Translations under genes and position numbers: made by a program
Part shown: in pieces, positions 1 to 64,000 of the stretch
Numbering within the stretch: position 1 is the stretch's first letter
How the letters are laid out: each line of letters begins with the position of its first letter
Notes under the pieces: model-generated
What the model was told of the DNA's origin: nothing
Database searches by the model: none
The model's input: the letters and a program-made list of their open reading frames with translations, nothing else
DNA from: Asanoa sp. WMMD1127
Lineage (GTDB): Bacteria; Actinomycetota; Actinomycetes; Mycobacteriales; Micromonosporaceae
DNA: 64,000 nucleotides
NCBI RefSeq assembly: GCF_029626225.1
Contig: NZ_JARUBP010000001.1
Location: forward strand, 4,216,001 to 4,280,000
Direction of reading: 5' to 3'

Positions 1-355
1 CTTTTCCCGGCCGTAGCCCGGCCGCGTGCTGGTGCGCACGCACGACGGTCGAGTCCACCGCGGCGACGAGCCAGTCCATCTCCCCGGCGGCGTCCGCGTC
101 GGCCTGCACCGCCGTCAGCAACCGTTGCCACGTGCCGTCGAGAGTCCAGCGGCGAAACCGCGAGTACGCGCCTTTCCACGACCCGAACTCGGTCGGCAGG
201 TCCCGCCACGGTGACCCGGTGCGGTATTTCCACGCGATCGCCTCGATCACCTCACGGTGATCCGCCCACCGGCCACCGCGCTGCGGCGACCGGTCCGGCA
301 GATACGGCTCCAACCGCGCCCACATGTCATCAGTGATCCATCGACGAACCGGCAC
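1..355 (-). CDS. IS5-family transposase, N-terminal part
   Basis: Reading leftwards from a GTG at 355, the protein begins VPVRRWITDDMWARLEPYLP, followed by a GRWADHREVIEAIAWKYRTG segment and SPWRDLPTEFGSWKG. These are the usual N-terminal signatures of actinobacterial IS5 transposases of the DUF4096/DDE type. The first catalytic Asp is visible in the AAVDSTVVRAHQH segment near residue 105. The gene runs off the window at position 1, so the rest of the DDE domain is not visible. It would cut and rejoin the element's ends. The 5' end overlaps the interrupted XRE gene (330-737), which lies on the same strand in another frame. An ATG near 324 is a possible alternative start. Confidence 0.85.
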   Translation of the reverse strand, partial: MPVRRWITDDMWARLEPYLPDRSPQRGGRWADHREVIEAIAWKYRTGSPWRDLPTEFGSWKGAYSRFRRWTLDGTWQRLLTAVQADADAAGEMDWLVAAVDSTVVRAHQHAAGLRPGK

Positions 356-392
356 CCTGGACCAACGAGTCAGTGATCCGAGAGACGCGCCC
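1..392 (-). mobile_element. IS5-family insertion sequence, left part only
   Basis: The transposase reading frame enters from the left window edge, and its 5' end lies at 355. Between 355 and the probable element end at 392 is a short leader. The outer end, read into the element, is GGGCGCGTCTCTCGGATCA, preceded by TA inside a CTAG (392-395). IS5 elements of the IS427 group duplicate TA or CTAG-type targets, so I place the boundary there. The other end is outside the window, so the inverted repeat and the duplicated target cannot be confirmed. Confidence 0.7.
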
Positions 393-737
393 TAGTTGGC
401 CGTCGAAGGCGTAGGGGAGGGTGGGCGGCAGGGTTCGCAGGAGTGGGCGGTTCAGTTGGAGCTCCGCTTCCACCTGGGATTCGTCCTGTTCGGCTGCGGC
501 TATGCCGGCGTCCAGATCGGCGTCGCGTTGTTCGACCTGGACGGTCAGTTGCAGGTCGAGGGCGTCGAAGAGGCGGTCCAGCAACGCCGTGGTGGGGGAG
601 AGGTGGCCCTGCTCCACTCGGGACAGGTGTTGCTGGGTCGTGCCCGCTCGTCTGGCCAGCTGCGCCTGGGTCAGGGCCGCCCGCTCGCGTTCCGTGCGGA
701 GCAGCGGGCCGATCGCGGTGGCCAGGCCGAAGGTCAT
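330..737 (-). pseudogene. XRE-family helix-turn-helix regulator, 3' end replaced by IS sequence
   Basis: The 135-codon frame starts at ATG 737 (MTFGLATAIGPLLRTERERA). It has a clear XRE helix-turn-helix at about residues 12-65 (TQAQLARRAGTTQQHLSRVE) with the usual TALLDRLFDALDLQL continuation. Host-like sequence continues to about YAFDGQL. From about position 392 the frame enters the insertion element and ends in an unrelated 20-residue tail with a stop at 330. Relatives I remember continue well beyond this point, so the gene is probably truncated by the insertion. DNA binding may survive. It is divergent from eda, with about 70 bp between the starts, so it could originally have controlled eda or itself. 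Confidence 0.75.
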
Positions 738-810
738 GGGATTGATGATGGTCGAGGGGTACGACAAGAAAGTTCGACCGCCGACCGGAAGTGACAGTAG
801 TTTGGTGGCC

Positions 811-1440
811 ATGACGTCGATCTCCCGGGAGCTGCTCGGGGTCAGTCCGGTCATTCCTGTGGTGGTGGTCGACGGGGCGGCGGATGCGGTGCCCATCGCC
901 GAGGCGCTGTTGCGTGGCGGGGTCGGCATCATCGAGATCACCCTGCGCACACCGGGCGCGCTCGCGGGGCTCGCGGCGGTCGCCAAGGCGCTGCCGGAGA
1001 TGCGGGTCGGCGCGGGCACCGTCGTCACCCCCGACCAGGTTGCCGCCGCCCAGGAGGCAGGCGCGACCTTTCTGGTCAGCCCGGGCGCCACCGACACGCT
1101 CATCGACGCCGCCATGAACACCGCACTCCCGTTCCTGCCCGGGGCCGGCACGGTCAGCGAGATGCTCGCGCTGCGGGAGCGCGGGCTCGACACGCTCAAG
1201 TTTTTCCCGGCGGAGGCGAGCGGCGGGCGCGCCTACCTGTCGTCGGTTGCCGGGCCGCTGCCTGACCTGGCCTTCTGCCCGACCGGTGGGGTCTCGGCCG
1301 AGACCGCGGCGGCCTGGTTGGCGTTGCCCAACGTGGGGTGCGTGGGCGGGTCCTGGCTGACCCCGAAGGACGCCGTACGCGCACAGGACTGGGACCGCAT
1401 CGCCCGGCTCGCTCAGGAAACGGTGACCTTGCGGGGGTAA
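811..1440 (+). CDS. eda: 2-dehydro-3-deoxyphosphogluconate (KDPG) aldolase
   Basis: This 209-residue protein is a standard-length class I KDPG/KHG aldolase, a cytosolic TIM barrel that splits KDPG into pyruvate and glyceraldehyde 3-phosphate in the Entner-Doudoroff and uronate pathways. The Schiff-base lysine is K130 in DTLKFFPAEASGG, and the general base is E42 in GIIEITLRTP. The phosphate-binding FCPTGGVS segment is also present. I chose ATG 811; GTG 805 is a weak alternative. No strong ribosome site is visible. No edd is adjacent, so it may serve uronate or galactonate breakdown. It is divergent from the truncated XRE gene, and the SARP-type regulator follows 32 bp downstream, so the two may be cotranscribed. 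Confidence 0.93.
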   Translation: MTSISRELLGVSPVIPVVVVDGAADAVPIAEALLRGGVGIIEITLRTPGALAGLAAVAKALPEMRVGAGTVVTPDQVAAAQEAGATFLVSPGATDTLIDAAMNTALPFLPGAGTVSEMLALRERGLDTLKFFPAEASGGRAYLSSVAGPLPDLAFCPTGGVSAETAAAWLALPNVGCVGGSWLTPKDAVRAQDWDRIARLAQETVTLRG

Positions 1441-1472
1441 AACCGGTCGCACGCATGGGGGAGAGTAGAAGC

Positions 1473-4400
1473 GTGCACGTGGGGATTCTCGGCCCGTTGG
1501 CGGTCACCGACGACGGGCGGGCGGTCGAGGTCGGCGGCGCTCGGTTGCGGGCGCTGCTGACGCGGCTCGCCCTCGACCCCGGGCGGCCCGTGGGCACCGA
1601 GGCGTTGGCCGACGCGGTCTGGGGCGACGCCCAGCCCGCCGACCTGGCCAACGCGCTGCAGTCGCTGGTGTCACGCCTGCGTCGCACGGTGCCGGGGATC
1701 CCGGTGTTGCTGGGGCCGGGCGGCTACCGGCTGGACCTGCCGACCGAGTCGGTCGACGCCGAGCGGTTCACCGCGCTCGCCCGCGACGGGCGTGACGCGC
1801 TGCACGGCGGCGACCCCGAGAAGGCGGCCGGGCTGTTGCGCGACGCGCTGGCGCTGTGGCGGGGGCCGGCGCTGGCCGACGTCGGCGATGCCGCGTTCGC
1901 GGTCGCGCCGGTGGCCCGGCTCGAGGAGTTGCGGCTGGCCGCCGTCGAGGACCGGATCGACGCGGACCTGCGGCTCGCCGGGGCGGCCCATCTGGTCGCC
2001 GAGCTCGACGAGCTGGCGGCGGCCCATCCGCTGCGCGAGCGCCTCTGGGCGCTGCGGCTGCGGGCGCTGGCCGCGGCGGGGCGGCCGGCGGAGGCGCTGG
2101 CGGCCTACGAGGAGTTCCGGCAGCGGCTCGCCGACGAGCTCGGCGCCGACCCGTCGGCCGAGCTGCGCGAGGTGCACCTGGCCGTCCTGCGCGGCGCCGA
2201 CAAGCCCAAGGTCGGGCCGCGCGGCAACCTGCGGGCCGCGCTCACCAGCTTCGTGGGGCGGGCGACCGAGCTGCGCCGGGTCGCGCGGCTGCTCGCCGAG
2301 GGGCGGCTCGTCACGCTGGTCGGTCCCGGCGGCGCGGGCAAGACCCGGCTGGCCACCGTGGCGGCCGACGCGCTGGGGGCCGAGGAGACCTGGATGGTCG
2401 AGCTCGCGCCGGTCACCGATCCGGCCGACGTGCCGCAGGCCGCGCTCGTCACGATCGACGGGCGGGCCGCCGGGTTCACCGAGCCGAGCCGGCGTCAGGC
2501 CAACCGGGACGCGTTGACCCGGCTGGTGGAGGCGCTCGCGACGAGTGACGCGCTGGTCGTGCTCGACAACTGCGAACACGTCATCGACGCCGCCGCGCGG
2601 CTGGCCGACGAGCTGCTCGCCCGGTGCCCCCGGCTGCGCGTGCTGGCCACGTCCCGCGAGCCGCTCGGGATCACCGGCGAGGCCCTCTGCCCGTTGCCGC
2701 CACTCGGGTTGCCGGAGCGGGCCGCGGTCGACCCGGCCGAGGTCGAGGCGTACCCGTCGATCCAGCTCTTCCGTGACCGCGCCGCGGCCGTGCGGCCCGA
2801 CTTCGCGGTGACCGCCGACAACGTCGGTGACGTAGTGGAGATCTGCCGGCGGCTCGACGGTCTGCCGCTGGCGATCGAGCTGGCCGCGGCCCGCCTGCGC
2901 ACGCTGTCGACCGCGCAGGTCGCGGCCCGGCTCGACGACCGGTTCCGGCTGCTCACCGGTGGCAGCCGCACGGCGCTGGAGCGGCACCGCACCCTGCGCG
3001 CGGTCGTCGCCTGGAGCTGGGAACTGCTGACCGACGACGAGCGCCGGCTGATCGAGCGGCTCGCGGTCTTCCCGTCGACGATCACCGCGGAGAGCGCGGC
3101 CGGGGTGGCCGCCCCCGAGGTGCCGGTGGACGTGGTCGCCGACCTGCTCGCCGCGCTGGTCGACAAGTCGCTGCTGCAGCTCGTCGGCGACGGCCGGTTC
3201 CGCATGCTCGAGACCATCCGGGAGTACGGCCTGGAGCGGCTGATCGAGACCGGCGACGCCCCGCGGTGGCGGGCGGCGCACGCGGCCTGGTTCCTGGCGC
3301 GGGCCGAGCTGATCGACCCGCACCTGCGCACCCGCGACCAGCTCCACTGGCTCGACCAGTTCGACGCGGACCGGGCCAACATCATCGGGGCGCTGCACTA
3401 CGCTGCCGAGATCGACGACGCCGACACCGCGATCCGGCTCGCCGCAGCGCTGACCATGCCGCTCACGATCCGGGGCGACCACGAGCAGGCCGTGGCGCTG
3501 CTCGGTCGGGCGCTGGCCGCGCAGGGTCCCGCGCCGGCCGGCCACCGGGCCGTGGTGACCGCCATGCACCTGCTCAACCAGATGTTCAGCGGCGCCTGGC
3601 CGGGCGAGCAGGCGATCCAGGACCTGGTCATCCTGGTGCGGGCGGCGCCGCCCGGAACCCACCCGTTCCTGCCGGTGATCGAGCCGATCATGACGTTGTT
3701 CAACGAGGAGACCGAGCGCGGGCTGGCGGCGGTGGCCGAGGGGCTGGACGACGCCGACCCGTTCACCCGGGGCCTGCTGCTCTCGTTGCGCGGCAGCATC
3801 AAGGAAAACGACGGCGACGCCGACGGCATGCTGGAGGACCTCCTCGCGGCGGCCGAGATCCAGCGCGAGATCGGGGAGCGGTGGAGCCTCGGCATGACCC
3901 TCGGCTCGCTCTCGGACGCGCTGTCGAAACGCGGGGACCTGGCCGGGGCGACCGCGGCGATGGAGGAGGCGACGCGGCTGGCCGCCGAGCTCAACGCCCG
4001 TGACGACGCGGGCTTCCAGCGCATCTGGCTGGCCAGCCTGCGGGCCCAGGGCGGCGACGTCGAAGGAGCCCGGGCGGACCTCGCGCGGTTCCTGGCCGAG
4101 CTGCCCCGCCACGGGCAGGCCAACCGCACCGGCGCGTTCATCGTGATGATCCTCGGGGAGTTCGACCGGCATGAGGGCAAGCTCGCCGAGGCCATGGAGC
4201 GCTATCGGGAGGCCCAGCGGATGCAGGACGCCGCTCTGCTGGTGGCACCCCAGTTCCCCGGCATGCTGCGCGGCTTCGAGGCCCACGTCGCCATCGCAGA
4301 GGGGCGCTACGCGGACGCGCGCTCGCTGATCAGCTCCGGCATCGCGCATGCCATGCAGGGCAAGGACATGCCGGTCATCGCGCTGGTCGGCGTCGCAACC

Positions 4401-4706
4401 GTGTCGCTGCGCGCGGCGTTGGGCCGCTTCGAGAGCGCGGCGGAGACGCTCGGCGCCACCGACTCGCTGCGGGGCAGCCCCGACCTGTCCAACTACGACG
4501 CCATGTCGCTGGCCCAGGTGCTCCGGGACCGGCTCGGTGACGAGACCTACGACAGCGCGTACGCCCGGGGTCGTGGTCTGAGCCGGGCCGACGCGCTCGC
4601 GCTCGTCGACCCGGCTCACGACGAGATCCCGTCAGACGCGGCGCCGATAGAACCGGACGGCCAGCGGGGCGAAGACCAGGATGATCCCGACCGACCAGAG
4701 CAGTGA
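1473..4706 (+). CDS. SARP/BTAD-type transcriptional regulator with NB-ARC ATPase and TPR-like C-terminus
   Basis: The 1077-residue protein has an OmpR-like winged helix (about 1-95), a bacterial transcriptional activation domain (about 100-245) and an AAA/NB-ARC ATPase. Walker A is GPGGAGKT (284-291) and Walker B ends at D365 in VVLDNCEHV. A long helical, TPR-like tail follows from about 620. This is the AfsR-like architecture that usually activates secondary metabolism or a neighbouring transporter. The GTG at 1473 is preferred because GGGGAGAG lies 7 bp upstream and the product then begins VHVGILGPL, as relatives do. The last 75 bp (4632-4706) overlap antisense the end of the DrrB-like gene. 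The tail beyond HDEIPSD is probably not conserved. No biosynthetic cluster is visible, so the target is unknown. Confidence 0.88.
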   Translation: MHVGILGPLAVTDDGRAVEVGGARLRALLTRLALDPGRPVGTEALADAVWGDAQPADLANALQSLVSRLRRTVPGIPVLLGPGGYRLDLPTESVDAERFTALARDGRDALHGGDPEKAAGLLRDALALWRGPALADVGDAAFAVAPVARLEELRLAAVEDRIDADLRLAGAAHLVAELDELAAAHPLRERLWALRLRALAAAGRPAEALAAYEEFRQRLADELGADPSAELREVHLAVLRGADKPKVGPRGNLRAALTSFVGRATELRRVARLLAEGRLVTLVGPGGAGKTRLATVAADALGAEETWMVELAPVTDPADVPQAALVTIDGRAAGFTEPSRRQANRDALTRLVEALATSDALVVLDNCEHVIDAAARLADELLARCPRLRVLATSREPLGITGEALCPLPPLGLPERAAVDPAEVEAYPSIQLFRDRAAAVRPDFAVTADNVGDVVEICRRLDGLPLAIELAAARLRTLSTAQVAARLDDRFRLLTGGSRTALERHRTLRAVVAWSWELLTDDERRLIERLAVFPSTITAESAAGVAAPEVPVDVVADLLAALVDKSLLQLVGDGRFRMLETIREYGLERLIETGDAPRWRAAHAAWFLARAELIDPHLRTRDQLHWLDQFDADRANIIGALHYAAEIDDADTAIRLAAALTMPLTIRGDHEQAVALLGRALAAQGPAPAGHRAVVTAMHLLNQMFSGAWPGEQAIQDLVILVRAAPPGTHPFLPVIEPIMTLFNEETERGLAAVAEGLDDADPFTRGLLLSLRGSIKENDGDADGMLEDLLAAAEIQREIGERWSLGMTLGSLSDALSKRGDLAGATAAMEEATRLAAELNARDDAGFQRIWLASLRAQGGDVEGARADLARFLAELPRHGQANRTGAFIVMILGEFDRHEGKLAEAMERYREAQRMQDAALLVAPQFPGMLRGFEAHVAIAEGRYADARSLISSGIAHAMQGKDMPVIALVGVATVSLRAALGRFESAAETLGATDSLRGSPDLSNYDAMSLAQVLRDRLGDETYDSAYARGRGLSRADALALVDPAHDEIPSDAAPIEPDGQRGEDQDDPDRPEQ

Positions 4707-5459
4707 CTTGGTCACGGTGTCGCCGATCGGGCCGCCGGTGGTCAGCGCCCGGGCCGCGTCCATCACGTCGGCGACCGGGTTGATCTTCACCCAGGCCTGC
4801 AGCCAGCCGGGCAGGGTGTCGGTCGGCACCATCATGTTGGTGCCGAAGGTGAGCGGGAAGAGCACGAGGAAGGCCGTGCCCTGCACCGCGCCCGGTTCGC
4901 GCATGATCACGCCGAGCAGCACGAAGATCCAGCTGACCGCCGAGGCGAAGAAGATCACCAGGAGGCAGGCGCCGAGCGCGGAGAGCGGATCGGTGCCGAA
5001 CCGGAAGCCGATGATCGAGCCGAACGAGATCAGCACGACGATCGAGACGACGTAGCGGACCAGGTCGCCGAGCACCGAGCCGATCAGCGGCGCCGACCGG
5101 GCGATCGGCAGGCTGCGGAACCGGTCGAAGACGCCCTTCTTCACGTCGGTGTTGAGCGACAGGCCGGTCGAGACCGCGGCGAAGAGCACCGACTGGACCA
5201 TGATCGCGGGCAGCAGGAACTCGAGGTACGCGGTCTGCGAGCCGGCGATGGCGCCGCCCAGCAGGTACACGAAGATCACCACGAACATCACCGGCTGGAG
5301 GGTGACGTCGAGCAGCTGCTCCGGGGTGCGGATCGTCTTGACCAGGCTGCGCCGGGCCAGCGCCAGGCTGTGCCGGACCAGCCGGAACGCGCCCGACCGG
5401 GGCGGGGCCGACGGCGGGGTGCTGGTGAGCGCGGGACTGCGTTCGATCGTCGTGGTCAT
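4632..5459 (-). CDS. ABC-2 type permease, DrrB family
   Basis: This 275-residue membrane protein has about six hydrophobic segments and the ABC-2/DrrB pattern, with GVFDRFRSLPIARSAPLIG after the second or third helix and a PTDTLPGWLQAWVKINPV stretch near the C-terminus. With the adjacent ATPase it should form an exporter for hydrophobic drugs, antibiotics or lipids. The start at 5459 overlaps the ATPase stop by 4 bp (ATGA), so the two genes are translationally coupled. Its 3' end overlaps the convergent SARP gene by 75 bp. The substrate cannot be read from the sequence. Confidence 0.92.
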   Translation of the reverse strand: MTTTIERSPALTSTPPSAPPRSGAFRLVRHSLALARRSLVKTIRTPEQLLDVTLQPVMFVVIFVYLLGGAIAGSQTAYLEFLLPAIMVQSVLFAAVSTGLSLNTDVKKGVFDRFRSLPIARSAPLIGSVLGDLVRYVVSIVVLISFGSIIGFRFGTDPLSALGACLLVIFFASAVSWIFVLLGVIMREPGAVQGTAFLVLFPLTFGTNMMVPTDTLPGWLQAWVKINPVADVMDAARALTTGGPIGDTVTKSLLWSVGIILVFAPLAVRFYRRRV

Positions 5460-6400
5460 GCCGCCACCTCCGCGGGCTTGCCGGTCAGCGTGAAGAACAC
5501 CTCGTCGAGGCTGGGCAGGCGCAGGGACAGCTCCATCACGCCGATCCCGGCCTCCTCGATCCGGCGCACGGCGACGGGGAACGCTCGGTCGTCGTCCACC
5601 GGCACGGTGAGCACACCGCGGCCAGGCGACTCCGCCTCCCGCCCGGCGACCGCCGCGAGGATGGTGGCCACCTCGCCCAGCCGGCCCGGGTCGATCGGCC
5701 GCACCAGGATCGTCTGACCGCCGGCGATCTGCTTGAGCTGGGCCGGCGTGCCGTGGGCGATCACCTTGCCGTGGTCGATCACCGAGATCTCGTCGGCAAG
5801 CGCGTCGGCCTCCTCCAGGTACTGCGTGGTGAGCAGCACCGTCGAGCCGTCGCCGACCAGCGAGCGGACGACACCCCACATGTCCTCGCGCTTGGCCGGG
5901 TCGAGTCCCGTGGTCGGCTCGTCGAGGTAGATCACCGACGGCCGGCCGACGAGGCTCGCGGCGAGGTCGAGGCGGCGGCGCATGCCACCCGAGTACGTCT
6001 TGGCCGGCCGGTTGGCCGCCTCGGTCAGGTCGAACCACTCCAGCAGCTCCGCCGCGCGTACCTTGGCGTCCTTGCGCCGCAGGTCGAGCAGCTCGCCGAT
6101 CAGCACCAGGTTCTGCGTGCCGGTCAGGTCCTCGTCGACCGACGCGTACTGCCCGGTCAGGCCGATCATGCGGCGCACCGCAGCCGCGTCGCGCAGCACG
6201 TCGTGCCCGCCGACCGTCGCCCGCCCCTCGTCGGGCCGGAGCAGCGTGGCCAGGATGCGCACCGCGGTCGTCTTGCCGGCCCCGTTGGGTCCGAGCACCC
6301 CCAGTACCGTCCCCTGCTCGGCGGCCAGGTCGATCCCGGCCAGGGCGGTGGTCCTACCGAACCGCTTGACCAGGCCCTCCGCCTGGAAAGCGAGGCTCAT
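5456..6400 (-). CDS. ABC transporter ATP-binding protein, DrrA family
   Basis: This 314-residue ATPase has Walker A GPNGAGKTT (37-45), signature YSGGMRRRLDLA, Walker B VIYLDEPTTGLDP, and a switch region TTQYLEEAD with Gln in place of the usual His. That Gln and the roughly 90-residue C-terminal DrrA-type domain place it in the daunorubicin-resistance (DrrA) exporter branch. The ATG at 6400 has AGGGGG 9 bp upstream on the minus strand. It is the first gene of a two-gene operon with the permease. The intergenic region 6401-6565 separates it from the divergent MoxR/VWA operon and presumably holds both promoters. Confidence 0.94.
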   Translation of the reverse strand: MSLAFQAEGLVKRFGRTTALAGIDLAAEQGTVLGVLGPNGAGKTTAVRILATLLRPDEGRATVGGHDVLRDAAAVRRMIGLTGQYASVDEDLTGTQNLVLIGELLDLRRKDAKVRAAELLEWFDLTEAANRPAKTYSGGMRRRLDLAASLVGRPSVIYLDEPTTGLDPAKREDMWGVVRSLVGDGSTVLLTTQYLEEADALADEISVIDHGKVIAHGTPAQLKQIAGGQTILVRPIDPGRLGEVATILAAVAGREAESPGRGVLTVPVDDDRAFPVAVRRIEEAGIGVMELSLRLPSLDEVFFTLTGKPAEVAA

Positions 6401-6565
6401 CGCGTTCCCCCTAGGTCGTTTCTCACGGCCACCACGGTGCCGGGGGCCGCTGGCACGGCGCGCACACGGCGCTGGCATCGCCCTGTCAGCGCTCACCGCA
6501 CGTTCGGTCGGCTTTCGGTGCCGGCTGGTCCCATGGACCTCACGACAACGACCGGAGGGGTTTCC

Positions 6566-6753
6566 ATGAACAAGCGGATCGTGCTGGGGGTCACCTTCGC
6601 CGCCGCGGCGGCCGGCGCCGCGCTGGCCGGCGGCGTCGCCTACGCGAACGACGGTGACGGGGCCGACCTGCGCATCAGCTACGAGCAGGTGCAGGACACG
6701 CAGCAGCGGGACTGCCCGGAGAAGGGCGGCGCCACCACGCCCGAGGCGGACCT

Positions 6754-6757
<4 letters not shown>
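6566..6757 (+). CDS. small secreted protein of unknown function
   Basis: This 63-residue protein starts at ATG 6566 with an excellent GGAGGGG 6 bp upstream. Residues 1-27 form a signal peptide (MNKRIVLGVTF, an Ala-rich core, cleavage near VAYAND). The mature part is only about 35 residues, acidic and polar, with one Cys. I do not recognise a family. Its stop overlaps the GTG of the moxR gene by 4 bp, so it is the first gene of the envelope operon. It could be an exported signal sensed by the operon's histidine kinase, or simply a small secreted protein. This is inference. Confidence 0.75.
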
Positions 6758-7715
<958 letters not shown>

Positions 7716-7719
<4 letters not shown>

Positions 7720-8642
7720 CGGCGAGCATCCACCAGCTGGCCCCCGAACGCCGGCTGCGGCGGCTCGAGCTGCTGGTCACCCGCCGGCTCGACGGGCTGC
7801 TCCAGGGCCAGTATCTCGGCCTGCTGCCGGGCCCTGGGTCGGAGTTCGCAGGGTCGCGGGAGTACCGGCCGGGTGAGGACGAGGTGCGCTGGATGGACTG
7901 GGCCGTCACGGCTCGGACCAACGTGCCGCACGTGCGGGAGGTCGACGCCGATCGGGAGCTGACCACCTGGGTGCTGGTCGACGGTTCGGCCAGCATGGAC
8001 TTCGGCACCGCCGAGGTGGAGAAGCGCGAGCTGGCCGTGGCGGCCGTGGCGGCGGTCGGCTTCCTCACCTCCGGCCTCGGCAACCGGCTCGGCGCGCGTC
8101 TGGTCGGCGGCAACCGACGGGTGTTCCCGGCCCGCACCGGCCGCAACCACCTGCGCGCGGTGCTCCGGGCCCTCTTCGACGCCCCACGCGTCCCCGCCGG
8201 CGACCCGCCGACGCTCGCGGACGGGCTGGCCGGCCTGGCCCGGGCCGCCCGCCGGCGGGGCCTGGTCGTCGTGGTGTCCGACTTCCTCGACGAGTCCGAC
8301 TGGGCGGTCGAGCTGCGCCGCCTGGCCGCCCGGCACCAGGTGCTCGCCGTCGAGGTCGCCGACCCGCGCGAGCTGGAAATGCCGGACGTCGGCCTGATCA
8401 CGCTGGTCGACACCGAGACCGGCCGCCGGCGCGAGGTCTCCACCTCGAGCCGGAAGCTGCGGGCGGACTACGCACAGGCGGCCGCGGCCGAGCGGGCCAC
8501 CGTGCGAGCGGCCATCCGGGGCGCGGGCGCCACCCACCTTCCACTGCGGACGGACCGCGACTGGATGGCCGACATCGTGCGGCACGTGCTGCTCCAGCGG
8601 CGGCTGGCGGCGGCCGCCCCGCGGCGCGGAGGTGCGGCGTGA
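7716..8642 (+). CDS. DUF58 domain protein (VWA-like partner of MoxR)
   Basis: This 308-residue protein contains the DUF58 hallmark SREYRPGEDEVRWMDWAVTART (about 50-70), followed by a von Willebrand A-like fold with WVLVDGSASMDFGTA as a degenerate metal site (DGSAS). No membrane helix is obvious, so it is probably cytosolic or peripheral. It is expected to be a client of the adjacent MoxR. It is linked by 4-bp overlaps to both neighbours, which implies equimolar, coupled synthesis. Confidence 0.9.
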
Positions 8643-9589
8643 GCTTCCAGAGCCCCTGGCGCCTGCTGTTCCTGCTCGCCGTGGCCGCCCTGCTGGCCGC
8701 CTACGTGATCCTGCGTCGCCGGCGCAGCCGCTACGCCGTGCGGTTCACCAACCTGCGGCTGCTGGACAAGGTCGCACCGGACCGGCCGGCCTGGCGGCGG
8801 CACGTGCCGGCCGGCCTGTTCCTCGCGATGCTCGCGCTGCTCGTGGTCGGGTTCGCCCGGCCGACCGACGAGGTGCGGGTGCCGCGGGAGCGCGCGGTCG
8901 TCATGGTCGCCGTGGACGTGTCGCTGTCGATGACGGCGACCGACGTGGCGCCCGACCGGCTCGCGGCGGCCAAGGAGGCGGCCCGCGGGTTCGTCGGCGG
9001 GCTCCCGGAGACGTTCAGCGTCGGGCTGGTCGGCTTCGCGGGCAGCGCCTCGGTGGCGGTGGCCCCGGTGACCGACCGGGCGGTGCTCGACGCCGGCATC
9101 GAGCGGCTGGCCGAGGGCGGCCAGGGCCGGCAGGGCACCGCGATCGGCGAGGCCATCTACGCCGCCCTGGACGCGGCCGCCGCCGTCGACCCGACGGACC
9201 CGCCGCCGGCCCGGATCGTCGTGCTCTCGGACGGCTCCAACACCGCCGGGCGCGACCCGGGCGAGGCAGCGGCGGCGGCCCAGGCGGCCGGCGTGCCCGT
9301 CGACACGATCGCGTTCGGCACGGCCGAGGGCGTGATCGGGATGGGCGGCGGCCAACAGGCGGTGCCGGTCGACGGCGAGACGTTGGAGGCGGTGGCCGAG
9401 CAGGCGGCCGGCCGCTACCACGAGGCGGGCAGCGCCGACGAGCTGCGCGCGGTCTACGACGACATCAACACCACGGTCGGCTTCACCACCCAGACCCAGG
9501 ACGTCTCCGCCCGGTTCATCGGCATCGCGCTCGTCCTCGCGGCGCTCGCGGCGATCGCCTCGATGGTCTGGTTCGCCCGCCTCCCTTAA
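8639..9589 (+). CDS. membrane-anchored von Willebrand factor A domain protein (BatA-like)
   Basis: This 316-residue protein has two N-terminal membrane helices (about 8-25 and 57-74). A VWA domain follows with an intact MIDAS (D93-V-S95-L-S97), the later IVVLSDGSN loop and the conserved Thr in QGRQGTAIGEAI. A C-terminal helix lies at about 290-312. This is the BatA/YfbK-like layout found with MoxR and DUF58. The GTG at 8639 overlaps the previous stop. Known homologues act in envelope stress or aerotolerance; the ligand here is unknown. Confidence 0.9.
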   Translation: MSFQSPWRLLFLLAVAALLAAYVILRRRRSRYAVRFTNLRLLDKVAPDRPAWRRHVPAGLFLAMLALLVVGFARPTDEVRVPRERAVVMVAVDVSLSMTATDVAPDRLAAAKEAARGFVGGLPETFSVGLVGFAGSASVAVAPVTDRAVLDAGIERLAEGGQGRQGTAIGEAIYAALDAAAAVDPTDPPPARIVVLSDGSNTAGRDPGEAAAAAQAAGVPVDTIAFGTAEGVIGMGGGQQAVPVDGETLEAVAEQAAGRYHEAGSADELRAVYDDINTTVGFTTQTQDVSARFIGIALVLAALAAIASMVWFARLP

Positions 9590-9598
9590 GGAGCAACG

Positions 9599-10462
9599 AT
9601 GAGCGGCCTCGGCACCACCCCACGCGGCCCCGGGTTCGTATCCCCCCAACTCGAGCCCGGGGTCCCCACGGACCCTCCCGCCTCCGCCGGACCGGCGGGA
9701 GGGTCCGGCCGGGGACGCTGGCTGGTCGCGGGCCTGGCCACGATCGGCGTCTCCGTCGCCGGCGGCGCCCTGGCCGGCGGCTGGGCCGGTGACCGCGCCG
9801 CGGGCGACCCCGCGCCCGCGGCCGCCGGCCCGCCGCCCGCGACCGCCGCGCCCGCGCCGACCGGCGGCGTGCCGGGCGACCTGGTCGGCGCGGCGGCGAC
9901 CGCGCTGCCCGGCGTCGTCTCGGTGCGGGCCGGCGCGGCCGGCGGCTCCGGCTTCGTCATCGACGCGCAGGGCCACGTCATCACCAACAACCACGTCGTC
10001 GCGGGCGCCACCAACGTGTCGGTGGTCGGCGGCGACGGGCGGCGGCGGCCGGCGGAGGTGGTCGGCCGCGACCCGGGCAGCGACATCGCGGTGCTGCGGG
10101 TCGCGTCGGCGGAGGGCTTGCGGCCCTTGGCGTTCGCGGCCGGCTCACCCCGAGTCGGCGAGCCGGTGCTGGCCGTCGGCTCGCCGCTCGGGCTCTCGGG
10201 CACGGTCACCGCGGGCATCGTCAGCGCGCTGGACCGCCAGGTGCGGCTCGGCGCGGGGGTGCGGCGCGCGGCGATCCAGACCGACGCGTCGATCAACCCG
10301 GGCAACTCGGGTGGCCCGCTGGTCAACGCCCGCGGCGAGGTGGTCGGCGTGAACACGGCGATCGCCACACTGGAGGGTGGCGGCAACATCGGCATCGGCT
10401 TCGCAATCCCGGTCGAGCGGGCCCGCTCCGCCGCACAGCAGATCATCAGCAGCGGTGGATAG
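9599..10462 (+). CDS. membrane-anchored trypsin-like serine protease (HtrA/DegP-like, no PDZ domain)
   Basis: This 287-residue protein has a Pro-rich cytoplasmic N-terminus, one membrane helix (about 40-60), an Ala/Pro linker, then an S1C protease domain. The catalytic triad is visible: H132 in TNNHVV, D162 in GSDIAVLRV and S237 in NPGNSGGPL. HtrA proteases usually carry a C-terminal PDZ domain; this one stops right after the protease fold (VERARSAAQQIISSGG). TAAGGAG lies 8 bp before the ATG. It sits between the VWA gene and a two-component system, so it probably degrades or processes extracytoplasmic proteins during envelope stress. Confidence 0.93.
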   Translation: MSGLGTTPRGPGFVSPQLEPGVPTDPPASAGPAGGSGRGRWLVAGLATIGVSVAGGALAGGWAGDRAAGDPAPAAAGPPPATAAPAPTGGVPGDLVGAAATALPGVVSVRAGAAGGSGFVIDAQGHVITNNHVVAGATNVSVVGGDGRRRPAEVVGRDPGSDIAVLRVASAEGLRPLAFAAGSPRVGEPVLAVGSPLGLSGTVTAGIVSALDRQVRLGAGVRRAAIQTDASINPGNSGGPLVNARGEVVGVNTAIATLEGGGNIGIGFAIPVERARSAAQQIISSGG

Positions 10463-10471
10463 CGTCGGGTC

Positions 10472-11152
10472 ATGCGGCTGCTCGTGGTGGAAGACGAGGA
10501 GGACCTGGCGACGGCGGTGCGGCTCGGCCTGACCCGGGCCGGCTACGCGGTCGACGTCGCCATGGATGCCGGTCAGGCCTATGACCGGCTCTCCTACACG
10601 GCGTACGACCTGATGCTGCTCGACGTCAACCTGCCCGACGCCGACGGCTTCGCGATGTGCCGCGCGATCCGCCGCGGCGAGGTGGCCGTCGAGGGCGGAA
10701 GCGACCTGCGGGTGCTGATGCTGACCGCGCGCGGCGCCCTGCGCGACCGGGTCCGCGGGCTCGACGAGGGCGCCGACGACTACCTGGTCAAGCCGTTCGC
10801 GCTGGCCGAGCTGCTGGCCCGGGTGCGGGCGCTGCTGCGGCGCGACACCGGCGGCCCGCACGCGGTGCTCACCGTCGGGCCGCTGACCCTCGACGCGGCC
10901 CGGCACGAGGCCAGTCGCGACGGCTCGCCGCTCGCCCTGACCAACAAGGAGTTCGGCGTCCTGGAATATCTGATGACCCGGCCGGGGCACGTCGTGCCGG
11001 CCGAGGAGCTGCTCGAGCACGTCTGGGACGAGAACGCCGACCCGTTCACCGAGACCGTCCGGGTCACCGTCGGCACGCTGCGGCGCAAGCTCGGCGGCGC
11101 GGCGATCGAGACGGTGGTCGGGCGCGGCTACCGGCTGCGGGAGGCGCCGTGA
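10472..11152 (+). CDS. OmpR-family response regulator
   Basis: This 226-residue protein has a receiver domain with the acidic pair in VVEDEEDL, phospho-acceptor D51 in LLDVNLPDADG, the Thr in LMLTARG and Lys in LVKPFAL. A winged-helix DNA-binding domain follows (about 128-222, ending VVGRGYRLREAP). It starts 9 bp after the protease gene and overlaps the sensor kinase gene by 4 bp, so the pair is cotranscribed with the MoxR/VWA/HtrA genes and may regulate that operon. Confidence 0.95.
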   Translation: MRLLVVEDEEDLATAVRLGLTRAGYAVDVAMDAGQAYDRLSYTAYDLMLLDVNLPDADGFAMCRAIRRGEVAVEGGSDLRVLMLTARGALRDRVRGLDEGADDYLVKPFALAELLARVRALLRRDTGGPHAVLTVGPLTLDAARHEASRDGSPLALTNKEFGVLEYLMTRPGHVVPAEELLEHVWDENADPFTETVRVTVGTLRRKLGGAAIETVVGRGYRLREAP

Positions 11153-12333
11153 GACGGCTGACGCAGTCGATCCGGTTCCGCCTGACGGTGCTCTATTCGG
11201 CGCTGCTGTTCGCCCTCGCCGCGACCGCGCTCGGCGTCACCTATCTCGCGGTCGAGCGGGCCACCGACCCCAAGCCGGTCACCCAGCAATATCGCGCGTC
11301 CGTCGTCAAGCACGGCGTCACCATCGACACGCTGGAGGTGGCCGAGGTCGACCAGATCGAGTCGGCGGTCAACTTCGGCACCCTGCAGACGCTGCGCACC
11401 TATTCGCTGTTCGCGCTCGGCGGCCTGCTGGTCGCCAGCCTCGGCATCGGCTGGGTGCTCTCCGGTCGCGCGTTGCGCCCCGTCGGGGCGATCGCCCGCA
11501 CCACGCGGGAGATCCAGGCGACCGACCTGTCGCGGCGGATCCGGCTCGGCGGCGCGAAGGACGAGCTGCGCGACCTGGCCGACACCATCGACTCCATGTT
11601 GGACAGACTCGACGACGCGTTCCGCAACCAGCGCGAGCTGATCGACGACGCCTCGCACGAGCTGCGCAGCCCGCTCGCGGTGATCCGGGCCAACCTCGAC
11701 GCCTCGCTGGTCGACGCGCCGGAGGCCACCGCGGACGAGCGGGCCCGGGCGGTGACCGTCATCGACCGGGCCGCGACGCGGATGTCGCGCCTCGTCGAGG
11801 ACCTGCTCGCCACCGCCCGCCGGGACGCGGGCGGACTGGCGGACACCGACGTCGACCTGGGCGCCGTGGCCCGCGAGGCGGGGGAGGAGTACGCCGCGGT
11901 GGCCGCCGCCAGCCAGGTGTTCCTGGCCTACGACGTGCGGCCGGGACTGACCTACATCGGCGACCACGACGCGCTGCGGCGGGCCGTCGGCAACCTGCTG
12001 TCCAACGCGGTCCGCCTCTCGCCCGAGGGCGGCACGGTCACCGTCGCGGCCGGCACCGCACCCGGCTGGCGGTGGATCGCCGTCGCCGACCACGGTCCCG
12101 GGATCGCGGCCGGCGACCAGGCGCGGGTCTTCGACCGGTTCTGGCGGGCGCCGGGCGCCGACGGCGGGCGGGACCGACGCACCGGCCTGGGCCTCGCCAT
12201 CGTCCGCCAGATCGTGGAGTCCCACGGCGGCCAGGTTGCCCTGCACTCGACGCCGGGGCGGGGCAGCACGTTCGTGCTGTGGCTGCCCCTGCCCACCGCC
12301 GAAGGCCCGCCACCGGCGGAGCCGCCCGTTTAG
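11149..12333 (+). CDS. two-component sensor histidine kinase
   Basis: This 394-residue kinase has TM1 (about 10-30), a short extracytoplasmic loop of about 55 residues, TM2 (about 85-107), a HAMP domain (about 108-160), H-box H170 in DDASHELRSPLAVI, N-box GNLLSNAVRLSP, G1 DHGPGIA, F-box FDRFW and G2 GLGLAIV. The GTG at 11149 overlaps the regulator stop. The short sensor loop suggests sensing of membrane state or of a small partner rather than a large ligand. The stop codon TAG at 12331-12333 is partly built from the flanking TA of a small transposable element. Confidence 0.95.
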   Translation: MRRLTQSIRFRLTVLYSALLFALAATALGVTYLAVERATDPKPVTQQYRASVVKHGVTIDTLEVAEVDQIESAVNFGTLQTLRTYSLFALGGLLVASLGIGWVLSGRALRPVGAIARTTREIQATDLSRRIRLGGAKDELRDLADTIDSMLDRLDDAFRNQRELIDDASHELRSPLAVIRANLDASLVDAPEATADERARAVTVIDRAATRMSRLVEDLLATARRDAGGLADTDVDLGAVAREAGEEYAAVAAASQVFLAYDVRPGLTYIGDHDALRRAVGNLLSNAVRLSPEGGTVTVAAGTAPGWRWIAVADHGPGIAAGDQARVFDRFWRAPGADGGRDRRTGLGLAIVRQIVESHGGQVALHSTPGRGSTFVLWLPLPTAEGPPPAEPPV

Positions 12334-12496
12334 GGTCTGTCCGGCCGATCAACGCGGCCTGCGACGGGCCCAGCTGCCGCCTGGCGGCGTCCCGGAATCA
12401 CCCGGATACGACACCGGTATCCGGGCAATTCCGGGCCACCACCAGACGACACCTGGCCTCCGTCTCGGCTCACGTTGATCGGCAGGACAGACCCTA
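12331..12496. repeat. MITE-like element with 24-bp terminal inverted repeats, inserted at convergent stop codons
   Basis: The 166-bp element, including TA at both ends, has arms 12331-12354 and 12473-12496 that match at 23 of 24 positions. The outer part is TAGGGTCTGTCC and the inner part CCGATCAACG. It has no ORF of its own. Removing it with one TA restores kinase codons ending GTT TAG on one strand and LacI codons ending AGC TAA on the other, so the original genes had overlapping stops. The element restores TAG for both genes because it begins with G at each end. It is probably mobilised in trans by a TA-targeting transposase. IS5 and IS630 types are both possible. Confidence 0.8.
12391..12435. 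terminator. nested hairpin inside the MITE, probable bidirectional terminator
   Basis: An outer stem pairs CCCGGAAT (12391-12398) with ATTCCGGG (12428-12435). An inner 9-bp stem pairs CCCGGATAC (12401-12409) with GTATCCGGG (12417-12425) around a 7-nt loop. It is perfectly symmetrical between the convergent kinase and LacI genes, so it could stop transcription from both sides. There is no T-tract, which is common in high-G+C actinomycetes. Confidence 0.6.
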
Positions 12497-13534
12497 GCTC
12501 GAGTCCCGGACCACCAGGGTCGGGTTGAAGATGACCGTGCGCGGTGAGCGGCCCGGCTCGCGCAGGCCGGCCAGCAGCAGGCGGGCCATCTCGCCGGCCA
12601 TCTCCTCGACCGGCTGGTGGATCGTGGTCAGCTGGGGATGCGCCTCCAGTGCCGCGCTGCTGTCGTCGAAGCCCACCACCGACACGTCGCCGGGCACCTC
12701 GCGGCCCAGCTCCTGGAGCGCGCGCACCGCGCCCTCGGCCATCAGGTCGTTGGCGACGAAGAGGCCGTCGAGGTCGGGGTGCGTGTCGAGCAGCGCCCGG
12801 GCCGCCGCCTCACCGCTGGCCCGGGTGAAGTCGCCCTCGACCACCGGCGGCGCCGGCAGTCCTTGGCGGGCCAGCGCGTCCCGGAAGGCGGAGAGCCGGT
12901 CCTGCCCGGCCGGCATGTCCTGCGGGCCGGCGATCGTGCCGAGCCGGCGCCGGCCCCGCGACACGAGATGCTCGGCGGCGAGCCGGACGCCGGCCGGCTG
13001 GTCGACGTCGACGTAGCTGAGCGGCACCGGCCGGCCCGGCCGGGCGGAGAGCACCGTGGCGACGCCCATCTCGGCCAGCTGGCCGGGGAACGGGTCGGCC
13101 GCGTGGCTCGAGATCAGCAGCACGCCGTCGACGTGCCCCTGGCGCAGGTAGCGCAGCACCTGCTCGTGGGCGGGGGGATCGGCCGGGATGATCACGAGGT
13201 GGATGCCCTCGGGCCGGAGCACCTCCTGGGCGCCGGCGGTCAGCCGCCCGAAGTAGGGGTCGGTGAAGACCCGGTTGAGGAACGTGGCCGCGTACTCACG
13301 GTGGTTGGGTGGCTCGCTGATCACCAGCGCGACCGAGTCGGTGCGGCGGGTGACGAGCGACCGGGCCGCGAGGTTGGGCACGTAGCCCGTCTCCTGGATG
13401 GCCCGCTCGACGGCCGCCCGCATCCGCGGGTCGACGGTCGGCACGTCGTTGATCACCCGCGAGACGGTGGCCCGGGAGACGCCCGCGGCGACGGCGACCT
13501 CGTCCAGCGTCGGCGGGCGCGGCGGGGTGCTCAC
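12494..13534 (-). CDS. LacI-family transcriptional regulator
   Basis: This 346-residue repressor has an N-terminal LacI helix-turn-helix (about 8-30, LDEVAVAAGVSRATVSRVIN), the hinge YVPNLAARSL and a periplasmic-binding-like sugar domain (GVLLISSH..., VAAEHLVSRG, LFVANDLMAEG, SVVGFDDS). The GTG at 13534 is chosen because it gives the normal short N-terminus before the HTH. It lies downstream of and parallel to the beta-glucan hydrolase genes. It may control them or the distant xylanase. Its own promoter contains CCGGAA/TTCCGG inverted repeats that look autoregulatory. The stop codon is formed with the TA of the adjacent MITE. Confidence 0.93.
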   Translation of the reverse strand: MSTPPRPPTLDEVAVAAGVSRATVSRVINDVPTVDPRMRAAVERAIQETGYVPNLAARSLVTRRTDSVALVISEPPNHREYAATFLNRVFTDPYFGRLTAGAQEVLRPEGIHLVIIPADPPAHEQVLRYLRQGHVDGVLLISSHAADPFPGQLAEMGVATVLSARPGRPVPLSYVDVDQPAGVRLAAEHLVSRGRRRLGTIAGPQDMPAGQDRLSAFRDALARQGLPAPPVVEGDFTRASGEAAARALLDTHPDLDGLFVANDLMAEGAVRALQELGREVPGDVSVVGFDDSSAALEAHPQLTTIHQPVEEMAGEMARLLLAGLREPGRSPRTVIFNPTLVVRDSS

Positions 13535-13550
13535 GCGACCAGTTATAGCA

Positions 13551-13574
13551 CCGGAAGAGCTTCCGGAAGTTCCG
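13551..13574. promoter_or_regulatory. CTTCCGGAAG-type inverted repeat, probable operator of the LacI gene
   Basis: Just upstream of the LacI start lie overlapping dyads: CCGGAAG-AG-CTTCCGG (13551-13566), the perfect CTTCCGGAAG (13560-13569) and CGGAAGTTCCG (13564-13574). Position and symmetry fit an autoregulatory LacI site. A similar TTTCGGAAACTTCCGG block lies in front of the GH10 xylanase near 47987-48001. Confidence 0.5.
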
Positions 13575-13583
13575 CCGGACGGG

Positions 13584-13617
13584 CCCGCCGGCCCTCCCGT
13601 CAAGGAGGACCGGCGGG
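13584..13617 (-). terminator. hairpin terminator after the GH16/DUF1996 operon
   Basis: Two 14-nt arms (13584-13597 and 13604-13617) pair with one mismatch around the loop CGTCAA. The arms are almost entirely G/C. The hairpin lies 16 bp past the DUF1996 stop on the minus strand and upstream of the LacI promoter, so it separates the two units. It has no clear T-tract. Confidence 0.65.
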
Positions 13618-13632
13618 TGTGGTGGGTCCGCG

Positions 13633-14904
13633 TCACGGCGTGCCGTTGACGCCGCACTTGATGATCGGCCGGATGCAGTCGCGCACCCGGCGCTCCATCT
13701 CGGCCACGGGCCAGGCGTTGAAGAAGTCGCCGTGCATGGTGAAGCCGCGGCCCGACGCGAGCCGGATCCGGGCCGGGTCACCGTTGACGGGGTAGCGCAG
13801 CACCTGCCGCAGCTTCGGCACCGGCACCGGGTGGGTGCTCGGGCAGTCGCCGTTGACCGGGTACGCCATGTGGCTCTTGTGGTTCGGCGAGTCCAGGTCG
13901 TGGCCGTTCCAGCACTGCGGGAAGTCCAGATAGGACTCCAGCATGCTGCCGGCCGGGCAGTTGACGAAGTCCTTGCCGGCGCCGACCTCGTTGTGGTGCA
14001 GGCACGACCACCGGGAGATGGTGGTCGCGTCCGGCGCGGTCGCCTGGGCGTTGCCGGCCACGATCCGCAGCCCCAGCGGGAGCGACTGGATCCGGGCGGT
14101 CACGTCGGGGCGCACGCCCTCACCGAGGTAGTAGAAGATGCCGGTGACCGGCTCGACCGGCTGGTTGTCCCGGTAGAGCGTGGGCACCCAGTAGGACGAG
14201 AGGTCGATGCTCGGGTTGCAGTTGCTCGTGCCCGCCTGCAGGTCGCCCAGGTTGGTGTAGGCGTTGACGTTGCGGGCGCCGAAGAAGCTGTGCATGTGCG
14301 AGGCGCCCGGCAGGCCCGGGTAGATGATCGGGTCGTCGGGGAGCCGGTGCGAGAACGGGCAGTCGGCCAGGAACTCCGAGACCCGCACGATCGGCCCGGT
14401 CGGCGGCGGGGGTGGCGGTGGCGCGGCGCCGCCGACACCGTAGACCTGGAACTCCCAGAGCGAGACGCCCCACTGGGTGGCCCGCCGGGTGCTGTGCAGC
14501 CGCACGTAGCGGCCGGTGCCCGAGACCGCGAGGTCCTGGTTGCCACCGGTCGCGGTCGTGGTGCTGTAGACGGTCGTCCAGCTCGTGCCGTTGGCCGACG
14601 TCTGGATGGTGTACGCGCTGGAGTAGGCGCCTTCCCAGCGGATCACCACCCGGCTGATGGTGGCGCTGGCGCCCAGGTCGACCTGCAGCCACTGCGGGTC
14701 GCTGAACGCGCTGGACCAGCGGGTGCCGTTGTTGCCGTCGACCGCGTTGCTGGCGGGCGAGCCGCCGTTCTCGGTCGATGACGCGCTGGCCGCGCGGCCC
14801 TGTGAGATGAGTGGGTCGGCCGCGACGGCGTCACCCGTGGCGGCGACCAGGTAGCCGCTGAGCAACAGGACGAGCACGGCGGCGAAGCTTGCTGTTCGTC
14901 GCAT
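13633..14904 (-). CDS. secreted F5/8C (discoidin-like) and DUF1996 domain protein
   Basis: This 423-residue protein has a signal peptide (1-28, MRRTASFAAVLVLLLSGYL), an F5/8 type C carbohydrate-binding domain (about 32-155, ending RYVRLHSTRRATQWGVSLWEFQVYG), a run of eight prolines, and a DUF1996 domain (about 172-410). The DUF1996 part has HMHSFFGA, SSYWVPTLY, WSCLHHNE, DFPQCWNGHDLD and KSHMAYP, with many conserved His, Cys and Trp. DUF1996 has no established activity that I know of. The gene starts 9 bp after the GH16 stop with AGGAG upstream, so it is cotranscribed. The binding module shared with the GH16 enzyme suggests both act on the same polysaccharide outside the cell. Confidence 0.88.
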   Translation of the reverse strand: MRRTASFAAVLVLLLSGYLVAATGDAVAADPLISQGRAASASSTENGGSPASNAVDGNNGTRWSSAFSDPQWLQVDLGASATISRVVIRWEGAYSSAYTIQTSANGTSWTTVYSTTTATGGNQDLAVSGTGRYVRLHSTRRATQWGVSLWEFQVYGVGGAAPPPPPPPTGPIVRVSEFLADCPFSHRLPDDPIIYPGLPGASHMHSFFGARNVNAYTNLGDLQAGTSNCNPSIDLSSYWVPTLYRDNQPVEPVTGIFYYLGEGVRPDVTARIQSLPLGLRIVAGNAQATAPDATTISRWSCLHHNEVGAGKDFVNCPAGSMLESYLDFPQCWNGHDLDSPNHKSHMAYPVNGDCPSTHPVPVPKLRQVLRYPVNGDPARIRLASGRGFTMHGDFFNAWPVAEMERRVRDCIRPIIKCGVNGTP

Positions 14905-14912
14905 GTGAGCTC

Positions 14913-17063
14913 CTAGTTCTGGTAGACCCGGACGTAGTCGACGAGCATCCGGGACGGGAACGGGGTGGTGCCGTCGATCGGGCCGGGGAAGTCGCCGCCG
15001 ACCGCGAGGTTGAGGATGAGATAGAAGGGGTGGTCGAAGACCCACGGTCCGCGGGTCGACTCGACGGTGGCCTTGCTGGCCACGAAGACCGTCGTGCCGT
15101 CGAGCTTGAACGTGATGCCCTTGCTGTCCCACTCGGCCGACCAGGTGTGGAAGTCGTTGGCCAGGTCGACGCCGCCGGGCGCGGTGTAGCGCTGCCCGTA
15201 GCCGCCACCGCCGTTGTAGGCCGGCGCGTGCAGGGTCGAGTAGCCCTCGAGCGTGTTGCGGCCTAGGACCTCCATGATGTCGATCTCGCCGTTGTAGGGC
15301 CACGGACGGCCGGTGAGGAAGTCGGCGCCCATCATCCAGAACGCCGGCCACAGGCCGTTGCCCTTCGGCACCTTGACGCGGGCCTCGATGCGGCCGTACT
15401 GGACGTGGAACTTGTTGCCCGTGTTCATCCGGTGCGACGTGTAGTCGCGGCCGCCGGCGGTCTCCCGGCGGGCCTCGATGACCAGCGAGCCGGCGCCGTC
15501 CATGTTGGCGTTGTTGTTGTTCGTGTAGTACTGGATCTCGTTGTTCTGCCCGGTGCCCGGGTCGATCGTCCACTTAGCCGGGTCGGGCTTGCTGCCGGCC
15601 GGCCCGTTGAACTCGTCGTTCCACACCAGACGGTTGGCGGGGAACGTCGGGTCCGGCGGCATCGCCGGTGGGGCCGTGGGTGCGCCGCCGGTGCCGTACA
15701 CCTTGAACTCCCAGAGCGAGTAGCCGTAGGTGCTGGACCGGGCGGTGCCGTACATCCGGACGTAGCGGCCGGTGCCGGTGATGTTGAGGGTCTCCTTGAA
15801 CCCGGCGCCCGTGGTGGTGGAGTAGATCGTGGTCCAGCTGGTCGCGTTCGGCGACACCTGGATCTGGTACGCCCGCGCGAACGCGGGATCCCACTGCAGC
15901 ACCACCTGCGTGATGCCGGCCGTGGCGCCCAGGTCGACGTAGATCCAGCCGGGGTCGACCCAGCCGGTGTTGGCGGCGGTGGCCCAACGACTGGCCGGGT
16001 CGTTGTCGAACGCCCGCGCCGGGGTGCATTCCCAGCACGCGCCGTCGTTCTGGCTGGTGCTCGCGACCGCGGGCTTGTTGTAGGACAGCAGCCGCACGTC
16101 GCCGCCCGGCGGCGGGTCGGTCGGCGGCGGGTCGGTGGGCGGGTTGGTCGGCCCGCCGCTCCCGGTACGGACCTGGAACTCCCAGAGCGAGTAGCCGTAG
16201 CCCGTGCCCCGGGCGGTGCCGTAGACCCGCACGTAGCGCCCGGTGCCGGAGACGGTCAGCGTCTGCGTGCCGCCGGCGCCGGTGGTGGTCGAGTAGACCG
16301 AGGTCCAGGTCGCGCCGTCGGCCGAGACCTGCACCTGGAACGCGCGCCCGTAGGCGGCCTCCCACTGCAGCGTGACGCCGCAGATCGACTGGCTGGCACC
16401 GAGGTCGACGGAGAGCCACTGCGGGTCGCTGGCCGCGCTGGACCAGCGGGTGCCGGCGTTGCCGTCGACCGCGGACGAGGCCGGGAACGCCGCGCTCTGG
16501 GTCGACGAGGCGGTGGCGGGCCGGCCCTGCGCGGCGTTTGCTGTGCCGCAGCCGCCGGTCGCGCCGGTGCTGCCGTACACCTGGAACTCCCAGAGCGAGA
16601 CCCCGTACGCCGTGGCCTTGGCGGTGGCGTTGACCCGCACGTAGCGGCCGCTGCCGGTGACCGTGAGGTCCTGCACGCCGCCCGTGCCGTTGGTGGTGGT
16701 GTGGACGGTGGTCCAGGTCGAGCCGTTGGCCGAGGTCTGGACCGTGAAGGCGGTCGCGTACGCGGCCTCCCAGTTGAGCACGACCCGGCTGATCGTGGCC
16801 GTGGCGCCGAGGTCGACCTGCACCCACTGCGGCACGGTGAACGCGCTCGACCACCGGGTGCCGGTGTTGCCGTCGACGGCGGCGGAGGCCGGCGTGCCGG
16901 CGTTCTCGGTGGACGAGGCGGTCGCGGGGCGACCCTGCGAGATCAGCGGATCGGCGGCCGCCGCGGTGACCCCGGTCGCGACCAGGAATCCCGCGAGCAG
17001 CGCGAGTGCGGCGCCGCCGGAAGCGGCCAGGCGCCATCGTCGGCCGGGCAGAACCCGACTCAT
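14913..17063 (-). CDS. secreted GH16 endo-beta-glucanase (laminarinase type) with three F5/8C modules
   Basis: This 716-residue protein has a signal peptide (1 to about 38), three F5/8 type C modules (about 40-165, 175-305, 330-455) separated by short or Pro/Thr-rich linkers, and a C-terminal GH16 domain (about 475-716). The catalytic signature is E593-I-D595-I-M-E598 within GEIDIMEVLG, nucleophile and acid/base, as in beta-1,3-glucanases. The start at 17063 is chosen because AAAGGAG lies 6 bp before it; the ATG two codons earlier would touch the ribosome site. Transcription starts opposite the sugar importer from a shared region with four palindromic operators. One palindrome (17094-17109) lies only 31 bp upstream. 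Confidence 0.93.
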   Translation of the reverse strand: MSRVLPGRRWRLAASGGAALALLAGFLVATGVTAAAADPLISQGRPATASSTENAGTPASAAVDGNTGTRWSSAFTVPQWVQVDLGATATISRVVLNWEAAYATAFTVQTSANGSTWTTVHTTTNGTGGVQDLTVTGSGRYVRVNATAKATAYGVSLWEFQVYGSTGATGGCGTANAAQGRPATASSTQSAAFPASSAVDGNAGTRWSSAASDPQWLSVDLGASQSICGVTLQWEAAYGRAFQVQVSADGATWTSVYSTTTGAGGTQTLTVSGTGRYVRVYGTARGTGYGYSLWEFQVRTGSGGPTNPPTDPPPTDPPPGGDVRLLSYNKPAVASTSQNDGACWECTPARAFDNDPASRWATAANTGWVDPGWIYVDLGATAGITQVVLQWDPAFARAYQIQVSPNATSWTTIYSTTTGAGFKETLNITGTGRYVRMYGTARSSTYGYSLWEFKVYGTGGAPTAPPAMPPDPTFPANRLVWNDEFNGPAGSKPDPAKWTIDPGTGQNNEIQYYTNNNNANMDGAGSLVIEARRETAGGRDYTSHRMNTGNKFHVQYGRIEARVKVPKGNGLWPAFWMMGADFLTGRPWPYNGEIDIMEVLGRNTLEGYSTLHAPAYNGGGGYGQRYTAPGGVDLANDFHTWSAEWDSKGITFKLDGTTVFVASKATVESTRGPWVFDHPFYLILNLAVGGDFPGPIDGTTPFPSRMLVDYVRVYQN

Positions 17064-17492
17064 GTGCATCTCCTTTACGTGGGACGGGACGTAAAGAGAG
17101 CGCTCTCTTCCGCGCCACTCTGACGGCTCCCTCCACGCCTGTCAATGGCTGACGCACGTCGATGGCTATTGGCGGAAAACGCGCGAGTCAACTGCGGTGA
17201 TTCGAGATGTTCGATCGCTTGACGGGCCGGGCCGGCGGTAGGACGGTAGGGGAAGCGCTCTCCGAACCAGGGTCCGCAGCATGTAACGAAACCGCAACGG
17301 ATCCTTGACATGGCGCTCACCGTCCTCGATGGTCGGGAACCAAGTGAGAGCGCTCTCTCTCATTCGGCGTCACAAAATCTCCACCCCACCACGTCCCAGA
17401 CCCAGATCCGAAGCGTGGCCGCCGACCGCGACACCTGCGTTGGAGAGCGCTCTCCAAACCCTGCCCATACAACCGTTCGCCTGGAGGAGTCC
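17064..17492. promoter_or_regulatory. divergent promoter region with four GAGAGCGCTCTC-type operators
   Basis: This 429-bp gene-free stretch lies between the GH16 operon and the sugar importer. It holds AAGAGAGCGCTCTCTT at 17094-17109 (perfect), a half-conserved copy AGCGCTCTCC at 17254-17263, GAGAGCGCTCTC at 17346-17357 (perfect) and TTGGAGAGCGCTCTCCAA at 17440-17457 (perfect, 18 bp). A central CG dyad of this kind is typical of LacI-family sites and close to the actinobacterial CebR box TGGGAGCGCTCCCA. The outermost copies lie 31 and 35 bp from the two start codons, as expected for repression of both directions by one regulator and relief by an oligosaccharide. Confidence 0.85.
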
Positions 17493-18761
17493 ATGCGCAG
17501 GTTCACCGCGGTCGTCCCGATCGCCATCGCGGCAGTGCTCGCGACGGCGGCCTGCGGGAACGACGACGGCGACAACCAAGCTGCCGACGACGGTCCGGTC
17601 ACCCTTACGGTCGCCACGTTCGGTGAGTTCGGATACAAAGAGCTCTACGCCGAGTACCAGCAGCTCCACCCCAATGTGAAGATCACCGAGCGGATCACCA
17701 AGACCGAGGACCACCACAAGAACCTCGCCGCGCACCTCGCCACCAACACCGGCGCGGCCGACATCGAGGCGCTGGAAGAGGGCTGGATCGGCCAGTTCAC
17801 CGCCCAGCCGTCGAAGTTCGTGGACCTCAACGAGCTCGGCGCCGGCGACATCAAGTCGCAGTGGCCCGAGTGGAAGTGGAACACCGCGTCGTCCAAGGAC
17901 GGCAAGACCATCGGTCTCGGCACCGACGTCGGCGGCATGGCCATGTGCTACCGCCGCGACCTGTTCGAGAAGGCCGGCCTGCCGACCGACCGCGAAGAGG
18001 TCTCGAAGCTCTGGCCGACCTGGGAGCAGTACATCGAGACCGGCAAGAAGTTCGAAGAGGCCAAGGTGCCGGGCGCGCACTTCTTCGACGGTCCGACCGT
18101 CATGTACCGGTCGATCCTCGGCCAGGCGCCGGTCGGCCTCTACGACGGCGACAACGTCGTGGTCGACAGCAACCCCGAGGTGAAGAAGGCGTTCGACCTG
18201 TCGGCGCTGGCCGTGACCTCCGGCCTGTCGGCCCGCGCCGAGGCGTGGACCCCCGCCTGGAACGCCGGCTTCGCCAAGGGCACGTTCGCCACGCTCGGCT
18301 GCCCGTCGTGGATGATGGCCTACATCCAGACCCAGGCCAAGGACGCCTCGGGCAAGTGGGACATCGCCGCGGTGCCCGGTGGCGGCGGCAACTGGGGCGG
18401 CTCCTGGCTGACCGTGCCGAAGCAGAGCAAGCACCAGAAGCAGGCGTACGAGCTGGCCAAGTGGCTCACCGCGCCCGAGCAGCAGGCCAAGGTCTTCCAG
18501 AAGTACGGCAACTTCCCGTCCACCGTCACCCTCTACGAGGACGCGGTCATCAAGGACTTCGTGAACCCGTACTTCAACAACGCCCCGGTCGGCCAGATCT
18601 TCTCCAACTCGGTGAAGACGATGAAGCCGCAGTACCTGGGCCCCAAGGCCGGTGACATCAACACCCAGATCATCAACGGTCTGACCCGGATCGAGCAGGG
18701 CAAGCAGAACCCCGACCAGTCCTGGCAGCAGGTCCTGACCGACGTCAAGGCCCTCCTCTAA
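17493..18761 (+). CDS. sugar ABC transporter substrate-binding lipoprotein
   Basis: This 422-residue lipoprotein has a signal peptide ending in the lipobox LATAAC with lipidated C21, then a family 1 extracellular solute-binding fold (VTLTVATFGEFGYKELYAEY, DIEALEEGWIGQF, GGMAMCYRRDLFEKAGLP, GSWLTVPKQSKHQKQAYELAKWLT). The start is ATG 17493 with GGAGGAG 3 bp upstream. It delivers an oligosaccharide, most likely a beta-gluco-oligosaccharide given the GH16 and GH1 neighbours, to the two permeases encoded next. No ATPase gene is present; a shared MsiK-type ATPase elsewhere is usual in actinomycetes. Confidence 0.93.
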   Translation: MRRFTAVVPIAIAAVLATAACGNDDGDNQAADDGPVTLTVATFGEFGYKELYAEYQQLHPNVKITERITKTEDHHKNLAAHLATNTGAADIEALEEGWIGQFTAQPSKFVDLNELGAGDIKSQWPEWKWNTASSKDGKTIGLGTDVGGMAMCYRRDLFEKAGLPTDREEVSKLWPTWEQYIETGKKFEEAKVPGAHFFDGPTVMYRSILGQAPVGLYDGDNVVVDSNPEVKKAFDLSALAVTSGLSARAEAWTPAWNAGFAKGTFATLGCPSWMMAYIQTQAKDASGKWDIAAVPGGGGNWGGSWLTVPKQSKHQKQAYELAKWLTAPEQQAKVFQKYGNFPSTVTLYEDAVIKDFVNPYFNNAPVGQIFSNSVKTMKPQYLGPKAGDINTQIINGLTRIEQGKQNPDQSWQQVLTDVKALL

Positions 18762-18779
18762 GGCGTATCCCCGCTCGCC

Positions 18780-18810
18780 TGGTCCCGGTGCGCACGTCGC
18801 GCCGGGACCA
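18780..18810 (+). other. intercistronic hairpin after the substrate-binding protein gene
   Basis: A perfect 9-bp stem, TGGTCCCGG (18780-18788) with CCGGGACCA (18802-18810), lies in the 83-bp gap before the permease gene. Such hairpins often stabilise the upstream mRNA or partly end transcription, so that the binding protein is made in excess of the permeases. It has no T-run. Confidence 0.5.
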
Positions 18811-18844
18811 CGGCGCGCAACCGAGCAAACCGGAGGTGACGGGG

Positions 18845-19789
18845 ATGACCCAGCTGGTGACGGACGGGTCGGTGGGTGAGCGGGTATCGCCCCGCCGCAG
18901 CCTGCTGCACCGCCTCGACGTCAAGGGCTCGCCCTACCTGTACATCGCGCCGTTCTTCCTGCTGTTCCTGGCGTTCGGCGTCTTTCCACTGATCTTCACG
19001 GCCTGGGTGTCGCTGCACGAGTGGAGCCTGCTCTCCGACGAGCACCCGTGGGTCGGCTTCGGCAACTACACCGCCCTCTGGGCCGACCCGGCGTTCTGGA
19101 ACGCGCTCTGGAACACCGCGTCCATCTGGGTCCTCTCGACGGTGCCGCAGCTGCTCATGGCGCTGGTCCTGGCGCACATCCTCAACCAGCGGCTGCGCGG
19201 GCAGACGTTCTGGCGGATGAGCGCCCTGGTTCCCAACATCACCAGCGTCGCGGCCGTGGCGATCATCTTCAGCCAGCTCTTCGGCCGCGACTACGGCCTG
19301 ATCAACTGGGTGCTGGGCGTGTTCGGCATCGACAAGATCGACTGGACCGCCAACAGTTGGAGCTCGCACATCGCCGTCTCCGCGATGATCATCTGGCGGT
19401 GGACCGGCTACAACGCGCTGATCTACCTGGCCGCCATGCAGGCGGTGCCGAAGGAGCTCTACGACTCGGCCTCGCTCGACGGCGCGACCAGCTTCCAGCA
19501 GCTCCGGAAGATCACGGTGCCGGCGATCCGGCCGACGATCATCTTCACCGTCATCATCTCGACGATCGGCGGCATGCAGGTGCTCGCCGAGCCGCTGCTG
19601 TTCGGCGGCAACGGGTTGACCGGCGGCTCCGACCGGCAGTTCCAGACCCTCGCGCTCTACCTCTACGAGGTGGCGTTCGGCCGGTTCGACTTCGGCTACG
19701 CGTCCGCGAGCTCGTGGGTGATGTTCCTGATCATCGTCATCGTCGCGGCGATCAACTTCGCGCTGACCAGCCGGCTTCGGAGGAGCTGA
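18845..19789 (+). CDS. sugar ABC transporter permease, MalF type
   Basis: This 314-residue integral membrane protein has about six helices and the EAA loop KELYDSASLDGATSFQQLRKITVPAIRP that contacts the ATPase. ATG 18845 is preferred over earlier in-frame starts because GGAGGT lies 8 bp upstream and the product begins MTQLVTDGS. It overlaps the second permease gene by 1 bp (TGATG). With its partner it forms the import channel for the oligosaccharide captured by the preceding lipoprotein. Confidence 0.93.
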   Translation: MTQLVTDGSVGERVSPRRSLLHRLDVKGSPYLYIAPFFLLFLAFGVFPLIFTAWVSLHEWSLLSDEHPWVGFGNYTALWADPAFWNALWNTASIWVLSTVPQLLMALVLAHILNQRLRGQTFWRMSALVPNITSVAAVAIIFSQLFGRDYGLINWVLGVFGIDKIDWTANSWSSHIAVSAMIIWRWTGYNALIYLAAMQAVPKELYDSASLDGATSFQQLRKITVPAIRPTIIFTVIISTIGGMQVLAEPLLFGGNGLTGGSDRQFQTLALYLYEVAFGRFDFGYASASSWVMFLIIVIVAAINFALTSRLRRS

Positions 19790-20682
19790 TGGCCACTACC
19801 CTCGCACCCCCGTCGCACCGGGTCAGCCCGCCGCCGTCGACCCGCAAGCGGATCCGCCGGTCGTTCCGGCGCCGCCCGGGCAAGCTCACCTACCTGATGC
19901 TGACGGCGATCGCGTTCTTCTCGTTCTTCCCGCTCTACTGGTCGGTGGTCGTCGCCTCGCAGGACAACAGCGCCCTGGGCAAGGTGCCGCCGCCCGTGCT
20001 GCTCGGCGGCAACCTGTGGTTCAACCTCAAGCGGGCGTTCACGATGGTCCCGTTCGAGCAGGCGCTGATCAACTCGTTCATCGTCTCCGGCGCCATCACG
20101 ATCAGCGTGGTGCTGTTCTCGACGCTGGCCGGGTTCGCGTTCGCCAAGCTGCGCTTCCGTGGCCGCAACATCCTGCTGCTCAGCATCATCGGCACGATGA
20201 TGGTGCCGACCACGCTCGGCATCATCCCGCTCTACATGCTGATGGCGAAGATCGAGTGGACCGGCACGATCTACGCGGTCATCGTCCCGGCGATGGTCAA
20301 CGGGTTCGGCGTGTTCTTCATGACGCAGTACCTGTCCGAAGCGGTGCCCACCGAGCTGCTGGAGGCCGGCCGCGTCGACGGCTGCTCGACGATACGGCTG
20401 TTCTGGCACGTGGTGATGCCGGCCGCCCGGCCGGCGGCCGCGGTGCTCGGCATGCTGACGTTCCTGACCGCGTGGAACGACTTCTTCTGGCCGCTGGTCG
20501 TGCTGACACCCGAGGACCCGACGGTCCAGGTGGTGCTCTCGACGCTGTCGGCCGGCCGGATCACCGACTACTCGCTGTCGCTGACGGGCGCGCTGATCGC
20601 GATCCTGCCGCTGCTGGTCGTCTTCGTCCTGCTCGGCAAACAGATCATCGGAGGAATCATGCAAGGAGCCGTCAAGGGATGA
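19789..20682 (+). CDS. sugar ABC transporter permease, MalG type
   Basis: This 297-residue protein has a basic N-terminus (RKRIRRSFRRRPG) and about six helices. Its EAA loop is TELLEAGRVDGCSTIRLFWHVVMPAARP, and the WNDFFWPLVVL motif is typical of MalG-like subunits of CUT1 importers. GGAGG lies 4 bp before the ATG, inside the end of the first permease gene. The last 4 bp overlap the start of the beta-glucosidase gene, which ties uptake to hydrolysis. Confidence 0.93.
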   Translation: MATTLAPPSHRVSPPPSTRKRIRRSFRRRPGKLTYLMLTAIAFFSFFPLYWSVVVASQDNSALGKVPPPVLLGGNLWFNLKRAFTMVPFEQALINSFIVSGAITISVVLFSTLAGFAFAKLRFRGRNILLLSIIGTMMVPTTLGIIPLYMLMAKIEWTGTIYAVIVPAMVNGFGVFFMTQYLSEAVPTELLEAGRVDGCSTIRLFWHVVMPAARPAAAVLGMLTFLTAWNDFFWPLVVLTPEDPTVQVVLSTLSAGRITDYSLSLTGALIAILPLLVVFVLLGKQIIGGIMQGAVKG

Positions 20683-22070
20683 CCATCGTCGAGGAAGCCA
20701 CCGACGCCCATCTGCTGCGGTTCCCGGAGGGGTTCCGGTGGGGCGCGGCCACCGCGTCGTACCAGATCGAGGGGGCGGCGCAGGCCGAGGGACGGTCACC
20801 GTCCATCTGGGACACGTTCGCGCGTACGCCGGGGAAGGTCGACGGTGGGCACACGGGCGACGTGGCCTGCGACCACTACCACCGCTACGCGGACGACGTC
20901 GCGCTGATGGCCGACCTGGGGCTGGGCACCTACCGGTTCTCGGTGGCCTGGCCGCGGATCAAGCCGGACGGGAGCGGCCCGGTCAACCCGCGGGGCCTCG
21001 ACTTCTACGACCGCCTGGTCGACGCGCTGCTGGCCGCGGGCATCACGCCGATGGTCACGCTCTACCACTGGGACCTGCCGCAGGTGCTGGAGGACCGGGG
21101 CGGGTGGACCAACCGGGACACCGCGTACGCGTTCGCCGAGCTCGCCGCCGCCACGGTGGCCCGGCTCGGCGACCGGGTGTCCACGTGGACCACGCTCAAC
21201 GAGCCGTGGTGCTCGGCGTTCCTCGGCTATGCCAGCGGGGCGCACGCGCCCGGCCGGCAGGACCCGCGGGCGTCGTTCGAGGCGACGCACCACCTGTTGC
21301 TGGCGCACGGCTTGGGCGTCTCCGCGCTGCGGGCGGGGGGAGCGCGGGAGGTGGCGCTCACCCTCAACCTGACCCGGGTGACGCCGCAGGACCCGGTGGA
21401 CCCGCACGACCGGGCGGCCGCCGCGCTGGTGGACGGGCTGCAGAACCGGATCTTCCTGGACCCGGTGCTCAAGGGTCGCTACCCCGACGACATGCGGGAG
21501 CTGTTCGACCGGTTCGGCGCGGCCGGCACGATCCACGAGGGCGACGCGGCCGTCATCGCGGCGCCGATCGACCTGCTGGGCGTCAACTACTACCAGCCGT
21601 GCGTGGTGGCGGCGCAGGTCGGCGCGCCGCCGAACCCGTGCTACCCGGGCAGCGAGGGCGTGGTCTACCCGGCGCAGGACGTGCCGGTCACCGCGATGGA
21701 CTGGCCGGTCGACCCGTCCGGGCTCGCCGACCTGCTGGTCCGGCTCTCGGTCGACTACCCGGGCACGCCGCTGATCGTCACCGAGAACGGCGCGTCGTAC
21801 GTGGACACGCTGGTCGACGGCCGGGTCGCCGACGCCAACCGGATCGAGTACCTCGACGGGCACGTGCGCGCGGTGCACGACGCGATCCGCCGGGGCGCCG
21901 ACCTGCGCGGCTATCTCGCCTGGTCGCTGCTCGACAACTTCGAGTGGGCGTACGGGTACGACAAGCGGTTCGGCCTCGTCTACGTGGACTACGCCACCCA
22001 GCGGCGGGTGCCCAAGGACAGCGCGCTCTGGTTCCGCGACGTGATCCGCCGCAACGGTCTCACGCCGTAG
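20679..22070 (+). CDS. GH1 beta-glucosidase
   Basis: This 463-residue enzyme is of normal GH1 length with no signal peptide, so it is cytosolic. The acid/base is E175 in TTLNEPWCSAF, the nucleophile E369 in LIVTENGAS, and the glucose-binding W/E segment is YLAWSLLDNFEWAYGY. The N-terminal FPEGFRWGAATASYQIEGA is standard. It would split imported beta-gluco-oligosaccharides to glucose, the last step of the locus. It overlaps the MalG-type permease gene by 4 bp. Only 6 bp separate its stop from the convergent small acidic gene. Confidence 0.95.
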   Translation: MTIVEEATDAHLLRFPEGFRWGAATASYQIEGAAQAEGRSPSIWDTFARTPGKVDGGHTGDVACDHYHRYADDVALMADLGLGTYRFSVAWPRIKPDGSGPVNPRGLDFYDRLVDALLAAGITPMVTLYHWDLPQVLEDRGGWTNRDTAYAFAELAAATVARLGDRVSTWTTLNEPWCSAFLGYASGAHAPGRQDPRASFEATHHLLLAHGLGVSALRAGGAREVALTLNLTRVTPQDPVDPHDRAAAALVDGLQNRIFLDPVLKGRYPDDMRELFDRFGAAGTIHEGDAAVIAAPIDLLGVNYYQPCVVAAQVGAPPNPCYPGSEGVVYPAQDVPVTAMDWPVDPSGLADLLVRLSVDYPGTPLIVTENGASYVDTLVDGRVADANRIEYLDGHVRAVHDAIRRGADLRGYLAWSLLDNFEWAYGYDKRFGLVYVDYATQRRVPKDSALWFRDVIRRNGLTP

Positions 22071-22076
22071 CCCGCG

Positions 22077-22355
22077 TCAGGGGACGGTCCGGTCGATCGC
22101 GGCCGGACCGTCCTCGTCGAGCTCCGCCTTGGCCCGGGCGACGTTCTCCGGCGTGGGGTCCTTGCCCTCGGCCTCGGCCAGGTCCTCGGGGTCCCAGGGC
22201 TGCTCGGCGCCGGTGCGCGGCTGCCAGCCCGGCTCACGGAACACCGGGTTGTCCGCGTCCGGCTCCCCGCCGGTCTCGAACTCGGAGATCGCGGTGTCGT
22301 CCGCGACGGCGTCAGCCACTTCGTCGGACTCTTCCAGCGGCGGTTCATCAGTCAT
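22077..22355 (-). CDS. small acidic hypothetical protein
   Basis: This 92-residue protein is strongly acidic (many Asp/Glu), starts at ATG 22355, and has no signal peptide or membrane helix. Segments such as FREPGWQPRTGAEQPWDPEDLAEAEGKDPTPE look like the disordered small proteins common in actinomycetes. I do not recognise a function. Codon positions show the expected third-position G/C bias, which supports translation. It converges with the beta-glucosidase gene and is divergent from the lipoprotein gene with 90 bp between starts. Confidence 0.6.
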   Translation of the reverse strand: MTDEPPLEESDEVADAVADDTAISEFETGGEPDADNPVFREPGWQPRTGAEQPWDPEDLAEAEGKDPTPENVARAKAELDEDGPAAIDRTVP

Positions 22356-22445
22356 GCCGCCGCACATACCCGGGTGCCGCCCCGGTATGCCCGGCGGCAC
22401 CGGCGTTGTACTGTCGTCCCTCGTTCGACGACAACTGGGGCCGGA

Positions 22446-26311
<3,866 letters not shown>

Positions 26312-26353
26312 TTACCGCCCAGTAGCCGTACGCCGGCGTGTTTGGCTGAGGCG

Positions 26354-27853
26354 ATGACCGGATCGATCAATCCCGCGCGCTCGGAATGGGACGTTGTGGT
26401 CGTCGGGGGCGCGCCGCCCGGCGAGACGATCTCCCTCTACAGCAGCCAGGCGGGGCTCTCGGTGGCGCTGGTCGAGCAGGACCGGGTGGGCGGCGAGTGC
26501 CTCTACTGGGCCTGCATGCCGAGCAAGGCGCTGCTGCTGCCGGTGCAGGCCCGCAACCTGGCGGTCGACCTGCCCGGCATGCGGCAGCTGGTCAACGGCC
26601 GCCGGGTCGACGCCGACGCGGTCATGATGCGACGCGACGAGATCACCTTCCACCATGACGACAAGCAACCCGTCGACCTCATGCTCAGCAACGGTGTCGA
26701 CGTGATCCGCGGGCACGGCCGGCTGGCCGGGCCGCACACCGTCGAGGTCAGCGACAACGGCCGGACCCGCGAGATCACCGCGCGGCAGGCCGTCGTCCTC
26801 GCGCCCGGCACGGACGCCGCCGTGCCGCCGATCCCGGGTCTGGCCGACGCGCGGCCGTGGCGCTCGCGCGACGTGACCAACATGCACGAGGTGCCCCGCC
26901 GGGTCGTCGTGATCGGTGGTGGCGTCGTGGCCTGCGAGGCGGCGACCTGGCTGCGCGGCCTGGGCGTGGCGGAGCTGACGCTGGTCTTCCCGGGGGAGCG
27001 GTTGCTGGGCATGAAGGAGCCGTTCGTCGGCGAGCTGGTGCGGAAGGCCTTCGAGGCCGACGGGATCGTGGTGCGCACCGGGACGCCGGTGACCGGAGTG
27101 AGCCGGGAACGGGTCGACGACCACGGCATCGGGCGGGTGCACGGCGGGCCGGTCACGGTGACCGTCGGCGACGGCGAGCGGATCGTCGCCGACGAGGTGC
27201 TGGTCGCCACCGGTCGCGTGCCGAACAGCCGCGACATCGGCCTCGACACCGTCGGGGTGGAGACCACCGACCGCGGCTTCGTCGACGTCGACGACCACCT
27301 GACAGTGCCCGGCACCGACTGGCTCTATGTGCTCGGCGACCTCACGGGGCGGGCGCTGCTGACCCACATGGGCAAGTACCACGCCCGGATCGCCGGCGAG
27401 GTGATCGCCGCCCGGGCCGCCGGACGGCCGCTGGACGACCGGCCCTACAACCCGTACACCGATGTCGCCGACACCGACGGGGCGCCGCAGGTGGTGTTCT
27501 GCGACCCGGAGGTGGCCTCGGTCGGGCTGACCGAGGCCGAGGCGCTCGACCGGGAGATCCCGGTGGAGGTGGTGGAGCGCGACTTCGCGGGCATCGACGG
27601 CGCGCGGCTGGCCCGCGAGCACTACGTGGGCCGGGCCAAGCTGGTCATCGACAACGCGCGGGACACGCTGGTGGGCGCCACGTTCGTGGGCCCGGGGGTG
27701 AGCGAGCTCCTGCACGCCGCGACCGTCGCGGTGGTCGGCAAGGTGCCGGTCAGCGCGCTGCGGCACGCGGTGGCCAGCTTCCCGACGATCAGCGAGATCT
27801 GGCTCTATCTGCTGGAGGAGCTGCATCAGCGGCGGGGCCGGGCCGCCGCGTAG
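26354..27853 (+). CDS. pyridine nucleotide-disulfide oxidoreductase, LPD-like subfamily lacking the catalytic His
   Basis: This 499-residue flavoprotein has an FAD-binding N-terminus (VVVVGGAPPGE), redox cysteines C49 and C54 in GGECLYWACMPSK, an NAD(P)-binding site (VVVIGGGVVACEAATWL), the second FAD motif LYVLGDLTGRALLTHMGKYH and a dimerisation domain. In lipoamide dehydrogenase and mercuric reductase the C-terminus carries HPT with a catalytic His; here the segment is SFPTISEIW with F476 instead. The GAGG before ATG 26354 is preferred to an upstream TTG. The real substrate is unknown, although a disulfide or quinone reductase is plausible. The last 28 bp overlap the convergent DUF6886 gene. 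Confidence 0.85.
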   Translation: MTGSINPARSEWDVVVVGGAPPGETISLYSSQAGLSVALVEQDRVGGECLYWACMPSKALLLPVQARNLAVDLPGMRQLVNGRRVDADAVMMRRDEITFHHDDKQPVDLMLSNGVDVIRGHGRLAGPHTVEVSDNGRTREITARQAVVLAPGTDAAVPPIPGLADARPWRSRDVTNMHEVPRRVVVIGGGVVACEAATWLRGLGVAELTLVFPGERLLGMKEPFVGELVRKAFEADGIVVRTGTPVTGVSRERVDDHGIGRVHGGPVTVTVGDGERIVADEVLVATGRVPNSRDIGLDTVGVETTDRGFVDVDDHLTVPGTDWLYVLGDLTGRALLTHMGKYHARIAGEVIAARAAGRPLDDRPYNPYTDVADTDGAPQVVFCDPEVASVGLTEAEALDREIPVEVVERDFAGIDGARLAREHYVGRAKLVIDNARDTLVGATFVGPGVSELLHAATVAVVGKVPVSALRHAVASFPTISEIWLYLLEELHQRRGRAAA

Positions 27854-28365
27854 CGCAACCGGATGCCGCTGTGGCCGAGCGTGCTGCCGACCACCGCGTC
27901 CCAGAACGGCCAGAGGTTGGGCAGCACCCGCAGCTGGATACCGGCGGCCTCGTGCGCCGCGAACAGGTCGCCGACCGGCTCCGGCGGGCCGAGCGGCTCG
28001 ACCGGCTCGGTCGCCACGAGCGCGTGCGCGGCCGCGCCGATCGGCCGGAACGGCGCGGCCGGCAGCCGGTAGCCGTAGAGCCGGACCGCGCGCATCGCCT
28101 CCAGCGCGCGGTACTCGACGGCGTGCACCCGCACACCCGAGCCCGCGCCGATGATCCGCTCGCGGTCCTCCGGCGTGGTGCCCGGCTCGACCCAGGCCAT
28201 CGCCCGAGGGGTGTCGCGCGGGAACCAGTAGTCCGGCGCGCGCTCGTAGCCGACCGCCCACACGTACGGGTCGGGTTCGGCGGAGGTCGCCGCCACGTGC
28301 GGGACGAACCGGGTGATCGTCGGATCCTCGGAGAAGTGCAGGACCTCTCCGGCGGCGGGGCGCAT
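27826..28365 (-). CDS. DUF6886 family protein
   Basis: This 179-residue protein begins MRPAAGEVLHFSEDPTITRFVPHV and contains VWAVGYERAPDYWFPRDTPRAMAW, RVHAVEYRALEAMRAVRLYGYRLP and a C-terminal VLPNLWPFWDAVVGSTLGHSGIRLRYA. These segments are conserved in a family without assigned activity. It is probably cytosolic. ATG 28365 is 12 bp after the permease stop. A TTG at 28377 abuts that stop and is a possible coupled start. It is the last gene of the PadR-ABC transcription unit, though its link to export is unclear. Confidence 0.75.
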   Translation of the reverse strand: MRPAAGEVLHFSEDPTITRFVPHVAATSAEPDPYVWAVGYERAPDYWFPRDTPRAMAWVEPGTTPEDRERIIGAGSGVRVHAVEYRALEAMRAVRLYGYRLPAAPFRPIGAAAHALVATEPVEPLGPPEPVGDLFAAHEAAGIQLRVLPNLWPFWDAVVGSTLGHSGIRLRYAAARPRR

Positions 28366-28377
28366 CCGCCCAGTCAA

Positions 28378-29817
28378 TCAGCCGGTGCGCAGCTCCTCCA
28401 CCGCGGTGCTGCCGCGCAGGAACAGCAGGCTGACGCCGACCATGGCCACCACGGCCACCACAGCCAGGAGACCGTAGGCCGCGATGGCGTCAAGCGGCAG
28501 CTCGAAGGGGGCGGACCGGCCGTAGTTCTCCACCTTGTCACCGGTGACGGGACCGACCAGCTGGGTGCCGACCGCCAGGGCGAGCACGATGGACGGCACC
28601 ACCGGCGCCAGCGCCTGCCAGAGGATCGAGCGGGCCAGCACGGCGCGCGGCACACCGGACGCCACGAGGGCCGCATAGGCCCGGCGTCGCGACACGATGC
28701 TCTCGCCGATCGCGACCAGCAGACCCGCGGAGGCGATCACGACGGCGACCACGATCGCGAGGTCGACCAGGTTCATCGTCTCCAAATAGAAGTTGTCGGA
28801 GCTGTAGACGTCGCCGGCGGACACCTCGGCGATCGAATCGAGCTCGAGCTGGCGCAACACCTCGAAGTAGCCGCGCATGATGGCCGCGCCGCCGCCGACG
28901 ATCACGCAGGTGAGCAACGCGGCGAAGGTGCGGGCCCCGTGCCACGGATCGGTGGTCAGCCGCCGGGCGGCGAGCAGGGCCGAAGGCCAGCGCTGGAAGC
29001 GATGCAGCAGCCGGCCGGTGGTGTAGGAGATCCAGCCGGCGCCCAGGACGACGCCGAGCGTCGCGGTGATCGCACCGCCGAGCCCCAACGTCACGATCAC
29101 CCACTGCGGGGTGATGGCGTCGCGGCCGGCGAACCAGTCACGCACGGGGGTCAGGCTGCTGAAGCCGACCAGACCGAGCACGATCAACGCGCCGGGCCAC
29201 GGAAGCGGGCCGCGCTCCCGGCGGCGCGTGCGGACCACGCCGAACGGACCGACCGCGACCCGGCGCATGAGCAGGGCGGCGGCCAGACAGGAGATGATCG
29301 GCAGCGCGACGACCACCACGGCGATGGCGACCGGACCCGGCAGCACGTCCGTCGGGAGTGGACGGAGGCCGTCCGGGCCCGGCCGGTCGAGCGGCGCCCG
29401 CAACGCGAAGTAGACACCCGTGCCCACCACCGTGCCGAGCAGGCTGGCCAGGCCCGTCTCGGCGACGGCGATCGACGTCGCCTGCCCCGGTGTGGCGCCG
29501 GCCAGCCGGAAGCCGGCCAGCCGGCGGTCGCGGGCGGGGGCGCCGAGCCGGGTGCACTGCCCCGCCAGCGCCACGATCGGGATCGTGAGCAGGAAGAGCG
29601 TCAGCTCGACCCCGAAGCGCAGGCCGGGCTCGTCCAGGACGTTGGCCGTGTAGCGCTCGTTGCGGACGTGGTCGCCCAGCTCGGGGATCGCGTGCACGGT
29701 CAGCGCGGCCAGGATCGCCAGCGCGGCGAGCGCGGCGCTGAACGCGGTCAGCGCCACCCGCAGGCCGTCGGTGCGGGTGCCGGCCAGCGCCAGGCGCAGC
29801 AGGGTCGCCGGCTTCAC
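28378..29817 (-). CDS. ABC transporter permease, FtsX/MacB-like
   Basis: This 479-residue protein has about eight to ten membrane helices in two FtsX-like blocks. Examples are the LFLLTIPIVALAGQCTRLGAPARDRRLAGFRLAGATPGQ block and the later VIASAGLLVAIGESIVSRRRAYAALVASGVPRAVLARS block. The small-residue coupling segments AGFRLAGATPGQ and ALVASGVPRAV are typical. The GTG at 29817 overlaps the ATPase stop (GTGA). Together with the ATPase it should form an exporter or mechanotransmission system for lipophilic compounds or peptides. Confidence 0.88.
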   Translation of the reverse strand: MKPATLLRLALAGTRTDGLRVALTAFSAALAALAILAALTVHAIPELGDHVRNERYTANVLDEPGLRFGVELTLFLLTIPIVALAGQCTRLGAPARDRRLAGFRLAGATPGQATSIAVAETGLASLLGTVVGTGVYFALRAPLDRPGPDGLRPLPTDVLPGPVAIAVVVVALPIISCLAAALLMRRVAVGPFGVVRTRRRERGPLPWPGALIVLGLVGFSSLTPVRDWFAGRDAITPQWVIVTLGLGGAITATLGVVLGAGWISYTTGRLLHRFQRWPSALLAARRLTTDPWHGARTFAALLTCVIVGGGAAIMRGYFEVLRQLELDSIAEVSAGDVYSSDNFYLETMNLVDLAIVVAVVIASAGLLVAIGESIVSRRRAYAALVASGVPRAVLARSILWQALAPVVPSIVLALAVGTQLVGPVTGDKVENYGRSAPFELPLDAIAAYGLLAVVAVVAMVGVSLLFLRGSTAVEELRTG

Positions 29818-30515
29818 CGCGAGTGCCGTCCGTTGGCCGCGGTCAGGCCGAGCCCGCTCGCGTCGACCTTGCCGTCCCGCAGGGCCACCTCGCGATCGGC
29901 GTACGCCGCGACCTGGACGTCGTGGGTCACCAGCAGCACCGTGGTGCGCTGGTCGCGGGCCAGCCGGACCAGCTCGCCGAGAAGCGCCTCGCTGGTGTGG
30001 GAGTCGAGCGCGCCGGTCGGCTCGTCGGCGAACAGCACCCGTGGCTCGGTGACCAGCGCCCGGGCCACGGCGCAGCGCTGCTGCTGGCCGCCGGACATCT
30101 CGCCCGGCCGCGCGTCGGCCACCTCGGCCACGCCCAGCCGGTCGAGCCACGCCAGCGCGGCCGTCCGCGCCTCTCGCCGCCCCGTGCCGGCGAGAAGCAG
30201 CGGCAGCGCGACGTTCTCCGCCGCGGTCAGCTCGGCCACCAGCTGGCCGAACTGGAACAGCACCCCGAACTCGGTGCGGCGCAGCCGGGACCGCATCCGC
30301 TCCGACCAGGTGTCGAGCCGGTGCTCGCCGTAGGTCACCTCGCCGGCGTCCGGCCGGAGGATGCCCGCCAGGCAGTGCAGCAGGGTGGACTTGCCGCAGC
30401 CGCTCGGGCCGGTGACGGCGAGGATCTCGCCCTCCGCCACGTCGATCGTGACGCCGCGCAACGCGGGCGTCGGGCCGTAGGACTTCACCACGCCCCGGGC
30501 GCGCAGAAGCGTCAT
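29814..30515 (-). CDS. ABC transporter ATP-binding protein, LolD/MacB type
   Basis: This 233-residue ATPase has Walker A TGPSGCGKST, Q-loop LFQFGQLVAELTAAENVALP, signature MSGGQQQRCAVARAL, Walker B VLFADEPTGALDSHTSEAL and switch His in VLLVTHDVQVAAYADRE. The ENVALPLLLAG and GALDS segments mark the LolD/MacB subgroup that works with FtsX-like permeases. GGGAGGTGC lies just before ATG 30515. The gene overlaps the PadR regulator (ATGA) and the permease (GTGA), so regulator and transporter form one operon. Confidence 0.94.
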   Translation of the reverse strand: MTLLRARGVVKSYGPTPALRGVTIDVAEGEILAVTGPSGCGKSTLLHCLAGILRPDAGEVTYGEHRLDTWSERMRSRLRRTEFGVLFQFGQLVAELTAAENVALPLLLAGTGRREARTAALAWLDRLGVAEVADARPGEMSGGQQQRCAVARALVTEPRVLFADEPTGALDSHTSEALLGELVRLARDQRTTVLLVTHDVQVAAYADREVALRDGKVDASGLGLTAANGRHSR

Positions 30516-31048
30516 GATTGCACCTCCCGATGCAGGTCGGCGACGCGCTCCAGGGTGTTGGCCACCCAGCGCAGGTCGGCGTCGAGATGAAGGATCGCGA
30601 AGTCGGCGGCGAGCACGTCGCCGAGCGGGCTGGCCGGGTCGGTCTTGACCGCCGTCAACTCGCGCAGCCGCTCCATGTGCGCGGCCCGCTGGGCCACCAG
30701 GTAGTCGTGGGCCCGCTCGGCGCCGTCGACCAGCACCGCGACCGCCACCTTGGCGAACAGCGTGCTGGCCACGTAGGGCGCCGGCGGCTCGATCTCGCCG
30801 AGCCACTCGTCGAGCCGGGCACGGCCGGCCTCGGTGATCTCGAAGCTGGTGCGGTCGGGCCCGCCGTCGCGCTCCTGACCGCCGGCGGCCACCAGGCCGT
30901 CGCGCTGCAGCCGGCCCAGCGTGGCGTAGACCTGGCCGAACGCGACCGGCTTGGCCTGCGGCAGCCGCTGGTCGTGCGACCGCTTGAGCTCATAGCCGTG
31001 CTTCGGGCCACTGGCGAGCAGCCCGAGCAACACATGCGCGGTCGACAT
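30512..31048 (-). CDS. PadR-family transcriptional regulator
   Basis: This 178-residue protein has a winged-helix N-terminus (MSTAHVLLGLLASGPKHGYELKR, QVYATLGRLQRDGLVAA) and a helical C-terminal dimerisation region (AHDYLVAQRAAHMERLRELT). PadR proteins usually repress a linked exporter and respond to its small-molecule substrates. It is the first gene of the transporter operon, and a near-ideal palindrome (31048-31084) covers its start region. ATG 31048 is chosen over an upstream GTG at 31057 because that GTG lies within the operator. Confidence 0.93.
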   Translation of the reverse strand: MSTAHVLLGLLASGPKHGYELKRSHDQRLPQAKPVAFGQVYATLGRLQRDGLVAAGGQERDGGPDRTSFEITEAGRARLDEWLGEIEPPAPYVASTLFAKVAVAVLVDGAERAHDYLVAQRAAHMERLRELTAVKTDPASPLGDVLAADFAILHLDADLRWVANTLERVADLHREVQS

Positions 31049-31084
31049 GACGCACACTATTCATCGAGCGAATAGTGTGCGTCA
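31048..31084. promoter_or_regulatory. long perfect palindrome, probable PadR autoregulatory operator
   Basis: Arms TGACGCACACTATTC (31048-31062) and GAATAGTGTGCGTCA (31070-31084) are perfectly complementary over 15 bp with a 7-nt spacer. It overlaps the first base of the padR start codon and ends 5 bp from the stop of the upstream Mo-enzyme gene. PadR family operators are A/T-containing inverted repeats at their own promoters, which this matches. Because it lies in the gap between two parallel genes, it could also help end the upstream transcript. Confidence 0.8.
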
Positions 31085-31088
31085 AGAG

Positions 31089-33218
31089 TCAGAGCAGTTT
31101 GTCCAACGTGATCGGTAGGTCCCGGATCCGGGTGCCGGTGGCGTGGTGCACCGCGTTGGCGATCGCCGGCGCGATGCTGACGATGCCGATCTCGCCGAGC
31201 CCCTTGCTGCCGGTCGGGTTGAACGTGTCCGGCGTGCCGACGAAGGTGACGTCGATGTCGGGCACGTCGGCGTTGACCGGCACCAGGTAGTCGCCGAAGG
31301 TGCCGTTGGCGACCCGGCCGCTGTTCGGGTCGTACGCCGCCTCCTCCAACAGCGCCATCCCGATGCCCATCACCGCGCCGCCGATCGCCTGGCTGCGGGC
31401 CGTCTTCTCGTTGAAGACCCGGCCGCCGTCGATCACCGAGACCAGCCGGCGCATCCGCACCAGGCCGAGCTCCTCGTCGACACCGACCTCGGCGAAGGCC
31501 GCGGCGAACGCGCCGGCCGGTGCCACGTCGGACCCGCTCACGGCGGCCGGCAGGTCGGAGTGCCCGGTGGCCGACAGCTCGTCGAGGCCGTGCCGGTCGA
31601 GCAGCGACGCGAACGACTCGCCGGGCCGGCCGTCCAGCCGGGCCAGGCGGGCGTTGAGCTCGTTGGCGGCGTCCTGCACCGCGGCGCCCAGCGCGCCCGC
31701 GAGCCCCGAGCCGCCGGACTGCGGCGCCGGTGGCAGGTCGGTGTCGCCGATCTCCACCCGGACCCGGTCGACCTCCAGACCCAGCAGCTCCGCGGTGATC
31801 TGGGCGGCGATCGTGTAGGTACCCGTGCCGATGTCGGTCGCACCGGTCCGCACGGTCGCGTGGCCGCGCCGGTCGACGACGAGCCGCACCGTGCACGGCT
31901 GGGCGTAGAACTCGAAGGTCGCCGCGGCCATGCCCTGGCCGACCAGCCAGTCGCCGTCGTGCGTCGAGCGCGGCGAGGGGTCGCGGCCGGCCCAGCCGAA
32001 GCGTTCGGCGCCGACCCGCAGGCAGTCCCGCAGCGCCTTGCTGGACCACGGCTTGCCGGACGCCGGGTTCACTTCGGCGTAGTTGCGCAGCCGCAGCTCC
32101 ACCGGGTCGATCCCCAGCCGGCCGGCCAGCTCGTCGAGCGCGGACTCCAGCGCGAAATGCTCCTCCACGGAGCCTGGCGCCCGCATGAACCCGGTGTACG
32201 GGATGTTCAGGTGCGCCCGCCGCTCGTGGGTCGCGACGTTGTCACAGGCGTACGCCACGGGCGTACCGGCGACGATCGGCGACGGCAGCGAGTCACCTAC
32301 ACCGTTGGCGGCGATGGCGTCGTGGTCGATCGCGACCAGGTGACCGTCGCGGTCGGCGCCCAATCGCATGCGCTGCCGGCTGGCGGCCCGGTGGCCGGTC
32401 GAGTCGAACATCTGCGGCCGGCTGAGCACGAGCTTGACCGGGCGGTCCAGCACCCGCGCGGCCAGCGTGGTCAGCACCGTGTGGCTCCACAGCCGCAGGC
32501 CGGCGCCGAAACCGCCGCCGAGGAAGGGGATCAGCACGCGAACGTCCTGCTCCGGCACCCCGAACATGGCGGCCAGCGCCGTGCGCACCATCGACGGGAA
32601 CTGGGTGGTGTCGTGCACCACCAGCCGGCCGCCCTGCCAGCTCGCCACGGTCGTGAACAGGCCCATCGGGCTGTTGGTCTCCGCGCCGATCGTGTAGGTC
32701 GCGTCAAGGGTGACGTCGGCCGCCGCCAGCGCCGCCGGCACGTCGCCGCGGCTGCTCTCCATCCCGAACGGGTTCTGCTCGACCTCGGCCCGCGGGTCGT
32801 CGATGTCGAGCACCGGCGGCTCGGCCGCGTAGCCGATCTCGACCAGCCGGGCGGCGGCCACCGCCTGGGCCCGGGTGTTGGCCACGACGATGCCGATGTG
32901 CTGCCCGTAGTGCAGGATCCGGTCGTCGCGCAGTGGCCGGCGCATGGTCGAGCCGAGCGCGGACGGCGGCGGGTCGGCCAGCGGCGGCGCGTTGTCGAAG
33001 GTGAGCACCGTAAGCACGCCCGGCGCCGCCTCGGCCGCGGTGCGGTCGATCCGGGCGATCCGGCCGGCCGCGACCGTCGAGGAGATCAGCGCCGCGTGCG
33101 CCTGGCCCGGCAGGTCGAAGTCCGACGGGTACGGCGCCGCGCCCGCCACCTTGCGCCGCCCGTCGATCCGGTCGATCGGCTGCCCGATGATGTTCTGCTT
33201 GTCCAGCGTGGCCGTCAC
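31089..33218 (-). CDS. molybdenum cofactor-binding subunit of aldehyde oxidoreductase (PaoC/YagR-like)
   Basis: This 709-residue large subunit of the xanthine oxidase family has Mo-pterin binding segments (FLGGGFGAGLRLW, YTGFMRAPGSVEEHFALES, ATDIGTGTYTIAAQI, GGSGLAGALGAAV) and the catalytic Glu in GSKGLGEIGIVS. The length and the FMRAPG loop fit PaoC-type aldehyde dehydrogenases rather than xanthine dehydrogenase or CO dehydrogenase. It lacks a Tat signal, so the complex is probably cytoplasmic. Its GTG overlaps the FAD-subunit stop (GTGA). No dedicated XdhC/PaoD chaperone gene follows. The cox operon 6 kb away encodes two such proteins. Confidence 0.9.
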   Translation of the reverse strand: MTATLDKQNIIGQPIDRIDGRRKVAGAAPYPSDFDLPGQAHAALISSTVAAGRIARIDRTAAEAAPGVLTVLTFDNAPPLADPPPSALGSTMRRPLRDDRILHYGQHIGIVVANTRAQAVAAARLVEIGYAAEPPVLDIDDPRAEVEQNPFGMESSRGDVPAALAAADVTLDATYTIGAETNSPMGLFTTVASWQGGRLVVHDTTQFPSMVRTALAAMFGVPEQDVRVLIPFLGGGFGAGLRLWSHTVLTTLAARVLDRPVKLVLSRPQMFDSTGHRAASRQRMRLGADRDGHLVAIDHDAIAANGVGDSLPSPIVAGTPVAYACDNVATHERRAHLNIPYTGFMRAPGSVEEHFALESALDELAGRLGIDPVELRLRNYAEVNPASGKPWSSKALRDCLRVGAERFGWAGRDPSPRSTHDGDWLVGQGMAAATFEFYAQPCTVRLVVDRRGHATVRTGATDIGTGTYTIAAQITAELLGLEVDRVRVEIGDTDLPPAPQSGGSGLAGALGAAVQDAANELNARLARLDGRPGESFASLLDRHGLDELSATGHSDLPAAVSGSDVAPAGAFAAAFAEVGVDEELGLVRMRRLVSVIDGGRVFNEKTARSQAIGGAVMGIGMALLEEAAYDPNSGRVANGTFGDYLVPVNADVPDIDVTFVGTPDTFNPTGSKGLGEIGIVSIAPAIANAVHHATGTRIRDLPITLDKLL

Positions 33219-34198
33219 GACGTCACCGTCCGAAGGATCCGCACGATCGTGCGCTTGGCCAGCTCGACCTTGAACGCGGTGCCCGGCACCGTGAACGGGT
33301 CGCGGATGGCGGCCTCGGCCGCGGCGCGGTACGTCCGCTCGTTGGCCGGGGCGCCGACGAGCACCCGTTCCGCCTCCCAGGCGCGCCACGGCACCGTGCC
33401 GACCCCGCCCAGCCCGAGCCGGGCCGCGGTGATGGTGCCGTCCTCGACCCGCACGGCGGCCCCGGCCGAGGTGGTGGCGAACTCGTAGGACTGGCGGTCC
33501 CGCACCTTGATGTAGGCCGACCGCGTGCCGGCCGGCAGCAGCGGCACCTCGACGTGGGTGACCAGCTCGCCGTGGCGCAGCACGTTCTCGAGGTCGGGCC
33601 GGTCGCCCGGGGTGCGGTAGAACTCCGTCAGCGGCACCCGCCGCGTGCCCTCGGCGTCGAGCAGGTGGACCTCGGCGTCCATGGCGACCAGCGGCACGCA
33701 CAGGTCCGAGGCGTGCAGCGCGATGCAGGACGGCCCGGCGCCGAGGATCGCGTGCATCCGGGCGACGCCCTCGATCGCGGCGCAGCCGGAGCCGGGCTCA
33801 CGCTTGTTGCAGACGTGCACGTCCGGGTCGCGGAAATAGCGGCAGCGGGTGCGCTGCAACAGGTTGCCGCCGATCGTGGCCATGTTGCGCAGCTGGGTCG
33901 AGGCGCCGAGCAGCAGCGCCTCACGGACGAACGGCAGCCGGGTCCGCACGGTCGGATCGGCGGCCAGCTCCTCCATCGTGGTCAGTGCGGCGACCCGCAG
34001 GCGGTCACCGTCGCGGGTGATGCCGCGCAACGGCAACCGTCCGATGTCGACGAACCGGCTCGGGTGCACGACGCGGTCCTTGAGCGCGAGATCCAGCTCG
34101 GTGGTCCCGCCGGCCAGGAACGCGGCGTCCGGGTCCTCGGCCACCAGGGCCACGGCGCTGTCGGTGTCGACCGGGCGGACGTACTCGATGTCTGTCAT
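33215..34198 (-). CDS. FAD-binding subunit of aldehyde oxidoreductase (PaoB/YagS-like, with extra Fe-S cysteines)
   Basis: This 327-residue medium subunit has FAD motifs AFLAGGTTELDLALK and RNMATIGGNLLQRT. Between them and the C-terminal domain is a Cys-rich insertion with C119, C130, C139 and C158 (TRCRYFRDPDVHVC, EPGSGC). This is the hallmark of PaoB/YagS-type subunits, which carry an additional [4Fe-4S] cluster. It passes electrons from the Mo subunit to its own FAD. It is overlapped by 4 bp on each side by the small and large subunit genes. Confidence 0.92.
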   Translation of the reverse strand: MTDIEYVRPVDTDSAVALVAEDPDAAFLAGGTTELDLALKDRVVHPSRFVDIGRLPLRGITRDGDRLRVAALTTMEELAADPTVRTRLPFVREALLLGASTQLRNMATIGGNLLQRTRCRYFRDPDVHVCNKREPGSGCAAIEGVARMHAILGAGPSCIALHASDLCVPLVAMDAEVHLLDAEGTRRVPLTEFYRTPGDRPDLENVLRHGELVTHVEVPLLPAGTRSAYIKVRDRQSYEFATTSAGAAVRVEDGTITAARLGLGGVGTVPWRAWEAERVLVGAPANERTYRAAAEAAIRDPFTVPGTAFKVELAKRTIVRILRTVTS

Positions 34199-34683
34199 GA
34201 CCCCGCCACCTCGCGGATGGCGGCGACGATGTTCGGGTACGCCGCGCACCGGCAGAGGTTGCCGCTCATGTACTCGCGGATCTCGTCATCGGTGGTGGCC
34301 CGCCCCTCGTCGACCAGCGAGACCGCGGACATCACCTGGCCGGCGGTGCAGTAGCCGCACTGCAGCGCGTCGTGCCGGACGAACGCCTCCTGCATCGGGT
34401 GCGGCACGCCGTCCTCGGCCAGGCCCTCGATCGTGGTGATCTCGCTGCCGTCGCACTGGGCCGCGAGCGTGAGGCAGCTGACGATCCGCTTGCCGTCGCG
34501 CAGCACCGTGCAGGCGCCGCAGGCACCCTGGTCGCACCCCTTCTTGGTGCCGGTCAGGTGCAGCTCGTCGCGCAACGCGTCGAGCAGGGTGGTGGTGCTG
34601 TCGAGCCGGGCGGGATACGTGCGCCCGTTGACCCGCAGTTCGACGGTGACCTCGGTCGAGCGGGCGGTGGTTGCCGAAGACAT
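34195..34683 (-). CDS. [2Fe-2S] subunit of aldehyde oxidoreductase (PaoA/YagT-like)
   Basis: This 162-residue small subunit has plant-type ferredoxin cysteines C50, C55, C58 and C70 (KKGCDQGACGACTVL...C) and the second cluster ligands C109, C112, C144 and C146 (LQCGYCTAG, NLCRCAAYPNI). E. coli YagT carries a Tat leader; here the N-terminus is short and polar (MSSATTARSTEVTV), so a cytoplasmic complex is likelier. It is the first gene of the three-gene operon; its promoter should lie in 34684-34799. Confidence 0.93.
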   Translation of the reverse strand: MSSATTARSTEVTVELRVNGRTYPARLDSTTTLLDALRDELHLTGTKKGCDQGACGACTVLRDGKRIVSCLTLAAQCDGSEITTIEGLAEDGVPHPMQEAFVRHDALQCGYCTAGQVMSAVSLVDEGRATTDDEIREYMSGNLCRCAAYPNIVAAIREVAGS

Positions 34684-34799
34684 GCAGACTCCTCGTGCCG
34701 GCGGCCGCTTTCGGGCGACGCTACCGGCGCGCCCGAACGCGGGTGGCGCTTCGGGAACCTTTGCGCGGTGGGCAATCGGGCGTCGGCCACACTGGCACC

Positions 34800-35108
34800 G
34801 TGGACGACACGATCTGGGCTCTGGTGCCCGCCGCGACCCGGTGGCTCGACGCCGCCAACGGGACGGACGACGCCGAGCTGAGCTGCCGGATGCTGAAGGT
34901 GACCGAGGAGGCCGGCGAGGTGGCGAGCGCCTGGATCGGGATGCGGGGGCAGAACCCGCGCAAGGGCGTCACGCACACCCGGGAGGACGTCGCCGCGGAG
35001 CTGGCCGACGTCGTGATCACCGCGCTCGTGGCGATCGAGAGTCTGGGGCTGGACGCCCGGGAGACCCTGGAGGCCACGGCGAGGAGGGTCCACGCCCGGA
35101 TCGGCTAG
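34800..35108 (+). CDS. MazG-like nucleotide pyrophosphohydrolase
   Basis: This 102-residue protein is a minimal MazG-like four-helix unit. Metal-binding acidic residues appear as TEEAGEVASAWIG and EDVAAELADVVITALVAIE, matching the ExxE...ExxD pattern. Such proteins hydrolyse non-canonical NTPs or dNTPs and clean the nucleotide pool. The start is GTG 34800 (VDDTIWALVPAATRWLD); there is no clear ribosome site, so translation may be weak or leaderless. The stop shares CTAG with the convergent App1-like gene. Confidence 0.85.
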   Translation: MDDTIWALVPAATRWLDAANGTDDAELSCRMLKVTEEAGEVASAWIGMRGQNPRKGVTHTREDVAAELADVVITALVAIESLGLDARETLEATARRVHARIG

Positions 35109-36190
35109 AGCAGGCCCGCCTCGCGCATCAGCCGGGACAGGCCCGCGCCGTCGGGGGCCCAGAGCCAGCGTTGCGCGCCGGTGTCCCGGGACCGTGGGCT
35201 GTTGTCGTGGATGGGCAGCGCGCCGGCCAGCACGGCCTGGGCGGGGGAGAGGCGGCGGATGGCGACCGCGGCCACGTTGTCGGGGTGGCTCTGGGTGAAC
35301 TCCGCGTAGATCTCCGGGTCGTGCTGGCCGTCGTCGCCGATCAGCAGCCACTTGATGTCGGGGAACTCGCTCGCCAGGCGGCGCAGGGTGGCCTTCTTGT
35401 GCTCCATGCCGCTGCGGAACCAGCGGTCCTTCTGCGGACCCCAGTCGGTGAGCAGCAGCGGACCAGCCGGGTAGAGGTGCCGCGACAGGAACCGGGTCAG
35501 GGTGGGCGCGACGTTCCAGGCGCCGGTCGACAGATAGAGGACCGGGGCGCCCGGGTGGGCCGTGGCCAGCCGCTCGTAGAGGACCGCCATGCCGGGCACA
35601 GCGGCGCGGGCGTGCTCGTCGAGCACGAACGTGTTCCACGCCGCCAGCAGCGGCCGAGGCAGCGCGGTGACCATCACCGTGTCGTCGATGTCGGAGACGA
35701 TCCCCAACCGCACGGACGGGTCGACGATGCGCACCGGCGCGTCGGCGGGCTCGGCCCCCCGCGTGCGGATCCGCACGGTCTGCCAACCGGGCGGCAGATC
35801 GGCCTCGATGCGGGCGTCGACGAAGCCGCCGCGGTCGGTGCGCAGGACGCACCGCTGGCCGCCGGCCTCGATCTCGACCTCGGCGTCGTTGACGGCGACC
35901 GTCGCGAAGCTGCGCCAGCCCCGCACGATCTTCGACTTCTTCGTGGGCGGCGCGGTCTCCGTCGCCTCAGGGCCTGGCGGCGGCGCCTCGCCCTCACCCG
36001 GGCGGCTGAGCAGCACCCGACCCATCACCCGGACCCAGCCCGGTCCGCCGTAGCCGGTGTAGGGGAGGACCGTCGCCCGCCAGCCGCGGCGGCGCATGCG
36101 GCGTTCGATCATGCCGCGGAGGGCGTCCTCGGCGCGGGCGGCCCGGTGCATCCGGGGCGGCGCGACTCGAGCGGGAGGCGTCAGCGACAC
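35105..36190 (-). CDS. App1-like phosphatidate phosphatase domain protein (DUF2183)
   Basis: This 361-residue protein has the HAD-like signature LGIVSDIDDTVMVTAL (DxDDT), followed by FVLDEHARAAVPGMAVLYERL, YLSTGAWNVAPTLTRFL and the final LLIGDDGQHDPEIYAEF, the order seen in yeast App1-type phosphatidate phosphatases and bacterial DUF2183 proteins. The first roughly 170 residues are a basic region and a beta-rich domain. It probably dephosphorylates a lipid or other phosphate ester. The start is taken at GTG 36190; an ATG at 36151 is possible. Confidence 0.85.
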   Translation of the reverse strand: MSLTPPARVAPPRMHRAARAEDALRGMIERRMRRRGWRATVLPYTGYGGPGWVRVMGRVLLSRPGEGEAPPPGPEATETAPPTKKSKIVRGWRSFATVAVNDAEVEIEAGGQRCVLRTDRGGFVDARIEADLPPGWQTVRIRTRGAEPADAPVRIVDPSVRLGIVSDIDDTVMVTALPRPLLAAWNTFVLDEHARAAVPGMAVLYERLATAHPGAPVLYLSTGAWNVAPTLTRFLSRHLYPAGPLLLTDWGPQKDRWFRSGMEHKKATLRRLASEFPDIKWLLIGDDGQHDPEIYAEFTQSHPDNVAAVAIRRLSPAQAVLAGALPIHDNSPRSRDTGAQRWLWAPDGAGLSRLMREAGLL

Positions 36191-36423
36191 GCCACCACCC
36201 TGCCATAACCAGCGCGAACCGGCTCGGTTGCGGTGGATCTTGACGCGTCGTTATAGATCATGACCGGAATTCCGGACAGGCGTCATCGGACACACCACGA
36301 GCAAAGGTTTTCTGGAGAATGCAGTGATCAAGAACATACGCGAGGGATAGTTGATATATGGCGGGCGCGGCGGTGAGGCGGCCCGACGGCGATTCATGCC
36401 GGCGGATGGCGTCCGCGCGCCCC
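36191..36423. other. A/T-richer gene-free stretch with CCGGAATTCCGG palindrome
   Basis: Between the App1-like gene and the hypothetical gene lie 233 bp with no credible ORF. Positions roughly 36230-36365 are clearly less G+C-rich than the surroundings (for example GTTATAGATCATGACC and GATAGTTGATATATGG). A perfect 12-bp palindrome CCGGAATTCCGG sits at 36264-36275. It may be a promoter region or a remnant of inserted DNA. Confidence 0.4.
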
Positions 36424-37038
36424 TCAGAGCTTCGCTCGTCCCTCGTCGAAGAACTCGGCGATCGCCGTCGGCCCCGGCAGCTCCACCATCGACCGTGCCG
36501 CGCCGAACGGGGCGTTCCAGAACTCGCCCTGGCGGGGAGTCCACGGGCCGACATAGGCATAGGGCTCGTTGTGCCAGGCGTCGCCGGGGGAGATCCCGTA
36601 GTTGACCTCGTTCTCCGTGACCGACACGTCGAAGTGCTCGGGCCAGAGCACCGGCGTCTGGTCCGGGAAGAGCCGCCGCAGGGCCGCGTCGCCGGTGGTG
36701 AACCAGGCGCCCAGATAGGCCGCGATCTCGGGCTCGACGACGAGCGCCTCGTCCTCGCGTACGCCAGAATGGTCGTCGTAGATGTCGGGCACGCCGGCGT
36801 CGACGTCCAGCGCCGCAGCCAACCCGGCCGGCGTGTTGCCGGGCAGCGCCAATCGTTGCCCGCCGGCGATCAGCTCGGCGCCCTCCACCCGCACCTCGGG
36901 CTCCTTGACGGTGGCGAAGCCGCCCGGCACCACGCGCAGCCGGATCGTGCCGCTGCGGCGATATTGCGGGCCCGCCAGCAGCAGCTCTGCCACACCGTGC
37001 CAGGCACGTCGGGTCTCCGCGAGACGGCGTCCGGTCAC
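36424..37038 (-). CDS. conserved-looking hypothetical protein
   Basis: This 204-residue, probably cytosolic protein starts at GTG 37038. I do not recognise a named family. Visible features are RLAETRRAWHGVAELLLAGPQYRRSGTIRLRV at the N-terminus and LYxxHF-like FPDQTPVLWPEHFDVSVTENEVNYGISPGD. The latter has an His-Asp motif, and Trp-rich WTPRQGEFWNAPFGA near the end, reminiscent of small sugar- or metal-binding folds. It is divergent from coxM with 78 bp between starts, so it could be co-regulated with CO oxidation. That is only a positional argument. Confidence 0.7.
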   Translation of the reverse strand: MTGRRLAETRRAWHGVAELLLAGPQYRRSGTIRLRVVPGGFATVKEPEVRVEGAELIAGGQRLALPGNTPAGLAAALDVDAGVPDIYDDHSGVREDEALVVEPEIAAYLGAWFTTGDAALRRLFPDQTPVLWPEHFDVSVTENEVNYGISPGDAWHNEPYAYVGPWTPRQGEFWNAPFGAARSMVELPGPTAIAEFFDEGRAKL

Positions 37039-37116
37039 CCCGCAAGGCTACCGGCGACGTCCCGTCGTCCGGACCCAATGCACCACAACCCGCCGCAGTG
37101 AACCCCGGAGGTGCCA

Positions 37117-37995
37117 ATGCAAGTCCCCGCACCGTTCACCTATGAACGGGCGACGAGTGTCGAGCACGCGATCGAGCTGCTCGGCCGGCTGGGCCCCGAG
37201 GCCCGGGTCGTCGCCGGTGGCCACAGCCTGATCCCGATGATGAAGCTTCGGCTGGCCCGGCCCGACGCGCTGGTCGACATCAACGGCCTGGGCGCCGAGC
37301 TGGCCCAGATCCGCGTCGACGGGCAGGAGCTCGTCGTCGGCGCCCTGGCCCGGCACGCCGACCTGCTGGACTCGGCCGTGGCCGGCGAGCATTTCCCGAT
37401 CTTCCACGACGCCGAGAAGGTGATCGCCGACCCGGTGGTGCGCAACTTCGGCACCGTCGGCGGCTCGCTCTGCCAGGCCGACCCGGCGGAGGACCTGGCC
37501 GCCGTGTTCGCCGCGCTCGACGCCGTCGCGGTGCTGCGCGGCCCGGCCGGCACCCGCCAGGTGCGGGTGCGCGAGCTGCACGTCGGTCCCTACGAGACGG
37601 TGCTCGCCCCCGACGAGCTGATGCTCGAGCTGCGGGTGCCGATCCGGCCCGGCGGCGGCAGCGCCTACGACAAGGTCGAGCGCCGGGTCGGCGACTACCC
37701 GGTGGCCGCGGCCGGCGCGGCGATCTGGCTCGACGGCGACACCGTGCGCGAGGTCGGCATCGGCCTGACCGCGGTCGGCGCGGCGCACTTCGCGGCGCCC
37801 GAGGCCGAGGCGGCGCTGCGCGGCCAGCCGGCCACGGAGGAGTCGTTCGCGGCGGCCGGCCGGCTCGCGGCGGAGCACTGCAACCCGAGCGCCGACCAGC
37901 GCGGTCCCGTCGACTACAAGCGACACCTCGCCGCCGAGCTGACCACCCGCGCGCTGCGCCGGGCGGCCGCCCGCGCCCGAGGCCAGGAGGCATGA
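37117..37995 (+). CDS. coxM: carbon monoxide dehydrogenase medium (FAD) subunit
   Basis: This 292-residue flavoprotein of normal CoxM length has FAD-binding motifs VVAGGHSLIPMMKLRLA and GTVGGSLCQADPAEDLAA and a C-terminal CO dehydrogenase flavoprotein domain. It accepts electrons from the Fe-S subunit and passes them to quinone. ATG 37117 is selected because GGAGGT ends 4 bp upstream. It is the first gene of an eight-gene operon in which most genes overlap by 4 bp. The promoter lies in the short gap 37039-37116. Confidence 0.95.
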   Translation: MQVPAPFTYERATSVEHAIELLGRLGPEARVVAGGHSLIPMMKLRLARPDALVDINGLGAELAQIRVDGQELVVGALARHADLLDSAVAGEHFPIFHDAEKVIADPVVRNFGTVGGSLCQADPAEDLAAVFAALDAVAVLRGPAGTRQVRVRELHVGPYETVLAPDELMLELRVPIRPGGGSAYDKVERRVGDYPVAAAGAAIWLDGDTVREVGIGLTAVGAAHFAAPEAEAALRGQPATEESFAAAGRLAAEHCNPSADQRGPVDYKRHLAAELTTRALRRAAARARGQEA

Positions 37996-38504
37996 GCATG
38001 CAGGTCACGATCAACCTCAACGGCACGGCGGAGACGCACGAGATCGAGCCGCGGCTGCTGCTCGTGCACTTCATCCGCGAGCAGGCCGGGCTGCGCGGCA
38101 CCCACTGGGGCTGCGACACGTCCAACTGCGGCACCTGCGTCGTCTGGCTCGACGGCAAGCCGGTCAAGTCCTGCACGGTGCTGGCCGCGATGGCCGACGG
38201 GCGCGAGGTGCGCACGGTCGAAGGGCTCGAGCGGGGCGGCCAGCTCGACCCGGTGCAGCAGGGCTTCATGGAGTGCCACGGCCTGCAGTGCGGGTTCTGC
38301 ACGCCCGGCATGCTGATGACCGCGCGGGCGCTGCTCGACCGCAACCCCGACCCGACCGACCACGAGATCCGGGAGGCCATCTCGGGTCAGCTCTGCCGGT
38401 GCACGGGCTACGAGAACATCGTGCGCTCGGTCCGCTGGGCCGCCGAGGCGGAAGCCGGCGGCCCGGTCACCGAGAGCGAGACCCCCGCGGAGGCGACAGC
38501 ATGA
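37992..38504 (+). CDS. coxS: carbon monoxide dehydrogenase small (2 x [2Fe-2S]) subunit
   Basis: This 170-residue subunit has both clusters' ligands: C41, C46, C49 and C61 (HWGCDTSNCGTCVVWLDG), and C100, C103, C135 and C137 (LQCGFCTPGM, QLCRCTGYENIV). It carries electrons from the Mo-Cu site to the flavin. It overlaps coxM and coxL by 4 bp each, as in canonical coxMSL operons. Confidence 0.96.
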   Translation: MSMQVTINLNGTAETHEIEPRLLLVHFIREQAGLRGTHWGCDTSNCGTCVVWLDGKPVKSCTVLAAMADGREVRTVEGLERGGQLDPVQQGFMECHGLQCGFCTPGMLMTARALLDRNPDPTDHEIREAISGQLCRCTGYENIVRSVRWAAEAEAGGPVTESETPAEATA

Positions 38505-40876
38505 CGACGGTGGAAGAGCGGCCGCACACCGGATTCGGCCGCACGCTGCGCAAGGAAGACGTCCGGCTGGTGCGCGGCAAGGGCAACTACGTCGACGACG
38601 TGCGGCTGCCGGGCATGCTGCACGGCGCCCTGCTGCGCAGCCCGTACGCCCATGCCAAGATCTTGTCGATCGACACCAGCGCGGCCGAGGCGCACCCGAA
38701 GGTCAAGGCGGTGATCACCGGCGAGACGCTCAAGGGCCTCGGGCTGGCCTGGATGCCGACTTTGTCCTACGACGTGCAGGCCGTGCTGGCCACCGACAAG
38801 GTCCGCTACCAGGGCCAGGAAGTGGCCTTCGTGATCGCCGAGGACCACTACGCGGCGCGCGACGCGGTCGAGCTGATCGAGGTCGACTACGAGCCTCTGC
38901 CCGTGGTCGCCGACGCCAAGAAGGCGCTCGACCCGGACGCGCCGGTGATCCGCGACGACAAGGAGGACCAGACCACCAACCACATCTTCGACTGGGAGAG
39001 CGGCGACAAAGCGGCGACCGACGCGGTCTTCGCCAACGCCGAGGTGGTCGTCGAGCAGGACATCCTCTACCCGCGGTCGCACCCGGCCCCGCTGGAGACC
39101 TGCGGCTCGGTCGCCGACATGGACCCGGTGACCGGCAAGCTGACGCTCTACACCACGAGCCAGGCGCCACACGCCCACCGCACGGTGTACGCGCTGGTCG
39201 CGGGCCTGCCCGAGCACAAGATCCGGGTGATCGCGCCGGACATCGGCGGCGGCTTCGGCAACAAGGTCGGCATCTACCCGGGCTACGTGATGTCGATCGT
39301 CGGCTCGATCGTCACCGGCAAGCCCGTCAAGTGGGTCGAGGACCGCGCCGAGCACCTGATGAGCACGGCGTTCGCCCGCGACTACCACATGCGTGGCGAG
39401 ATCGCGGCGACCAAGGACGGCAAGATCCTCGGCCTGCGGGTCAAGGTGCTGGCCGACCACGGCGCGTTCAACGCGACCGCCCAGCCGACCAAGTTCCCGG
39501 CCGGCTTCTTCCACGTGTTCACCGGCTCCTACGACATCGAGGCGGCCCACTGCACCGTCACCGGCGTCTACACCAACAAGGCGCCCGGCGGCGTGGCCTA
39601 CGCCTGCTCGTTCCGCATCACGGAGGCCGTCTACCTGGTCGAGCGGATGGTCGACGTGCTCGCCTACGAGCTCAAGGCGGACCCGGCCGAGCTGCGGATG
39701 AAGAACCTGCTGCAGCCCGACCAGTTCCCCTACACGACCAAGACCGGCTGGGAGTACGACTCCGGCGACTACCCCAAGGCCCTCCAGCTCGCGATGGACA
39801 TGGCCGGCTACGACGCGCTGCGCCGGGAGCAGGCCGAGAAGCGCGAGCGCGGCGAGCTGATGGGCATCGGCGTCGCGTTCTTCACCGAGGCGGTCGGCGC
39901 GGGCCCGCGCAAGCACATGGACATCCTCGGGCTGGGCATGGCCGACGGCGCCGAGCTGCGCATCCACCCGACCGGCAAGGCGGTGCTGCGGATCTCGGTG
40001 AAGACCCAGGGCCAGGGCCACGAGACGACGTTCGCCCAGATCGTGGGCAACGAGCTCGGGCTGCCCACCGCCGACATCGAGGTGGTGCACGGCGACACCG
40101 ACCAGACGCCGTTCGGCCTGGGCACCTACGGGTCCCGCTCGACGCCGGTGTCCGGCGCCGCGACGGCGCTGGTGGCCCGCAAGATCCGCGAGAAGGCGAA
40201 GATCGTCGCCTCCGCCATGCTCGAGGTGTCGCCCGACGACCTCGAGTGGGCGGGCAACCGGTGGCAGGTCAAGGGTGACCCGGAGCAGGGGAAGACGATC
40301 CAGGAGATCGCGCTGGCCGCGCACTCGAGCCTGGAGTTGCCCGAGGGCGTCGAGGGGCACCTCGACGCGACCACCGTCTACAACCCGCCGAACCTGACCT
40401 ACCCGTTCGGCGCGTACATCTGCGTCGTCGACGTCGACAAGGGCACCGGGGCGGTCAAGGTGCGGCGGTTCATCGCGGTCGACGACTGCGGTGTGCGGAT
40501 CAACCCGATGATCGTCGAGGGGCAGGTGCACGGCGGCCTGGCCGACGGCGTGGGCATGGCGCTGATGCAGGTCATGGCGTTCGACCCCGAGGGCAACCAC
40601 CTCGGGGCGTCCTTCATGGACTACCTGCTGCCGACCTCGCTGGAGTGCCCGTCCTGGGAGCTCGGCGAGACCGTGACCCCGTCGCCGCACCACCCCATCG
40701 GGGCCAAGGGCGTCGGCGAGTCCGCCACCGTCGGCTCGCCGTGCGCGGTGGTCAACGCGGTCCTGGACGCGATCAAGCCCTTCGGCGTCCGCCACGCCGA
40801 CATGCCGCTCACCCCGGCCGCGGTGTGGGGCGCCATGAACGGCCGGCCGATCCGGACGGACCTCGCGATCCCGTGA
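38501..40876 (+). CDS. coxL: form I Mo-Cu carbon monoxide dehydrogenase large subunit
   Basis: This 791-residue catalytic subunit carries AYACSFR at residues 366-372. The AYxCSFR loop, with its Cys (C369) as copper ligand, separates true form I CO dehydrogenases from form II relatives (AYRGAGR). Other signatures are [16 protein letters not shown], the Mo-pterin loop [16 protein letters not shown] and the catalytic Glu in [12 protein letters not shown]. The enzyme oxidises CO plus water to CO2 and feeds electrons to the respiratory chain, usually at trace CO during energy limitation in soil actinomycetes. It overlaps coxS and the XdhC-YHS gene. Confidence 0.96.
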
Positions 40877-41787
40877 CGTCCACGACGGAGCTGAGGGCGA
40901 ACGAGCTGCGCGCCGCGCGCAGCCCGTTCGTCCTCGCGGTCGTGGTCCGCGCCGAACGGCCCACGTCGGCGAAGCCGGGCGATCGCGCGATCATCCACCC
41001 CGACGGCACGATCGAGGGTTTCGTCGGCGGCTCGTGCGCCGAGTCGACCGTGCGGATCCAGGCGATGCGGCAGCTCGTGGCCGGCGAGTCGACGCTGCTG
41101 CGGATCACGCCGGGCGGCGGTCCCGGGCCGGCGGCGCCCGGGCTCGTGGTGGCCGACAACAGCTGCCTGTCCGGCGGCACCATCGACGTCTTCCTGGAGG
41201 TGGTCGTGCCGGCGCCGCTGGTGCAGGTCTACGGCGACACCCCGATCGCGCGAGCGCTGGTCACGGTCGGCGAGGCGGCCGGCTACGAGGTGCGGCTCGC
41301 CCCGGCGCCCGGCCCCGTCGCGGCCGACGCGCTGGCCGTGGTGGTGGCCTCGCACGGGCACGACGAGACCGGCGTGCTGACGTCGGCGGTGGCGGCCGGC
41401 GTGCCCTACGTCGCGCTGGTGGCGTCGCCCAAGCGGGGCGCGGCGGTGCTGGCCGAGACGGGCGTGCCGGCCGGGCGGGTCAAGACGCCGGCGGGGCTCG
41501 ACCTCGGCGCGCGTACGCCCGGTGACGTGGCCATCTCGATCCTGGCCGAGGTGGTGGCGGCGCGCACGACGGCCAAGCCGGCGCCGGCGCCCCGGACGCC
41601 GGCCGTGCTGCAGATCGGCGTCGGCGTGCCGGCGGCGCCCGAGATCGCCATCGACCCGATCTGCGACATGGAGGTGGTCGTGGAGCCCGGCGCGCTGTCC
41701 TATGAGCACAATGGACGGACGTGGTACTTCTGCGCGCCCGGCTGCCGCAAGGCGTTCGCCGCCGACCCCGCCCGGTGGGGCGGATGA
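40873..41787 (+). CDS. XdhC/CoxI-family maturation protein fused to a C-terminal YHS domain
   Basis: This 304-residue protein has an XdhC N-terminal domain (about 1-110, with IEGFVGGSCAESTV and VVADNSCLSGGTIDVF), an NAD-binding-like XdhC C-terminal domain (about 115-230), a Pro/Ala linker, and a YHS domain at 261-303 (DPICDMEVVVEPG, C264, C287, C291). XdhC proteins protect and sulfurate the molybdenum cofactor before insertion. YHS domains are linked to soft-metal (copper or other) handling. In a Mo-Cu enzyme operon this pairing suggests, as inference, a role in building the CuSMo site. GTG 40873 overlaps the coxL stop. Confidence 0.9.
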   Translation: MTSTTELRANELRAARSPFVLAVVVRAERPTSAKPGDRAIIHPDGTIEGFVGGSCAESTVRIQAMRQLVAGESTLLRITPGGGPGPAAPGLVVADNSCLSGGTIDVFLEVVVPAPLVQVYGDTPIARALVTVGEAAGYEVRLAPAPGPVAADALAVVVASHGHDETGVLTSAVAAGVPYVALVASPKRGAAVLAETGVPAGRVKTPAGLDLGARTPGDVAISILAEVVAARTTAKPAPAPRTPAVLQIGVGVPAAPEIAIDPICDMEVVVEPGALSYEHNGRTWYFCAPGCRKAFAADPARWGG

Positions 41788-42656
41788 GCGGCGACCTGCC
41801 CGCCGACGTCGGAGGGCTCACGGCGGCCCTGGACCGCACGGGCTACCTCGCCGACGAGCCCCTCGCCACGGCCCTGTTCCTGGCCACCGCGATGCCGGCG
41901 CCGATCCTGCTCGAGGGCGAGCCCGGCGTCGGCAAGACCGAGGCGGCCAAGGCGCTGGCCACGGCGCTCGACACGCCACTGGTCCGGCTGCAGTGCTACG
42001 AGGGGCTGACCGTCTCCGAGGCGCTCTACGAGTGGAACTACCCGCGGCAGTTGCTGGCGATCCGGCTGGCCGAGGCGTCCGGCTCCGCGGTGGCCTCGGC
42101 CGACCTGTTCACGCCCGAGTTCCTGCTGCGCCGGCCGCTGCTCACGGCGCTCGAACACCCGGGGCCGCGCCCGGCGGTGCTGCTGCTCGACGAGGTCGAC
42201 CGGGCCGACGACGAGTTCGAGGCGTTCCTGCTGGAGCTGCTGGCCGAGGCGACGGTGACGATCCCGGAGCTGGGCACCCGCCGCGCGGTGTTGCCGCCGG
42301 TCGTGGTGCTGACCTCCAACCGCACCCGTGACCTGCACGACGCGCTCAAGCGCCGCTGCCTCTACCACTGGATCCCCTACCCGGCCGCCGACCGGGTCGC
42401 CGCGATCGTCCGCCGCCGGGTCGCCGGGATCGGGGACCCGCTGGCCGATCAGGTCGCCGCGGCGGTGCACAAGCTGCGCGGGCTCGACCTCTACAAGCCG
42501 CCCGGGGTGGCCGAGGCGGTCGACTGGGCCACCGCCCTGCGGGTGCTCGGCATCGGGGCGCTCACTCCCGCGGCCGTCGCCCAGACCCTGTCCGCGGTCG
42601 TGAAATACGACGAGGACCTGGCCACCGTACGCGGCAGCGGGCTCTTCGATGACTGA
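41784..42656 (+). CDS. coxD: CoxD-like AAA+ ATPase of the MoxR superfamily
   Basis: This 290-residue AAA+ protein has Walker A GEPGVGKT (45-52), Walker B AVLLLDEVDRADDEFEAFLLE, the CoxD-like LQCYEGLTVSEALYEWNYPRQL and sensor VVLTSNRTRDLHDALKRRCLYHW. In Oligotropha, CoxD is a membrane-associated ATPase needed for sulfuration and copper insertion of CO dehydrogenase. The gene overlaps its upstream neighbour by 4 bp and coxE by 8 bp. Confidence 0.94.
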   Translation: MSGDLPADVGGLTAALDRTGYLADEPLATALFLATAMPAPILLEGEPGVGKTEAAKALATALDTPLVRLQCYEGLTVSEALYEWNYPRQLLAIRLAEASGSAVASADLFTPEFLLRRPLLTALEHPGPRPAVLLLDEVDRADDEFEAFLLELLAEATVTIPELGTRRAVLPPVVVLTSNRTRDLHDALKRRCLYHWIPYPAADRVAAIVRRRVAGIGDPLADQVAAAVHKLRGLDLYKPPGVAEAVDWATALRVLGIGALTPAAVAQTLSAVVKYDEDLATVRGSGLFDD

Positions 42657-43842
42657 GCCGGCCGATCTCGCGGCGGTCGCGGCCCGGTTCGGCGCGGTGC
42701 TGCACGACTCCGGCGTCGCGGTCGGTCCGGACCGCAGCGAGCGGTTCGCCCGCGCCGTGCTGCTCACCCGGCCGGAAACGACGCGGGCGCTCTACTGGTG
42801 TGCGGCCGTCACGCTGCTCGCCGACCCGGCCGACCGGCCCGCCTTCGACCGTGCCTTCGACCTCGTGTTCGGTGGGCTCGTCGACGACGCCTCGACCCGG
42901 GGCGGTCCGCCGTCGCCGGGCCCCTCCGGGGTGCCGCCCCGGTCGGGACGGGCGGGCGGCGGGCAACCCGGGGTCGGCGACCGGCCGCCCGGCGCGCCTC
43001 CTTCGGCGCCCGGGACGCGCAGCCCGTACCCCGTGATCGCGACGGCGTCCGAACGACTCGGCGGGCGCGACTTCGCGAAGCTCTCGCCCGACGAGCTGCT
43101 CGCCCTGGCCGTCGCCATGCGGCGGCTCAAGCTGGCCAGCCCGCCGCGGCGGACCCGGCGCACGCAGGTCGGGCGGCGGGGACCGGCGGTCGACCTGCGG
43201 GCCACGCTGCGGGCCGCCCGGCGGACCGGCGGCCACCCCGTGCGCCTGCGCCGGCGCCGGCCGCGGGTCAAGCCGCGCCGGCTCGTCGTGCTCTGTGACA
43301 TCTCCGGCTCGATGGCGCCGTACGCGCGTGCGCTGCTGCAGCTGGTCTACTGCGCGGCCGGCGGCGAGCGGGCCGAGGTGTTCACGTTCGCGACCCGGCT
43401 CACCCGGCTGACGCACGTGCTGCGCCGGGTGTCGCCCGCGGTGGCGCTCGACCGGGCCGGGCGGGCCGCGCCGGACTGGTCGGGTGGCACCCGGATCGGC
43501 GCGGCGCTGCGCACCTTCCTCGACGAGCACGGCGCGCGCGGGATGGCCCGCGGCGCCGTCGTGCTGATCCTCAGCGACGGGTGGGACACCGGTCCGCCCG
43601 AGGTGCTGGGGGAGCAGATGGCGCGGCTGTCGCGCCTGGCGCACCGGGTGGTCTGGGCCAACCCGCGCACGCAGAGCGCGGAGTTCCGGCCACTGACGGC
43701 GGGCATGGCCGCCGCGTGGCCGCACTGCGACGCGGTGGTGAGCGCGCACCGGCTGGACGCGCTCGACGACCTGTTGGTGGCGTTGGCCGACCCGGGACGC
43801 CGCCGGCGACCCGCTGGCGGCGGCGGGCCGGACCGACCATAG
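42649..43842 (+). CDS. coxE: CoxE-like von Willebrand A domain protein
   Basis: This 397-residue protein has a helical N-terminus (about 1-85), a Gly/Pro-rich linker (about 86-125), a basic stretch (RRTRRTQVGRRG) and a C-terminal VWA domain with MIDAS LCDISGSMAPYARALLQ and VLILSDGWDTGPPEVL. CoxE proteins are the VWA partners of CoxD in cofactor maturation, parallel to the MoxR-VWA pair elsewhere in this window. The start overlaps coxD by 8 bp. Confidence 0.93.
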   Translation: MTEPADLAAVAARFGAVLHDSGVAVGPDRSERFARAVLLTRPETTRALYWCAAVTLLADPADRPAFDRAFDLVFGGLVDDASTRGGPPSPGPSGVPPRSGRAGGGQPGVGDRPPGAPPSAPGTRSPYPVIATASERLGGRDFAKLSPDELLALAVAMRRLKLASPPRRTRRTQVGRRGPAVDLRATLRAARRTGGHPVRLRRRRPRVKPRRLVVLCDISGSMAPYARALLQLVYCAAGGERAEVFTFATRLTRLTHVLRRVSPAVALDRAGRAAPDWSGGTRIGAALRTFLDEHGARGMARGAVVLILSDGWDTGPPEVLGEQMARLSRLAHRVVWANPRTQSAEFRPLTAGMAAAWPHCDAVVSAHRLDALDDLLVALADPGRRRRPAGGGGPDRP

Positions 43843-43857
43843 TGATACCTGGGGGCG

Positions 43858-44985
43858 ATGATCGTGCGTGACGTGCTCGCTGACCTCTCGCGCTGGTGGC
43901 GCGAAGGTCGACCAGTGGGGATGGCCACGGTGGTTGGCACCTGGAAGAGTGCCCCGCGGCCACCCGGCGCCACCATGCTCGTCGGGCCCGACCAGACCGC
44001 GGTCGGCAGCGTCTCCGGCGGCTGCGTCGAGGCGGCCGTCTACGAGCTGGGCCTGGCCGCGATCGAGTCCGGCGCGCCGCAGCTCGTGCGCTACGGCGTC
44101 AGCGACGATGACGCGTTCTCGGTCGGCCTGACCTGCGGCGGGATCATCGACATCTTCGTGGAGCGGGTCGACCCCGCGTCGTTCCCGCAGCTCGGTGAGG
44201 TGGCGGCGGCGATCGAGGCGGAGTCCCCGGTGGCGGTCGCGACGGTCATCCGCGACCCGGCCGACCGGGTGGGCCGGCGGGTTCTCGTCTGGCCCGACCG
44301 GGTGGACGGGTCGCTGGGCTCGGCCCACTTCGACGCGGCGTTGGTCGAGGACGTGCGCGGGATGCTGGCCTCGGGGCTGACCGGCCCGCTGCACTACGGC
44401 AGCGACGGTGAGCGGCTCGGCGACGAGGTGACCGTGTTCGTCGCGTCCTACGCGCCGCCGCCGCGGATGCTCGTCTTCGGCGCGATCGACTTCGCCTCGG
44501 CGCTGGCCCGACAGGGCGCGTTCCTCGGCTACCGGGTGACGGTCTGCGACGCCCGGCCGGTGTTCGCCACCAGCCGCCGCTTCCCGGGCGTGGAGGTGGT
44601 CGTCGACTGGCCGCACCGCTACCTGACGGGCGAGATCGAGGCGGGGCGGGTCGACGGGCGCACGGTGGTCTGCGTGCTCACCCACGACCCCAAGTTCGAC
44701 CTGCCGGTGCTGCGGATCGCCCTCGACCGGGAGTTCGCCTACGTGGGCGCCATGGGCTCCCGGCGTACGCACGACGACCGGGTCGCCGGGCTGATCGAGG
44801 CCGGCGTGACCGAGGCGCAGCTCAAGAAGCTGCACTCGCCGATCGGGCTGGCGCTGGGCGCGCGTACGCCCGAGGAGACCGCGGTGAGCATCACCGCCGA
44901 GATCATCGCCGACCGCTGGGGCGGTGGCGGGCAGAAGCTGTCCACACTGGACGGCAGCATCCACGAGAACCTCGACCGACGCTGA
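43858..44985 (+). CDS. coxF: CoxF/XdhC-family molybdenum cofactor maturation protein
   Basis: This 375-residue protein has an XdhC N-terminal domain (MATVVGTWKSAPRPPGATMLVG, VSGGCVEAAVYELG, GLTCGGIIDIFVE) and a Rossmann-type XdhC C-terminal domain (MLVFGAIDFASALARQGAFLGYRVTVCDARPVFA, VVCVLTHDPKFDLPVL, AMGSRRTHDDRVAGL). It is expected to bind and load the Mo cofactor. It begins 15 bp after coxE. It is the second XdhC-type protein of the operon, so the YHS fusion is not just the standard CoxF. Confidence 0.92.
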   Translation: MIVRDVLADLSRWWREGRPVGMATVVGTWKSAPRPPGATMLVGPDQTAVGSVSGGCVEAAVYELGLAAIESGAPQLVRYGVSDDDAFSVGLTCGGIIDIFVERVDPASFPQLGEVAAAIEAESPVAVATVIRDPADRVGRRVLVWPDRVDGSLGSAHFDAALVEDVRGMLASGLTGPLHYGSDGERLGDEVTVFVASYAPPPRMLVFGAIDFASALARQGAFLGYRVTVCDARPVFATSRRFPGVEVVVDWPHRYLTGEIEAGRVDGRTVVCVLTHDPKFDLPVLRIALDREFAYVGAMGSRRTHDDRVAGLIEAGVTEAQLKKLHSPIGLALGARTPEETAVSITAEIIADRWGGGGQKLSTLDGSIHENLDRR

Positions 44986-45000
44986 CTGGGAGACCTGGCA

Positions 45001-45861
45001 ATGGAGCTGGAACACGAGTTCACCGTCGCGGCGCCCGTCGAGCGCGCCTGGGACGTCCTGCTGGACCTGGACACCATCGTGCCGTGCATGCCCGGCGCGG
45101 CGCTGACCGGTCGCGACGGCGACACCTTTGACGGCACCGTCAAGGTCAAGCTCGGGCCGGTCTCGATGACGTTCGCGGGCAAGGGCACGTTCGTCGAGCG
45201 TGACGAGGCCAATCGTCGGGTGGTGGTCGAGGCCGCCGGCCGGGACTCCCGCGGCGGCGGCACGGCCAAGGCGACCGTGCGCGCGACGCTGAGCCCGTCG
45301 GCCGACCCGTCGTCGACGGACGTGAAGGTGCACACCGACCTCGCGGTGACGGGGCGCATCGCCCAGTTCGGCCGCGGCATGATCGCCGACGTGAGCGGGC
45401 GGTTGCTCGGCCAGTTCACCGACTGCCTGCAGGGCAAGCTGGCCGGCGGCGGCCAGGCGGTTCCCGCCGCGCACACCGCGACCTCGGCCGGCGCGGCGGC
45501 GTCGACGGGCGGCGCGGCGGCGGCGGGGTCCGCGGCGGCCGGCCCACCGGCGGGGTCGCCGGCCTCGGGCGGCGCCACTGTGGACAATGGCGCGCCGGGG
45601 CAGCCCGCGGCGAACGGGCGCGCGGAGGCGTTCCACGGCACCACGCCCGCGGAACGGGCCTTCCCGGGCCAGCTCGACGCGGAGGAGAAGGCGGCGTTCA
45701 GCGAGTCGCCGTCGTTCGGCCAGACCGAGGTGGAGCCGGTCGACCTGCTCGCCATCACCGGGGCGGACGCGGCCGTGAAGCGCATCCTGCCGTATGCCGT
45801 GGCGCTGGTCGCGGGCGTCGTGATCGGCGCGGCCTTCTTCGGGCGTCGCCGCCGCGGCTAG
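45001..45861 (+). CDS. coxG: CoxG-like SRPBCC protein with C-terminal membrane anchor
   Basis: This 286-residue protein has an N-terminal CoxG/SRPBCC lipid-binding fold (about 1-150, MELEHEFTVAAPVERAWDVLLDLDTIVPCMPGA), an Ala/Gly/Pro-rich linker (about 150-215) and a C-terminal helix (about 263-280) followed by RRRRG. CoxG proteins anchor CO dehydrogenase at the membrane and link it to respiratory quinones. GGGAGACCTGGCA precedes the ATG. The stop lies in an 18-bp tandem duplication (45851-45886). Confidence 0.92.
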   Translation: MELEHEFTVAAPVERAWDVLLDLDTIVPCMPGAALTGRDGDTFDGTVKVKLGPVSMTFAGKGTFVERDEANRRVVVEAAGRDSRGGGTAKATVRATLSPSADPSSTDVKVHTDLAVTGRIAQFGRGMIADVSGRLLGQFTDCLQGKLAGGGQAVPAAHTATSAGAAASTGGAAAAGSAAAGPPAGSPASGGATVDNGAPGQPAANGRAEAFHGTTPAERAFPGQLDAEEKAAFSESPSFGQTEVEPVDLLAITGADAAVKRILPYAVALVAGVVIGAAFFGRRRRG

Positions 45862-45886
45862 GCCCGTCGCCGCGGCTAGGCCCGCC
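45851..45886. repeat. 18-bp tandem duplication across the coxG stop codon
   Basis: GCCGCGGCTAGGCCCGTC (45851-45868) is followed directly by a second copy differing at one base (45869-45886). The unit includes the coxG TAG, so a second in-line CTAG is left just behind the gene. It looks like slippage or a footprint. Confidence 0.7.
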
Positions 45887-45893
45887 GCTGCGA

Positions 45894-46520
45894 CTACGCC
45901 GTGGTCAGGGAGCGGTCGCGGGAGCCGCGCAGGACGGCGGCGGCCAGCTCCGGGAGGCGGTCCGGCGGCACGAGCTCGGCCAGCTTGGCCGGGCTGCTGG
46001 GCAGGCGGACCGCCTTCGCGGCGGCGGTGACGCGGGCGTCCAGGTAGGGATGGACGTCGGGCCAGACCGCCTGGGCCTCGCGGAGGTAGATGTCGGCGCC
46101 GGTCGGGCCGATGCCCGGGAACTCGGTCAGCGACGTGCGCAGCGCCGCCCGGTCGCCGGCCGCCGCCTTGTGCATGCGGCGCAGGTCGCCGCCCCAGCGA
46201 TCGAGCGCCAGCTGGGCACCCTCCTCCAGTTGGCGGACGGCCGGCCCGCCGTAGCGGATGTAGTGCGCCGCCGCCAGCGCGTGCCAGCGGGTGTGCACGT
46301 CGGCCGCCACCATCGCCCGCGGCGAGGTGAGGCCCGCCTTGAACAGCTCCCGGGCGGCGGCCACCGCGATGCTCGCGGAGATCCGGGTGCTGAGCAGCTT
46401 GACCAGCACCAACAGCTGGTAGAGCGGCTGCGGCCGGTCGGCGAGCCGGATGCCCGCCTGGTGCGCGTAGGTCTCGCCGTACCGGTCGAGGAGCCGGTCG
46501 ACCCGATCGTTCTCGGTCAT
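45894..46520 (-). CDS. HhH-GPD superfamily protein, endonuclease III-like
   Basis: This 208-residue protein has the all-helical HhH-GPD fold with LVLVKLLSTRISASIAVAAARELF at the N-terminus, the helix-hairpin-helix LTEFPGIGPTGADIYLREAQ, and the conserved Asp in VHPYLDARVT. The Lys that makes endonuclease III a lyase (normally in the HhH after GVGRKTA) is absent, and there is no Cys cluster. It may therefore be a monofunctional glycosylase or a DNA-binding relative. It is convergent with coxG (32-bp gap) and unrelated to CO oxidation as far as I can see. Confidence 0.78.
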   Translation of the reverse strand: MTENDRVDRLLDRYGETYAHQAGIRLADRPQPLYQLLVLVKLLSTRISASIAVAAARELFKAGLTSPRAMVAADVHTRWHALAAAHYIRYGGPAVRQLEEGAQLALDRWGGDLRRMHKAAAGDRAALRTSLTEFPGIGPTGADIYLREAQAVWPDVHPYLDARVTAAAKAVRLPSSPAKLAELVPPDRLPELAAAVLRGSRDRSLTTA

Positions 46521-46587
46521 GCGTCCCGGGTTTCCATCTGACGGCGGCTAAACCGGGCTGGGCTTGTCGACCCAGCCCGGTGCGCTG

Positions 46588-48156
<1,569 letters not shown>

Positions 48157-48160
<4 letters not shown>

Positions 48161-49095
48161 CCGACGTCGTCGAGGCGTACCGGCCCGAGCTTCTGGTGCA
48201 CTGCTACCGGATGCTCGGGTCGGTGGACGACGCCGAGGACGGGGTGCAGGAGACGATGCTGCGGGCCTGGCGGGCGCGGGACGACTACGACCCGGCCCGG
48301 GCGTCGCGGCGCACCTGGCTCTACCGGATCGCCACGAACGCCTGCCTGACCGCGCTGGCCGGCCGGTCGCGCCGGCCGCTCCCGTCGGGCCTCGGCGGGC
48401 CACCGAGCGACGACCCGGACGCGCCGCTCACTCCCGCGTGGGATGTGCCCTGGCTGCAGCCGTTCCCGGACTCGCGGCTGCCCGAGGAGACCGTGCTCCG
48501 CCGTGGCAGCCTGCGGTTGGCCCTGGTCGCCGCGCTGCAGGTGCTGCCGCCGAAACAGCGCGCGGTGCTGGTGCTGCGCGAGGCCCTGGACTTCCCGGCG
48601 GCCGAGGTGGCGGCGATGCTCGACACCACCGTGCCGGCGGTCGACAGCGCGCTCCAACGCGCCCGCGCGGCCGTCGCGGCGGTGACCGAGGCGGAGGTGA
48701 CCGAGCCCGCCGACGCGGCCGTGCGCTCCACGGTGGACCGTTATGTGCGCGCCTTCGAGATCGGCGACGTCAAGGGCCTCGTCCGCCTGCTCACCGACGA
48801 CGTGGTCATGGAGCTGCCGCCGGTCCCGCTCTGGTACCGCGGCGGCGCCTCCTACGCGGCCTTCATGCGCCGGGTGTACGCGATGCGCGGCGAGATCTGG
48901 CGCGTCGTGCGGCTGGAAGCCAACACCCAACCGGCGTTCGCCGCGTACGCCCGTGCCCCGGAGGGCGATTTCGCCCTGCACACGCTGCAGGTCCTCACCG
49001 TGTCGGACGACCGTGTCGCGCACAACGTGGTCTTCCAGGACCCCGCGGTCTTCGCCGACTTCGCGCTGCCACCCCGCCTGCCCGCGCCGGCCTAG
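48157..49095 (+). CDS. ECF RNA polymerase sigma factor, TIGR02960-like, with SnoaL-like C-terminal domain
   Basis: This 312-residue protein has sigma region 2 (LLVHCYRMLGSVDDAEDGVQETMLRAWRARDDYD, WLYRIATNACLTAL) and region 4 (LQVLPPKQRAVLVLREALDFPAAEVAAMLDTTVPAVDSALQRAR). A roughly 125-residue SnoaL/NTF2-like C-terminal domain (VDRYVRAFEIGDVKGLVRLLTDDVVMELPPVPLWYRG) follows. In this group the C-terminal domain replaces a separate anti-sigma factor and may sense a ligand. GTG 48157 overlaps the leader ORF's stop. Its divergent position to the xylanase gene raises the chance of shared control. Confidence 0.92.
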
Positions 49096-49199
49096 CATGA
49101 GCGGGTGCGGCTCGTGGTTCCTGCCGACGCCGCAGCCGAACACCGCGCTGTGGCGGGTCGCGAACACCACCGACCGGGCCCGACCGAATCGCGGGCGCG

Positions 49200-49222
49200 C
49201 CTCGCGGTGTTGCGCCGCGAGG
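49200..49222 (+). terminator. hairpin after the sigma factor gene
   Basis: CCTCGCGG (49200-49207) pairs perfectly with CCGCGAGG (49215-49222) around a 7-nt loop, about 105 bp past the sigma factor stop, and is followed by GGCCTTCTTC. It is a plausible factor-assisted terminator. Confidence 0.5.
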
Positions 49223-49380
49223 GGCCTTCTTCGCGCGCCTTCGCGGTAAGGCGACGCTTCACCCCGGACGGCGCCCCGCTCCGCCGCCGCTGAGTGCCGC
49301 GCCGTGGACGGCTCGGCCGCCTCGCCGTTCAGGCCGCGTCCGGGTCGCCGCCCGGCGCCGGGCTCCCTAGTGTTGCGTGC

Positions 49381-49454
49381 CCGCTTTGCTCTGCAGCCAA
49401 ATACGCAACACCGCCGATCGAAGGTGTTGCGTATTTGGCTGCAGAGCAAAGCGG
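49381..49454. repeat. perfect 32-bp inverted repeat (long hairpin element)
   Basis: Arms 49381-49412 and 49423-49454 are perfectly complementary over 32 bp with the 10-nt loop GCCGATCGAA. Each arm reads CGCTTTGCTCTGCAGCC then AAATACGCAACACC. A degenerate arm copy (CGTTTGCTCTGCGCCCAGCC continuing ACGC) lies at 49484-49507, and a partial TGTTGCGTGC precedes the left arm. The perfect pairing and A/T-containing core, unlike the surroundings, suggest a recently placed repetitive element rather than a simple terminator. It sits between convergent genes, so it could also end both transcripts. Confidence 0.8.
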
Positions 49455-49555
49455 CGTCGCAGCCTTCGGCCGTGCTCCAGCTGCGTTTGCTCTGCGCCCA
49501 GCCACGCGCCGCTGGTCAGCGTGGGTGGCGCGGGGATGGGTGCGGAGCAGGGCGG

Positions 49556-51163
49556 TCAGGTCGTGCCGGGTGCGGGGTCGATGCCGCGGTTGGTTCTGGC
49601 GCCTGCCGATTCCGGCGAAGGCCGGGCCTCCGCTTCCGTCCCGCCGCCCTCGGCGGCCGGTGAGCCACCGTCCGACGGCGGCGGGCCGTCGGTGGGTGGG
49701 GCGCCGGACGGGAGCGGCGCGTGGGCCTGGATCAGGAAGAAGATCAGGACCGCGCCCGCGGCGAAGATGCCCGCGGAGACCAGGAAGGCGATCTTGTAGC
49801 CGGCCACCGGTGCCTCGGCTGCGGCGGCCGGGCCGAAGTGGGTCGCCGCGTAGCTGGCCGTCACGCTCGTGGCGATCGTGCTCAGCAGCGCCGTGCCGAT
49901 CGAGCCGCCGACCTGCTGCATGGTGTTGACCAGGGCCGACGCCACGCCGGCGTCGTCGCGGTCCACGCGTTCCGTCGCCGTGTTGATCGCCGGCGCGAAG
50001 ATCAGGCCGAAGCCGAAGCCCAGCAGTGGCAGGGCCGGCAGGATGTGCGCCCAGTAGTTCGACGTCGAGTCGATGAAATAGAGGTAGACCATGCCGCCCG
50101 CGGCCAGGGCCATGCCGGTCGTGATCAGGATGCGGGACCCGAGGATCGGCTGCAGCTTCACGTTGGCCAGCGTCGAGCCGATCAGCACGAAGGCGATCAT
50201 CGGCAGGAACGCGACGCCGGTCAGCACCGGGCTGTAGCCCTTGGTGAGCTGCAGGTAGAACGTCAGGAACAGGAACACCCCGAAGATCGCGATCGCGGCG
50301 AGACCGACGGAGAGGTACGCGCCACCGCGGCTGCGATCGAGCACGATGCGCAGTGGCAGCAGCGGCGCCCGCGACCGGCGTTCGACCTGCACGAACGAGA
50401 CCAGCAGCACCACCGCGGCGATCAGGCTGCCGATCGTGACCGGATCGCCCCAGCCGTCGGAGGCCGCGCGGGCGAAGCCGTACACCACCAGGAAGAGACC
50501 GACCACCGCGCAGAAGGTGCCGATCCAGTCGATCTTCGGTTTGGTGGCCGGGCGCTGGTTGCGCAGGTAGTACTGGCCGCCGACCCAGGCGATGCCCGCG
50601 AAGATCAGGTTGACGAAGAAGCACCAGCGCCAGGACACGTACTCGGTCAGCACCCCGCCGAGCAGCAGCCCGACCGCGCCACCGCCGCCGGCGACCGCGC
50701 CGTACACACCGAATGCCCGGCCCCGTTCGGCGGGTGACTGGAACGAGTTCGCGATCGTGGACAGCGCCGCCGGGGCCAGCAGCGCGCCGAACGCGCCCTG
50801 TGCGGCCCGCGCGATCACCAGCACGGTGAAGTCGGTGGCGGCCCCACCGGCCGCGGACGCCGCCGCGAAGCCGATCAGGCCGATGATGAACATCCGTTTT
50901 CGCCCGAAGAAGTCGCCGAGCCGGCCGCCGAGCAGCAGGAGGGACCCGAAGGCGAGGGCGTACGCGGTCACCACCCACTGCCGGTCGCTGTCCGGGAACC
51001 GGAGCGCGTCCTGGGCGGCGGGGAGGGCGATGTTGACGATCGTGGCGTCGAGAACGACCATGAGCTGGGCGATCGAAACGATCACCAGGATGGTCCAGCG
51101 ATGCTTGTGCTCGAACTCGCGGTCGGCGTCGTACCGCTGCGCCGTTGCGGTTTGTGTGGTCAT
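49556..51163 (-). CDS. MFS drug efflux protein, DHA2 (14-helix) family
   Basis: This 535-residue protein has about 14 membrane helices, the DHA2 N-terminus LMVVLDATIVNIALPAAQDAL, motif A GRLGDFFGRKRMFIIG, motif C GVYGAVAGGGGAVGLLLGGVLTEYVSWRWCFFVN and a 50-residue Pro/Gly/Ser-rich cytoplasmic tail. It resembles EmrB/QacA-type exporters of antibiotics or organic cations. The start is ATG 51163. The 212-bp upstream region, shared with the divergent DUF4235 gene, contains A/T-rich stretches suitable for promoters. Confidence 0.93.
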   Translation of the reverse strand: MTTQTATAQRYDADREFEHKHRWTILVIVSIAQLMVVLDATIVNIALPAAQDALRFPDSDRQWVVTAYALAFGSLLLLGGRLGDFFGRKRMFIIGLIGFAAASAAGGAATDFTVLVIARAAQGAFGALLAPAALSTIANSFQSPAERGRAFGVYGAVAGGGGAVGLLLGGVLTEYVSWRWCFFVNLIFAGIAWVGGQYYLRNQRPATKPKIDWIGTFCAVVGLFLVVYGFARAASDGWGDPVTIGSLIAAVVLLVSFVQVERRSRAPLLPLRIVLDRSRGGAYLSVGLAAIAIFGVFLFLTFYLQLTKGYSPVLTGVAFLPMIAFVLIGSTLANVKLQPILGSRILITTGMALAAGGMVYLYFIDSTSNYWAHILPALPLLGFGFGLIFAPAINTATERVDRDDAGVASALVNTMQQVGGSIGTALLSTIATSVTASYAATHFGPAAAAEAPVAGYKIAFLVSAGIFAAGAVLIFFLIQAHAPLPSGAPPTDGPPPSDGGSPAAEGGGTEAEARPSPESAGARTNRGIDPAPGTT

Positions 51164-51375
51164 ATGTCTTCCTCGGCCGATAAGACCGGAAAAATCACTC
51201 TTTAGCGTGGCTCACATCCACGGTATGACGTGATCCGACCACGGCCAGCTACTACGCCGAGTTGATTGTGTGTGCTGGCTCTCCGTCGCGTGAGGCCGCT
51301 GCGACAGGGTTTACCGACCGTGGCGGCTGGCAACTCTTCTCCCCACATCGATGGGACCCCCGGAGGAGAAGCGCC

Positions 51376-51636
51376 ATGGGCAAGTTGGCATACAAGCCGG
51401 TGGGCATCCTGCTCGGCGTCGCGGCCGGTTCGATCGCCGGCGCGGTGTTCAAGCAGGTCTGGAAAAGGGTGGCGGGCGACGACGACGCCCCCAACGCCAC
51501 CGACGAGGACCGCGGCTGGGGCGAGATCCTCGCCGCGGCGGCCCTCCAGGGCGCGATCTTCGCCCTGGTCAAGGCGGCCGTCGACCGCGGTGGCGCGGTG
51601 AGCGTCAAGCGCGTCACCGGGCGCTGGCCGGCGTAA
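51376..51636 (+). CDS. DUF4235 small membrane protein
   Basis: This 86-residue protein has two hydrophobic segments (about 7-25 with KPVGILLGVAAGSIAGAVF, and about 50-68 with ILAAAALQGAIFALVKAAV) and the conserved GWGEILAAAALQGAIFALVKA of DUF4235 proteins. The family is small, membrane-bound and of unknown function in actinobacteria. GGAGGAGA lies 6 bp before ATG 51376. A hairpin terminator follows immediately. Confidence 0.88.
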   Translation: MGKLAYKPVGILLGVAAGSIAGAVFKQVWKRVAGDDDAPNATDEDRGWGEILAAAALQGAIFALVKAAVDRGGAVSVKRVTGRWPA

Positions 51637-51642
51637 CGGTTT

Positions 51643-51672
51643 GGGTCCCTGAGTCTGCGAGCTCAGGGACCC
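51643..51672 (+). terminator. perfect 11-bp hairpin between DUF4235 and the kinase gene
   Basis: GGGTCCCTGAG (51643-51653) pairs perfectly with CTCAGGGACCC (51662-51672) around an 8-nt loop, starting 6 bp after the DUF4235 stop. It separates the gene from the kinase, whose start lies about 32 bp further on. Confidence 0.75.
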
Positions 51673-51704
51673 GCTGGCCGCGAGTCCGTACGATGGTGTC
51701 CGCC

Positions 51705-53189
51705 ATGTCGACGCTCGCGCCCGGCCTTCGCCTGCACGACCGGTTCCTGCTGGTCGCGCGGATCGGCGTGGGCGGCATGGCCGAGGTGTGGCGGGCCGAC
51801 GACACCGTGCTCGGCCGCCCCGTCGCCGTCAAGGTGCTCGACCCGTCGGTCGGCAGCGACACCACGATCCGCCTCGCCACCCACCGCGAGGCGCGCGCCG
51901 CCGCGGGCCTGACCCACCCCCACATCACCCGGGTGTACGACTACGGCGAGGCCGCCCTTCCCGCCGGCGGCCTGGCGCCCTATCTGGTGATGGAACTGGT
52001 CGAGGGCGCCGACCTCGCCGAGCGGCTGGCCGCCGGCCCGCTGGCGTGGCCCGAGGCCGCGCTGATCGCAAGCCAGGTGGCCGCGGGCCTGTCCGCCGCC
52101 CACGCCGCCGGGATCGTCCACTGCGACATCAAGCCCGGCAACGTCATGCTCACCGCCGGCGGCGTCAAGATCCTGGACTTCGGCATCGCCGGCCTGGCCG
52201 GCAGCCCGGAGAGCGGCGTCCGCTACGGCACGGTCGGCTACCTGGCGCCCGAGCGGCTGGCCGGTGCCGAGCCGACGCCCGCGGCCGACGTCTACAGCGT
52301 CGGGGTGCTGCTCGCCGAGGCCCTGCTCGGCCGGCGCCCCGAATCGTCGCGCGGCGTGGCCCAGTTCCCGGTCCTGCCCGGGGTGCCGACGACCCTCACC
52401 CGCGCCGGCGCCGCGTGCCTGGCCGCCGACCCGACCGCCCGCCCGTCGGCCGCGGCCCTGGCCGAAGCGCTCGCCGACCTGGCCGCCAGCTCCTGGCGCC
52501 AGCCCACCAGCGGCGCGGGGGCGGCCGGCATGCCGGTCAGCGGCGGTGGCGCCTTCGCGGGCTCGCCGACCAGCGGTGCCGGGGCGGCGGCGCAGCTGCC
52601 CGCGAACGGGTCGCGACCAGCGACGTCGGGCCGCGCCGTGGTGCCGGCGCCGACGAGCCTGATCCGCGGGCGCGCGGCCGAGCTCGAACCCGTCCGCGAG
52701 GCGGGCCCGACGCGCAACCCGATGCGGGCGGTCGCCGTCGGCGGGATCGCCGCGGCCGTCGTCGTGGTCGCCGTCGTGCTGGCCATCGTGGCCAACCCGG
52801 GCGGCGACGGCACACCCGGCGGCCAGGTCGCCCAGGCCGGCGCCAGCCCGCAACAGCCCGCGGGCGGCCCGGTGGCCGCCCCGAGCACAAAGGCCCCGGA
52901 GCCGACCCCGACCGACGACGCCGGCGCCATGGCCGCCTTCGAGGCCGCCCTGGCCGAGGCGGTCGACGAGGGAAAGATCGACGAGAAGGCCGCCGAGCGC
53001 ATCTCGGACCGCCTAGACGACCTCCGCGACGCCATCGCCCGCGGTGGCGACGTCGGCCGGGAGGCCCGCGACCTGCGCAGCGAGCTACTGCGCGACCGCA
53101 ACAAGGAACACGTCGACGAACTGGTCCGCCGCCAGCTCGTCCGCCTCCTGATCCCCTTCACCAGCGCCGACGACGACAACGACCGCTGA
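51705..53189 (+). CDS. transmembrane serine/threonine protein kinase, non-RD type
   Basis: This 494-residue protein has a kinase domain (about 10-265) with Gly loop RIGVGGMAEVWRADD, Lys in VAVKVLD, catalytic loop IVHCDIKPGNVML, DFG in ILDFGIAG and APE in YLAPERLAG. A roughly 70-residue Ser/Gly/Ala linker, one membrane helix (about 342-364) and an extracellular tail follow; the tail contains an acidic/basic helical segment (AAFEAALAEAVDEGKIDEKAAERISDRL...). The usual HRD Arg is Cys, so activation may not need loop phosphorylation. PASTA repeats are absent. I chose ATG 51705; ATG 51693 is in frame. Confidence 0.9.
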   Translation: MSTLAPGLRLHDRFLLVARIGVGGMAEVWRADDTVLGRPVAVKVLDPSVGSDTTIRLATHREARAAAGLTHPHITRVYDYGEAALPAGGLAPYLVMELVEGADLAERLAAGPLAWPEAALIASQVAAGLSAAHAAGIVHCDIKPGNVMLTAGGVKILDFGIAGLAGSPESGVRYGTVGYLAPERLAGAEPTPAADVYSVGVLLAEALLGRRPESSRGVAQFPVLPGVPTTLTRAGAACLAADPTARPSAAALAEALADLAASSWRQPTSGAGAAGMPVSGGGAFAGSPTSGAGAAAQLPANGSRPATSGRAVVPAPTSLIRGRAAELEPVREAGPTRNPMRAVAVGGIAAAVVVVAVVLAIVANPGGDGTPGGQVAQAGASPQQPAGGPVAAPSTKAPEPTPTDDAGAMAAFEAALAEAVDEGKIDEKAAERISDRLDDLRDAIARGGDVGREARDLRSELLRDRNKEHVDELVRRQLVRLLIPFTSADDDNDR

Positions 53190-53217
53190 CGCCCCGCGCG
53201 GGCCGGAGGTCCGGCGA

Positions 53218-55797
53218 CTAGAGCAGGCCCGCCTTGCGGAGCGCGTCCGCCATGGCGCTGTTGACCGGGGCCGGCGTCGACGGGCGGCCGCCACCCTGGC
53301 GTCCGCCGCCGCGCTGGCCGCCCTGGCTGCCGCCACCTTGCCGACCACCGCCGCCCTGGCCGCCACCGCCGCCCTGGCCGCCGCCACCACGCTGGCCACC
53401 GTCGCGGCCGCCCTGACCGCCACCACCGCGCTGACCACCGCCACCGCCGGAACCCCGCTGGCCACCGCCGCCACCGCCGCGGCCCTCCGGGCGGCCGCCC
53501 TGGCGCTGCTGACCAGGCTGCCGCCCGCCGCCCTCACCACGACCGCCACCGCGCGGCGCGCCGGTCCCCGGCCCCTCGTCCAACCGCAGCGTCAACGAGA
53601 TGCGCTTGCGCGGTACGTCGACGTCGAGCACGCGTACCTTCACCACGTCCCCGGGCTTGACCACTTCACGCGGGTCCTTGACGAACGTCTTCGACATCGC
53701 CGACACGTGCACGAGCCCGTCCTGGTGCACCCCGACGTCGACGAACGCCCCGAACGCCGCCACGTTCGTGACGACGCCCTCCAGCACCATGCCCGACGTC
53801 AGGTCGCCGATCTTCTCGACGCCGTCCGCGAAGCGGGCGGTCTTGAACGCCGGCCGCGGGTCGCGCCCGGGCTTCTCGAGCTCGCGCAGGATGTCGGTGA
53901 CCGTCGGCACGCCGAACACCGCGTCGGCGAAGTCGCCGGGGCGCAGGCCGCGCAGCAGCGGCCCGTTGCCGATCAGCGCCGGGAGCTCCGCGCCGACCGA
54001 CGAGAGGATCCGCCGGACCACCGGGTACGCCTCCGGGTGCACCGACGACCCGTCCAGCGGGTCGTCGCCACCCGCGATCCGCAGGAAGCCGGCACACTGC
54101 TCGAACGCCTTGGGCCCGAGCCGCGCCACCTCCTTGAGGGCGGACCGGTTGCGGAACGGCCCGTTGACCTCCCGGTGCGCCACGATGTTGGCGGCCAGGG
54201 ACTCGCCGATGCCGGAGACCCGCGACAGCAGTGGCGCGGAGGCCAGGTTGACGTCGACGCCGACGCCGTTGACGCAGTCCTCGACCACCGCGTCGAGCGA
54301 GCGGGACAGCTTCACCTCGGAGAGGTCGTGCTGATACTGCCCGACCCCGATCGACTTCGGGTCGATCTTCACCAGCTCGGCCAGCGGGTCCTGCAGCCGG
54401 CGGGCGATCGACACGGCCCCGCGCAGCGAGACGTCCATGCCGGGCAGCTCCGCGGCGGCGTACGCGGACGCCGAGTAGACCGACGCACCCGCCTCCGACA
54501 CCATCACCTTGGTCAGGCCCAGCTCGGGCCGCGCCGCGATCAGCTCGCCGGCCAGCTTGTCGGTCTCCCGCGACGCCGTGCCGTTGCCGATCGCGACCAG
54601 CTCGACCTTGTGCTCTGCCGCCAGCCGGCCCAGGGTGGCCAGCGCCGCGTCCCACTTGTTGGCCGGCACGTGCGGATAGATCGTGTCGGTCGCCACCACC
54701 TTGCCGGTCGCGTCGACCACGGCCACCTTCACGCCGGTACGGAAGCCGGGGTCGAGGCCCATCGTCGCGCGCGTGCCGGCGGGGGCGGCGAGCAGCAGGT
54801 CACGCAGGTTGGCCGCGAACACCCGCACCGCCTCGTCCTCGGCCGCCTGGAACAGCCGCATCCGCAGCGACATGTCGAGGTGCACGACGATCCGCGTGCG
54901 CCAGGCCCACCGCACCGTGTCGAGCAGCCAGCGGTCACCGGGGCGCCCCTGGTCAGAAAGCCCGAAGTGCCCCGCGATCCGCTGCTCGTACAACACCGGT
55001 CCGGTGGCCAGCGTCCCGGCCGCGACCGCGTCCGCCTCCTCGGCGTCGGGCTCCAGGATGAGGTCGAGCACCTCCTCCTTCTCGCCGCGGAACAGCGCGA
55101 GGATCCGGTGTGACGGCAGCGAGGTCAGCGACTCCGCGAAGTCGAAGTAGTCGCTGAACTTGGCGCCCGCCTCTTCCTTGCCCTCCTTGACCTTGGCCCG
55201 CATCCGGCCGCGTTCCCAGACCTGCTCGCGCAGCCCGCCGATCAGGTCGGCGTCCTCGGCGAACCGCTCGACCAGGATCGCCCGGGCGCCGTCGAGCGCG
55301 GCGGCCGCGTCGGCCACCCCCTTCTCGGCGTCGACGAAGCCGGCGGCAGCGGCCGCGGGGTCCTGCGACGGGTCACCGAACAGCAGGTCGGCCAGCGGCT
55401 CCAGGCCGGCCTCGCGGGCGATCTGCGCCTTGGTCCGCCGCTTCGGCTTGAACGGCAGGTAGATGTCCTCCAGCCGGGCCTTCGAGTCGGCGGCGTGGAT
55501 CTGCGCCTCGAGCTCGGCGTCGAGCTTGCCCTGCGACCGGATCGACTCCAGGATCGCGGCCCGCCGCTCGTCGAGCTCGCGCAGGTAGCGCAGCCGCTCC
55601 TCGAGCGTACGCAGCTGCGTGTCGTCGAGACCGCCGGTGGCCTCCTTGCGGTACCGGGCGACGAACGGCACCGTCGCCCCACCGTCGAGCAGGTCGACGG
55701 CCGCGCTGACCTGCGTTTCGCGTACCCCCAACTCGCCGGCGATGCGGGCTGGGACGGACGGCGCTGGCGCCTGGATCTGGTCGGTCACGTCCGGCAT
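53218..55797 (-). CDS. tex: Tex-family RNA-binding transcription accessory protein with Gly/Arg-rich tail
   Basis: This 859-residue protein has the complete Tex order: helical N-terminus with [19 protein letters not shown], YqgF-like domain ([17 protein letters not shown]), helix-hairpin-helix repeats ([52 protein letters not shown]) and an S1 RNA-binding domain ([31 protein letters not shown]). After about residue 740 comes a roughly 90-residue tail of repeated [14 protein letters not shown] and similar units, then a normal-looking C-terminus ([14 protein letters not shown]). Tex acts in transcription and RNA metabolism. The tail is an RGG-like disordered RNA-binding region. The start is ATG 55797. 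Confidence 0.94.
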
Positions 55798-55860
55798 TCT
55801 GCCGGACCGGTTCGTTTCCCGTGGCCAGTGGGTAGAAGCCACACCGAGGGAGGTACGCCA

Positions 55861-57072
55861 ATGCTGGCCGAGCGACTGCGGGCCGTCGCGCCCGACGCAC
55901 TGGTCGAGGTTGTCGACCACCACGTCCGCTCGGAGCTGGGCGGCTTACGCGCGGACGTGCTGCTGGCCGACTACCGGATCACGGGACTGTGGCCGGTGCT
56001 GCGGCCCGACGACCCGACGGCGGGGTTGCTCGCCGAGCAGACCATCGCCGCACGCTGCTTCGCCAGCCAGGACGCGCTGGTGGAGGACGTGCCGGAGACG
56101 CCGGGCGTACGCCTGTACGTGCCGCTGTCGGTCTGGGGTGAGCGGCTGGGGATCCTCGTCGCAGACTTCCCCGAGCGGCCCGACGACCTGACCGTCCGGC
56201 ACTGCCACGTGGTCGCCGACGACCTCGCCGTCGCGCTGCGGGCCGCCGACCGTGACACGGACCGCTACCGCCTGGCCCGACGCCGCCAGCGGCTGTCGAT
56301 GGCGGCCGAGATGCAGTGGGACCTGTTGCCGGGCCGGTGCGTGACCGACCACGGCTACGTGCTGGCCGGCCAGCTCGAGCCGGCCTACCGGACCTCCGGC
56401 GACAACTTCGACTGGGCGATCAACCGCGGCCGGCTGACCGTCACGATCGTCAACGGCAACGGGACCGGCCTGGCCGCCTCGGCGTTGACCTGCCTCGCGG
56501 TCAACGCGATGCGCAACGCCCGCCGCTCGGGCGGGACGCTGGTCGAGCAGGCCGAGCTGGCCTCCGACACGCTGTTCGCGGCCCATCACGGCGCGCGACC
56601 GGTGGAGGCGTTGCTGCTGGAGTACGACGGCGGCACCGGGCACGTCAAGGCGATCGACACCGGTTCGCCGAAGGCCTGGCGGGTCCGCGGCGGCGCCATC
56701 GCCCCGGTCGTGCTCGAGCAGCAGCTGCCGCTGGGCATGTTCGAGGAGACGCGGTACGGCACGCAGAGCTTCGAGCTCGACGTCGGCGACCGGCTGTTCA
56801 TGGTCAGCGACGGGGTGCACGACGCGTCGCCGGGCGGCCGTCCCTCCTACGGCGAGCGGCACCTGGCCGCCGCGATCCGGGCGGCCCGACTGTCCCCGCC
56901 GGCCCAGGCGATCAACTCGGTGATGCGGGCGCTGAACGACTACCACGGGGACGTGGAGCTCGAGGACGACGCCGTCATCGTCTGCCTCGACCGCACGCAT
57001 CCCGTCAACGGGACCGAAGGCACAGTGGATCAGTTCACGTCAAGGCGCATGGCGGAGGCGGCGTCCGGGTAA
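55861..57072 (+). CDS. SpoIIE-like PP2C phosphatase domain protein with GAF-like N-terminus and altered metal site
   Basis: This 403-residue protein has a GAF-like region (about 20-130), a short coiled linker with [20 protein letters not shown], and a PP2C/SpoIIE domain (about 165-385). The metal-binding stretches are GDNFDWAI (D181, D184), [11 protein letters not shown] (normally D-x-x-GHG), VSDGVHDAS and [10 protein letters not shown]. The Asp-to-Asn change at N198 and the lost His of GHG suggest reduced or altered catalysis. It may act in a partner-switching pathway controlling a sigma factor. GGGAGGT lies 8 bp before ATG 55861. Confidence 0.85.
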
Positions 57073-57129
57073 GTCAGCGATTCAATCGGCGGAACAACGG
57101 TTCCGTCGACTCGGCGAGAGGCGACGGGG

Positions 57130-57591
57130 ATGGACCGCGGGACTAACCTGGCCAGCTCCATCGAGGCGGCCTCGGAGGCGCTGGTGAGCGTCCTCGAGGC
57201 GGCCCGCACGCGCCAGGAGTCACCCGTCTCGCCGACCCAGGTCCGGGTCCTTTCCATTATCAACGTGCGCCCCGACACCAACGTCAACCGACTCGCGGAA
57301 CTGCTCGACGTGGTGCCGTCGTCGGCGAGCCGGCTGTGCGACCGGCTGGAGGCGGTCGGTCTGCTGCGGCGGGCCGCCGACGAGCGCGACCGGCGCGAGG
57401 TGCGGCTGGTGCTCACGGCGGCGGGCGCCGCCGTGCTGCGGGAACTGCGCGAACGCCGGGCCCAGGCGGTGCAGGCGGTGCTCGACCGGATGCCGCACCG
57501 CTCGCAGCACGACCTGCTGGTGGCCCTGCTGGCCTTCGGGCACGCTGCCGCGCAGGTCCAGGCCGAGTCGACGCAGCCCCGCACCGCCTAG
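57130..57591 (+). CDS. MarR-family transcriptional regulator
   Basis: This 153-residue winged-helix protein has VSPTQVRVLSIINVRPDTNVNRLAELLDVVPSSASRLCDRLEAVGLLRR (recognition helix about 66-80) and the wing ADERDRREVRLVLTAAG. MarR proteins usually act as homodimers that sense phenolic or oxidising compounds. It lies 57 bp after the SpoIIE-like gene and may be cotranscribed with it. The stop shares CTAG with the convergent phosphotransferase gene. Confidence 0.92.
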   Translation: MDRGTNLASSIEAASEALVSVLEAARTRQESPVSPTQVRVLSIINVRPDTNVNRLAELLDVVPSSASRLCDRLEAVGLLRRAADERDRREVRLVLTAAGAAVLRELRERRAQAVQAVLDRMPHRSQHDLLVALLAFGHAAAQVQAESTQPRTA

Positions 57592-58439
57592 CGCCGCGTT
57601 ATCAGCGCGATCTCGCGCGCCGCGGCGGTGGCGGTGGCGTCCTGGGCCAGGGTGATCAGCGCTTTCCACAGGGCCCAGCCGCGGCCGCGCTGCCAGGTGG
57701 CGTCGTCGACGCCGAGCGCCTCCTTGAAGGCGACGCGGGCGGGCGCGTCGAGGAAGGTCCAGGCGATCACGGTGTCGCAGGCCGGGTCGCCGACGCCGGA
57801 GGTGCCGAAGTCGATGACGCCCGCCAGGCGGCCGGCGCGGACCAGCAGGTTGCCGGGCGCGAAGTCGCCGTGGAACCACACGGGGCGCCCACGCCACTCG
57901 GCGGCCAGCGCGGCGTCCCACTCGGCGGTGGCGGCGGCGCCGTCGATCCGGCCGTCGAGCGCCGCGATCGATTTCCGGGTCTCGTCGTCGTAGTGGTCGA
58001 GGGCCGCGCCCCGCCAGAAGCTGTGCCGCCCCGCGGCCGGCTCGCCGCCGGTGTCGACGCCCTGCAACGCGGTGGCGAAGCCGGCCAGGTCGACCGCGAA
58101 GGCGGTCAGGTCGGTGACGGTGTCGCGGCGGGCGGTGTCGCCGTCGACCCAGCGGTTGACCGACCACGGCCACGGATATCCCGCCCCGGGCCGGCCGTGC
58201 CCGAGCGGCGCCGGGATCGGCACGGGAAGGTGCGGCGCGAGCACGGGCAGCCAGCGTTGTTCCTTCTCGACGCTGGCCACGTAGCCCTCCGCGCTCGGCA
58301 GCCGCGCGGTCATCCCGTCGCCGATGTGGAACGTCCGGTTGTCGTTGCCGCCGACCGCCACCGGCGCCACCGGCAGGTCGGCCCATTGCGGGAACTGCTC
58401 GGCGAGCAGTCGCCGGACCAGCGCGACGTCGATGATCAC
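57588..58439 (-). CDS. aminoglycoside phosphotransferase (APH) family kinase
   Basis: This 283-residue protein with an APH/choline kinase fold has substrate-lobe start VALVRRLLAEQFPQWADLPV, VGGNDNRTFHIGDGMTARLPS, catalytic VWFHGDFAPGNLLVRAGRLAGVIDFGTSGVGDPACD (HGD and DFG equivalents) and WALWKALITLAQD. It phosphorylates a small molecule and may give antibiotic resistance or serve metabolism. The specificity cannot be read. The GTG at 58439 gives the usual short N-terminus; a TTG at 58475 would add 12 unlike residues. Confidence 0.88.
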   Translation of the reverse strand: MIIDVALVRRLLAEQFPQWADLPVAPVAVGGNDNRTFHIGDGMTARLPSAEGYVASVEKEQRWLPVLAPHLPVPIPAPLGHGRPGAGYPWPWSVNRWVDGDTARRDTVTDLTAFAVDLAGFATALQGVDTGGEPAAGRHSFWRGAALDHYDDETRKSIAALDGRIDGAAATAEWDAALAAEWRGRPVWFHGDFAPGNLLVRAGRLAGVIDFGTSGVGDPACDTVIAWTFLDAPARVAFKEALGVDDATWQRGRGWALWKALITLAQDATATAAAREIALITRR

Positions 58440-58479
58440 GGCTCGATGATCGCCGTCGCGGCGGTGGGCGGGCAATGGA

Positions 58480-59688
58480 TTAAAGCCGGTCGCCCGAGAG
58501 CACGCTGGAGAAGCCGCGGATCAGGCGGAGGTTGGCCTGCCCGCCCAGCGCCGGCGGGATCACCGAGGCGAGCCGGCGGGTGAGCGGGTTGACGGGCTTG
58601 TTGGTGGTCTCGCGGGCGGCCATCCGGGAGACGCGGCGCACGCGCCGGGCCCTGGTGCGCTCGTAGGCCCGCAGGTGTGCGGCCGTGCCGCCGGCCTGGA
58701 TCGCCGCCCGCAGCAGCCAGGCGTCTTCGAGGGCCTGGTTGGCGCCCTGGGCCTGGGAGGGCGGGAAGGCGTGCGCGGCGTCGCCGAGCAACGTGGTGCG
58801 GCCGGCGCCCCAGGCATCGGGCACCTCGTGGACGACGTGCGGGAAGCAGCCGAGGTCAGTGTCCGCATAGGACGCGAGCAGGGTGCGCACCGGGGCGGGG
58901 TAGGCCGCGAACCGGGCGCGCAGGTCGGGTTCGGCTTCCGTGCTGTCGAACCACCATTGGAGCAGCCCGTTGCCGGCCGGCATGAGACCGACGAGCCCGG
59001 CGGGGCCGACGTAGAGGCGCGCCGTCGTGCCGGCCGCGATCTCCGGCAGCACGGGGGTGAGGCCCTGCCAGGTGGTCCAGCCGACCTCCCGGGCCGGCGG
59101 CCCGCCCCGGACCGCGGACCGGGCCCCGTCGGCGCCGACCACCACGTCAGCCCGGTGCACCGTCCCGTCCACACCGACCAACGCGGCCCTCTCTGGCCCG
59201 CCCTCCGCGTTCGCATTCGACCCGCCCTCGGCGTTCGTGTTCGGCAGGCCTTCGGCATTCGTGCGCTGATCGGAGGGCGCGGCCTTCGCGCGCGCCTTGC
59301 CGGCGCCGGCGCTCGCGACAGGATGCCCGTACCGGATGGTGCCGTCGGGAAGTCCGTCGGCCAGGTGGCGCAGCAGCCGGTTGCGCGGCACGGTGAGGAC
59401 CGGGAAGCCGGTGCGGCGGTGGAGCACCGTGAGGTCGAAGCGGAAGATCGGCCGGTCCCGCTCGTCGCGCGCCTCCAAGCGGTCGATCCGGCCGCCGATC
59501 CCGTCCGGCAGCGGCGCGCCGAGCGCGGCCAGCGCCGCCGCGCCGTTGCTGTAGATCGTCACGGCCGCGCCGCCTTCACGGAGGCCCGGCGCGGCTTCCA
59601 GCACCCGCACGGCAAGCCCGTCGCGCACCAGGCCGCCGGCCAGCGCCAGCCCGCCGATCCCCGCGCCGGCGATCAGAACGTCCAGCAT
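58480..59688 (-). CDS. FAD-dependent monooxygenase (PHBH-like) with octapeptide tandem insert
   Basis: This 402-residue flavoprotein has dinucleotide-binding LIAGAGIGGLALAGGL (6-21), the DG motif VVVGADGARSAVR and the GD motif TTLLGDAAHAFPPSQAQGANQALEDAWLL. It hydroxylates an aromatic or polyketide-like substrate using NAD(P)H. Between the first domain and the DG motif an insert of about 25 residues has three copies of an NAEG-containing octapeptide (RTNAEGLP, NTNAEGGS, NANAEGGP) coded by 24-bp tandem repeats at 59195-59266. The substrate is unknown. The start is ATG 59688. Confidence 0.9.
   Translation of the reverse strand: MLDVLIAGAGIGGLALAGGLVRDGLAVRVLEAAPGLREGGAAVTIYSNGAAALAALGAPLPDGIGGRIDRLEARDERDRPIFRFDLTVLHRRTGFPVLTVPRNRLLRHLADGLPDGTIRYGHPVASAGAGKARAKAAPSDQRTNAEGLPNTNAEGGSNANAEGGPERAALVGVDGTVHRADVVVGADGARSAVRGGPPAREVGWTTWQGLTPVLPEIAAGTTARLYVGPAGLVGLMPAGNGLLQWWFDSTEAEPDLRARFAAYPAPVRTLLASYADTDLGCFPHVVHEVPDAWGAGRTTLLGDAAHAFPPSQAQGANQALEDAWLLRAAIQAGGTAAHLRAYERTRARRVRRVSRMAARETTNKPVNPLTRRLASVIPPALGGQANLRLIRGFSSVLSGDRL
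59195..59266. repeat. three 24-bp tandem repeats inside the monooxygenase gene
   Basis: Units 59195-59218, 59219-59242 and 59243-59266 share the pattern (ggcccg)ccctccgcgttcg and keep the reading frame. They encode eight residues each, with a constant Asn-Ala-Glu-Gly. They look like a minisatellite in a surface loop. Confidence 0.85.
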
Positions 59689-59739
59689 CTTCGCAGCTTA
59701 GAGTGGTGCGGCAAGTGCGGACATCGGGGACAATGAGAC

Positions 59740-59889
59740 ATGGCGTCGATGGCAGACAAGATCCGCGATTTCCTCCGCAGCCCCCGCGGCCAGCGCATGG
59801 TGCAGCAGGGCCGCGCCCAACTCGCCAAGCCCGAAAACCAGCGCCGGCTCCAGCAACTGGCCAACCGCCTGCGCAGCCGCGGGCGTTAA
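59740..59889 (+). CDS. small basic protein of unknown function
   Basis: A 49-codon ORF starts at ATG 59740 (MASMADKIRDFLRSPRGQRM) and ends RRLQQLANRLRSRGR. It is strongly basic, helical in prediction by eye, and has good third-position G/C bias. It is divergent from the monooxygenase gene and lies 43 bp before the deaminase gene. Similar short helical 'PRGQ...RLRSR' proteins occur in actinomycetes, but I cannot name a function. There is no strong ribosome site. Confidence 0.6.
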   Translation: MASMADKIRDFLRSPRGQRMVQQGRAQLAKPENQRRLQQLANRLRSRGR

Positions 59890-59932
59890 TCCCGAGCGGT
59901 TCATGGCCAGGGGCGGCTAGCCTGCCCTGGCC

Positions 59933-60904
59933 ATGACCACGTTGCCGCCCGTCGCGCACCTGCACGTGCACCTCGAGAGTGCCGTGCGGTGGTCGACGCT
60001 GGGCGAGATCGCCACGGCCAACGGCATCGCGTTCCCCGACCACCTGCGCGGCGGCGCCCACCGGTTCACGTCCTTCGGGGATTTCTTCGACCAGAACCAG
60101 CTCGTACGCGAGTGCCTGCGCCGCCCCTCCGACTTCCACCGGGTCGCGGTCGAGTTCTGCGCGGACCAGGTGGCCCAGGGCGTGGGTTATGTCGAGGTGT
60201 CGTTCACGGCGGCCGCGCACGGCGAGCGACTCGGCGACCTCGGCATGCCGCTCGCCGCGGTCCTCGACGGGCTCGCGGAAGGCGGCGAGCGCCACGGCCT
60301 CGACTGGAAGGTCATCCTCGACACCTCCCGCCGCCGCTCGGTCGAGCGGGCGTGGCGCACCCTCGACCTGGCCCGCAAACACGACCGCGTGGTCGCCGTC
60401 GGCCTGGCCGGCGACGAGGACCACCCGGCCGCGCCGTTCGCCGCGGTCTTCGCCGAGGCGCGGGAGGCGGGCCTGCACGTCGTGCACCACGCGGGCGAGG
60501 CGGCCGGCCCGGCCAGCATCCGCGAGGCGCTCGACGTGGGCCTGACCGAGCGCCTCGGCCACGGCATCCGGGTGCTCGACGACCCGGACCTGACCGCCGA
60601 GGTACGCGACCGTGCAATCCCGCTCGAAGTCTGCCCGACGAGCAACGTCGCACTGGGCTTCGTGCCGTCCCTTGTGGAGCACCCGTTGCCCCGCCTGCGC
60701 GCGGCCGGCCTGACGGTCACCCTCAACACCGACATCCCGGAGATGGTCCACACCACCCTGCGCGACGAGTACGCCGCCGCCGCGGCCACCTTCGCCTGGA
60801 CCGCCGCCGACCTCGCAGAGCTCGCGCGGGCCTCGATCGACGCCTCCTTCGCCGACGCCGCTACGAAAGCCCGCCTCCGCGGCGAAGGAACGGTCCGTTC
60901 TTAA
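59933..60904 (+). CDS. adenosine/adenine deaminase family protein
   Basis: This 323-residue TIM-barrel deaminase has metal ligands H11 and H13 in HLHVHLESAVRW, His/Glu in VVHHAGEAAGPASI, LGHGIRVLDDPDL, VCPTSNVALGFVPSLVEHP and the late Asp in TLNTDIPEMVHTTL. Classical adenosine deaminases read HLDG and NTDDP; the changed residues (HLES, NTDI) suggest a different purine or related substrate. The start is ATG 59933. The last six codons and the stop lie inside a long inverted repeat (60885-61006). Confidence 0.88.
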   Translation: MTTLPPVAHLHVHLESAVRWSTLGEIATANGIAFPDHLRGGAHRFTSFGDFFDQNQLVRECLRRPSDFHRVAVEFCADQVAQGVGYVEVSFTAAAHGERLGDLGMPLAAVLDGLAEGGERHGLDWKVILDTSRRRSVERAWRTLDLARKHDRVVAVGLAGDEDHPAAPFAAVFAEAREAGLHVVHHAGEAAGPASIREALDVGLTERLGHGIRVLDDPDLTAEVRDRAIPLEVCPTSNVALGFVPSLVEHPLPRLRAAGLTVTLNTDIPEMVHTTLRDEYAAAAATFAWTAADLAELARASIDASFADAATKARLRGEGTVRS

Positions 60905-61006
60905 CGCTTTCTGCATAGGAACGGTCCGTTGCTAACACGTTCCGCGCGGCGCGCGTTAGCAACGGACCGTTCCTATGCGAAAAGCGTTAGTAACGGGCCG
61001 TTCCTT
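60885..61006. repeat. long imperfect inverted repeat (55-nt arms) made of GGAACGGTCCGTT units
   Basis: Arms 60885-60939 and 60952-61006 match at 49 of 55 positions around a 12-nt loop. Each arm contains two direct copies of GGAACGGTCCGTT-type dyads (AACGG-N-CCGTT) separated by TAACGCTTT..GCATA. Its left arm supplies the end of the deaminase ORF (Glu-Gly-Thr-Val-Arg-Ser-stop). The unit structure and the A/T-containing words differ from local sequence, which points to a mobile or amplified extragenic palindrome. It may also act as a transcription barrier. Confidence 0.85.
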
Positions 61007-61024
61007 GCTCTGGCCGGGTGGCGG

Positions 61025-61059
61025 AAGGCCCCTCGCCGTCGCCGACGGTGAGGGGCCTT
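61025..61059. terminator. strong hairpin terminator between the deaminase and sdhB
   Basis: AAGGCCCCTC (61025-61034) pairs with GAGGGGCCTT (61050-61059), and an inner CCGTC/GACGG stem extends it. T-containing CTTTCC follows on the plus strand and the reverse reads AAGG. It probably ends both the deaminase and sdh transcripts. Confidence 0.8.
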
Positions 61060-61084
61060 TCCTCCGGGGGGAGGCCGGAAGCTC

Positions 61085-61827
61085 TCAGCGGCCGCGGACC
61101 GTGGCGCCCAGGACGTCGCGGTTGAGGGCGCCGATGACCGTGAGGGGGATGCCCTTCGGGCAGACGGCCGTGCATTCGCCGGTGTTGGTGCAGCCGCCGA
61201 AGTCGGCCGCGTCGTGGGCGGCGAGCATCGACGTGGCGCGCTGGGCGCGTTCCGGCTGGCCCTGGGGGAGGGCGCCGAGGTGGGCCACCTTCGCGGCCGT
61301 GAAGAGCATCGCCGAGCCGTTGGGGCAGGCGGCCACGCAGGCGCCGCAGCCGATGCAGGCGGCGGCCTCGAAGGCGGCGTCGGCGTCCGGCTTCGGCACC
61401 GGAGTCGCGTGGGCGTCGGGGGCGCTGCCGGTCGGCGCGGAGATGTAGCCGCCCGCCTGGATGATGTGGTCGAACGCGCTCCGGTCGACCACCAGGTCCT
61501 TGACCACCGGGAACGCCCGGGCCCGCCACGGCTCGACGTCGATCGTGTCGCCGTCGCGGAAGTGTCGCATGTGGAGCTGGCAGGCGGTGGTCAGCTTCTG
61601 CGGGCCGTGCGCCACGCCGTTGATGACCATGCCGCAGGCGCCGCAGATGCCCTCGCGGCAGTCGTGGTCGAAGGCCACCGGCTCCTCGCCGGCCGCGGTG
61701 AGCTGCTCGTTGAGCACGTCGAGCACCTCCAGGAACGACATGTCCGGTGACAGGTCGTCGACCTGGTAGGACACCATCGAGCCGCGGCTGTCGCGGTCCT
61801 TCTGGCGCCAGATGCGCAGGGTCAGGT

Positions 61828-61831
<4 letters not shown>
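61085..61831 (-). CDS. sdhB: succinate dehydrogenase iron-sulfur subunit
   Basis: This 248-residue protein has the [2Fe-2S] cysteines ([17 protein letters not shown]...TACQLHM), the [4Fe-4S] motif [13 protein letters not shown] and the [3Fe-4S] motif [16 protein letters not shown]. It passes electrons from the flavin subunit to the membrane heme and quinone. The GTG start overlaps the sdhA stop (GTGA). It is the last gene of sdhCAB, an order typical of the cytochrome b558 type. Confidence 0.95.
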
Positions 61832-63764
<1,933 letters not shown>

Positions 63765-63768
<4 letters not shown>

Positions 63769-64000
63769 GCGGGTCCCACCCATCCGACGAGTACGGCGAA
63801 CGGCACCACGAGGAAGCCGGCGCAGAGGAGGATCGCGAAGCCGAGCGCGGCCACCCGGGCCCGCTGCTCGCCTTTCGCGGTGCGCTGGCCGAGCGTGCGC
63901 AGGGCGCTGAACAGCCCGTGCCGCACGTGGAAGCCGACCGCGACGACGGCCAGCGCGTAGAACAGGGTGACGGGCCAGCGGCTCGGCGCGAAGCCGGCGG
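63765..64000 (-). CDS. sdhC: succinate dehydrogenase cytochrome b558 subunit, C-terminal part
   Basis: The visible 77 residues read [35 protein letters not shown], with a heme-ligand-type His in GFHVRHG, and end with a last membrane helix ([20 protein letters not shown]). This matches the end of the five-helix cytochrome b558 membrane anchor, single-subunit type. The 5' part lies beyond position 64000. It overlaps sdhA by 4 bp. Confidence 0.93.

Follow-up and report, generated by a model that had tools for sequence, protein, structure and literature searches.

Background

Several systems described in the accessible portions of the literature come close to the element reported here. Members of the IS427 group of the IS5 family are shorter than 1 kb, some with two overlapping frames, and mostly make 2-bp (TA) target duplications, one being listed with 4 (PMC3281130). 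IS5 itself makes duplications of PyTAPu, in most cases CTAG; this tetranucleotide is under-represented in bacteria (PMC5493358). The GTAG REPs are palindromes of 20-40 bp associated with RAYT transposases; most of them stand between genes in convergent or codirectional arrangement, and their termini often give the flanking ORFs a TAG stop (PMC3733652). Bacterial IS-derived MITEs are short, non-coding elements with inverted ends and often TA termini, which are moved in trans and form stable hairpins, and RUP is an IS630-type MITE with TA targets (PMC10969869, PMC2229807). QMITE2 (PMC5896051) and RU-1 (PMC2759123) are fused to the 3' ends of genes, where insertion extends or alters the protein.

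The element studied here is a MITE of Asanoa sp. WMMD1127, found in a 64,000-nucleotide stretch of DNA called the window in the following. Like QMITE2 and RU-1, as far as the available parts describe them, it lies at the end of a coding sequence, but here the ending is unchanged. From the GTAG REPs, as described in the parts available, it differs by its length (166 bp against 20-40 bp), its TA target, its IS5-type ends and its double-stop sites, at which two convergent stops lie. Compared with the IS427 group in the accessible description, the MITE, which has no transposase, has only the ends in common; its likely IS partner, with TA duplication, two frames and a length below 1 kb, may belong there by resemblance. 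In the accessible portion of the review of IS-derived MITEs (PMC10969869), "stop codon" and "convergent" gave no matches, whereas most copies here lie on stops. The first-pass annotation had considered the combination of TA and a G-starting repeat as a stop-preserving design not to be described. Going by the accessible text on GTAG REPs (PMC3733652), palindrome ends that supply TAG are known already, and what is new is narrowed to the double-stop sites and a mechanism of the IS5 type. In the portions of the open-licence literature available, neither landing on double stops nor CTAG targeting as the reason for it is described. The points still new are the excess of the MITE at double stops, which target choice does not explain, and its conserved tip.

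A MITE on two convergent stop codons

The element is a non-coding palindrome of 166 bp which forms one long hairpin and has no transposase gene of its own. It stands between a sensor histidine kinase gene and a LacI-family gene of the opposite strand, whose start codon is uncertain (13657 or 13534). The features of the site are the following:

11149-12333, plus strand: sensor histidine kinase, HisKA and HATPase_c (Pfam), stop TAG at 12331-12333
12331-12496, no strand: MITE including its edge TAs, one TA being the duplicated target; delimited from sequence, copies and empty sites
12331-12354, plus strand: left terminal inverted repeat TAGGGTCTGTCCGGCCGATCAACG, first three bases forming the kinase stop
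12370-12456, no strand: inner nested hairpin, arms of 40 nt, 80% complementary, 7 nt between them
12405-12421, plus strand: hairpin tip GATACGACACCGGTATC, containing the 15-mer ATACRACACCGGTAT
12473-12496, minus strand: right terminal inverted repeat TAGGGTCTGTCCTGCCGATCAACG (minus-strand reading), first three bases forming the LacI stop
12494-13657, minus strand: LacI-family regulator, LacI and Peripla_BP_3 (Pfam), stop TAG at 12496-12494

Direct reading of the sequence confirmed the architecture given in the first-pass annotation, with 24-nt inverted ends identical at 23/24 positions, TA at the left and at the right edge, and a nested hairpin; its MITE-like nature was borne out by the dispersed copies, the empty sites and the TA duplication described below. 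The outer arms reach 37 nt at 84%. The strand folds at -114.7 kcal/mol, compared with -65.1 ± 4.3 kcal/mol for shuffled sequences (z -11.6; 0/200 shuffles). There was no Rfam match at the gathering score between positions 12200 and 12650 of the window, and a comparison with plasmids gave no match at E 1e-3.

The kinase and LacI stops are both TAG, composed of the edge TA and the MITE's own first G on the respective strand. Removal in silico of the MITE with one TA gave GTTTAGCTC, in which the kinase ends in TAG and the LacI gene in TAA, the two overlapping on the TA, just as the sequence had been read in the first-pass annotation. Its statement that TA plus a G-starting end rebuilds both stops is also supported at this site.

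Dispersed copies and empty sites

The window genome (G000, 8.0 Mb) contains eight full copies of the MITE, including that of the window, at 95-100% identity, together with a related MITE subfamily that has the outer bases and the tip in common. Among species-representative genomes, the exact end sequence was present in six stretches, all of them in Asanoa records. From the Asanoa loci, 62 copies with recognisable ends were parsed, 40 of which have TA at both edges; the 22 without TA on one or both edges were left out of the stop counts. Short and long forms are included in both the 62 and the 40 (in the latter L011, L122, L136, L142, L144 and L171). A second set, found via the hairpin tip, comprises 90 loci from two genera, g13 and g29 (mostly the latter), in 30 genomes; of these loci 75 were parsed and 51 have both TAs; 64 of the 75 parsed copies measure 165-167 bp.

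Three of five Asanoa relatives (G002, G004 and G005) lack the element at the window site and have a CTAG there on which both stops overlap. In G003 the orthologous site holds, between the kinase and LacI genes, a gene which by eye resembles a GNAT acetyltransferase, and not the element; in G001 no kinase end is found beside the LacI gene. Eleven insertion sites, the window and ten others, were checked in relatives, and contiguous orthologues were found at eight of them, all element-free. YTAR stands at the insertion point in at least one relative at five of these eight (window, L003, L006, L007 and L013), and the orthologues of L017, L153 and L168 have different gene ends. At four sites (window, L003, L007 and L013) CTAG is missing from the reconstructed target but present in at least one relative; this would fit insertion into CTAG followed by drift of the bases outside the partner stop. 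The sequence comparison supports the view that two convergent stops already overlapped at the site before the window MITE was inserted. Further copies with the same ends occur in the genome and in relatives, empty sites occur with a single TA, and a preference for stops exists (see below), these being the three points on which the first-pass annotation had made its reading depend.

A likely IS5-family partner and its CTAG target

We found also that G000 has IS5-family elements of 926-931 bp. One of them (L227, 928 bp) ends with TAGGGCGTGTCCTGCCGATCAT on both sides, which agrees with the MITE at 20/21 positions. Its transposase matches NF033580 (NCBIfam) with 161.2 bits against a cut-off of 110, its frames correspond to DUF4096 (PF13340) and DDE_Tnp_1 (PF01609), and the transposase of a second element (L230) also exceeds the NF033580 cut-off. 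On these sequence grounds, an IS5-family element of the same genome is likely to be the partner of the MITE. The interior of the MITE has no 10-mer in common with L227, and it is therefore not a simple internal deletion of that element.

The background for stop codons was taken from 184 CTAG sites in 864 kb of G000 and G118. For this background, as for the element copies, genes were called by a home-made codon-usage scorer trained on the window. After removal of 33 coding sites, 6 sites at the ends of a stretch and 3 stops that lie within another gene, 142 non-coding sites were left, of which 58 lie on any stop and 13 on a double stop. Convergent gene pairs with an overlap of exactly four bases numbered 12/79 and 7/70 in the same 864 kb of the two genomes.

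The IS set comprised 58 loci and, less 11 without ends and one duplicate, 46 distinct copies. All 46 have a YTAR target, which is CTAG in 42, and all start with TAG at the left edge, one copy having TAA at the right edge. Sixteen lie on one stop and three on two, that is 19/46 on any stop, a share which may be undercounted as some IS flanks had no called gene. Compared with the CTAG background, these shares gave p = 1.0 for any stop and p = 0.80 for double stops, so the landing of the autonomous elements on stops follows from CTAG targeting. The reconstructed targets of the MITE read YTAR in 33/40 Asanoa copies and 42/51 copies of the other genera, the remainder (7/40 and 9/51) being other than YTAR. 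Stop-preserving landing is explained by CTAG targeting together with a G-starting end, which the MITE has in common with its IS partner. The suggestion of a stop-preserving design special to this MITE did not hold, since IS5-family and IS630-family elements have the CTAG target and the TAG ends as well.

Excess of the MITE at double stops

The distribution of the MITE departs from that of the IS copies. Among the 40 Asanoa copies with both TAs, 18 lie on double convergent stops, 16 on a single stop and 6 on none; for the 51 copies of g13 and g29 the corresponding numbers are 17, 25 and 9, two of these nine (L271 and L280) being doubtful because the parser placed their edges some bases inside. 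Pooled over Asanoa and the two other Micromonosporaceae genera, 76/91 MITEs with intact TA edges lie on a stop and 35/91 on a double stop, which bears out the preference for stop codons anticipated from the window site; the requirement for intact TAs may itself favour stop sites. With decayed edges allowed, and ten differently-ended elements of genome G017 omitted, 35 copies are on double stops, 56 on single stops and 36 on none (any stop 91/127). Restriction to full-length copies (160-173 bp, n = 81) gave 31, 37 and 13, respectively (any stop 68/81).

The MITE counts exceed the CTAG background, itself drawn from two genomes, with p = 7e-17 for any stop and p = 5e-14 for double stops. They also exceed those of the IS copies: 76/91 MITEs vs 19/46 IS copies lie on any stop (p = 1e-6), and 35/91 vs 3/46 on a double stop (p = 4e-5), the two sets coming mostly from different genomes. 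Within G000 alone, 16/16 MITEs lie on a stop vs 3/8 IS copies (p = 0.001), and 8/16 vs 0/8 lie on double stops (p = 0.02). Inflation of the counts by ancestral shared insertions was considered and rejected: a single flank-sharing pair occurs among the 62 Asanoa copies (L008 and L094) and none among the 91, L008 lying outside the latter by its decayed edge, and no insertion site is common to any two of the 91 MITEs.

The double-stop excess is not explained by target choice. It was then compared with divergence, for the 116 of the 127 copies that could be binned by identity to the nearest copy, and double stops made up 16/50 at 0.95 or above, 11/45 at 0.88-0.95 and 4/21 below. More diverged copies thus show no larger excess, which speaks against slow retention as its source. 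This leaves two possibilities, that harmful insertions are purged rapidly or that the MITE itself is biased in where it inserts.

Hairpin and conserved tip

The 15-mer of the tip was present in 103/250 Micromonosporaceae genomes, belonging to 18/44 sampled genera, with no reversed-control match among the matches listed; copies were parsed as elements in three of these genera. When 40 of the 50 full-length Asanoa copies were aligned, the tip columns 79-93 were 98% conserved, compared with a median of 78% for 15-column windows, and changes on both sides kept the pairing of the arms at 33/52 predicted pairs. Any IS-type element should have matching ends, and hence two-sided changes. None of the 53 IS loci searched contained the tip core.

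A broader operator-like function was rejected for the tip, GATAC-N7-GTATC occurring only twice in 864 kb, in the window element and in L188, where it also lies inside a family-type hairpin. Short forms of 88-99 bp lack the tip (L011 1501-1595, L045 2259-2352, L098 1500-1587, L142 1459-1557, L144 1501-1594 and L171 1485-1572). Three of them, L011 (95 bp), L142 (99 bp) and L144 (94 bp), sit on double stops, an argument against the tip being responsible for such landing. In genome G017, elements with the same tip (L282-L294) have other ends, TAGAGGTCCTGAC..., and apparently TTAA-type flanks; it seems that the tip occurs with more than one end type. Nine of the ten parsed G017 elements lie off stops, which is only suggestive as their boundaries are uncertain.

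The first-pass annotation had proposed that the insertion adds a bidirectional terminator. No U-tract terminator was found between positions 12100 and 12750 of the window, and downstream of the hairpin at most 2 of 12 bases are T at 164/220 ends of 110 copies. Hairpin energies of double-stop and off-stop copies did not differ (p = 0.22, 31 vs 31). The missing U-tract and the lack of a link between energy and site class speak against this role.

Proposed mechanism and alternative explanations

We propose, with a probability of about 0.86, that the element is a non-autonomous MITE moved in trans by IS5-family transposases and inserted in a stop-preserving manner at YTAR/CTAG. The shared ends and targets suggest that transposases of the NF033580 type, with DUF4096 and DDE_Tnp_1 frames, would act on the MITE, inserting it at the TA of CTAG (consensus YTAR) and duplicating the TA. 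CTAG is scarce inside the genes of this GC-rich DNA, and roughly two-fifths of the non-coding CTAG sites are TAG stops. Where convergent genes overlap by four bases through their TAG or TAA stops, the overlap reads YTAR, and the G placed behind TA on each strand leaves each gene with a TAG stop. At such a double-stop site both proteins are unchanged and the MITE now provides both stops. As both stops are restored, the MITE can spread at gene ends with neither protein altered, and the insertion is presumably harmless to selection. For GC-rich genomes this gives a testable rule, that a CTAG-targeting transposase with G-starting ends often lands on stops and rebuilds them; the 46 IS copies fit it numerically, and no dedicated targeting protein would be needed for gene ends to serve as safe sites. 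The size of the MITE excess makes insertion bias and selection measurable against each other, and the occurrence of the 15-base tip in 18/44 sampled genera points to a constraint beyond the needs of a MITE for its ends.

That the element is a stationary repeat or a structured RNA gene is scarcely credible. Its near-constant length in the non-Asanoa copies and its conserved tip would suit such a repeat, but this is contradicted by empty orthologous sites with a single TA, by dispersed near-identical copies, by the ends in common with an IS and by the lack of an Rfam match across the window site. The excess at double stops is harder to account for. Survival alone, with insertions at other CTAG sites soon lost as the strong hairpin harms operons or leaders more than gene ends and with double stops not special in themselves, comes somewhat short of even odds. 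Off-stop copies are indeed few (15/91) and all 15 lie in codirectional or divergent arrangements; however, leader-free convergent sites are still skewed, with 35 MITEs on double stops, 15 on single stops and 0 on none, compared with 19, 36 and 26 of the background YTAR sites.

Targeting specific to the MITE, in which the hairpin or its tip would perhaps steer it into convergent gene ends from the start, appears rather unlikely to us. The excess already present in the least diverged copies, the IS copies following the CTAG background, and the conservation of a tip that a transposase should not need beside the ends are all consistent with it, but one and the same transposase should act on IS and MITE, rapid purging of harmful insertions gives the same pattern, copies without the tip also occupy double stops, and the IS sample numbers only 46. 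A Micromonosporaceae gene-end cassette is unlikely too; here the G-starting ends and the conserved hairpin would let the element enter or stay at overlapping convergent stops beyond target choice, becoming a shared stop and perhaps a transcript end. A domesticated cassette, whose hairpin would end or insulate transcription from both sides, selection favouring convergent overlaps, we hold to be improbable. It would agree with the surplus of double-stop MITEs, which stands out against the CTAG background as well as the IS copies, and with the arms kept paired through two-sided changes. These changes also follow, however, from the matching ends of any IS-type element, the window site has no U-tract terminator, hairpin energy is alike at double stops and off stops, and the G017 elements, which share the tip and also form a strong hairpin, mostly lie away from stops, their boundaries being less certain.

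Other elements of the window and related genomes

The IS630 family reportedly inserts at the TA in CTAG, as Tenzen and Ohtsubo, cited in PMC2170065, are said to have described in 1991. Four near-identical IS630-family elements of 1137 bp (L223-L226, PF13358) stand at CTAG with TAG ends (4/4), three of the four on one stop, and they represent an independent case of stop rebuilding. The CTAG target, the TA duplication and the TAG-starting ends of this family are like those described above, but its transposase (PF13358) and its ends differ; it was rejected as the partner of the MITE, as the IS630 ends TAGTGTCCTGAGTCG differ from the MITE ends TAGGGTCTGTCCTGCC.

The window itself begins within another IS5-family element, the extent of which was deduced from the coordinates of L241:

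1-394, no strand: last part of an IS5-family copy of 926 bp (L241) that is truncated at the window edge, ending ...GACGCGCCCTA then G

L241 belongs to a second IS5 subgroup with the ends TAGGTCGCGTCTCTCGGATCA and TAGGGCGCGTCTCTCGGATCA, of which four copies were seen in G000.

Two copies of different subfamilies, L008 in G000 and L094 in G005, have both flanks in common near the start of the same gene, and go back either to one ancient insertion in common or to repeated use of the site. In G004, an element of the family lies apparently beside the 3' end of a LacI paralogue (L085/L151, G004:C2:2642976-2643091), where the DNA match runs out of the paralogue into part of the element.
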